From contig JAJDAE010000287.1 in assembly GCA_029262035.1 (NCBI GenBank), positions 1 through 38,499 of the forward strand: a stretch of DNA of 38,499 nucleotides, read 5' to 3'. A program made the position numbers and the translations under genes. The notes beneath the pieces are model-generated. The model made no database searches and was not told where the DNA came from. It saw nothing but the letters and a program-made list of their open reading frames with translations. The DNA comes from Candidatus Zhuqueibacterota bacterium (GTDB lineage: Bacteria; Zhuqueibacterota; Zhuqueibacteria; Oceanimicrobiales; Oceanimicrobiaceae). Position 1 is the stretch's first letter, and each line of letters starts with the position of its first letter. Below, piece by piece: positions 1 through 38,499 of the stretch.

Positions 1-1539
1 GATGCCAGCGACTATAATGAAACAGACAAAACCATTCTAAAAAAATTGGTACAGGCCGCAGCTTATATCGATACTATTTACTGGATGCAAACTTCCAAAT
101 ACGGTTTAAGTTTACGCGGGAATTTGCAGGCAACCCCAAACGATCCTGAAGCCCAAAAGCAGCTCACGCTTATTAAACGTAATGCAGGCCCATTTGAACA
201 GCTGGCCGACCATGCAACTTTTGTTGGAAATCAGGACTATTTCCCGGGCGATGAGCTTTATCCGCGCGGCATGACCCCGGAGCAGTTTGATAAATATTTC
301 GAAACGCTTTCGGCGAAAAAACAAAAAGAGTTTATGTCACCCTACACCGCCATTCGTGGAACCGGCAGCGGCGGTTACAAAGCTGTGCCTTATCACAAAG
401 AATATGAAAAATGGCTCACACCAATTGCGCAACTACTGAACGAAGTCGCCGATATGACCGACAATCCCGGCTTTGCAAAATACCTGCGCCTAAAGGCAAA
501 AGCCCTAACCACCACCGATGAATACTTTGATACCGATGTTGCCTGGATTGATTTTGAACGTGGCAAATTTGATATTGTGTTCGGACCGTTTGAAACCTAT
601 TCCGACGGCATCAAAGGTGTAAAGGCAAAGTATGAAGCCTACGTTGAAATCGTGGATCAACAAGAATCCAAAAATCTTGAAATTTACACCAAGTACTTGC
701 AAGAAATTGAAGAGGCGCTGCCAATTCCGGCAGAATATAAATCTGTGGTGAGCGGCCTGACCGCCAAATTTGTTGTTGTTCGGGATATCATCCGAGCCGG
801 CGAAGCTGGCGCCGGTTATCAGTCTGTGGCTGCCAACTTACCCAACGATCCTCGGGTGCACAAACAAAAGGGCACCGTTAAAACTTTCTGGAAAAATATG
901 TTCGAAGCGCGTTTTAATGCAATCATCACTCCGGTTAGCAATAAATTGATTGATGAATCTCAGCTTTCCTATTTGTCAGACGACGGTTTTTTCCAATTTG
1001 TTTTGATGCATGAAATTTGTCACGCCATCGGCCCGCGAACCGTCAAAGTTGGCGCCAACAAAGGCATGGCGGTCAATGCTTCTATAGGCCCTAATTATAG
1101 TGCCCTGGAAGAAGCCAAAGCAGATGTTACCGGACTATATGCGCTGGCATTTTTGATTGACAAAGGCGTAGTTGACGCCGGTAAGGAAAAGAACTTCTAC
1201 GTATCTTATTTGGGTAGTCTTTTTCGTTCAGTCAGATTTGGATTGCATCAGGCACACGCCAAAGCCGCATCCATTGAGTTAAACTATTTACAGGAAAAAG
1301 GCGCGCTCGTTTATAATTCCGACTCCTCAAGATGGACGGTGAATTTTGATAAATTCCGCGAAGGCATCAAATTGCTTGCCGCCGACCTCTTGATTTTGGA
1401 AGGCGATGGCTTGAATGAAAATGTGCAAAAATTCTTTGACAAATGGGGCGTGTTGTCCCCGCCACTGCAGGCCAGTTTGGAAAAAGTAAATGACCTGCCG
1501 ATTGATGTGCTGCCGCAGTATTCTATTAAATGGGAATAG
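1..1539 (+). CDS. M49-like zinc metallopeptidase, 5'-truncated
   Basis: The reading frame is open from the first base of the window, so the gene starts upstream. The first in-frame start-like codon (TTG at 46) is probably internal. A zinc-binding HEICH pentapeptide (bases 1009-1023) is followed about 35 residues later by LEEAKAD. This HExxH plus EExxA[DE] pair fits the metal site of dipeptidyl-peptidase III (M49) relatives. Classic DPP III has HExxGH, whereas shorter bacterial homologues have the five-residue form seen here. The two His and the Glu of EEAKAD would bind zinc, and the Glu of HExxH would be the catalytic base. The substrate is probably oligopeptides. No signal peptide can be judged because the N-terminus is missing. 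A hairpin follows the stop codon. The family call is good; the substrate is inference. Confidence 0.8.
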   Translation, partial: DASDYNETDKTILKKLVQAAAYIDTIYWMQTSKYGLSLRGNLQATPNDPEAQKQLTLIKRNAGPFEQLADHATFVGNQDYFPGDELYPRGMTPEQFDKYFETLSAKKQKEFMSPYTAIRGTGSGGYKAVPYHKEYEKWLTPIAQLLNEVADMTDNPGFAKYLRLKAKALTTTDEYFDTDVAWIDFERGKFDIVFGPFETYSDGIKGVKAKYEAYVEIVDQQESKNLEIYTKYLQEIEEALPIPAEYKSVVSGLTAKFVVVRDIIRAGEAGAGYQSVAANLPNDPRVHKQKGTVKTFWKNMFEARFNAIITPVSNKLIDESQLSYLSDDGFFQFVLMHEICHAIGPRTVKVGANKGMAVNASIGPNYSALEEAKADVTGLYALAFLIDKGVVDAGKEKNFYVSYLGSLFRSVRFGLHQAHAKAASIELNYLQEKGALVYNSDSSRWTVNFDKFREGIKLLAADLLILEGDGLNENVQKFFDKWGVLSPPLQASLEKVNDLPIDVLPQYSIKWE

Positions 1540-1551
1540 AGAATTTGAACA

Positions 1552-1585
1552 ATTGCAGGGGTAACTGGCAGTTCGCCCCTGCAAT
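1552..1585. terminator. 10-bp inverted repeat after the peptidase gene
   Basis: ATTGCAGGGG and CCCCTGCAAT pair perfectly around a 14-base loop, 13 bases after the stop codon. No T-run follows, so this is either a weak or factor-assisted terminator or a stabilising 3' hairpin. Confidence 0.45.
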
Positions 1586-1607
1586 AAATATAAAATATTG
1601 CTAAACT

Positions 1608-2471
1608 ATGACCGATAGCGTTCGACCAAAACTAACCTCCGAAGACATTGTAATTATCGTTGTCTGCACCCTTGGTCTGATTGGCGGAGTTATTTTATTT
1701 TACCTGAACAGTCCACCAATTATCATTTCCTTGTTTCTGGCAACCGGCCTTTCTGCCTTGGTTTACCGCTTTCTTGGCGGTATCGAGTATGCTGTTTTTG
1801 GTATAGGCGCGTTGAAACTGGCAGGAGTTGGCGCTTTTTTAATTGGATCCGCCTTTTGGATAAACAGCTACCTTGAAAAACAACTCGTCAATATTTTTGA
1901 ACCGGGTATAAACAACTGGATTGCAATTGATTACGAAGGCAACCCCATTGATGTTAAAATCTTCGGAAGTAACTCGGTCAGCAAACCTGATAGCGCTATT
2001 TTTTATGATAAGCCCCGGCGCATAAATTTTGAAGGCAACCGCTATTTAATTTCTTCTAAAAAGAAACCGAATTTTATTTTGGGATATGTTGAAAATGCTG
2101 ATTTATCCGCTGCTAAACTATTTAATGATCTGGATGACGGTCTCAGCGATTTTATTGTGACAGCAAGGCTTCGGGAAAATACTTCGGACATCACTCTGGA
2201 TGCGTTACCATTCCGTTTAAATACTCAAGAATTTAACTATGGACACACAAAATACAGACTGGTAGATAATGATGGCAGGTTGGTTTTGGAAGACATTCTT
2301 GTCGGACGACAGGCAAAAATTCTAAAACTATCCGGTAAGTTTTATTTAGCTGCCGTAGTGGAATTCAAGCACCATGATAAGAAAGCTAAAAAAAACTATT
2401 CAAAATTCGCCTTTGGAAAAATTAATCCTCAAATTACTCTCGTTTCTGATAAGTCAACAACAATAAAGTAA
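1608..2471 (+). CDS. membrane protein of unknown function
   Basis: I do not recognise this 287-residue protein. About three hydrophobic segments fall in the first 95 residues (near 15-32, 36-52 and 60-85). A soluble domain of about 190 residues follows, mixed alpha/beta and lysine-rich near the C-terminus. There is no cysteine pattern and no catalytic motif I can name. The ATG at 1608 comes soon after the preceding hairpin and has no clear ribosome binding site. It is flanked by genes on the same strand, but the gaps do not force an operon. It could be an inner-membrane anchor with a cytosolic or periplasmic domain. Confidence 0.6.
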   Translation: MTDSVRPKLTSEDIVIIVVCTLGLIGGVILFYLNSPPIIISLFLATGLSALVYRFLGGIEYAVFGIGALKLAGVGAFLIGSAFWINSYLEKQLVNIFEPGINNWIAIDYEGNPIDVKIFGSNSVSKPDSAIFYDKPRRINFEGNRYLISSKKKPNFILGYVENADLSAAKLFNDLDDGLSDFIVTARLRENTSDITLDALPFRLNTQEFNYGHTKYRLVDNDGRLVLEDILVGRQAKILKLSGKFYLAAVVEFKHHDKKAKKNYSKFAFGKINPQITLVSDKSTTIK

Positions 2472-2611
2472 GACACGCCGAACCTTTCATGTTCTTCTAA
2501 AGCCAATTTGTATCTCCAAAATAGCATTGATTTTAAGGCATGGTAACCTTATTTTCAAAAATTACTTCTTTAACTATATTTTCTTCTTATGCATAATTGA
2601 GAGATAGCCTT

Positions 2612-4840
2612 ATGAGAACGAGACTTTTTGCCGTAACTACTTTGCTCTTATTGGTTTCATTTAATCAAAGCGCTTTAATGGCGCAGCACTCGGTTGCCCG
2701 ACAATGGAACGAAGTTTTACTGGAAGCAATCCGTGATGATTTTGCACGCCCAACCGTTCATGCCCGAAATCTATTTCACACCTCTATCGCCATTTACGAC
2801 GCATGGGCAACTTACGACAACACCGCCGAGACCTATTTGCTCGGCAAGACTGTGGATGGGTTTACTTGTGACTTCAATGGTATTTCCCAGCCCGCCGACA
2901 TTCAGGCTGCCCGTGAGGAAGCCATCAGTTATGCCGCTTTCCGTCTGCTAAGACACCGATTTGTTTTTTCGCCGGGTGGCTTTGATTCCTTTTTTAGGTT
3001 TGATTCGCTTTTTTCAGAATTGGGTTATAACAGCACCTTTTCTTCAACTGATTATTCCACAGGTTCACCGGCAGCTTTGGGAAATTACATTGCGCAATGC
3101 TTGATTGAATTTGGCCTTCAGGATGGTGCTAACGAAGTAGGCGAATACGAAAATATTGCTTATGAGCCCGTCAACCCACCGCTTATTATCGTAGAGCCGG
3201 GCAATCCCGATATTATTAACCCAAATCGTTGGCAACCGTTAACAATTGGGCTTTTTATTGATCAATCCGGCAATGAAATCCCGGGTGAAACACCGCCTTT
3301 TCTAAGCCCGGAATGGGGAATCGTTTCACCGTTTGCACTCGCAGACTCCGACTTGAAAACCTTCAACCGGGATGGATTTGAATATTGGGTTTTTCACGAT
3401 CCCGGCAGCCCGCCTTATATTAATCCGGCAGAAAAAACGCCAATGTCGGAAGAGTATATGTGGAACTTTGCCTTGGTCTCAGTCTGGTCATCGCACCTGG
3501 ATCCAACTGATGGCGTGATGGTGGATATCTCGCCGGCCTCACTCGGCAATATGGATATCGAGACCTTTCCCACTACAATTGAAGGGTTGAGATCTTTTTA
3601 TAATTTATTTGATGGAGGCGATGCCAGTGTTGGTCATTCAATCAACCCCCATACCGGGCAAGCCTATGAACCGCAAATGGTACCACGTGCCGATTATGCC
3701 AGAATATTAGCGGAATTTTGGGCAGATGGCCCCGATTCAGAAACACCGCCCGGGCATTGGTTTACCCTTTTAAATTATGTAAATGACCAACCCGAGCTTG
3801 AAAAAAAATTTGCCGGTACCGGGTCGCTGTTGGATGCTCTTGAGTGGGATGTAAAATCCTATTTTATTTTAGGTGGCGCAATGCACGATGCCGCCGTTTC
3901 AGCCTGGGGAATCAAAGGCTGGTACGACTACATCCGACCGGTTTCTGCCATTCGCTACATGGCTGAAAATGGACAAAGTACAGACATGAATTTGCCCAAT
4001 TACCACCCGGCCGGAATACCTCTTTGGGAAGATTACATAGAATTGGTTGAAGCCGGAGATCCATTGGCTGGCGAAACTGATGAACATGTCGGGGAAATAA
4101 AATTATATACCTGGCGTGGACCGGACTTTATTCCGGACCCGGACAGTACTGCAGCAGGCGTTGGCTGGATTTTGGCTGGGAACTGGTGGCCTTACCAGCG
4201 ACCGACCTTTGTTACTCCGCCATTTGCCGGTTATGTTTCCGGGCATTCAACATATTCACGCGCGGCAGCAGAGGTATTAACCCTCCTTACAAACGATCCT
4301 TTTTTCCCGCGTGGCCTGGGTGAATTTCACGCACCAATGAATGAATTCCTGGTTTTTGAGGATGGGCCTAGTATTGATGTAACGCTGCAATGGGCCACTT
4401 ATCGTGATGCGGCGGACCAATGCAGCCTTTCCAGAATATGGGGCGGTATCCATCCCCCGGCTGACGACATACCGGGTCGTCTCATCGGTGAAAAAATTGG
4501 CATTGATGCATTTAACCTGGCAGAAAAATATTTTAATGGCGAAACGACAACAACCCGGGTTTCCGAGACAGCTGGTACGCTAACCACCGAAGTTAGTATT
4601 TTCCCAAATCCCATTAAAAGCGGCGGACAATTGAAAATAGAATTAAACGCGCTTGATGGCAATGTGGAAATAAAGTTGTTTAATATAAAAGGCCAGATTG
4701 TTCGAGAACAAAACGTTCAGCAGCATACCAGCGGCCAAAACTTTGCTTTAAATACAACAGGATTAAGTTCCGGTGTTTATTTTTTAAGATTAAGAGGCGA
4801 CCACAGAAAAGCGCTGAAGAAAGTACATATCATTAAGTAG
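2612..4840 (+). CDS. secreted vanadium-dependent haloperoxidase / PAP2-type protein with T9SS sorting domain
   Basis: Residues 1 to about 30 are a signal peptide, with a hydrophobic run ending near ALMAQ. The ATG at 2612 is preferred over the upstream TTG at 2597, because it puts the signal peptide at the very start and follows a GAGA stretch. The body has the three vanadate/phosphate-binding blocks of the haloperoxidase/PAP2 superfamily: an Arg block (YIRPVSAIR, near residue 440), a YVSGHSTYSR block (near 543), and SRIWGGIHPPADD (near 605-617), whose His is the usual axial vanadate ligand. The last 75 residues or so form a type IX secretion (Por) sorting domain, starting FPNPI and ending GVYFLRLRGDHRKALKKV. 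The protein is probably exported and cell-surface attached or released, oxidising halides with peroxide. An acid-phosphatase role cannot be excluded. Length 742 residues from this start. Confidence 0.85.
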   Translation: MRTRLFAVTTLLLLVSFNQSALMAQHSVARQWNEVLLEAIRDDFARPTVHARNLFHTSIAIYDAWATYDNTAETYLLGKTVDGFTCDFNGISQPADIQAAREEAISYAAFRLLRHRFVFSPGGFDSFFRFDSLFSELGYNSTFSSTDYSTGSPAALGNYIAQCLIEFGLQDGANEVGEYENIAYEPVNPPLIIVEPGNPDIINPNRWQPLTIGLFIDQSGNEIPGETPPFLSPEWGIVSPFALADSDLKTFNRDGFEYWVFHDPGSPPYINPAEKTPMSEEYMWNFALVSVWSSHLDPTDGVMVDISPASLGNMDIETFPTTIEGLRSFYNLFDGGDASVGHSINPHTGQAYEPQMVPRADYARILAEFWADGPDSETPPGHWFTLLNYVNDQPELEKKFAGTGSLLDALEWDVKSYFILGGAMHDAAVSAWGIKGWYDYIRPVSAIRYMAENGQSTDMNLPNYHPAGIPLWEDYIELVEAGDPLAGETDEHVGEIKLYTWRGPDFIPDPDSTAAGVGWILAGNWWPYQRPTFVTPPFAGYVSGHSTYSRAAAEVLTLLTNDPFFPRGLGEFHAPMNEFLVFEDGPSIDVTLQWATYRDAADQCSLSRIWGGIHPPADDIPGRLIGEKIGIDAFNLAEKYFNGETTTTRVSETAGTLTTEVSIFPNPIKSGGQLKIELNALDGNVEIKLFNIKGQIVREQNVQQHTSGQNFALNTTGLSSGVYFLRLRGDHRKALKKVHIIK

Positions 4841-4872
4841 GTGTCTTAAAAATCACGTAAAGATAAAATTGT

Positions 4873-4972
4873 AAGGCGAAGAGAGAAGAGCGGAAAAAAT
4901 TGGGAAGTTCTATAACCTATCTCAGGCAGCCCACGCTCTACTCCCTTCGCTTCAACTTCTCCCAAAACTCCG
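4873..4972. repeat. interleaved complementary segments (A-B-A'-B')
   Basis: Bases 4873-4892 are complementary to 4934-4952, with about 17 of 19 positions matching after one gap. The next block, 4891-4909, is partly complementary to 4954-4972. The order A, B, A', B' cannot nest as a simple hairpin and would permit a pseudoknot. The blocks are purine-rich, so part of the match may be composition. The rest of the 271-base gap (4841-5111) shows nothing else. Confidence 0.35.
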
Positions 4973-5111
4973 CCACACTATATTTTTTTCGAAATAAAAT
5001 ATCTGTAAATCACCGTATCTGCAGGTAAGTTACTTTAGGTTCAAACATTCGACACCAAAGTTACACACACTTACAATTTTAACCGGTAATCGTTATCATC
5101 GATAATCTTTT

Positions 5112-5804
5112 ATGATCGTTAGTCATAAATATAAATATATATTTTTGAAGACCAGAAAAACCGCAAGCACGGGAGTTGAAATTGCACTTTCTCAATTTTG
5201 CGGCGCTTCAGACATTATTACCCCAATTCTCCCCCAAGATGAAGAACTCAGAAATAGCTTAGGTTTTAAAGGCCCTCAGAACTGTTTTATTCCTATAGGT
5301 AATTATTCCAAAGCTGATCGGCTGGAACTCTTTAAAACTTACCGCAGAAAAAAATATTACGACTACATGACAGCCACAGAATTGCGACAAGCCCTTGGAG
5401 AAGAAATATGGGGAAGTTATTTTAAGTTTTGTTTTGAACGCAACCCTTACGACAAAGCCATCAGCCGTTATCTGCTCAGCATACGACCTTTACAGCGCCG
5501 TCCCTCAATTGAAGAATACCTTGAAAAAACTCAACTTGAATTTTTATCCAACTGGGAAATCTACGCCATTAAAAACAAAATTGCTGTGGACTATGTAGGT
5601 AAATATGAGCAGATTACTGATGACCTTAAAGTACTATCTGCCAGAATCGGTTTGCCTGAAGAAATCACACTTCCCACCACCAGAGGCAGATCGCGTAAAA
5701 AAAGAAAACACTACAGCGAAATTTTGGGATTGAGAGAGCGTGTTCTTATCGAACAGGCCTGTAAACGGGAGATCAACTTTTTTTCCTACCATTGGGGTTA
5801 TTGA
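5112..5804 (+). CDS. sulfotransferase family protein
   Basis: This 230-residue protein has both PAPS-binding signatures of the Golgi/bacterial carbohydrate sulfotransferase fold. The 5'-phosphosulfate loop is KTRKTASTGVE, near residues 13-23, right after the first beta strand (HKYKYIFLK). The 3'-phosphate motif is FCFERNPYDKAISRY, near 103-117. The Lys/Arg-rich C-terminal part (TRGRSRKKRKHYSE) may bind an acidic acceptor. No signal peptide is visible, so it should be cytosolic or membrane-peripheral. It would transfer sulfate from PAPS to a hydroxyl, probably of a sugar or polysaccharide; the acceptor is unknown. The gene stands alone, convergent with the minus-strand cluster downstream. Similar genes often sit near surface-polysaccharide loci, but none is visible here. 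Confidence 0.8.
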   Translation: MIVSHKYKYIFLKTRKTASTGVEIALSQFCGASDIITPILPQDEELRNSLGFKGPQNCFIPIGNYSKADRLELFKTYRRKKYYDYMTATELRQALGEEIWGSYFKFCFERNPYDKAISRYLLSIRPLQRRPSIEEYLEKTQLEFLSNWEIYAIKNKIAVDYVGKYEQITDDLKVLSARIGLPEEITLPTTRGRSRKKRKHYSEILGLRERVLIEQACKREINFFSYHWGY

Positions 5805-5867
5805 GCCTGCCCGAATGCCCTTACCATCACCACTAAGTATTCTATTTCTGAATGAAATTAGAAACGA

Positions 5868-6671
5868 TTAGAACTTTCCCACAACCCGCTCCTTCACCGG
5901 TAAAATCTCCAGACAAGTTGTCCACCAACCGGTGCGCACTGTTGCTACAAACTCCTGCGGAATACCCTCTTCCTGCATTTCATTTGCAAGGCGCTCGTGG
6001 TCATATTTTAACGGGATAAAATCAATTTTTCCGGATGTGTGCAAAATGGAATACCAGACGTTGGTTTGACCATCGTTTTCCGGGCGGCCAATAACACCGA
6101 CGTTGGCAAATGTATAACCGTTCAATTGCCGCTGCCAATGCAGGCCTGTATGCGTGGTTAAAATGATGTCCGCTTCATAATCCACGAACTGCTTTTCTAA
6201 AAAATGCTCCGGTGTGGTGGACTCCCACAAAAACTCATTGGTCTGGCGTGGGGAGCCGTGGCACAGTAAAAGCTTTTTACCGCCAAATTCCAACCGGATT
6301 TCTTTGGGGAGATTTTTCTGCCAAAGCTTAAATTCATCGCAGGTATTGGCAAAAGTGTAGTCGTAGCTGATTTGCGCAAAATGGTTATCGCGCGGGTCGG
6401 TGTAGCCGCACTGGCAATCATCCAGATTATTACCGATGGAATTGTCGTAATTGCCCTGAACCACTTCTATTTTATTATCAAGCAGCAGCGGGAAAACTCT
6501 ATCCGGATGCGGCCCGAAAGCACCCAGATCGCCAAGACAGTAAAAGCGCTCAACGCCGCGTGATTTTGCATCTTCAATGAGTGCCTGCAAAGCGAGATAG
6601 TTGTTGTACACGCCGCCAAAGACGGCTATTTTGTTATCTTCTATTTTTTTCAATTTGTTACGTTCTCTCAC
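5868..6671 (-). CDS. metallophosphoesterase-fold protein with substituted metal ligands
   Basis: The fold is recognisable as a YfcE/MJ0936-like calcineurin phosphoesterase: a first strand, FYCLGDLGAFGPHPDRV, VVQGNYDNS, LLCHGSPR and a final NVGVIGRP. The usual first motif DxHGN reads GGVYNN (Asp to Gly, His to Tyr), and the final GHTH reads THTG. The GD, GN-D and CHGSP motifs are kept. The middle holds a distinctive CQCGYTDPRDNH segment with two Cys and a His. It is either a non-canonical phosphoesterase or a binding protein. It is third in order after the radical-SAM fusion and the methyltransferase on the same strand, separated by 229 bases. The N-terminus is uncertain: GTG at 6671 has no clear ribosome binding site, and the TTG at the sixth codon is possible. 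Confidence 0.75.
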   Translation of the reverse strand: MRERNKLKKIEDNKIAVFGGVYNNYLALQALIEDAKSRGVERFYCLGDLGAFGPHPDRVFPLLLDNKIEVVQGNYDNSIGNNLDDCQCGYTDPRDNHFAQISYDYTFANTCDEFKLWQKNLPKEIRLEFGGKKLLLCHGSPRQTNEFLWESTTPEHFLEKQFVDYEADIILTTHTGLHWQRQLNGYTFANVGVIGRPENDGQTNVWYSILHTSGKIDFIPLKYDHERLANEMQEEGIPQEFVATVRTGWWTTCLEILPVKERVVGKF

Positions 6672-6709
6672 ATGTGCGTTACATCACTCTCTTATCGCTC
6701 CCCTCTCGC

Positions 6710-6773
6710 GAGACTGTCGAAAAGTCCGGCCACTGTCATTGCTGTGACATGTATTTTTCTTTTTCGACGTCTC
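6710..6773. repeat. nested imperfect inverted repeat between cluster genes
   Basis: GAGACTGTCGAAAAG (6710-6724) is complementary to CTTTTTCGACGTCTC (6759-6773), apart from a one-base shift. Inside lies TGTCA/TGACA (6734-6738 and 6745-6749) around TTGCTG. A further short stem, GGAAG-acaaa-CTTCC, lies just downstream near 6810. This may be an RNA element between the methyltransferase and phosphoesterase genes, or a dispersed intergenic repeat. The 229-base gap holds no credible gene. Confidence 0.45.
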
Positions 6774-6900
6774 CGAAGGCCGGGGTGGGTTCTCCCAATA
6801 AGTAAGCTGGAAGACAAACTTCCAAACCTCCTGCCACTACAAAACATTCCTCTGTTTTACGCTCTGTACAAGCGCAAAACTGTCTCCCTGCGAAGAGAGA

Positions 6901-8103
6901 TTAACAACACCCATCCGTATCACAAGCAGGACCATCGCTTAGCTCCGTCACATTGTACTCCTGACCCTTGGTTTCTTTTGCATGACGGCGTGCACTTTTG
7001 TTGCAGGCAAACGAAGCCGCTTCTGCCAACGGAATATCGTTATATGGCTCAATGGGAATAATGTGCTCGGCATAAGGCGCCTTTTGGTAGATGTTGTAAG
7101 TTTTGTCACATACCGCCATTCTTTCGCCGCGGTAGAGTGTATGGCCGTCATCGTCCAGAACTGCCTTCCAGGGGCCTTTATAAATTACGGCCTGATTGCG
7201 CTCCTGACAGGGGCCTTCTTTGCCTTTAAATGCAGTAATGGTGACAGAACGAAATTCAATGTCTTCGACGGTTTGCCAAGGTTTCTCATCGCGCTTTTCA
7301 ATTTGAATGCCGTAAAAACCAAGTTCCGCAAATTGATTTACAAAATCGTCTTCGACAAAAGCGCCCGAAATACAACCGCTCCACAAAGTAGTATCATTTT
7401 TAAGATGGTCCGGTACAACTTCATCCGAAACAATATCTGAAATTGCAACTCGCCCGCCCTTTTTCAGAACCCGAAAAATTTCCTGTAAAAGCTGCTTTTT
7501 ATCTTCATCCTGAACCAAATTCAAAACACAGTTGGAAACTACCAGGTCCACCGATTCATCCGGTATCAACGGCTGATTCTTTTTTTGATCGGCCACAACT
7601 TCTTCATAACTCAGCAAATCGGAAGCGTTGGAAATCGGATTTTCTTTTAAGTAGCTTTCAGACTTATCCAGGTCCAGTCGTAAGTCCTGAATTTTCCCCC
7701 GATGAAATTCGACATTTTGATAGCCGATTTTATCGCCGACTTCCTGACGGTATTTACGGGCAAGGTCTAACATTTCTTCATTCACATCCACGCCGATAAC
7801 CCGGCCTTCCTTGCCAACCATTTGCGATATAATGTAGCAAATTTTTCCACCGCCACTACCAAGATCAAGTACGGTTTCACCAGGCTGAACATAACGCGAG
7901 GGATCACCACAACCGTAATCGCGCTCAATAATTTCCTGCGGGATAACTTTGAAAAATTTTGTGTCGTATTCAACCGGACAGCACAAAGCTGCCTCCTGTG
8001 CTTTCGCGCCATCGCTATATCTTTCACGAACCGATTTTTCAACATTTAATTTAGTTGAATCCGTTTTAGTGAAACCGTTGGAAGTGTCGGTAGTTATGCT
8101 CAT
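6901..8103 (-). CDS. ArsM-like SAM-dependent methyltransferase with Cys-rich C-terminal extension
   Basis: This is a class I SAM methyltransferase. Motif I is VLDLGSGGGK (near residues 78-87), the acidic residue ending strand 2 is in VIGVDVNEEML, and SNCVLNL and FRVLKKGGRVAISDI follow. Cys65 (in YGCGD), Cys192 (SNCVLN) and Cys244 (SGCISG) correspond in position and context to the three As(III)-binding cysteines of ArsM arsenite methyltransferases. An insertion of about 25 residues lies between the first two. CC at 41-42 is also typical of the family. After residue 290 there is an extension of about 110 residues (RGERMAVCDKTYNIY, SARRHAKETKG) ending CDTDGCC, a likely thiolate metal site. The gene lies 15 bases after the radical-SAM fusion, so the two are almost certainly cotranscribed. 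The fold is certain; the arsenic substrate is inference. Confidence 0.82.
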   Translation of the reverse strand: MSITTDTSNGFTKTDSTKLNVEKSVRERYSDGAKAQEAALCCPVEYDTKFFKVIPQEIIERDYGCGDPSRYVQPGETVLDLGSGGGKICYIISQMVGKEGRVIGVDVNEEMLDLARKYRQEVGDKIGYQNVEFHRGKIQDLRLDLDKSESYLKENPISNASDLLSYEEVVADQKKNQPLIPDESVDLVVSNCVLNLVQDEDKKQLLQEIFRVLKKGGRVAISDIVSDEVVPDHLKNDTTLWSGCISGAFVEDDFVNQFAELGFYGIQIEKRDEKPWQTVEDIEFRSVTITAFKGKEGPCQERNQAVIYKGPWKAVLDDDGHTLYRGERMAVCDKTYNIYQKAPYAEHIIPIEPYNDIPLAEAASFACNKSARRHAKETKGQEYNVTELSDGPACDTDGCC

Positions 8104-8118
8104 TTTGTGTTAACCTTT

Positions 8119-10323
8119 TTAATTGTTAGAATTTGATGAAGAAAAATTGTGGCAAATCGCGCCGGATATATAACATGTGTAGCATGCCTGATTTTTTAAC
8201 GCATAGGGTACGAATGAATCCTTCAAAGTATCCGAAACCTTGGCCTCAGGGTAGTCTATCAAAATTGGACAAACATAAACTCCTTTATCCGTGACCATGC
8301 GACTGCTGGTGCATTGTAAAAGATTATCATCATAATCATGCAACATGGCTTTAGTTATACGTTCATATTTATCGTAACCGTGGCTACGCACTTTCTCGCG
8401 GCCGATTCTCAATGGTGGAATGGTTTTAAAACGAGGCCTGTTGTAGCCAATTCCTGTCAACATTTTCTTGAACCCATCGAAGACAATTTCTGTCTCTGAA
8501 TCTTCCCAGGTTTGAGCAGCGGTAATAATCGGCAAAAAGTCGTACTTCACCAGATTTGCCACACCATTCATTGCTTTTTCAAAGCTCCCCGCGCCTCGGA
8601 TTTTATCATTGGTTTCCGGAGTGAAACCATCAATGCTAACTCGAATTTCCAGAGAAAATTCTGAGTTATCTACAATTTTTTTCAATCGTTTGGCAGTCCG
8701 TTCCTGAATCATAATGCCATTTGTTAAAACTGTCGCTGGCCCAATTACAAGCGTGTCCTCCAAAATGCCAAGCATGTCCTGATTCATAAATGGCTCACCA
8801 CCCGTAAAATAATACTCCTTTACACCGATTGCTTTTGATTCCTCCAGATACTTTTTTACGACCTCCCTTTTCATAAATTCAAATTTATGATTTTTAGGGC
8901 TGCAGCTTATAAAACAATGCGTGCACCAAAGATTACAAATTGTGCCACCAACTTGAAACCAAAGCGTGTCGAGTTTATGAAGTGGCGCCCACGCAGTTTC
9001 GGTATTATTGGCAGGCGTAGTTTTTACAGCACTCTTTTTCCCATTATTTTCATCGAAAGTGTTATGACTTTTACCATTTCCATTTTTGCCGCCGGCATGA
9101 AGGTTTAATTCCGGCTTACCTGTTATCAATGAAAAAACTTCAACAATCTGCTCTAAGCCCGTTCGTATTAGAAATGTAGAATTACGTCCATAGCTTTTGT
9201 TGCCAAGAATAAAAAAGTTAGGCTCCGGATTTTTTAAGGTATTAGCGCCAAGGCTTTGCTGTTCTAGGCAATCGGCAGATGATGCGCCAAGCAGGGCTGC
9301 GGCCAGCTTCATGGGGCCGCGCGACGCATAACATTCATGCACCTGAAGCTCCCGGTAAAGCGAATTATCCGGACCGTACCCGACATTTGCGATAATTCTA
9401 TCAACCGAAATATCTTGTGTATTTTCTCCGAGTTTGAGTGTTACTTTGAACTGGTCGCTCTTTTCATTAAACTCAATTTTTGAAATTGATGCGTTAGCAA
9501 TAAATTCAATATTGCTATTTTTTGATTGCACGGCTTCATTTGCGATGGCTGTTAGTTTAGAACGTCCTGGCAGCGGGTCGTCTGCAATTTCCGGGATCGG
9601 GATTTGACGATTTTGCCTAATTGCCCAAACGAGTTCTGTATCTGGTTCTTCTTTGACTAAATTTAAAAAGTCGCAGATTGTGGTTGCAGCAGAATAACCA
9701 GTACCAACAACCAATGTTTTCTTTCCGGCAAATCGAGTTCTGCCTTTGCCATAAATATCGCAGATGTGGTAGTCAATTTTGGGTTGATTTTTTAGCTCTC
9801 CCAGCGCGGGAATACCCCCATCACCAATAAAATTGGGATTGCCATAAACGCCGCTGGCATCGAGAACATAGTCTGCAAATTCATAGCGTTCGTTACCCTC
9901 GCTATCTGATATCAACAGTTTAAATTTATGGCTGGTTCTGTCGGAACTACCAATTAAATCGCCTTTTAAAATATTTTCCCTGCCAATGGATATGACAGTG
10001 GAGCCTGTAAAAATTTTATTTTTAAGTATTGACAATTCACTTAGAGGCTGCAAATATTTGCTAACGTAATCCCGGCCTGTTAAAAAAACATCTGCGTTCG
10101 GCTCTTGCCAATCAGGGTAATTATTTTTAATTTCTGCGACGCCAAGCACAGAGCAGTTCATTTGCCAGGGAGAAAATAATGAAACATGTCCCCATTTTAG
10201 CATGTTGCCGCCGACTCCGTTTTTTTCAAAAACAACAATATTAAAGCCAAGCTTGGCAGCATAAAGAGCGGCTTCCAGGCCAATAGGACCGGCACCAATT
10301 ATTGCAAGTTTATTTTCTGTCAT
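8119..10323 (-). CDS. fused FAD-dependent oxidoreductase / radical SAM enzyme
   Basis: One 734-residue frame carries two enzymes. Residues 1 to about 410 resemble a flavin-dependent monooxygenase/thioredoxin-reductase-like protein: GAGPIG at 10-15 binds FAD, and a second Rossmann motif VVGTGYSA (205-212) probably binds NAD(P)H. A Gly/Asn/Lys-rich linker (about 411-455) leads to a radical SAM domain. That domain has the CNLWCTHC cluster motif (Cys473, 477, 480), then FISCSPKNH and the SAM-binding YYFTGGEPF (504-512). The C-terminus has further cysteines (QCTSS, YVCPILID, ACYTCYISGAICHN) in a SPASM-like arrangement, possibly holding an auxiliary Fe-S cluster. The ATG at 10323 follows AAGG and a consensus promoter. 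It is first in the cluster. The substrate is unknown. The flavoprotein half could supply electrons or oxidise the same substrate. Confidence 0.85.
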   Translation of the reverse strand: MTENKLAIIGAGPIGLEAALYAAKLGFNIVVFEKNGVGGNMLKWGHVSLFSPWQMNCSVLGVAEIKNNYPDWQEPNADVFLTGRDYVSKYLQPLSELSILKNKIFTGSTVISIGRENILKGDLIGSSDRTSHKFKLLISDSEGNERYEFADYVLDASGVYGNPNFIGDGGIPALGELKNQPKIDYHICDIYGKGRTRFAGKKTLVVGTGYSAATTICDFLNLVKEEPDTELVWAIRQNRQIPIPEIADDPLPGRSKLTAIANEAVQSKNSNIEFIANASISKIEFNEKSDQFKVTLKLGENTQDISVDRIIANVGYGPDNSLYRELQVHECYASRGPMKLAAALLGASSADCLEQQSLGANTLKNPEPNFFILGNKSYGRNSTFLIRTGLEQIVEVFSLITGKPELNLHAGGKNGNGKSHNTFDENNGKKSAVKTTPANNTETAWAPLHKLDTLWFQVGGTICNLWCTHCFISCSPKNHKFEFMKREVVKKYLEESKAIGVKEYYFTGGEPFMNQDMLGILEDTLVIGPATVLTNGIMIQERTAKRLKKIVDNSEFSLEIRVSIDGFTPETNDKIRGAGSFEKAMNGVANLVKYDFLPIITAAQTWEDSETEIVFDGFKKMLTGIGYNRPRFKTIPPLRIGREKVRSHGYDKYERITKAMLHDYDDNLLQCTSSRMVTDKGVYVCPILIDYPEAKVSDTLKDSFVPYALKNQACYTCYISGAICHNFSSSNSNN

Positions 10324-10351
10324 TATTTACCTTAAAAATGGTTTAATGTAA

Positions 10352-10371
10352 ATATGCATAAAAATGCATAT
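10352..10371. promoter_or_regulatory. 20-bp perfect palindrome in the leader of the radical-SAM cluster
   Basis: ATATGCAT and ATGCATAT are separated by AAAA, a perfect dyad. It lies about 8-27 bases after the predicted transcription start and before the start codon at 10323. Its location suits an operator or an mRNA hairpin. I do not recognise the cognate regulator. Confidence 0.55.
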
Positions 10372-10385
10372 AGCTTCAAACGCTA

Positions 10386-10414
10386 ATTATAAAGTTATTA
10401 TTCCCAAATGTCAA
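10386..10414 (-). promoter_or_regulatory. consensus sigma-70 promoter of the radical-SAM cluster
   Basis: Read on the minus strand, TTGACA (10409-10414), a 17-base spacer and TATAAT (10386-10391) match both hexamers perfectly. Transcription would start near 10379, giving a leader of about 56 bases to the start codon at 10323. Confidence 0.85.
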
Positions 10415-10462
10415 TTTTTTAGTTATTTCTTCTTGAGTTTCGTAACGTGGAAGGGAGTAGAT

Positions 10463-10681
10463 TTATTTTCGTAAAAACGGTAATTGGTCGCTTGGCCCAT
10501 GCAATGTTCTTCCCGAAATATAAAAATGGGTATAACCTTTAGGACCGTGAATACCGTTACCTTTCATAAAATAGTGTGTAAATCCTTTTGGGCCAAAAAC
10601 TTTGTCCCCATAAAAATAAAAATTAGTATAGCCGTCCGGGCCAAATATTTTTACATCCTTTAAGAAATATTTCGTCTTCAT
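10463..10681 (-). CDS. small 16-residue-repeat protein of unknown function
   Basis: This is a 72-residue protein built from 16-residue repeats after a six-residue lead-in. Three full units (KIFGPDGYTNFYFYGD, KVFGPKGFTHYFMKGN, GIHGPKGYTHFYISGR) are followed by a partial unit, TLHGPSDQLPFLRK. Each unit alternates a short hydrophobic/aromatic strand with a GP-G turn, which suggests a small beta-sheet stack or solenoid. There is no signal peptide, cysteine or catalytic motif. The ATG follows GGAAAGG at about 10 bases. The unit-level conservation of GP.G[YF]T.[FY] at the protein level, with diverged DNA, argues for a real coding gene. It sits between the B12 regulator and the radical-SAM cluster on the same strand. 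No function is claimed. Confidence 0.65.
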   Translation of the reverse strand: MKTKYFLKDVKIFGPDGYTNFYFYGDKVFGPKGFTHYFMKGNGIHGPKGYTHFYISGRTLHGPSDQLPFLRK

Positions 10682-10953
10682 CTCAGTAATACCTTTCCAA
10701 CTTCTTTCGCATGAATCATATCAGATTATCGGTCTATTTAAAGCAATTTTTAACTTACAAAAAATGTTATCAAAATCAATGCAATATTTTTATATTTTTG
10801 GCTGAATTTTTCTTTGTAAGTCTAAATATTTTGATTATAAATTTGGTGTCAGGCAATAGTTGTGATGAGGATTTTTATCACTTTTTTAACCACATCACAC
10901 TGTTCAGAATGCTGCGTATTATCAGGCAAGGTATGAAAAATATTTGCCCTACC

Positions 10954-11895
10954 CTAATAAGTCTCGGCAAGTAATTGGAGTTTTATTTTAAAATCTTTTA
11001 AATCGGTAACTTGAACAGCACCTATATGGCGAATCAAAACTTTAATTGTTTCAACTGCCTGACCACCGACAAAAATGGTGGTGTCTGCCGGAAGATTTTT
11101 TTTAAGATGGGTGAACTCCGAGACCAAGTCTATACCGGTTTCAGGGTATACAACGCTTAAACCTATTGCCTTTACATTTCTTTCTTTGGCAGCCAAAAAG
11201 ATTTCTTCTGCCGGCAAATCAGCACCCAGGTAAGTTACATTCCATCCGTTGGACGCAGCAATTACGGATGCAATTAAAGCACCCAACTCATGCTCTTCTC
11301 CGCTCGGAGTTGTAATTAAAATACCCGGCGCATCAGCTTCAACATTGAAGGCCAACCGCATTGTGCATAAAAACGTTTTTAAAATACTACTTGCAAAATG
11401 CTCCTGCGCGATCCTTAAAGTACCGCTGTGCCAGCGCTCACCAATTTTTTGAATTAAAGGGACGATAAACCGGTAAATAAAACAATCGTTGTGCAATGCT
11501 ATAGAAGTTCTTAAAAGTTCATTTTCAAACGCTCTTGCATCCATTTTTTCAACAGAGCACAAACAAATATTTATATGGTCATCAACAAAGTCTTCGTCCT
11601 GGATAACTTCCGGCGCATCAGAAATTTCTGTGGGCTCAGAGTTATTATCAAGGGATAGTTTTTTTAAATCTTTCTTCGACAAATTCGCAATCAGTCCAAT
11701 AGCATGCCCCATCTGAGTCGCTTGTCTTAACAAGGTAAGCCGTTCAACTTCACCCTGACAATAAAAACGCCTGTTTGTTGAGGATCTATTAGGGCAGATG
11801 GCACTATAGCGTTTTTCCCAGGCACGAATTACATGTGCACTCAAACCAGTCATTGCTGATACAGCACGCATAGAGTAACATTTTGAACTCTTCAT
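10954..11895 (-). CDS. CarH/LitR-type B12-dependent photoreceptor transcriptional regulator
   Basis: The N-terminus is a MerR-type winged helix (YSMRAVSAMTGLSAHVIRAWEKRY, residues 7-30). A helical B12-binding cap follows, with the W-x9-EH signature (Trp155, Glu165, His166; a further His156 follows the Trp). Then comes a cobalamin-binding Rossmann domain, with PSGEEHELG giving His202 as the lower cobalt ligand. The spacings match Thermus CarH closely (Trp to His 11, His to His 36). Such proteins bind 5'-deoxyadenosylcobalamin, repress in the dark as tetramers, and release DNA on illumination. I place the start at ATG 11895 (313 residues), not the ATG at 11937, because a consensus promoter lies between the two. 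The start would then be essentially leaderless. It is divergent from the peroxiredoxin and sigma-factor genes. Confidence 0.88.
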   Translation of the reverse strand: MKSSKCYSMRAVSAMTGLSAHVIRAWEKRYSAICPNRSSTNRRFYCQGEVERLTLLRQATQMGHAIGLIANLSKKDLKKLSLDNNSEPTEISDAPEVIQDEDFVDDHINICLCSVEKMDARAFENELLRTSIALHNDCFIYRFIVPLIQKIGERWHSGTLRIAQEHFASSILKTFLCTMRLAFNVEADAPGILITTPSGEEHELGALIASVIAASNGWNVTYLGADLPAEEIFLAAKERNVKAIGLSVVYPETGIDLVSEFTHLKKNLPADTTIFVGGQAVETIKVLIRHIGAVQVTDLKDFKIKLQLLAETY

Positions 11896-11901
11896 AAGCA
11901 A

Positions 11902-11930
11902 ACTATAGAGAATTGTCGAAGTATTGTCAA
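11902..11930 (-). promoter_or_regulatory. carH-like gene promoter with 11-bp-spaced operator half-repeats
   Basis: On the minus strand, TTGACA (11925-11930), 17 bases and TATAGT (11902-11907) form a near-perfect promoter whose start falls at the ATG at 11895. TTGTC occurs on the plus strand at 11913 and 11924, exactly 11 bp apart, inside the spacer and -35 box. The known CarH/CarA operators are 11-bp direct repeats overlapping the -35, so autorepression is likely. Confidence 0.75.
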
Positions 11931-11992
11931 GATTCATATCGGTTATACTAAATAAAATTTTAGCAACAATAGTAGAAAAGTATATTTTTATC

Positions 11993-12060
11993 TTGACAAA
12001 AGTTAGACAAATCCTTAATTTGTGACCACTAACTTAGTTTTGTCTAATAATTGTTTTATT
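11993..12060 (+). promoter_or_regulatory. peroxiredoxin/sigma operon promoter region with 11-bp-spaced repeats
   Basis: TTGACA (11993-11998) with TAATTT 17 bases later is a plausible promoter. GACAAA occurs at 11995 and 12006, 11 bp apart. TTAGACAAA (12003-12011) recurs inverted as TTTGTCTAA (12039-12047), and TTGT recurs 11 bp further at 12051. This is the same spaced motif as at the divergent carH-like promoter, so both are probably bound by the same regulator. An alternative start uses TTGTGA at 12020 with TCTAAT at 12043. Confidence 0.6.
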
Positions 12061-12095
12061 TTTGTATGCAACATAAATTGATTTGGAGGGTATAA

Positions 12096-12566
12096 ATGTT
12101 GGAAGAAGGACAAATTGCTCCGGACATTGAACTAAATAATGAAAAAGAGCAGAAAGTTTCTTTGACTAGATTAAAAGGAAAAAACATCGTGTTATATTTT
12201 TATCCGAAAGATGATACGCCTGGTTGCACGATTGAAGCAAACGATTTCAATGCGCTGTTAGGAGATTTCGAAAAGGCAAATACTGTGATTCTGGGGGTAA
12301 GTAAGGATAATGAAAAGTCCCATCAAAAGTTTTGCGATAAGTACAGTTTAAAATTCGCTCTTTTGGCTGATGTTGATAAAGAGGTTGTCACCAAATATGG
12401 TGTCTGGAAAGAAAAATCTATGTACGGAAGAAAATATATGGGAATTGAAAGAACGACATTTATAATTGACAGCAAAGGTGTTATACAAAAAATTTATCCT
12501 AAGGTCAAAATTAAAGGTCATGCCGAAGCAGTTCTTGAGGTAGCAAAAAGCTTAACGGATGCTTAG
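12096..12566 (+). CDS. bcp: thioredoxin-dependent peroxiredoxin, Bcp/PrxQ type
   Basis: This 156-residue protein has the full Bcp/PrxQ pattern: FYPKDDTPGCTIEA with the peroxidatic Cys44, and the conserved Thr and Arg of the active site (the Arg in IERTTFIID). It reduces hydrogen peroxide and organic peroxides in the cytosol using thioredoxin. The resolving Cys five residues after the peroxidatic one in E. coli Bcp is absent (Asn49). Cys80 may serve instead, as in other PrxQ subgroups, or the enzyme may be 1-Cys. GGAGG lies eight bases before the ATG. The sigma-factor gene follows after 38 bases, probably in the same transcript. Divergence from the CarH-like regulator suggests induction by light or B12 depletion, fitting photo-oxidative defence. 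Confidence 0.9.
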   Translation: MLEEGQIAPDIELNNEKEQKVSLTRLKGKNIVLYFYPKDDTPGCTIEANDFNALLGDFEKANTVILGVSKDNEKSHQKFCDKYSLKFALLADVDKEVVTKYGVWKEKSMYGRKYMGIERTTFIIDSKGVIQKIYPKVKIKGHAEAVLEVAKSLTDA

Positions 12567-12604
12567 TCAACTGATAATTTTGGTTCATAAAATAAGGTCA
12601 TAGA

Positions 12605-13456
12605 ATGGTCGGAAATAAAATGATAAATAATTTTGAGGAGGGTGTTAGCACCTATCTTCAGGAGATTTCCAAATACGATGTTTTAACCCGCGCCGAAGAG
12701 ACAACACTGATGCCGGTAGCAAAAGCCGGTGATAAGGAATCAATTGATAAAGTAATTCGCGCAAACTTGAGGTTTGTTGTCACGATTTCCTACGAGTATA
12801 AAGGCCGTGGTATGACTTTGATGGATATAATCAGTGAAGGCAATCTTGGGCTTTTCAGAGCGCTGGAGTCGTTTGACCCCACGCGCGGGATACGATTTAT
12901 TACTTATGCAAAATGGTGGATCAGGCAGTCTATTGTTTATGCATTTATTTACAAAGGTCATCTGGTACGCTTGCCGCAAAGCCAACTCAGAAAGTTTAAC
13001 AAGGTGAAAGATGCGATTAATAAGTTAGAAGATCGGCTGCAAAGAAAACCAACCGGTGAGGAAATTGCCAACGTCATTGGGAATGATGACCGGGAAGGTT
13101 ATGCTACCACGAACTTCCCCATCAGCCAAAAATCTTTAAATCAGCCCCTTACCAGTGACGGCAAAGATTCTTTAATTGATGTCTTACGTGATGAGCATGA
13201 AATAACACCGGACAAGGGTTTAGAGGATGAGTCGTTTGAATTCGATATGGCCTCCGCGTTAAATGTGTTGCGCGAACGAGAAATTGATATTCTGAAGAAA
13301 TTGTACGGGATCAATTTACAGCGTTCTATGACGCTTGGAGATGTTGGAAACATTTATGGAATCTCAAAAGAACGCGTTCGGCAAATTAAAGAAGAAGCTT
13401 TATCAAAGCTCAGATCGAGCCGGGTTACTGAAAATTTGAGGACTTATTTAAGTTAA
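12605..13456 (+). CDS. RNA polymerase sigma factor, group 2 sigma-70 (RpoD-like)
   Basis: This 283-residue sigma factor contains region 1.2 (STYLQEISKYDVLTRAEE), region 2 (RANLRFVV to FITYAKWWIRQSI), region 3, and region 4 ending in the helix-turn-helix GISKERVRQIKEEALSKLR. It lacks region 1.1 and is shorter than typical RpoD. The region 2.4 sequence keeps the primary-sigma YAKWWIRQ signature, so it probably reads -10/-35 promoters close to the housekeeping type. This is a group 2 (stress or conditional) sigma rather than an ECF. ATG 12605 has AAGG upstream; ATG 12620 is a second choice. Pairing with a peroxiredoxin next to a CarH-like repressor suggests a light- or oxidant-triggered regulon. 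A strong terminator follows. Confidence 0.88.
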   Translation: MVGNKMINNFEEGVSTYLQEISKYDVLTRAEETTLMPVAKAGDKESIDKVIRANLRFVVTISYEYKGRGMTLMDIISEGNLGLFRALESFDPTRGIRFITYAKWWIRQSIVYAFIYKGHLVRLPQSQLRKFNKVKDAINKLEDRLQRKPTGEEIANVIGNDDREGYATTNFPISQKSLNQPLTSDGKDSLIDVLRDEHEITPDKGLEDESFEFDMASALNVLREREIDILKKLYGINLQRSMTLGDVGNIYGISKERVRQIKEEALSKLRSSRVTENLRTYLS

Positions 13457-13474
13457 AAAGATATATTCTTTCTC

Positions 13475-13527
13475 AAAAGGTGGCTGTAGAATTTAATATG
13501 TTGAAAATTTTACGGCCACCTTTTTTT
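13475..13527 (+). terminator. rho-independent terminator after the sigma factor gene
   Basis: AAAAGGTGGCTGTA pairs with TACGGCCACCTTTT (one G-U pair) around a loop of about 22 bases and runs into TTTTTTT. Confidence 0.88.
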
Positions 13528-13535
13528 GGCAGTTC

Positions 13536-14516
13536 TTATATATTCTTCTCTGGTGAATTTGCTAACAATAAGTAAATTCCACTGTTGTTTTGGCTGCTCC
13601 TAAAACGAACCCATCCAGCAATTAACCCCATTCCCAAAAACATGGCACCTAAACCAAGTAAACCGGCTTCCGGTCCAAAAGCGCCGCCGGTCCATAATTC
13701 AGGGCCTGTTTGTTCAATTTTAACAAAGGTAGCCACCTCCGAAGGAACAGTAATGCCGCTCACCGGAAAGCCAAATACATTTCCTTCAAAGAAATTCCAG
13801 GCAATATGCAAACCAATGGGAATTGCCAATTCTCCGGTTAGAACATATCCGAGTCCCAAAAAAATACCGGCAATCATGATATTCAAAGTGCTAATAAAAC
13901 CGGCATTGGGGTTATCGAGATGCATTAAGCCAAATACAATTGATGAAAGAATCCAACCTATCAATATTGCATTCTTGGAGCCAATTGCTCTAAAGTTTAA
14001 GCCTTCCGATAAATTTTTTAGAATATAGCCGCGAGAGAGTAATTCTTCAGAAAGAGCGACGCCAATAAAGACAAAAAAGAAAACAAGTATTGGCACAAAA
14101 AATGGCAGACTCGGGTTTTTCGAATAAAAAACATTTGTGACAGTGAGCCACCCGGCACTTAATTCAATCGTGAAAACCAGTCCCATTAAGATACCGCCTA
14201 ATGCCAGGCCAAAACCCAAATCTATCCACCAGCTTTTATTTAAATGGAATCCAAAATTAGAATAGAGCCGTCGATCTAAGAAACGACCAACAACCCATGT
14301 ACTCAGCAATCCTGATGTAAGAGAAATGCCGCCCAAACATAGAAAAAACCACATTGGTGCATCGCTATTAAGATCTGTTTGGGAACCCAACATTGAAAGT
14401 ACTTTTTCCAGCCCCGCAGCTATCCCAATAAACAATATAAATTGGCCTGCCAATCGATAGCCAGTTCGGATACGGCGCTGCTCTCCATTCCAAAATATAT
14501 TCTTAAGAAAATTCAA
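13536..14516 (-). CDS. CPBP family intramembrane glutamic protease-like protein
   Basis: This 326-residue polytopic membrane protein has about eight hydrophobic segments. It carries the CPBP/Abi motifs: EExxxR in SEELLSRGYIL (Glu157, Glu158, Arg162), a His in GLMHLDN (His199), and a His in GLHIAWNF (His237). Eukaryotic Rce1 uses these residues for CAAX prenyl-protein cleavage. Bacterial members are linked to bacteriocin self-immunity, or are of unknown role. The start is TTG at 14516: it has GGAG eight bases upstream and no better ATG. It is convergent with the sigma-factor terminator. The downstream order on this strand (permease genes further upstream) gives no clear functional link. Confidence 0.85.
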   Translation of the reverse strand: MNFLKNIFWNGEQRRIRTGYRLAGQFILFIGIAAGLEKVLSMLGSQTDLNSDAPMWFFLCLGGISLTSGLLSTWVVGRFLDRRLYSNFGFHLNKSWWIDLGFGLALGGILMGLVFTIELSAGWLTVTNVFYSKNPSLPFFVPILVFFFVFIGVALSEELLSRGYILKNLSEGLNFRAIGSKNAILIGWILSSIVFGLMHLDNPNAGFISTLNIMIAGIFLGLGYVLTGELAIPIGLHIAWNFFEGNVFGFPVSGITVPSEVATFVKIEQTGPELWTGGAFGPEAGLLGLGAMFLGMGLIAGWVRFRSSQNNSGIYLLLANSPEKNI

Positions 14517-14609
14517 TTAGGCTTCTCCATTTTATTAATCGCGTGTATTCTTCACTTGAGTTTCCCTCAACTATAAAACCCTGCATCATCTTCAAACTAT
14601 CTTATGTGT

Positions 14610-16988
14610 TTACTCATGTCGCAAACCCTTGATTGGGTTACTCAGGCTGGCTTTTATGGACTGCCAGCTCACAGTGATCATGACCATTAAAGTAGTGATT
14701 AACGCAGCTCCAATGAATAAATCAGCACTGATGTCCACGCGGTAGGCAAAATCGGCAAGCCATTCATTCATAAAATACCAGGCGACAGGCGATGCCACAA
14801 TAGCCGCAATTAACACCATTTTCATAAAGTCCCGTGATAGCAAAATAAAAATAGAAAGCGCCGATGACCCCAGAACTTTGCGAATACCGATTTCTTTTGT
14901 TCGCTCTTCAGCAGAATAGGCGGCCAGGGCAAAACTACCGAGACAGGCAATTAAAATGGCGATAATTGCAAAAATGACAAACAATCTGGATTCTCGTTTT
15001 TCCTGGCGATAATGCTGTTCGAGTTTATCATCAAGAAAAGTGATTTCAATCGGAAAGGCCGGCGCGATATTGACCCACTGCTTTTCGATTTGAGCCAGGG
15101 TATTTTGTAAATTTGATGTATTGATTTTTATCCCAAAAATTCTCGGTGAAGGGTTAAGTGTTACCAGCAATGGATCTATTTTGTCTCGCAGTGAAGAAAA
15201 GTGATAATCCTTAATAACCCCAACTACCCGGCGTACTTCATTGCCAAACATAGTCCTGTTGATTTCCCGCCCAATGGCCTCATCATTTGTCCAACCCAAA
15301 TTCTTCACCGCAGTTTCATTCAGCAGAACGGCCTCGTTTTCATCCGTACCAAATTCTTTTGAAAAATCTCGACCCGCTACAATCTTCAGTCCGAAAGTTT
15401 TGACATAATCATGGTCAGAAAAGACGGTACGAAGGCGATAGGTTTCATCGTGACCCTGGATATTGTGTGACATCGTATCATGAAAACCACCGGGCTCGCC
15501 TGACATCGAAGAAATATTTACGATACCCGGTTCGTTTAACAGGCGTTCTTTAAATACTTCGTGCTTATTTCTAATCTCACTATTGTTCATTTCTACCAGA
15601 ACTACCTGCTCTTCATCAAATCCCTTGTTTTTATCCTGCATGTAGCGCAGCTGGTTGCCAACCAAAAGTGTACCGGCAATTAAAAACACCGAAACTGCAA
15701 ATTGGAAAACAACCAGCCCTTTTCGGATAAAAGCACTTTCCGAGGTTTTTGTGACACGGCTTTTCAGCACTTTTACCGGCATAAAAGATGAAAGCAATAA
15801 TGCCGGGTAGCTTCCCGAAATAAGCGTGACTACTGCCAGAAAAAAGCATAGCGCAAGAACAACCTTTGGCTGTAGAAAATTTACGGTCAAATCCAGATTA
15901 AATATTGCATTGAAGACAGGTAGAATGAGTTCTACCGCTGCAACCGCAATGAGAATGGAAATCAGAGTCACCAAGAATGATTCGGATAAAAACTGCCAAA
16001 CCAGCTTTGTTCGAACAGCGCCTAAAACTTTCCGAACACCAATTTCTTTGGCTCTGCGGCTGGAGCGAGCTGTGGAAAGATTCATAAAATTGATGCAAGC
16101 GATGATTAAAACAAATGCTGCTATAATTGAAAAAATTGTGACGACATTTTTATCGCCGTGTAAAGCTTTGTCATAACGTACGTCTTTGCCAAAATAAACT
16201 TCTGACAGAGGTTGCAGTGTAAGATCAATGCGGTTGCCATTCTTAGCAAAATCTTTTGCGAAGTATTTATCCATAAAAGCGGGAAAACCAGCCTCTACGT
16301 TTTCTGCTTCCTGAGGGCTATCGATCACGACATAGGTGATTAATGAATTGTTCCACCAGTCGTGAAACCAGTCGAAATCATTAAGAATTTTGATAGGTGC
16401 AACAAAGTCGAAATTGAGGTGTGAGCGATCTGGCAGGTCATCCAGGATACCGGTTACGGTCAACTCATAACTTGTATCAAGTGTAATTGTTTTGCCGATA
16501 GGATCTGTGTTGCCGAAATATTTGACCGCCATTTCCTGGGTTAAAATTACAGAATTGGGATTGGTTAGTGCGGTTTCTGAATTACCAGTCTTTAACTGAA
16601 ACGAAAAGACATCAAAAAAATTATCATCCGCAAGAAAAAACTTCTTCTCAAAAAATGAATGATTTTTGTAAGTTATCAAACCATCTGTTGGCATCACGCG
16701 CACTGATGCTTCAATGCTTTGAGGGAAATCATTCAGCAGCGCTGGTGCAAATGGCCCTGATGTGACACCAATCAGATAATTACTATCCCCCCGACTGCCG
16801 ATACGGAGTGTTCGGTAAATTTTATCGTAATTCGTGTGAAACTTATCGTAGCTTAATTCATTGATCACATAGATGCTAATAATAATTGAAACAGCCAGGC
16901 CAAGCGCAAAGCCGGTAATGTTCACAAAAGAAAAAAGTTTTTGCTTCCATAAATTTCTAAAGGTAATTTTTATATAGTTGTAAAACAT
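14610..16988 (-). CDS. FtsX/MacB-type ABC transporter permease (paralogue 1)
   Basis: This 792-residue permease is of the large double-unit COG0577 type. It has TM1 (about 20-43), a MacB-like periplasmic domain (about 45-270), an FtsX domain with three segments (about 285-400) containing MNLSTARSSRRAKEIGVRKVLGA, then TM5, a second periplasmic domain (about 450-660), and a second FtsX domain with AEERTKEIGIRKVLGSS. The two EIG[VI]RKVLG motifs are the coupling helices of this family. ATG 16988 is chosen over the preceding TTG because GGGAG lies at the right distance. No ATPase gene is in the window, so it must pair with a distant MacB-like ATPase or act alone. The substrate is unknown; lipid, lipoprotein, peptide or macrolide export are all seen in relatives. 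Confidence 0.9.
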   Translation of the reverse strand: MFYNYIKITFRNLWKQKLFSFVNITGFALGLAVSIIISIYVINELSYDKFHTNYDKIYRTLRIGSRGDSNYLIGVTSGPFAPALLNDFPQSIEASVRVMPTDGLITYKNHSFFEKKFFLADDNFFDVFSFQLKTGNSETALTNPNSVILTQEMAVKYFGNTDPIGKTITLDTSYELTVTGILDDLPDRSHLNFDFVAPIKILNDFDWFHDWWNNSLITYVVIDSPQEAENVEAGFPAFMDKYFAKDFAKNGNRIDLTLQPLSEVYFGKDVRYDKALHGDKNVVTIFSIIAAFVLIIACINFMNLSTARSSRRAKEIGVRKVLGAVRTKLVWQFLSESFLVTLISILIAVAAVELILPVFNAIFNLDLTVNFLQPKVVLALCFFLAVVTLISGSYPALLLSSFMPVKVLKSRVTKTSESAFIRKGLVVFQFAVSVFLIAGTLLVGNQLRYMQDKNKGFDEEQVVLVEMNNSEIRNKHEVFKERLLNEPGIVNISSMSGEPGGFHDTMSHNIQGHDETYRLRTVFSDHDYVKTFGLKIVAGRDFSKEFGTDENEAVLLNETAVKNLGWTNDEAIGREINRTMFGNEVRRVVGVIKDYHFSSLRDKIDPLLVTLNPSPRIFGIKINTSNLQNTLAQIEKQWVNIAPAFPIEITFLDDKLEQHYRQEKRESRLFVIFAIIAILIACLGSFALAAYSAEERTKEIGIRKVLGSSALSIFILLSRDFMKMVLIAAIVASPVAWYFMNEWLADFAYRVDISADLFIGAALITTLMVMITVSWQSIKASLSNPIKGLRHE

Positions 16989-17256
16989 CAATTTCTCCCT
17001 TTATAAAGATAAAATACGAAGAGTCAGTATTTAATGATTCAATCTTCGTACCAATCTATAAGTAGGCAGGTATGTTAGATAAAAAGCGAAATCATATAAC
17101 ACGAGCGGACAGCGTATGTGCGAATTCGAACACGGGCTCTTCGGAACAATCTGCAAAATAGCAAATTGGAATTCATCTTTGTAATTAAAAGAAGCGTTAC
17201 AATAAATTTGGATTTTTTCAGCTAATTTGAAAAGGAGCCATCAAGGCAAGCAAAGC

Positions 17257-19635
17257 TTACTCGTATCTTAATGACTCAATTGGATTGCGCAATGCGGCTT
17301 TAACAGCCTGGAAACCAACCGCAATAAAGGCGATTGCACCGGCGATTACACCAGCTAAAATAAACACAGAAAATGACATCTCGGTACGGTAGGCAAAATT
17401 TTGAAGCCAATTAGTCATCACCCAATATGCCAAGGGCCACGCGATAATATTCGCCAGGCAAACCAGTTTGAGAAAATCTTTTGACAGCAATCCGGTTATT
17501 CCAGCGACTGATGCCCCGAGTATTTTGCGAACACTAATTTCTTTTAATCGCTGCTCGGTTGCATAGGATGTCAGACCAAGAAGCCCAATGCATGCAATAA
17601 AAATTGCCAATAACGAAAAAGAATTAAAGACCTGCCCAAACTGACGGTCAGCCATGTACTGATTGTTGAGGTCATCGTCTAAAAAGAAAAAATCAAATGG
17701 CTGATTGGGAACATGGGCTTGCCAGGTATTTTGGATAAAAGCCAGGGACTCATTAAATGAACCAGGCGCAATTCGAACCGAAATATAGCCAAACCAGGAA
17801 GGCCAGACCGTCATAACCAAGGGTTCGATTTTTTCATGCAACGAATTAAAATGAAAATCTTTCACAACGCCGATTATAGTGCCTGATTCGTTCATTTTGA
17901 ACTTTTTGCCAATTGCCTCCTCCGGCGATGTCCAGCCAATTTCTGCCAGAGCTGCCTCATTTATAATGAAAGTATTTTTTACATCAGTTTTCAACTCGTC
18001 CGAGAAATCTCTACCGGCGATTATTGAGGCTTTATAAGTCTCAGAAAAATCAGGATCAACCACTAACATAGTTATGCCGCTCCATTGTTCTGCTGGCATG
18101 GTTTCGACCTGATAGCCCATTGTAGTCATCATTCTTCCGGGTACGTCCCCCGAAGCAGTAACGCCCATAATCATACTATTTCGAAGTAACTCATCTTTTA
18201 TGGTTTGGTATTTTTTCTGCACTGAACTTTCCCAATTAAAAGGCAGTACGACGATCTGCTCTTCTTCAAATCCCAGATTTTGATTCTGGATATACTGCAT
18301 TTGCTGCTGTACGATCCCCACCCCAATAATTAAGCTAATTGAAATGACAAATTGCAGAACGATCAAACCTTTACGAAAGAAAACAGCACTACCTAAACGG
18401 GAAGCAGTAAATTTACCTTTCAATACTTTGACCGGCTGGAAGTTAGAAAGATAAAATGCCGGATAGCTTCCGGAAATTATTCCAACCAACAAGCTTAGTC
18501 CAATCAAAACCAACAATGTGTAAAAGTTAGTTTGGTAACCCATATTGAGCTGTTTGTTCACAAATTCATTAAAATAAGGCAGTATGGCTTCAACTAATAT
18601 TAACGCAAACATCAAGGCCAGAAAACAGGAAATAATCGACTCACTTAAAAACTGCCAGATGAGCTTTGAACGATACGCGCCCATCACTTTGCGGACGCCA
18701 ACTTCTCTGGCTCGTTGATTTCCCCGGGCCGTTGCCAAATTCATGAAATTGACGCATGCAATAAGCAGTACAAAAATGGCAACCAGAGAAAACAGATAAA
18801 CATAATTGAGGTTTCCATTAGGCTGCATTTCATGCTTTAAATGAGAATGTAAATGAATATCGGTCAGAGGCTGCAGATGAATAAACCTCTGTTGTTTGGA
18901 ACCAAAGTCTGAGCGAATATTTTGAGCTGCAAATTTCTCCTCAAACGCCGCAGCTGAATGATTTTCTTCCAACAAAACATAAGTGTAATAAATTGAACTA
19001 CGCCAGGTGTTTAACCATTTGGGGTCAGTGAAACTCTCGTATGTTTTAAACGATGCAATAAACTCTGCGCTGAAATGAGAATTCTCCGGAATGTCTTTGA
19101 TGACCCCGGTAATTTGAAGATCAGTAGAATCATTCAGCGCCAGAGTTTTTCCGAGTGGTTGTTGATCGCCAAAATATTTTTGTGCAACAGTCTGCGTAAT
19201 TAAGACCGTATTTGGCTCACTTAGAGCGGTTTCCAAATCGCCTGCAATTATCTCAAACGAAAACAGTTCAAAAATAGCCGACTCACTGAAATAGAATTTA
19301 CTTTCATGAAACTGCTTTCCATTTTTTGAAATGGTTGCCGACCATTTCTTGAGCCGGATTGAACGTTCAACTTCCGGGAAGTTGTCTAGCAACATTGTGG
19401 CAAGAATGGGCGCTGTACGCGCAAACCCAACCTCACCTTCCGATGTTTTGTTAACGACCCGGAAAACCCGATTTGCCTTTTGATGAAATTGGTCGTAACT
19501 GAGTTCGTGGCGTACGTACAGGGCAATCAATAAAAATGCAGTCATACCAATTGCCAACCCAACGATGTTGATGAGCGAGTAGCCTTTATTTTTCAATATA
19601 TTTCGAAGTGCGATCTTGAGGTAATTTTCAAACAT
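17257..19635 (-). CDS. FtsX/MacB-type ABC transporter permease (paralogue 2)
   Basis: This 792-residue protein has the same layout as the permease gene that follows it: TM1 near residues 20-40, two MacB-like periplasmic domains, and two FtsX domains with RAREVGVRKVMGA and RLKEISVRKILGA. ATG 19635 (MFENYLKIALRN) is chosen because GGAG lies seven bases upstream. The longer reading frame from 19668 would put 11 extra residues before the conserved start. The sequences are clearly related but diverged, so the duplication is old. A 265-base gap without a gene separates the two copies, so each may have its own promoter. They may form a heterodimer or serve different substrates. Confidence 0.9.
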   Translation of the reverse strand: MFENYLKIALRNILKNKGYSLINIVGLAIGMTAFLLIALYVRHELSYDQFHQKANRVFRVVNKTSEGEVGFARTAPILATMLLDNFPEVERSIRLKKWSATISKNGKQFHESKFYFSESAIFELFSFEIIAGDLETALSEPNTVLITQTVAQKYFGDQQPLGKTLALNDSTDLQITGVIKDIPENSHFSAEFIASFKTYESFTDPKWLNTWRSSIYYTYVLLEENHSAAAFEEKFAAQNIRSDFGSKQQRFIHLQPLTDIHLHSHLKHEMQPNGNLNYVYLFSLVAIFVLLIACVNFMNLATARGNQRAREVGVRKVMGAYRSKLIWQFLSESIISCFLALMFALILVEAILPYFNEFVNKQLNMGYQTNFYTLLVLIGLSLLVGIISGSYPAFYLSNFQPVKVLKGKFTASRLGSAVFFRKGLIVLQFVISISLIIGVGIVQQQMQYIQNQNLGFEEEQIVVLPFNWESSVQKKYQTIKDELLRNSMIMGVTASGDVPGRMMTTMGYQVETMPAEQWSGITMLVVDPDFSETYKASIIAGRDFSDELKTDVKNTFIINEAALAEIGWTSPEEAIGKKFKMNESGTIIGVVKDFHFNSLHEKIEPLVMTVWPSWFGYISVRIAPGSFNESLAFIQNTWQAHVPNQPFDFFFLDDDLNNQYMADRQFGQVFNSFSLLAIFIACIGLLGLTSYATEQRLKEISVRKILGASVAGITGLLSKDFLKLVCLANIIAWPLAYWVMTNWLQNFAYRTEMSFSVFILAGVIAGAIAFIAVGFQAVKAALRNPIESLRYE

Positions 19636-19848
19636 GATTTTCTCCACTTTTATTATTAGACAGTCCAAGTGTTTAAAAGGTTGTCGTCTGGCTCTTCAGT
19701 AATGAATTCATTGCAGCTTTAAAAATTGTACTGAAGTTTAACGCCATGTTGTCAAACAAAATGGAGAAGAGCTTTGTCGAGAATCAACCTTTGCGATATT
19801 TAAGAAATAGAGCTATATTGTGGAAAATGGTACAACAGAAATTAAAAA

Positions 19849-20175
19849 ATGAACTGGATAATTTTAATAATCGCAGGGCTGTTTGAAACTGGCTTTGCAA
19901 CCTGTCTTGGCAAAGCCAAAGAGGTCAATGGAACCGCTGCTGCTATTTGGATGGGTGGATTTTTCATCTGCCTGGCAATAAGTATGTACTTACTTTACAA
20001 AGCCATACAAACCTTGCCCATTGGTACCGCCTACGCAGTCTGGACGGGCATTGGCGCTACCGGAACTGTGTTAGTTGGCATCTTCTTCTTCAAAGAGCAG
20101 ACAGACTTTTGGCGCCTGTTTTTTATTACCACACTGATTGCATCAATTATTGGTCTAAAGATGGTTTCCAAGTAA
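19849..20175 (+). CDS. small multidrug resistance family exporter, Gdx/SugE type
   Basis: This 108-residue, four-helix SMR transporter has the essential Glu13 in AGLFETGFA. The TLPIGTAYAVWTGIGATGTVLVGI stretch (over helix 3) closely follows SugE/Gdx proteins, the guanidinium/proton antiporters, rather than EmrE. It should work as an antiparallel dimer in the inner membrane, exporting guanidinium. Some members handle quaternary ammonium compounds. The upstream 180 bases were checked for guanidine riboswitch features, and none was recognised. The gene is divergent from the permeases, and the UPF0489 gene follows 89 bases later. Confidence 0.88.
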   Translation: MNWIILIIAGLFETGFATCLGKAKEVNGTAAAIWMGGFFICLAISMYLLYKAIQTLPIGTAYAVWTGIGATGTVLVGIFFFKEQTDFWRLFFITTLIASIIGLKMVSK

Positions 20176-20264
20176 GATACTTTCATCCTTCGACAGCTGA
20201 CAAATTTAAATCCATAGCTCAATAAAAACAATAAAATTCATAAATAATTCAGGAACATTACTGA

Positions 20265-20972
20265 ATGTCGCTTACTGATTTTTACAACGGGTTTTGGATT
20301 ACGGAAAAAGTTGGCAACAACGCCTTCTCCTTTGAACAGCGAAGAAATCAAAAAATATATGTGCCGTCAATTTTATCCGGCTCTATTACTGATGTCGTGG
20401 TCGGTGATAAAGTTGTTTTCAGTGAAATAGAAGATGGCATTGAGCGAAACGTTTGCGGGCTGGCAAATTTCGTCTATTTTGATTTTGGCGGCAAACCCGT
20501 CTTTATTTTTGACAATCATAACCATGCATTTTTTTTCTGGCTTTATGGATTAGAACAGAGTCTAATTACTAAGGGCGGACTGCTAATTCATGTTGATCAG
20601 CATACGGATATGCGCGCTCCGGAGAATTTTCACAGACTCCCGAACACTAAAATAGATCTGCGCCAGGCTTTTGAGTATACGAATTTTGAGCTAAATGTTG
20701 GCAATTTCATCAAACCTGCATTAAAGCTTGGACTATTCTCGCAAGTGGAAATTATCGACAGCCAAATCAGTTTCGAAAAAGAGTTTTCTCCCGGTTTCGC
20801 TTTAGATCTTGATATGGATATTTTTTCAGATGATATGAATTATATTGAGGAGGGTTTCAAAAAAGAGCGCATCAAAAAGTACATCGCAGGGGCAAACTTT
20901 ATTACTATTGCTACAAGCCCTTATTTTATGCCGCAGGAAAAAGCGATCAGAATTTTGCGTGAATTGTTTTAG
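20265..20972 (+). CDS. UPF0489 family, arginase-like protein
   Basis: This 235-residue protein carries the UPF0489 pattern: DNHNHAFFFW (residues 83-92), HVDQHTDM (109-116) and LDLDMDIF (180-187). The H-x-D-x-H-x-D and D-x-D-x-D series resemble the dinuclear manganese site of arginase/agmatinase. In this family, the peptide arginases of the OspR type convert arginine to ornithine within ribosomal peptides. No RiPP precursor or maturase is visible next to it, so a peptide substrate is not shown. A guanidino substrate would fit the guanidinium exporter just upstream, but this is inference. The C-terminus ends at a proper stop and the length is near the family norm. Confidence 0.78.
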   Translation: MSLTDFYNGFWITEKVGNNAFSFEQRRNQKIYVPSILSGSITDVVVGDKVVFSEIEDGIERNVCGLANFVYFDFGGKPVFIFDNHNHAFFFWLYGLEQSLITKGGLLIHVDQHTDMRAPENFHRLPNTKIDLRQAFEYTNFELNVGNFIKPALKLGLFSQVEIIDSQISFEKEFSPGFALDLDMDIFSDDMNYIEEGFKKERIKKYIAGANFITIATSPYFMPQEKAIRILRELF

Positions 20973-21007
20973 TCTGATAGCCCAGGTTTACTTCACGGCT
21001 TTTATGG

Positions 21008-22225
21008 TTAGTTGTCTCCGATACTAAGCAGCGTTATATCATCCCAGTTATGATCGGGCTTGCTGAAATCCTTAGCTGCCTGCGTCAAATCGTTCAGCAT
21101 AACTTTTCCGGACTTACAATCCAATCTGGCAAGAATTTCAAACATTTTTTCCTCGAACTGCTCATCCTTTTCATTTGCTGCTTCACTAATGCCATCTGTG
21201 AAAAGTAAGAGCTTGTCCCCAGAATTTAACTGCGTCCTAAATTCTTCGCCGGGCTTAAAAATAGATTCATCACAAATACCAAGCAGCAATCCGTTTACAG
21301 GAATTTTTTCTATTCTCTTGTCTTTGCGTATAAGTATCGGGTGCGGAATACCGCCATTTGAGATTTGGCACTCGCCGGTTTCCGTATCAATCACAATAGC
21401 CAGTCCTGCCACATAAATATTTTTGGGGAGAATTTGGTAAATCAAATTATTAATTGCCGTGAGAATATCTCCGGGTCGTAAATCACGCACCGTCATATCA
21501 ATCAGCGCTGATTTAAGCAAAATAGTTATAAGAGCAGCCTGAATGCCATGTCCGGTTACATCCGCGATTAAAACGCCGAGTTTGTTGTTGCCCAATGTAA
21601 TAACATCATAAAAATCACCGCCAATTTGTAAAGCCGGTAAATATTTTGCAACAATCGATATATTAGCGCTTTCCGGGAGTTTTTGGGGCAGCATACTTTC
21701 CTGTACATCTTTGGCAAGTTTTAATTCTTCTTTAATCATTTCATTGTGCTGGATCAGCTTATCACGCTCTAAAAGTACTTTGTCCAGCTCTCTGACTTTT
21801 CTTTCCAAAGTTTCTCGTAGTGACTTGCTGTTCAATGCATTTCGAATGATTAAGCTGATATGTTCATTGTCCCAGGGCTTTTCAACATACTGAAAAAGTT
21901 TAACTTCATTGATCGCCTTAACAGCGTTTTCCTTGTCGGCATAACCTGTCAACAATATGCAAGGTAAATCAGGGTCGAGCTGTTGAGCTTGAGCGATAAG
22001 TTGTAAGCCGTTCATTTCCGGCATCAAAAAATCGGAAATGATTAAGTCAACTCTCCTTTGGTGTAGTTTTTCCAGAGCCTTAACAGGGTCTTGAAATGTC
22101 AGAACTTCGAAGTCAGTTTCCAACTCAAGATAGGCGGCAAGTGTCTTGGTGACCATTTCTTCGTCATCCACGATCATAATTGTCTGAGGCACTTTGGCTC
22201 TTTGTTTAAATGTTTCTTGATTCAT
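21008..22225 (-). CDS. response regulator with PP2C-type (RsbU/SpoIIE) phosphatase output
   Basis: An N-terminal CheY-like receiver has Asp20/Asp21 and the phospho-acceptor Asp65 (IISDFLMPEMNG), with Lys116 (VEKPW). A coiled-coil-like linker (about 135-178) leads to a PP2C/SpoIIE serine phosphatase domain (about 180-405). That domain has GGDFYD (202-207), DVTGHG (222-227), FTDGISEA and a C-terminal DDITLLSI, all metal-binding PP2C motifs. Such proteins dephosphorylate STAS-domain anti-anti-sigma factors when phosphorylated or bound. The STAS gene at 29425-29760 in this window is a possible client, though unlinked. No histidine kinase is adjacent. It has a 3' neighbour in convergent orientation (the UPF0489 gene). 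Confidence 0.92.
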   Translation of the reverse strand: MNQETFKQRAKVPQTIMIVDDEEMVTKTLAAYLELETDFEVLTFQDPVKALEKLHQRRVDLIISDFLMPEMNGLQLIAQAQQLDPDLPCILLTGYADKENAVKAINEVKLFQYVEKPWDNEHISLIIRNALNSKSLRETLERKVRELDKVLLERDKLIQHNEMIKEELKLAKDVQESMLPQKLPESANISIVAKYLPALQIGGDFYDVITLGNNKLGVLIADVTGHGIQAALITILLKSALIDMTVRDLRPGDILTAINNLIYQILPKNIYVAGLAIVIDTETGECQISNGGIPHPILIRKDKRIEKIPVNGLLLGICDESIFKPGEEFRTQLNSGDKLLLFTDGISEAANEKDEQFEEKMFEILARLDCKSGKVMLNDLTQAAKDFSKPDHNWDDITLLSIGDN

Positions 22226-22532
22226 ATCGAATGGTAAAGGTTAGGAACGATATTAGATTGGAACTAGCTCAGAGAGTTATCGCACAAAATGAAGAATACT
22301 TCTGACCGCAAAGTAAAAAACAATTAGGTTGAAAACAAGAAAATTCATATTACCAACCGTCAACAGTTTAAATCATTATCTTCAGCTAGTGATTTCCAAC
22401 ATCGGATTCTAGCTTGTTTATTTGGTTTTAAACAAATCCGGTTATTCAAACGCAAATTCTCATAGTCTAAATGCCGTCAAAGCTTCAATATTTTAGGAGT
22501 CACCATTTCCTCCCAAACTCGACAACAAGATC

Positions 22533-22568
22533 GTGCTCCCGAAATCACATAGCCAAGAACAGGAGCAC
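22533..22568. repeat. inverted repeat, GTGCTCC stem (copy 1)
   Basis: GTGCTCC (22533-22539) pairs with GGAGCAC (22562-22568) across a 22-base loop. The arms are the same as in the copy about 110 bases downstream. Confidence 0.6.
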
Positions 22569-22661
22569 AAATCACAACCAATATCATCGTTATGACTTAA
22601 ATTGAAACGAAACACACTCGGAAGTCCTGCTCAACAAACCACATAACCCCACTAAAACAAC

Positions 22662-22688
22662 GTGCTCCCAACTCAAAACCGGGAGCAC
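22662..22688 (-). terminator. inverted repeat, GTGCTCCC stem (copy 2), possible thrB terminator
   Basis: GTGCTCCC (22662-22669) and GGGAGCAC (22681-22688) form a perfect 8-bp stem around an 11-base loop, 40 bases after the thrB stop. On the minus strand the stem is followed by GTTGTTTTAG, a broken U-rich stretch, so it may terminate the pyr-thrB operon. Confidence 0.55.
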
Positions 22689-22727
22689 CGCAGCCTTTTG
22701 ATTTAAAAAGAACACCTTGTAATGGAT

Positions 22728-23630
22728 TTAGTCTTGAAAAGAAACGCCTTGGTTCTCAACTTCTGAAACCAAAACCTGAGCTGCTATTTCTTTTTCCTCG
22801 GCCAAAGCACGCCAATGGTTCTGTAATAGAGTTTCTTTGTCTTCAGTAAAACAAAGTAGAGTTGAGCCGGAACCGCTGATACATACACCAAGGGCGCCGT
22901 TTTCATAGGCGATTTCTTCAAACTCATCGTAACCTGGGAGAAGTTGTTTGCGGAAAGGCTGGTGAAGTTTGTCCTGCATAGCAGTCTTCAGAGAACCAAA
23001 GTCACCGGTAAGAAAAGTATGGGTAAGTAAAGCACTGCGTTGTACATTAAAAATAGCCTCATCGTAAGCAACCAAAACTGGTAAAACTTCACGGGCATCC
23101 TCTGTCGAAACACTTGTTTCCGGAATTAGTAAAACTGCTTTAAGCGAATTGGTAATTTCAATCTTTCTAGAAATTATTTCTCCATTGTTTATGCAGTTTG
23201 TGGTGAACCCGCCATAAAGTGAGGCGGCGGCATTTTCAGGATGGCCTTCAATTTCATGAGCGAAATTTAAAAGTTCCGAATTAGAAAATTTGTCATCAAG
23301 TAATTTATTGGCTCCGGCTAAACCGGCAATAATTGCAGCGCCACTACTACCAAGACCTCGACAAAGTGGGATGGGGTTTTCAATATTTATTGATAAAAAC
23401 GGTAACCTCGCGCCTGCCTTTTCATAAATTTTTGCAGCGGCTTTGAAGATGAGGTTGGTTTCATCTAATACAATATCTTGCTCACCTTCTCCGCTATAAC
23501 TGATTTTTAAACTGTCGGCTAAACTTACTTCAACATTTAAATATATGTTGAGAGCCAGTCCAAAAGTGTCAAAGCCCGAACCAAGGTTTGAGGTGGATGC
23601 CGGGATTTTTAGTTTGATGCTTTTAGACAA
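22728..23630 (-). CDS. thrB: homoserine kinase
   Basis: This 300-residue GHMP kinase phosphorylates homoserine to O-phosphohomoserine for threonine synthesis. The N-terminal IPASTSNLGSGFDTFGLALN is the ThrB substrate/Mg region. CRGLGSSGAAIIAGL is the GHMP phosphate-binding loop, and GVCISGSGSTLL near the C-terminus is motif 3. The length is typical of ThrB. The start overlaps the stop of pyrE by 8 bases, so translation is probably coupled. The pairing of pyrimidine genes with thrB in one operon is unusual and not functionally explained. thrA and thrC are not in the window. Confidence 0.95.
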   Translation of the reverse strand: MSKSIKLKIPASTSNLGSGFDTFGLALNIYLNVEVSLADSLKISYSGEGEQDIVLDETNLIFKAAAKIYEKAGARLPFLSINIENPIPLCRGLGSSGAAIIAGLAGANKLLDDKFSNSELLNFAHEIEGHPENAAASLYGGFTTNCINNGEIISRKIEITNSLKAVLLIPETSVSTEDAREVLPVLVAYDEAIFNVQRSALLTHTFLTGDFGSLKTAMQDKLHQPFRKQLLPGYDEFEEIAYENGALGVCISGSGSTLLCFTEDKETLLQNHWRALAEEKEIAAQVLVSEVENQGVSFQD

Positions 23631-24195
23631 GTTTACGGCTCCCCGGTTTTACGACAGGTCCCAATTCAGCTAGTTTTGGATCATCTGCTGAAAAGGTTTC
23701 GATTTGTAATGAAATCAATGACTTGTAAGGCACGCCCAATTCTGTTTTTCCGCCGCTACGATCAACAATACAGCCAACTGCAATGGGTATGGCGCCCAGG
23801 TCACGAACAGCTTGAATGACCTCCTTTACAGAACCTCCGGTAGTCACAACGTCCTCAACCACCAAGACCTTTTCACCCTTTTCAATTTCAAAATTGCGGC
23901 GTAGAGTCATTTTGTCATTTTCGCGTTCAGCGAACAGCGCACGAACACCCAATGATCTTGCAACTTCATGGGCGACAATTATTCCGCCAATTGCAGGAGC
24001 TATCACCAAATCAATCCCTTGATCACAAAATTTTTGCGCTAAATGTGAACAGAGGCGTTCAGCATGTTGGGGATGCTTTAAAACCTGGGCACATTGGAAG
24101 TATTCCTTGCTGTGCAAACCAGAAGTCAAAACAAAATGACCGGTGAGTAACGCTCCGGTTTTTTTAAAGATATCGAGAATTTCTTTATCAGTCAT
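23623..24195 (-). CDS. pyrE: orotate phosphoribosyltransferase
   Basis: This 190-residue enzyme joins orotate to PRPP to make OMP in pyrimidine synthesis. VLVVEDVVTTGGSV is the PRPP-binding signature of type I phosphoribosyltransferases. The N-terminal LLTGHFVLTSGLHSKEYFQCA is characteristic of the OPRT orotate-binding end, and RALFAERENDKMTLRR supplies the mobile loop. The gene begins three bases after the pyrF stop and overlaps thrB, all on the minus strand. The ATG at 24195 gives the family length. Confidence 0.95.
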   Translation of the reverse strand: MTDKEILDIFKKTGALLTGHFVLTSGLHSKEYFQCAQVLKHPQHAERLCSHLAQKFCDQGIDLVIAPAIGGIIVAHEVARSLGVRALFAERENDKMTLRRNFEIEKGEKVLVVEDVVTTGGSVKEVIQAVRDLGAIPIAVGCIVDRSGGKTELGVPYKSLISLQIETFSADDPKLAELGPVVKPGSRKLV

Positions 24196-24198
24196 AGC

Positions 24199-25014
24199 TT
24201 AAATTGAATTCCTGATTTCATTCATTTGCTGTTGCATAGATTGAGCTTCGCTTGCTGCAGCTTCGGCAAAGTCCAATCCGGAAGATTTATAAATAATGCT
24301 CCGACTTGCGTTAATTAAAACTGATTTCCCCTGTGTATCAGCACCCATTAAAATTGAATCTTCCAAGCTGCCTCCTTGCACGCCAACCCCCGGGATCAAA
24401 AAGGGTAATTCAGGCGCTGCTTTTCTTATTTTTTTTATTGAAGCCATATTTGTCGCACCAACAACAAGTCCGCAGTTTTTATTGGTGTTCCATCCATTTG
24501 CTTTTTTCGCAACTTCTAAATAGAGCGTGCTATTTTCTGTTTTCAATTGTTGAAAGTCAGTTGAACCCGGATTCGATGTCAGAGCCAAAATAAAAACACC
24601 CTTTTCCGGCCATTGCAAAAATGGGGCGATGGAATCTGTCCCCATATACGGGCTTACAGTTATTGCATCAAAATCCATTTTCTTCAAAATGGCCTCTGCA
24701 TACTTTTGCGAAGAATTCCCAATATCCGCCCGTTTAGCATCAGCTATTTTAATGACGCCTACAGGGATAATCTGTACGAGCCGTTCAAGTGCATCCCAAC
24801 CTTTGGTACCTTCTGCCTCAAAAAATGCAAAATTAATTTTGAATGCACAGGTGTAGGAAGCGGTGCTTTCAATAATTTCTTTACAAAATTTAAAAAGAGA
24901 ATCAGTCTCATTTCTTAGCGTATTGGGAAGTTTGTTTAAATCCGGATCAAGGCCAACGCACAGTACGCTATTTTGCAAATCAATTATTTTATTAAGTTTA
25001 CTCGTAAAGTGCAT
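24199..25014 (-). CDS. pyrF: orotidine 5'-phosphate decarboxylase, type 2
   Basis: This 271-residue enzyme decarboxylates OMP to UMP. VLCVGLDPDLNKLP at the N-terminus and FKINFAFFEAEG and IKIADAKRADIGNS are the hallmarks of the longer (type 2) OMP decarboxylases; the KxxDxKxxD-type catalytic core lies in DAKRADIG. The C-terminal PFLIPGVGVQGG binds the phosphate. First of a pyrF-pyrE-thrB operon that runs through UMP formation. Start at ATG 25014. Confidence 0.95.
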   Translation of the reverse strand: MHFTSKLNKIIDLQNSVLCVGLDPDLNKLPNTLRNETDSLFKFCKEIIESTASYTCAFKINFAFFEAEGTKGWDALERLVQIIPVGVIKIADAKRADIGNSSQKYAEAILKKMDFDAITVSPYMGTDSIAPFLQWPEKGVFILALTSNPGSTDFQQLKTENSTLYLEVAKKANGWNTNKNCGLVVGATNMASIKKIRKAAPELPFLIPGVGVQGGSLEDSILMGADTQGKSVLINASRSIIYKSSGLDFAEAAASEAQSMQQQMNEIRNSI

Positions 25015-25192
25015 AAATGATATGTTACATAAAATTCAAATTGTAAATTTAGTAAAATTAACCTGAGAAGCAATAGAAACAAATGATGTTTTTTGCTTTA
25101 CAAAGTGCTGAATTATTCATAATTTCTCATCTTCACCTGAAGCTCAATTTAAAACAAATCATACCATACATCAGAACCTCGGAGGGAATAGT

Positions 25193-26431
25193 ATGAAACT
25201 TAAACTGCATTGGCAGATAGTAATCGCATTGGCTTTTGGCCTTTTGATTGGGTTTATGTCGAGAGGTTTAGGCTTTGAGAGTTTCATGATCGACAGGGTA
25301 TCGATTTTGGGAACCATATTTTTGCGCGGTCTGCGTATGGTTATTGTACCTATGATAGTTTCATCAATTATCTCGGGGGTAACCAGTATTGGAACAGCTC
25401 AAAACCTTGGTCGCATGGGACTGAAAACATTTGCATATTACGTAACAACCAGCTTATTGGCGATAATTACCGGTTTAATAATGGTTAATTTAATTCAACC
25501 TGGTGTCGGCGCTCAAGTTGGTTTGCAAGCCACCCCGGAAGGTATAGCCGCTAATGCTGCAAAGATAGGAGAGACTCTTTTAGGTATTATTCCAACCAAT
25601 CCTCTGGAGGCAATGGTTAATGGCGACATTCTTCCCACTATCTTTTTCTCTTTACTGTTTGGATTTTTTATTACCCAGTCCCCTGACCCCTACAAAACGC
25701 AACTAACAGATCTGTTTAGCGGCATTTTTGAAGTCATGATGAAATTAACGCATTTTATAATTAAGTTTACGCCAATTGGTGTCTTTGCTTTAATGGCAAA
25801 AACAATCGCCCAAACTGGTTTTGATGTGATCCTGCCCCTTGCAGCATATATGGTTACTGTCATCTTGAGTTTAGGAATTCATGCTATTGTTACCCTACCT
25901 GCCTTACTTTATTTAGCTGGGTTGAGTCCATTAAAGCATGCCAAGGCAATGTCCTCAGCTCTATTAACTGCATTTTCAACATCATCCTCATCTGCAACTT
26001 TACCCCTTACGATGGAAAGTGTAGAAAAAAACGCAGGTGCTTCAAATAAAACTTCCAGTTTTGTATTGCCATTGGGAGCGACTATTAATATGGATGGAAC
26101 GGCTTTGTATGAGTGTGTGGCAGCCATGTTTATCGCTCAGGCCTATGGTGTTGATTTGACTTTTGGTCAGCAGGCCCTGGTTGTCTTAACGGCCTTATTG
26201 GCGAGTATTGGCGCAGCAGGAATACCAATGGCCGGCTTTGTAATGATAACTGTAATCTTGGGAGCAGTTGGACTGCCGCTTGAAGGCGTCGGCATGATTT
26301 TAGCCGTTGACCGCATTCTGGATATGATGCGTACTTGCGTCAATGTTTGGAGCGATAGCAGTGGCACCGTTATCATTGCCAAGTCAGAGAAAGAGACAGG
26401 CTTACAGGTTTTGCGGGATGTATCTACCTGA
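25193..26431 (+). CDS. dicarboxylate/amino acid:cation symporter (DAACS family)
   Basis: This 412-residue inner-membrane transporter is of the GltP/GltT/DctA family (SLC1 fold). The two re-entrant signatures are present: the serine-rich hairpin FSTSSSSATLPLTM (HP1) and the GATINMDGTALYE unwound TM7 with the NMDG cation site. AGIPMAGFVMI (HP2) and VDRILDMMRTCVNVWSDS (TM8) complete the substrate site. TM8 has Thr-Cys in the substrate side-chain pocket region, which leaves glutamate/aspartate versus C4-dicarboxylate unresolved. GGAGG lies before the ATG. Transport is coupled to Na+ or H+. The long non-coding stretch follows. Confidence 0.92.
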   Translation: MKLKLHWQIVIALAFGLLIGFMSRGLGFESFMIDRVSILGTIFLRGLRMVIVPMIVSSIISGVTSIGTAQNLGRMGLKTFAYYVTTSLLAIITGLIMVNLIQPGVGAQVGLQATPEGIAANAAKIGETLLGIIPTNPLEAMVNGDILPTIFFSLLFGFFITQSPDPYKTQLTDLFSGIFEVMMKLTHFIIKFTPIGVFALMAKTIAQTGFDVILPLAAYMVTVILSLGIHAIVTLPALLYLAGLSPLKHAKAMSSALLTAFSTSSSSATLPLTMESVEKNAGASNKTSSFVLPLGATINMDGTALYECVAAMFIAQAYGVDLTFGQQALVVLTALLASIGAAGIPMAGFVMITVILGAVGLPLEGVGMILAVDRILDMMRTCVNVWSDSSGTVIIAKSEKETGLQVLRDVST

Positions 26432-26720
26432 AAAAACATGCAAAGCGGGTGAATTAATTACAACTTACCACACATTAATCTTGAATTTAATTAGGTGCTA
26501 TATTTAATTAATTTTTCACTCAAAAAATTAATAATTCTTTAAAAATTTTACTTGGAAAACCTTAAAACCCAATCCCTATGCTGTTTGTGGGTAAAATGTG
26601 GATAACTTGTGATTAACATCAACAGACATAAAAAGGCGTTTAAAAACAAGAAATTGCGATTATACATAATTTTCGGTTGCTCCAGCTCCATGTTTATAAA
26701 GCATTAAGCCAAACAAGGCA

Positions 26721-26745
26721 TATGTCTTTGTTTTTCAAAGACATA
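26721..26745. repeat. 10-bp hairpin with T5 loop
   Basis: TATGTCTTTG and CAAAGACATA pair perfectly around TTTTT. It lies between the two DnaA-box-like sites. No T-run follows, so it is not a typical terminator. Confidence 0.65.
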
Positions 26746-27072
26746 CAAAGCTTTTAATAACTTCAAAACATTCGCTAATTTCAATATTTCTTGCAAGTTA
26801 GAGAAAACATATTTACCGCGCCTCTTTTCCATTTTGGAAATGGATTTCAAGTTAGTTTGTCTGAAAATGTGGATAACCTGGTCAATAATATGCTAAATCG
26901 AGTAAATTATTCATACTTTCTATCGAACTTTCTCTTGAGGTTACACACTATGTAGTATCTATATGCTTAAGTGGATGATTGTAGGGACATTTATTAAAAC
27001 CCAAACTATATTTTTCTTTTCTACTTGTATTGGACTTTTCAAGGGATTCTTCATCACTGAGTGTATAATTTA

Positions 27073-27103
27073 TTGACATAAATTATTTTGATTTTGGTAC
27101 GAT
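27073..27103 (+). promoter_or_regulatory. probable promoter of the small exported protein
   Basis: TTGACA (27073-27078) is followed after 19 bases by TACGAT (27098-27103), preceded by TG as in an extended -10. The spacer is longer than ideal. The start codon is at 27131, after GGAGG. Confidence 0.5.
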
Positions 27104-27130
27104 AAAGACTTATACAAAAGTGGAGGATAT

Positions 27131-27547
27131 ATGAAATCGAACATTAAAATACTCTCAGCAACAATAATGCTTCTTTTAGTTTTCATGACTAATGGTGTTT
27201 CACAAGCGCAGGTTACGGTTGTTCGAGGAGGTCAGGAAAACCCGGTTGTAACAATTGGCAAGTCAACTTTGTATGGTGGTGCAACCGGATTGTTGTTGGG
27301 TTTGGCCCTCGCGTTGGTTATTGAAGATAATACCGGCGAGATTATGCGTTGGTCATTTGTAGGCGGTACATTTGGTGGTTTCTTAATCGGAGTTTATCAT
27401 GTTGCAAACAGACCCCAGCCTGCTTCTGCAATGTTGCAGTTCAATTCATCTGGCCTGGCAAAAGTTACCTTACCAAAGCCTGAACTTAGTCTGGGTTCCA
27501 ATCGTTCATTGGGTTTAAAAGTTAATCTAATTTCATTATCATTATAA
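27131..27547 (+). CDS. small exported protein with glycine-rich membrane segments
   Basis: I do not recognise the family. This 138-residue protein has a signal peptide (about 1-27, ending SQAQ). Two glycine-rich hydrophobic stretches follow: YGGATGLLLGLALALV, and WSFVGGTFGGFLIGVYHVA with glycine-zipper spacing. The tail alternates short hydrophobic strands ending in LSLSL, which may be an outer-membrane beta-strand terminus. GGAGG precedes the ATG. The gene is in the same direction as rnhA, with only 19 bases between, so they are probably cotranscribed. The location is envelope; the function is unknown. Confidence 0.65.
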   Translation: MKSNIKILSATIMLLLVFMTNGVSQAQVTVVRGGQENPVVTIGKSTLYGGATGLLLGLALALVIEDNTGEIMRWSFVGGTFGGFLIGVYHVANRPQPASAMLQFNSSGLAKVTLPKPELSLGSNRSLGLKVNLISLSL

Positions 27548-27566
27548 TAGATGTAAAACATTCTCT

Positions 27567-28052
27567 ATGAAAGAAGTAATAATATATACTGATGGCGCTT
27601 GTTCCGGGAATCCCGGTCCGGGTGGTTATGCGGCTGTGCTGATTTTTCAGGGCAAACGAAAAGAAATATCAGGTGGATATAAAAATACCACTAATAATCG
27701 GATGGAAATGATGGCAGCCATAGAAGGGCTTCATAGTTTAAAACAGCCTTGTAAAGTGAGCCTTTATAGTGATTCACAATATGTAGTGCAAAGTATCAAT
27801 CAGGGATGGGTCGAAAAATGGCGGGCGAACAATTGGAAACGGAACAAAAAGGACTCGGCTAAAAATGTAGATTTATGGATAGATTTGATGAAGTTAGTTG
27901 AAATGCATGAGGTTAAATTTATCTGGACAAGAGGTCACGCCGGAGACACTGAAAATGAGAGATGTGACCAACTCGCGGTTGAAGCTGCGAGCAGATCCAA
28001 TTTGCCAGAGGATGTGCAAAAAACTCAAGCAAACCCCAACTCCCTCTTTTAG
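27567..28052 (+). CDS. rnhA: ribonuclease HI
   Basis: This 161-residue enzyme cleaves the RNA strand of RNA-DNA hybrids. All four catalytic carboxylates are visible: Asp9 (IYTDGACSGNPGPGG), Glu47 (NRMEMMA), Asp69 (YSDSQYV) and Asp134 (ERCDQLA). The conserved His124 is in TRGHAGDTENE. The basic protrusion WVEKWRANNWKRN is present as in E. coli. The C-terminus is short and polar. Its stop abuts a hairpin shared with the convergent purA gene. Confidence 0.95.
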   Translation: MKEVIIYTDGACSGNPGPGGYAAVLIFQGKRKEISGGYKNTTNNRMEMMAAIEGLHSLKQPCKVSLYSDSQYVVQSINQGWVEKWRANNWKRNKKDSAKNVDLWIDLMKLVEMHEVKFIWTRGHAGDTENERCDQLAVEAASRSNLPEDVQKTQANPNSLF

Positions 28053-29400
<1,348 letters not shown>

Positions 29401-29424
29401 TTATATCGTGTTAATCGCTTTTTG

Positions 29425-29760
29425 TTAAAAACTTGCAATGGCCTCATCAACAGAATCAAAAGTTTCGAACACATTTAACAGTTTGGTAATCATAAGTAAA
29501 CTTTTAATTCTTTCCGTAACATTTACCAATTTCAAGTTGCCATCATTATTACGCATGGTTGTAAGGCCACCAATCAGAATACCAAGCCCTGAACTATTCA
29601 TCCAATCTACTTTATTTAAATCGGCAATAATTTTTGTTTTACCCGCTTCAATTAATTCGTATAATTTCTCATTTAGTAAAGCGGCATCCGGCCCACCCAT
29701 AATCTTTCCGGACAATTCAAGTATAACTATGTTATCTTGTTCTGTTTGCTTCATTTTCAT
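29425..29760 (-). CDS. STAS domain anti-sigma factor antagonist
   Basis: This 111-residue single-domain STAS protein is of the SpoIIAA/RsbV type. It has the strand-helix order ILELSGKIMGG, IIADLNKVDWMNSSGLGIL and LKLVNVTERIKSLL. The Ser pair in WMNSSGLG contains the site usually phosphorylated by an anti-sigma kinase and dephosphorylated by a PP2C enzyme. No RsbW-like kinase gene is in the window. The only PP2C candidate is the receiver-PP2C protein at 21008-22225. It is last in the secD-secF transcription unit, 42 bases after secF, with a strong terminator after it. The link to secretion is unexplained. Confidence 0.92.
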   Translation of the reverse strand: MKMKQTEQDNIVILELSGKIMGGPDAALLNEKLYELIEAGKTKIIADLNKVDWMNSSGLGILIGGLTTMRNNDGNLKLVNVTERIKSLLMITKLLNVFETFDSVDEAIASF

Positions 29761-29802
29761 GGCTAAATATCCCTCCTGAAACCTGTTCGGGTAATGACCG
29801 TG

Positions 29803-30726
29803 TTATGCTTTTTGTGGTATCGGTTTTCCTTTTTTCTGCTCTTCGCGACGTTGTTGCCATTCAATGACAATAGGGCTTGCAACAAAAATTGAGCTATAAG
29901 TTCCTATTAAGACACCAACTATTAAAGCAAAAGCAAAATCATGAATAACAGCACCACCGAAAAAGTAAAGTATTGAAACTACCATCATCGTCGTTAATGA
30001 AGTAACAATGGTTCTTGACAATGATTGGTTAATACTGGTATTCACAATAATTTCATAGCTATCTCTTCTGAGCACCTTGACATTTTCACGAATTCTATCA
30101 AAGACGACGATAGTATCATTTAATGAGTACCCAACAATTGTTAAAAAAGCGGCGATTGTAGCCAATGTGATTTCAAGATTTAAAACAGAAAAAACGCCAA
30201 GTGTAATTAAAACATCGTGGAAGAGTGCGGCGATAGCACCGACTGCAAACACAAATTCAAACCGCCAACTGATATATATTAGAATAAAAACTAAGGCAAT
30301 TAAAATTGCCCACACTGCCTTTGACCGTAACTCCGACCCAATTTTGGGACCAACTTTTTCAACCAACTGAACTTCATACGGATTGCCTGGAAAAGCTTCT
30401 GTAATTCCTGCTTTAATGGAATCGGAAATCTCGGTGCCAATTTCTTGTTCCTGCACGCGGATAAGAACCTGATTAGCTGCACCAAAACTTTTAATCTCAG
30501 CACGATCATAACCCGAGGCTGATACGACAGCCCTTACATCCCCGATAGAAATGTCCTGCTCAAATTTCAACTCAATAGATGTACCACCCAAAAAATCGAT
30601 ACCGTAATGCGGCCCGCCATGCATGATAAGTGAGCCAATGCTCAATATTAAAAGCGCTGTTGAAATAATTAGCGCAGCCTTGCGTTGGTGGACAAAATCA
30701 AAATTTACATTTACTAAAAATTGCAT
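29803..30726 (-). CDS. secF: protein translocase subunit SecF
   Basis: This 307-residue inner-membrane protein has six hydrophobic segments. It contains HYGIDFLGGTSIELKF after TM1, a periplasmic domain, and then GYSLNDTIVVFDRIRENVK between TM4 and TM5, the SecF signature. It works with SecD, using the proton gradient to pull proteins across the membrane after SecYEG/SecA. The gene begins 18 bases after secD and is cotranscribed with it. Confidence 0.96.
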   Translation of the reverse strand: MQFLVNVNFDFVHQRKAALIISTALLILSIGSLIMHGGPHYGIDFLGGTSIELKFEQDISIGDVRAVVSASGYDRAEIKSFGAANQVLIRVQEQEIGTEISDSIKAGITEAFPGNPYEVQLVEKVGPKIGSELRSKAVWAILIALVFILIYISWRFEFVFAVGAIAALFHDVLITLGVFSVLNLEITLATIAAFLTIVGYSLNDTIVVFDRIRENVKVLRRDSYEIIVNTSINQSLSRTIVTSLTTMMVVSILYFFGGAVIHDFAFALIVGVLIGTYSSIFVASPIVIEWQQRREEQKKGKPIPQKA

Positions 30727-30744
30727 TTATTCCCACTCCTGAAA

Positions 30745-32793
30745 TTAGATACTCAACTTCTTTATAGTCATTTTATTAGTAAAATAATCAAATATTACCC
30801 TGGTTACAACAATTGCGGTAAACATGCTGATTAAAATACCGATTGACAATGTTAATGCAAAACCACGAATAGGGCCGGTACCGAACTGATAAAGAACCAG
30901 TGCGGTGAGCAAAGTAGTAATGTTCGCATCCATGATGGTAGTGAATGCCTTGCCGTACCCCCCTTCAATTGCTGCGCGGACTGTTTTACCGCTACGTAAT
31001 TCTTCCCGAATTCTTTCAAAGATGAGGACGTTTGCATCTACCGCCATACCAATGGTAAGAATTATTCCTGCAATACCTGGCAGGGTAAGCGTTGCGTGAA
31101 AACCTGCAAGAACAGCCATAATAACAAAAAGGTTTATCAACAGTGCAATGTTTGCTACCACGCCGGAAAGCTTGTAATAAATTACCATAAATATAATCAC
31201 AACTATCAAACCAACAGTAGCCGAATACGTGCCCTTTGTAATAGAGTCCTGACCGAGAGATGGCCCGACAGTTCTTTCCTGAATGACCTCAATAGGTGCC
31301 GGCAAAGCGCCTGCTCTCAGTACAATAGCAAGATCCTTGGCTTCTTCCATATTGTCCATTCCGGTAATTTGAGCGCGTCCTGATGGGATACGCTCTTGAA
31401 TATTTGGTATGGAAACTATCTTGCTATCCAAAACAATAGCCATTCTTTTGCCAACATTGGCGCCGGTCACTTTCGAAAAAATTCGGGAACCCTCACTTGT
31501 TAATTCCATGCTAACTACAGCTTGCCCGGCCTGTAACTGACTACCTATTTGAATCTGAGCATCAGCAACCATAGAACCGGTTAATTCCGGTTCCTTTTTT
31601 AACAGGTAAATTCTGTAATATTCTTGTTCCCCGGATGAAACAGGATCATTGAACAACAAAAACTCTGCGTCTTTGGGCATAATCGCCAGAACGTTGGGTT
31701 GGTTTAAAATTCTTTCAACCGTACGGACATTCTTGGTTGGCACAGCAATATCGCCACCGTAATTAGCTATCAATGCGCTAAATGGGCGATCTTCAAAAAC
31801 TTCTTGATCGAGCAAAACGGTTGAGTCAGCATCAGACTCCTCCTTTTCTTCAAGAATTGAGGAATCTCCAAAAATATCTTCAAGGCTAACTTCAGTATCT
31901 TTTCTCAGCTTTGTTTCCACAGCTGTTGAGTCACCGGACTCATCGCCCTGAGTACTAACTGCCTTATCTGCCAGCTGTCTTTTCATTACGAGGTTAATTT
32001 CTTTAATCACAGCATTGGTTACCTCAGGCTCCATCTCCAACTGGAATTCAAGTAACGCTGTTCTCCCCACAATGTCCTTAGCTCTTGTAACATCCTTAAT
32101 ACCCGCAAGCTCAACCACAATTCTTTGTGAGCCTTGCTTTGTTATGGATGGCTCAGAAACACCAAATTGATCAATTCTGTTTCTCAAAACTTCCAAAGTA
32201 CGTTCGACAGCATCTTCTGCTTCATCAGAAAGGTAGTCGATGATTTCAGCATCCGTGTCACCGCGTTTTCCGAAATAACGCCCAAGCTGCAGACTGTCTT
32301 GTTGAAAAGTCTCTTGTAAAACTTCAAAAAAATCCACGTCTTCAACACGAACGCGATCTGCAATTTTTTTAACTGCGGCATCGAAACCAGCATCCTGTTG
32401 TTTTGAAAGATTTATAAGTAATTGTGGTAAATTTACTTCATAAACGAGGTAAGTTCCTCCCTGCAGGTCCAAACCAAGCTTGATCGACTCAGGTTCATTT
32501 TGTTTAATTTTTTCATCTACAGTAATAAGATTGTTCACGTCAGGGAGAACATCGTCCACGGTTTTGCCTTCTGAAGCTACAAAACTATCACGCACCCGAA
32601 GTTCAAGGTTTCCTGAATTCAAAGCTGCTTTAATTTCATTCCTTTCAAGAGAGGTGTTACTTTCGATGAATGAATAATAATTGTCAGCTTTGGGTTTTTG
32701 TTGACTCAATTGAAATGTTGGTAACAGGACTATTCCTGACCATACTACAGACACTACAATGATTAATGTTTTAAATAAATTGTTCTTACGCAT
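30745..32793 (-). CDS. secD: protein translocase subunit SecD
   Basis: This 682-residue protein is longer than many SecD proteins. LGLDLQGGTYLVYEV follows TM1, then the large periplasmic P1 domain, and a C-terminal five-helix block with GMAVDANVLIFERIREELR, the SecD counterpart of the SecF signature. The extra length includes an acidic insertion near residues 294-330 (LEEKEESDADS) inside P1 that E. coli SecD lacks. GGAGG lies 10 bases before the ATG at 32793. It is second in a probable operon after a 60-codon reading frame, followed by secF and a STAS gene. Confidence 0.96.
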   Translation of the reverse strand: MRKNNLFKTLIIVVSVVWSGIVLLPTFQLSQQKPKADNYYSFIESNTSLERNEIKAALNSGNLELRVRDSFVASEGKTVDDVLPDVNNLITVDEKIKQNEPESIKLGLDLQGGTYLVYEVNLPQLLINLSKQQDAGFDAAVKKIADRVRVEDVDFFEVLQETFQQDSLQLGRYFGKRGDTDAEIIDYLSDEAEDAVERTLEVLRNRIDQFGVSEPSITKQGSQRIVVELAGIKDVTRAKDIVGRTALLEFQLEMEPEVTNAVIKEINLVMKRQLADKAVSTQGDESGDSTAVETKLRKDTEVSLEDIFGDSSILEEKEESDADSTVLLDQEVFEDRPFSALIANYGGDIAVPTKNVRTVERILNQPNVLAIMPKDAEFLLFNDPVSSGEQEYYRIYLLKKEPELTGSMVADAQIQIGSQLQAGQAVVSMELTSEGSRIFSKVTGANVGKRMAIVLDSKIVSIPNIQERIPSGRAQITGMDNMEEAKDLAIVLRAGALPAPIEVIQERTVGPSLGQDSITKGTYSATVGLIVVIIFMVIYYKLSGVVANIALLINLFVIMAVLAGFHATLTLPGIAGIILTIGMAVDANVLIFERIREELRSGKTVRAAIEGGYGKAFTTIMDANITTLLTALVLYQFGTGPIRGFALTLSIGILISMFTAIVVTRVIFDYFTNKMTIKKLSI

Positions 32794-32881
32794 TCGCGTT
32801 TTTCCTCCAGCACTTTTTATAAAATCAACATGTTAAAACTTGACATATTTTCAAGATATATTTTGAAAGGCAGACAAGATA

Positions 32882-33064
32882 TCAATAAGCTGTATTTCGT
32901 TCAACTAATTCATACGAGGAAGAATTTTCAGACCCTGGTTCGGCAATCAGCCGACTAACTACTTCCTTTACAACCTTTTTCAGTAAATCCGGATTGACAT
33001 GAGATCCCAAGATATGAACGGTTTCCTGCGTGATTCGACGAATTTTATCTTCCGTTATCTGCAT
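32882..33064 (-). CDS. small helical protein upstream of secD
   Basis: This 60-residue reading frame starts with ATG and a promoter-like pair at a sensible distance upstream. It predicts two amphipathic helices (ITEDKIRRITQETVHILG and PDLLKKVVKEVVSRLIAE), then a polar tail. There is no signal peptide and no cysteine. Helices of this kind occur in small adaptor or dimerisation proteins, but I do not recognise the family. It lies 88 bases before secD on the same strand. It could instead be a non-coding leader. Confidence 0.5.
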   Translation of the reverse strand: MQITEDKIRRITQETVHILGSHVNPDLLKKVVKEVVSRLIAEPGSENSSSYELVERNTAY

Positions 33065-33088
33065 TAGCTCTATTATCTGCGAACGACG

Positions 33089-33117
33089 AATATAACTTTT
33101 TTTGTTTTGTTTTGCAA
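33089..33117 (-). promoter_or_regulatory. probable promoter of the small-ORF-secDF-STAS operon
   Basis: On the minus strand, TTGCAA (33112-33117), 17 bases and TATATT (33089-33094) fit sigma-70 with four and five matches of six. It lies 25 bases before the ATG at 33064. Confidence 0.5.
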
Positions 33118-33141
33118 GTATTAATTTTTCACTTAAAGTTA

Positions 33142-33171
33142 TTGACAGCTTAAGTTTAATTTAATTATATT
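33142..33171 (+). promoter_or_regulatory. probable promoter of the TPR/CHAT gene
   Basis: TTGACA (33142-33147), 18 bases and TATATT (33166-33171). Transcription would start near 33178, about 45 bases before the ATG at 33224. It is divergent from the secD operon promoter. Confidence 0.6.
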
Positions 33172-33223
33172 GCAGGCCAATTAATCACGAATTGAACTTC
33201 TACGGAGTTTCTTAAATCATCAA

Positions 33224-36200
33224 ATGGGTATTAATTTTCTGTTCTCACTAGTCATCTTTGTTCTTACCACTTTTTTTATAAATAATCCTTCTGAAAGTTT
33301 TGCTGAGAGTACCGGTCTAACCAAAGCCATAAAAGCCGCAACAAATAAGAATTATGCCGAGGCCGTTTCTATTCTAAAATCGGAAATTGGCAAGGATTCG
33401 TCAAATCACCAAATCTATCTTAAGCTAGCTGATTTTTTTCATCTAAGCAAAACAGAAAAAGCTGGTATCGCTTTTTTTAAGCGGGCGATTAAACAAAATC
33501 CGATTGAGCCCAATAGTTACGCTGGGTTAGCGGTGCTGTACGATTATCAAAAGGATGAAACGCAAAGCTTTTTGAATAGTCGGAAAGCGCTGGAAAAGGG
33601 TCATGACGCATACCGGATATTAGAATTGTTTATTGAGGCCGGGATTGCGCTTAATAAATCTGATGAATTAAGCGGAACGCTACGAGCTTTTCAAAAATTA
33701 GAAACCCGAAAACATCTCTATTCTTTAGGCTACACTTTGTGGCGTATTAAAATAAGGAATTATAAAAGAGCGGGCACAACACTTGCAGAATTTCTTAAAA
33801 AAAACAATGACCACGGTTACGGATTAAAATTGGCTGGAGATATTGCGCGGTCTGAAAAAAATATCCGCAAGGCTATTAACAATTATCTGCGAGCCGAAAA
33901 ACAGTTGACAAATACCGATGAGAGAATAAAGAGTGAGCTCTATGCTGAGTTCGGCTCAACTTACTTGAAGCTGGGTCAGGCTGACTCTGCCGAGTTTTAC
34001 TACAAAAAATCTATTAATTTCACCAGATCAACATTACAAATACCACAATTTATTAAAAGCGTTAAAAGCATAGCAGCCTTTTATCGTGGAAAAAGTGATA
34101 TCCGGAATTTGGTTGCAACTTTATCCGAAAACAGTGAATTGTTTTTGCAAAATATTGACGATGCCGCAAGATTAGATTTTATTTATGATTTGGCAGAGGC
34201 ACATAATAATTCTGGAGATTTTTTAAAAGCATTCGAGTTTTTTTCTCAGGCACTTGAAATGGCAAAAACACTCAAAAGTAATAAAAAACAGGCTCAGATT
34301 TTTTATACAATGGGCGAGTATTATTTAAAGTTGGGCTTAACCGGGAAAGCCTTAGACTGTTATACTAAAAGTATTAATGCTGCGGACAAAGCAAAATTGT
34401 CTGAGCTAGAACACAAAGCCGTTTTTGAGATTGGCAAGATTTATGCACAATCAGGTGACCGTGAAGCTTCTAAAAAAAAGTTTTCCAAAGTATTGAGACA
34501 TGCTCAACGTCGGCAACAACTAGGATTGATCGAAGAATCTTATTTGCGGCTTGCGCACTTACATTTGCAGCAACCGTCTGATTTAAGAAGTGTACGCTAC
34601 TATTTAAATATGGCCGATGCAATGGCGAGGCAGACATTTCAATTGCATTTTGCAGCAAATCACCGTTGGATGCAAGGTTCGATGGCTCTTTTAGAAGAGG
34701 ATGTTGAAATTGCCGAAACTTACTTTTTGCAATCCATAAACATAGGGGAAGAAAGCGGGTCATATCTTTCCAGGCTGGCCGGTAAAGCAGGATTGATAAA
34801 AGTTTACCTCCACACCAATTTTAGTGATATGGCCTGCTCCTATGCCGATTCGGCGCTTATATTTTTGGAGAATTATTACTCGCATTGTTTTTCAGAATAT
34901 TCTGCGGATTTCTTTGATTTAAAAAATGATCTTATCATGCCCGCATTAATGGCTTATTCTTCAATCGGTAATCTGGAAAAAATTTATGATACGATCGAGC
35001 TTTATAAATCAATCATTCATTATAAGGAATTGAATCAAATAAAATATAAACTAAAAGATAAAACAGCCATATCTATCCAAGAAAAGCTCGACACAATATC
35101 TGAACAAATAAATAGTAAATGGCAGAAATTATGGACGGTTAGCCGTGATAAAAATGAGTATCTGGAGACCGCTTTCAGAATTAAAAATGAAATACATGCT
35201 TTGCATGTAGAGCAAAGAAAATACCTCCTTGAAGTTTCAAAAAATCATCCCAAATATTACTCGCTTTTTAAGCCGGAATCTACCCCTTTAGAAGAGTTGC
35301 AAGAAAAACTTAAAAAAGGAAACAATACATTTATTGATTATTTTATCGGGGAGCTCGCAACATTTGTTGTTGTTGTTAAAGGCAACAGTATAAACTGTCA
35401 ACGGGTGAATGCAAACCGTAAATTTCTGGAAAATCACATTTTTCAAGTCAGCCCGCTTTTTAGTACCGAAAAAAATAATTTTAGTATTTTGAATTATTCT
35501 GATATTTCTCAATTTAGCCTGGAACATGCAGGAATTCTGTATAAGTATCTATTTCAACCAATAGAACCATGGCTAAGGCCTGATGAGACTTTGATTATAT
35601 CGAAAGATGGTGCTTTAAATCGGATACCTTTTGAGGCATTGGTATTAAATTCAGATCAGCTTATTGATAATTCAGACTTTTCAAATGCAGTTTTTCTGGT
35701 AGAAAAGTACGCCATCTCCTATTTACCATCCGCCAACTTCTTGAGAACGACCAAAAAGGAAAAGCGTGATAGTGAAAAATTGCTGGGATTGTTTGCCACA
35801 TCTCAAAATGATGGTGTTGGGAGCAACGGACGCCCCCAAGATAGTCCCGTAAAAAAGATAAACCGAATCCAGAGTTTCCAAAAATTTATAGAACCATTCG
35901 GTGAACACAGGTCAACTCTTTTTCTGAACAAATTTGCAAACAGAGAAAACTTTATTACTCGAGGCTCGCAGTTTCAATTTCTTCAAATTAGCCTGCCCGC
36001 CTCTTTAAATGAACAATTCCCATTCCTGTCCAACTTTACTTTTGCAGATCAAACTCACGACACCTTTTCGGCCTATGAATTATTTACTCAGCCGATTAAT
36101 TCAGATATTTTTGTTCTAACAGACGCAGCAGTTAAATTAGCAAAAACGGGTTCCCAGATAGCCACCAATGGATTCTTTCATGGTTTAACTTTTGCAGGTG

Positions 36201-36520
36201 TCCCCACTTTTGTTACATCACTGTGGCGGCTTCAACAATCAGAACCTGGCTCTGTTGCTGATATTCTATTTAAATTTGAGAATAATTTGCGAGAAGGTTC
36301 AAATAAAGCAAAAGCGTTACAGCAAGCAAAGATTGAATATTTGAAGGAAAACCGTGTTAATCCATTTTTTTGGGCGAGCCTTGTTTTGTATGGGGATACG
36401 AGTGCAGTGAAAATTGAAGAGGCGCAAACACGTTGGGTTATTTGGTTTTCAGTTTTAGCGGTTTTAACTTTATGTGTGTTTTTGGGAATACAGTTGTTGA
36501 AGGTTTTCCGGGGAAAGTAA
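33224..36520 (+). CDS. TPR-repeat protein with degenerate CHAT-like domain
   Basis: This 1098-residue protein opens with a hydrophobic signal-like segment (about 1-27). Tetratricopeptide-type helical repeats follow across roughly 30-530 (for example YLKLADFFHLSKTEKAGIAFFKRAIK, GKALDCYTKSINAADKAK). From about 695 there is a CHAT (caspase-like) domain: FIDYFIGELATFVVVV, TLIISKDGALNRIPFEAL (near 790) and AGVPTFVTSLWRL (near 993). The protease His (usually in HxATHG) and Cys (usually in LSAC) are absent: the corresponding strands read FLQISLPAS (near 916) and VLTDAAVKLAKTG (near 963). A C-terminal membrane anchor (about 1070-1092) ends the protein. It is probably a non-catalytic scaffold in the envelope. 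It has its own promoter and is convergent with the amidase gene. Confidence 0.85.
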   Translation: MGINFLFSLVIFVLTTFFINNPSESFAESTGLTKAIKAATNKNYAEAVSILKSEIGKDSSNHQIYLKLADFFHLSKTEKAGIAFFKRAIKQNPIEPNSYAGLAVLYDYQKDETQSFLNSRKALEKGHDAYRILELFIEAGIALNKSDELSGTLRAFQKLETRKHLYSLGYTLWRIKIRNYKRAGTTLAEFLKKNNDHGYGLKLAGDIARSEKNIRKAINNYLRAEKQLTNTDERIKSELYAEFGSTYLKLGQADSAEFYYKKSINFTRSTLQIPQFIKSVKSIAAFYRGKSDIRNLVATLSENSELFLQNIDDAARLDFIYDLAEAHNNSGDFLKAFEFFSQALEMAKTLKSNKKQAQIFYTMGEYYLKLGLTGKALDCYTKSINAADKAKLSELEHKAVFEIGKIYAQSGDREASKKKFSKVLRHAQRRQQLGLIEESYLRLAHLHLQQPSDLRSVRYYLNMADAMARQTFQLHFAANHRWMQGSMALLEEDVEIAETYFLQSINIGEESGSYLSRLAGKAGLIKVYLHTNFSDMACSYADSALIFLENYYSHCFSEYSADFFDLKNDLIMPALMAYSSIGNLEKIYDTIELYKSIIHYKELNQIKYKLKDKTAISIQEKLDTISEQINSKWQKLWTVSRDKNEYLETAFRIKNEIHALHVEQRKYLLEVSKNHPKYYSLFKPESTPLEELQEKLKKGNNTFIDYFIGELATFVVVVKGNSINCQRVNANRKFLENHIFQVSPLFSTEKNNFSILNYSDISQFSLEHAGILYKYLFQPIEPWLRPDETLIISKDGALNRIPFEALVLNSDQLIDNSDFSNAVFLVEKYAISYLPSANFLRTTKKEKRDSEKLLGLFATSQNDGVGSNGRPQDSPVKKINRIQSFQKFIEPFGEHRSTLFLNKFANRENFITRGSQFQFLQISLPASLNEQFPFLSNFTFADQTHDTFSAYELFTQPINSDIFVLTDAAVKLAKTGSQIATNGFFHGLTFAGVPTFVTSLWRLQQSEPGSVADILFKFENNLREGSNKAKALQQAKIEYLKENRVNPFFWASLVLYGDTSAVKIEEAQTRWVIWFSVLAVLTLCVFLGIQLLKVFRGK

Positions 36521-38023
36521 TTACTTACTGGCCATTGACCATTCGTATTTTTCTTTAAATGACTTTACACTTTTAAAGATGGCTTGTGCCATTTTTCCCT
36601 GAAAGGAAGTTTTTTTTAATAGTCTTTCTTCTTTTTTGTTCGACATAAAACCAGTTTCAACTAAAATATTCGGCATGGAGGCGCCAATCATCACATAAAA
36701 ACCAGCCTGCTTAATTCCCCTATTTCTGAGTCCTGTATTTTTGTGAATTTCTTCCTGAAGCATTGATGCAAAATCCTGGCTCTCTTTGTTGTATGAATTT
36801 TGAGCCATTGTTGCCAAAATAATTTGTTCTTCTGTAAAATCATCAAAATGTGAATTGCCATCCTCATACTTAATTACAGAGTTTTCACGTTGGGAAATTT
36901 CGAGAGACTCCTCGCTTTTAGCCAAACCGAGAAAATAAGTTGCAGAGCCGTTTACTTTAGAATTTCTGTTCCAGTTGGCGTGAATACTGATAAAAAGTTT
37001 ACCCTGATTTTTGTTGGCAAACTGAGTTCTCTCCTTCAGCGATAAGTATGTATCATCATCCCGGGTCATCAAAACTTCGACATCAAGGTTCTTTTCCAGT
37101 AGTTTTTTCAGCCTTTTTGCAACTCCCAAAACTACATTTTTTTCATAAGCACCACTAACGCCAATAGTGCCGGGGTCTTTGCCGCCGTGACCGGGATCGA
37201 TAACAATTTTATCTATCCGCCATTTTTCCTGATCTTCTTTTAAGCGTTTTATTAAATCTGAATCTATTCTCCCGGGGATGGAAATAAGAATTTCATCTTT
37301 GCCATAACTGGTTTTAATTTCTTTTTCACTAATATCTTTGTTTAACCGAAAAGACAATTGTACCATTTCTTCCTGCTGTATCGGAACAAACTCATTTACC
37401 AATAAAGATTCTATTTTTTGAGCGATATTTAAAGAGTCAAGTCTGCCGCCCAATACATCGATGTAAAGCCACTTTCTGCTGTACCGGGTACTGATATTTT
37501 TGGATTTAAAACCAGCTTTAGTGGCAATCCGAAACAAGGTGCCGTTTGCCTTGTCCTGCACTTGTACAGATAAAATATTGCTACTTATTAAATCCTTTAC
37601 AATGAATTGATCGGTGGCATCGCTTGAAAGAAGTTGATATAAAACCGGTGTAAAAAATTTAATAGGGAGGTAAATATCGCCTCGATAATATGTGGTTGCA
37701 ACGGGTAATTGAATCACATATTTGTCAATCAAAATGAAAGGGTTGAATGCAGATACAGTTATTTTTTGCTCACCAAAATACAGAATGGCTTTGTGAACTT
37801 TATTGCTATAATAAGTATTTACATTGAAGGTTTCAGCGATATCCTGCACACTGATATAATAGAAATCTCCATCTACCCTTTTTGCCTTATCCTGTAACGT
37901 GCGCAGCCATTTTTGAGTTTCATTGGCCGAAACAAAAGGAGATGACAGTGTAAAAAGGAAGCAAAAGAAAAGCAGGGCGACTTTTAACCGTTTTGGTGAG
38001 TACATCCGCTGTTTAAAGTTCAT
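36521..38023 (-). CDS. N-acetylmuramoyl-L-alanine amidase, AmiC type
   Basis: This 500-residue exported protein has a basic N-terminus and signal segment (about 14-33), a copper-amine-oxidase-like/AMIN region, and an Amidase_3 zinc domain (about 270-490). Visible zinc and catalytic residues are IDPGHGGKDPG (His), YEKNVVL (Glu), SIHANWN (His) and ILVETGFMSN (Glu). It cleaves the amide bond between N-acetylmuramic acid and L-Ala in peptidoglycan, as in daughter-cell separation. ATG 38023 lies 15 bases after the rhomboid stop; no strong ribosome binding site is seen, and an internal ATG at 38005 is possible. Convergent with the CHAT gene. Confidence 0.93.
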   Translation of the reverse strand: MNFKQRMYSPKRLKVALLFFCFLFTLSSPFVSANETQKWLRTLQDKAKRVDGDFYYISVQDIAETFNVNTYYSNKVHKAILYFGEQKITVSAFNPFILIDKYVIQLPVATTYYRGDIYLPIKFFTPVLYQLLSSDATDQFIVKDLISSNILSVQVQDKANGTLFRIATKAGFKSKNISTRYSRKWLYIDVLGGRLDSLNIAQKIESLLVNEFVPIQQEEMVQLSFRLNKDISEKEIKTSYGKDEILISIPGRIDSDLIKRLKEDQEKWRIDKIVIDPGHGGKDPGTIGVSGAYEKNVVLGVAKRLKKLLEKNLDVEVLMTRDDDTYLSLKERTQFANKNQGKLFISIHANWNRNSKVNGSATYFLGLAKSEESLEISQRENSVIKYEDGNSHFDDFTEEQIILATMAQNSYNKESQDFASMLQEEIHKNTGLRNRGIKQAGFYVMIGASMPNILVETGFMSNKKEERLLKKTSFQGKMAQAIFKSVKSFKEKYEWSMASK

Positions 38024-38038
38024 ATAGTTTAGTTAAAG

Positions 38039-38499
38039 TTACGAATCCGATTCTTTTTCCTGACTGAATTTTTCGCTGGCCTCTTGAAGTATTCGTTTTT
38101 CCTCTGCATCCAAATGGTCATAGCCAACCTCGTTGATCTTATCTAAAATTTCATCAACTCGTTCCCGAATATTTTGCATAGCCTGATGTTTTTTTAAGGT
38201 TTGTACTGCTTTGCGTGAATCTTGTTGCTGCCGTAACCAGTTACCAAAGTAAGCTAATCGCCAGTCAACCTTCAAATAAGCAAATGCCACTATCATTCCA
38301 CCTAAATGTGCAAAATGTGCAACGCCATCATTGCTGCCAAAAGTTCCGAGCAGCAATGCTATTCCTGCAAATATCATGACGAGATATTTGGCCTTCATTT
38401 GAACCGGCAAAACCAGGAACAATAACAATGTAATAACTCTGTTGGGGAATAGAACTCCAAATGCAGCCATTACGCCATAAATTGCTCCGGATGCCCCAA
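38039..38499 (-). CDS. rhomboid family intramembrane serine protease, 5' part missing
   Basis: The frame is open to the end of the window, so the gene continues beyond it. The first complete codons read GASGAIYGVMAAFG, with the catalytic Ser in GASGA. AHFAHLGG about 55 residues later supplies the catalytic His. The ATG at 38470 is internal, not the start. After the last membrane helix there is a cytosolic tail of about 70 residues (QQQDSRKAVQTLKKHQ, LDKINEVGYDHLDAEEKRILQEASEKFSQ) resembling the DUF6576-type tail seen in Bacteroidota and relatives. The tail assignment is tentative. It is followed closely by the amidase gene on the same strand. Confidence 0.9.
   Translation of the reverse strand, partial: GASGAIYGVMAAFGVLFPNRVITLLLFLVLPVQMKAKYLVMIFAGIALLLGTFGSNDGVAHFAHLGGMIVAFAYLKVDWRLAYFGNWLRQQQDSRKAVQTLKKHQAMQNIRERVDEILDKINEVGYDHLDAEEKRILQEASEKFSQEKESDS

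Follow-up and report, generated by a model that had tools for sequence, protein, structure and literature searches.

What do three genes that lie side by side on one strand of a draft bacterial genome make, and is arsenic the element on which they act? The window, which is the whole 38,499 bp stretch of DNA analysed here (contig JAJDAE010000287.1; our G000:C209), comes from a 5.3 Mb draft genome (96% complete) of a Candidatus Zhuqueibacterota bacterium, and a scan of the window for RNA families and tRNAs returned none. The preliminary description of this DNA had placed three genes on a single strand behind a perfect sigma-70 promoter, and the open reading frame list agrees: all three lie on the minus strand between positions 5868 and 10323, with 15 bp separating the fusion and methyltransferase genes and 229 bp separating the methyltransferase and phosphoesterase genes. 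The features of the locus are as follows:

10386-10414, minus strand: sigma-70 consensus promoter TTGACA-17-TATAAT, exact match
8119-10323, minus strand: flavoprotein/radical SAM fusion ORF, 734 aa, with Pfam Pyr_redox and Radical_SAM in a single ORF
9090-10323, minus strand: flavoprotein half of the fusion (Pfam Pyr_redox_2; alignment A4), FAD and NAD(P) binding
8119-9024, minus strand: radical SAM half of the fusion (Pfam Radical_SAM), with a SPASM/twitch-like five-Cys C-terminus
8914-8937, minus strand: CxxxCxxC iron-sulphur cluster motif of the radical SAM half (C30, C34 and C37 of alignment A1)
6901-8103, minus strand: ArsM-type SAM methyltransferase, 400 aa, with Pfam methyltransferase domains, an N-terminal CC and a C-terminal CC
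5868-6671, minus strand: CAR1-like metallophosphoesterase-fold protein, 267 aa (Pfam Metallophos_2), one metal site lost
6408-6416, minus strand: Cys86-Gln87-Cys88, the CxC pair of the phosphoesterase, aligned with the CxC of ars-operon phosphoesterases

Shuffled sequences give an expectation of 0.03 exact TTGACA-17-TATAAT matches per window by chance. The exact promoter is absent from the other fetched loci except L001, which is this position of the window genome itself, and because the consensus is missing at those loci a conserved promoter was rejected as a trait of this group of genes (hereafter the cassette).

Is the gene arrangement itself conserved? In 16 genomes from two families (f1, to which the window genome belongs, and f8) the radical SAM, phosphoesterase and flavoprotein genes were found together, with some contig breaks, and the methyltransferase gene is inside 12 of these 16 cassettes. 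The order in all seven f1 relatives is flavoprotein, radical SAM, ArsM, and the phosphoesterase follows wherever the contig continues (that of G006 stops ahead of the phosphoesterase position). The eight f8 genomes have the order radical SAM, phosphoesterase, PHO4 transporter, ArsM, a TIGR04169 AhpD-like protein and flavoprotein, with the PHO4 transporter and ArsM outside the cassette in genus g15 and the G054 cassette spread across two contigs. L044, a metagenome assembly of candidate division KSB1, is a close relative and apparently the same contig as G005:C93. Within f1 the radical SAM halves are 68-82% and the flavoprotein halves 55-62% identical to those of the window; phosphoesterase identity spanning f1 and f8 is 64-76%, so this degenerate protein is under constraint. 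A phosphoesterase profile run against 82 genomes of the phylum gave no further close member and two weak matches (~1e-19). The expectation of a conserved, undescribed gene combination was thus borne out by the neighbourhoods of f1 and f8, and we found no description of flavoprotein, radical SAM, ArsM and CAR1-like phosphoesterase together in the open-access literature. The fusion is another matter. Pyr_redox and Radical_SAM do share one ORF in the window, as had been claimed, but this is an exception rather than a family trait, since the flavoprotein and radical SAM genes are separate ORFs with a 4-bp overlap in 5/5 f1 relatives checked and the G004 copy of the region is frame-shifted; the intact fusion is found in the window only, and fusion was rejected as a defining trait of the cassette.

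Which of these proteins point to arsenic? The ArsM-type methyltransferase (METHYLTRANSFERASE) was originally said to carry three ArsM-type cysteines, and Cys65, Cys192 and Cys244 indeed share alignment columns with cysteines in the CmArsM structures that we take to be arsenite-binding. They are invariant in 12/12 aligned cassette methyltransferases, all of which end in CC, and by the three-cysteine criterion the window protein classes as an arsenite SAM methyltransferase (ArsM/AS3MT). Among 59 relatives, with kinship ignored, an ArsM of the cassette subtype is present in 13 of the 15 that have the cassette (G017 and G030 lack it) and in 0 of the 44 others. The best NCBIfam model for the window protein is NF040538, the arsinothricin ArsM, and the cassette resembles the arsinothricin genes arsQML (PMC8552651) in having both a radical SAM enzyme and an ArsM for which this is the best model, so could it be an arsinothricin-type system? 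We think this very unlikely for the following reasons: the window protein scores 381.4 bits against a cut-off of 500 that no relative reaches, it shares 38.9% identity with an annotated arsinothricin ArsM, less than with plasmid ArsMs (54.6% with those of Staphylococcus, which are in ordinary ArsR-permease-ArsM operons, and 49.3% with that of Cupriavidus), the cassette has no ArsQ, and its radical SAM enzyme is not ArsL-like (ArsL is absent from the best 25 NCBIfam matches of the window fusion, and the annotated ArsL of L109 aligns with the cassette radical SAM at the cluster motif only). Equivalence to the arsinothricin ArsM was rejected on the score and the closer plasmid ArsMs.

The third gene had been called a degenerate phosphoesterase, and as regards its ligands this stands: three are lost in 13/13 cassette phosphoesterases (D to G20, H to Y22 and H to G176), and D48, N74, H138 and H174 are retained in all 13. 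Positions 20, 22 and 176 and the retained ligands are placed here in two metal sites on the presumption that these are as in MJ0936-type enzymes. Its PDB relatives, including those from a fold search, are calcineurin-like (3qfm, 3rqz and 1nnw), and the fold of its structure model is usable, with low confidence in the CxC loop. That pair (Cys86-x-Cys88) is present in 13/13 cassette phosphoesterases and, in a small hand-picked sample, in 7/10 relatives from ars operons vs 1/6 phosphoesterases outside them; the ars-operon relatives that lack it are two tandem second copies and the Flammeovirga protein. Among plasmid proteins, those closest to the window phosphoesterase sit in ars operons, and such operons occur in several phyla: ArsR-PE-arsM in Paraclostridium, arsM-ArsR-PE-ArsC in Rubrobacter and ACR3-PE-PE in Mucilaginibacter (where PE is the phosphoesterase relative), and others in Hymenobacter, Pedobacter, Adhaeribacter and Flammeovirga. 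PMC12124457 describes a metallophosphoesterase adjoining arsM in ars operons that resembles Car1, the Rufibacter tibetensis arsenate reductase, and keeps the two Car1-essential cysteines, Cys74 and Cys76. CAR1 is itself a metallophosphoesterase turned arsenate reductase by evolution. Because of the CxC pair and the ars-operon plasmid relatives, the simplest reading of the third gene is a CAR1-type arsenate reductase, which its sequence makes probable and which describes it better than a degenerate phosphoesterase. It is like CAR1 and Paraclostridium Orf1 (PMC12124457) in having a metallophosphoesterase fold with CxC and an arsM neighbour. It differs from them in its linkage to a radical SAM enzyme and in that all cassette members, and a Roseomonas relative (below), are without one metal site (D to G, H to Y, H to G), so that the full metal-ligand set of the ars-operon relatives is not kept. 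The cassette would then show a CAR1-type fold that drops metal ligands and keeps its redox cysteines.

The flavoprotein also has relatives among arsenic genes. The two annotated plasmid relatives that were opened lie in ars operons (ArsR-flavoprotein-ArsK or ArsR-flavoprotein-MFS), and the window flavoprotein matches an ars-operon flavoprotein (L117) over its full length. We take ArsR-flavoprotein-ArsK to be the known setting of ArsV, the flavin monooxygenase for organoarsenical oxidation that is named in a title cited by PMC11719878. The cassette is thus like ArsV-type operons in that its flavoprotein is homologous along its full length to one of theirs, the link to ArsV being by operon position, and unlike them in an identity of ~35% and in the pairing of the flavoprotein with a radical SAM enzyme (to which it is fused in the window). 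An f8 cassette flavoprotein scores 32.3 bits against the ArsO model (NF040505, cut-off 425), and this model is absent from the best 25 NCBIfam matches shown for the window fusion.

The CAR1-like protein, the ArsM and the flavoprotein all have relatives in ordinary ars operons, as a detoxification operon would, in which arsenic is reduced, methylated and oxidised by a flavin enzyme and the radical SAM protein is auxiliary (for example in organoarsenical remodelling); is the cassette one of these? This seems rather unlikely to us. We saw neither ArsR nor an exporter in the cassettes, and those of f8 carry an uptake-type PHO4 carrier; the window genome has separate detoxification loci elsewhere, ArsR-ArsM-ArsN2 (C151) and ArsR with ACR3 (C245); and detoxification leaves the linked radical SAM enzyme, TIGR04169 and the glycosyltransferases (below) unexplained. 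The PHO4 carrier without exporter or ArsR, together with the separate detoxification loci, makes a biosynthetic role the candidate.

The element itself is very probably arsenic, judged by context. The arsenic reading given in the preliminary description fits what was found, with arsenic neighbourhoods for the phosphoesterase, methyltransferase and flavoprotein relatives and an arsenosugar-type context for the radical SAM enzyme. One could propose a different oxyanion or thiophilic element in its place (phosphorus, antimony or selenium), since sequence cannot reveal substrates and the accompanying transporters belong to phosphate or phosphonate types, but we consider this highly improbable when each of several separate protein families is found in arsenic neighbourhoods and the methyltransferase retains the arsenite cysteines.

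What, then, does the radical SAM enzyme do? Two radical SAM enzymes, ArsS and ArsL, are cited for C-As bonds in bacterial natural products (PMC12159101). The cassette enzyme has eight invariant cysteines in alignment A1 (C30, C34, C37, C238, C252, C281, C284 and C291). It scores 58.3 bits in the window and 60.1 bits in the genome search against the ArsS model (TIGR04167, cut-off 300), and ArsS membership was rejected on score; the cassette proteins form a clade separate from ArsS and have GGEP where ArsS has GGAP. The earlier claim that the C-terminus does not look like that of ArsS is too firm, as it has five cysteines in a pattern and spacing similar to those of ArsS, though an hhalign profile comparison aligns the core alone. 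Such five-Cys spacing is general for SPASM/twitch domains. The structure model of the radical SAM protein is poor (pLDDT 54).

Canonical ArsM-ArsS arsenosugar cassettes with TIGR04169 are found in cyanobacteria and also in f6 and part of f8, and this allows a direct comparison. Both kinds of cassette have an ArsM-type methyltransferase and a radical SAM enzyme with five similarly spaced C-terminal cysteines, both have TIGR04169 (here in f8), and both are accompanied in their genomes by TIGR04282/TIGR04283 glycosyltransferases; ours differs in a radical SAM enzyme far under the ArsS cut-off, in a separate clade and with GGEP not GGAP, in the addition of the CAR1-like protein and the flavoprotein, and in an ArsM of another subtype. 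TIGR04169 scores above its cut-off in 14 copies in 13 of 60 genomes, of which seven are beside ArsS, seven are in the cassette and none is otherwise placed; it is present in 7/8 f8 cassettes and absent from f1, including the window genome. TIGR04283 is above cut-off in 14/15 cassette relatives vs 3/44 others (kinship ignored, and with the cassette in two families only), and TIGR04282 is present in 18/21 genomes that have the cassette, ArsS or both (eight of the 18 have the cassette and lack ArsS) vs 4/38 others (kinship again ignored); the arsenosugar naming of these two families is an NCBI inference, and TIGR04282 is classed as a 'hypoth_equivalog'. Both are unlinked to the cassette in most genomes, and this is true of the window genome, where TIGR04282 is on C159 (193.6 bits, cut-off 134) and TIGR04283 on C352 (227.6 bits, cut-off 182). 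Between its transporter and phosphoesterase genes the G054 cassette has a TIGR04282-like gene, which scores 125 bits against a cut-off of 134. Canonical ArsS and the cassette occur together in four f8 genomes, so the two are not simply interchangeable and their products may differ.

Is there any trace of the cassette beyond the phylum? Of the outside relatives of the radical SAM enzyme that we found, L045 (BMS3Bbin10) and a protein from a Roseomonas plasmid are the nearest. A contig search with a single protein returned two loci, one of which is the distant radical SAM L045, which has no recognisable arsenic neighbours. A two-sequence profile of L045 and the Roseomonas protein matches the cassette family almost from end to end, and the C-terminal cysteines are part of the match (hhalign E 2.7e-36). 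The operon on the Roseomonas (alphaproteobacterial) plasmid reads TIGR04282 glycosyltransferase, DUF547, radical SAM, radical SAM (the cassette relative), PhnD-type binding protein, PhnE, ATPase and metallophosphoesterase. This last protein, like the radical SAM enzyme a distant relative of that in the cassette, carries the CxC pair and has lost ligands as the cassette proteins have (FGGxYxN). Its importer is non-homologous to the PHO4 carrier of the f8 cassettes. A radical SAM enzyme, an altered CAR1-like protein and an oxyanion-type importer therefore recur in another phylum.

Importers alongside, in f8 and Roseomonas, are also what one would expect of genes for the breakdown or salvage of environmental organoarsenicals (arsenosugars or arsenolipids), with the radical SAM enzyme cleaving the C-As bond, and the ArsS in four f8 genomes would be compatible with this. 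We nevertheless judge salvage to be quite unlikely: to reduce arsenate and to methylate it are steps of synthesis, the importers belong to phosphate or phosphonate types, and the glycosyltransferases track the cassette. The cassette is best read, from its gene content, as an organoarsenical biosynthetic type outside the ArsS and arsinothricin systems, and on balance we lean towards a role in the synthesis of an arsenosugar-like organoarsenical with a C-As bond made by the radical SAM enzyme. In this synthesis arsenate would enter through the PHO4-type carrier (in f8 cassettes), the CAR1-like protein would use its CxC pair to reduce As(V) to As(III), by analogy with CAR1, and the As(III) would be methylated by ArsM, as its cysteines and family suggest. 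The radical SAM enzyme would then form a further C-As bond, most likely by ArsS-like chemistry, in which the 5'-deoxyadenosyl group of SAM is added to the methylated arsenical, in spite of its position outside the ArsS family. The flavoprotein may control the redox state (oxidation of a trivalent arsenical would be one way) or supply electrons to the radical SAM enzyme, and the sugar might be completed by the unlinked TIGR04282/TIGR04283 glycosyltransferases.

A bolder version, to which we give limited credence, is that this is a third class of C-As bond-forming radical SAM enzyme with a reaction unlike those of ArsS and ArsL, supplied with arsenite by the redox-repurposed phosphoesterase and with electrons by the fused flavoprotein, and that the product is an arsenical new to bacteria, perhaps an arsenolipid head group. 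If so, a third such enzyme would be conserved in an uncultured phylum (KSB1), and a cassette that brings its own arsenate reductase and uptake gene and lacks an efflux gene would indicate deliberate arsenic use rather than detoxification; the cassette is a small gene set in which to test this. In the window genome the TIGR04282 gene shares a row of genes with WbqC, a GT2 gene and a lipid kinase of the YegS family, a grouping that we mention as a lead only in the direction of arsenolipids.

The nearest plasmid relative of the cassette ArsM is the Staphylococcus ArsM (54.6%) of two plasmid operons, each consisting of ArsR, permease, ArsM and a small ORF, and this protein is nearer to the cassette ArsM than arsinothricin ArsM.

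L106, 6711-9224, and L108, 5915-8452, Staphylococcus plasmids: the ArsR-permease-ArsM-small ORF operons
L043, 631-1989 (-), genome G017: 452-aa ORF

The L043 ORF looks like a fusion of ArsM to a GNAT (ArsN-like) acetyltransferase, and similar long ArsM-like ORFs are present in further genomes of family f8.

A Roseomonas locus is possibly the alphaproteobacterial counterpart of the cassette system.

L110, 2010-8970, Roseomonas haemaphysalidis plasmid p546-1: gene row
L122, 3998-5565, plasmid of Picosynechococcus sp. PCC 7117: metallophosphoesterases in tandem
L134, 4327-7269, own-genome contig C159: TIGR04282 row

L110 contains a TIGR04282 glycosyltransferase, DUF547, a PhnD-PhnE-ATPase importer, two radical SAMs (one TrsS/Tes-like, the other a relative of the cassette enzyme) and a phosphoesterase that has the CxC and ligand loss identical to that of the cassette phosphoesterases. 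At L122 the CxC of the first metallophosphoesterase is CEC and two metal ligands are replaced by Cys; an FAD/NAD(P)-binding protein lies nearby, and no annotated ars gene was found at this locus. In L134 the neighbours of the TIGR04282 gene in its row are a YegS-type lipid kinase, WbqC and a GT2 glycosyltransferase, and the row is a possible lead towards an arsenolipid.

In genus g15 the cassette lacks ArsM and the PHO4 carrier and is followed by a glycerol-3-phosphate-dehydrogenase-like FAD protein:

L058, 5451-7004 (-)
L059, 5688-7259 (-)
L060, 10067-11875 (+)
L065, 2576-4384 (+)

The first gene upstream of the window's cassette encodes a MerR-type regulator, and none was seen adjoining the cassette in relatives.

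Window, 10954-11937 (-): MerR-type regulator with B12-binding domains, CarH-like (130 of 400 bits)
Window, 22728-25014 (-): tight row of three genes
Window, 33224-36520 (+): TPR protein, 1098 aa

The three-gene row encodes an OMP decarboxylase/HUMPS-family protein, a phosphoribosyltransferase-fold protein and a GHMP kinase, and the TPR protein carries a C-terminal CHAT protease domain.
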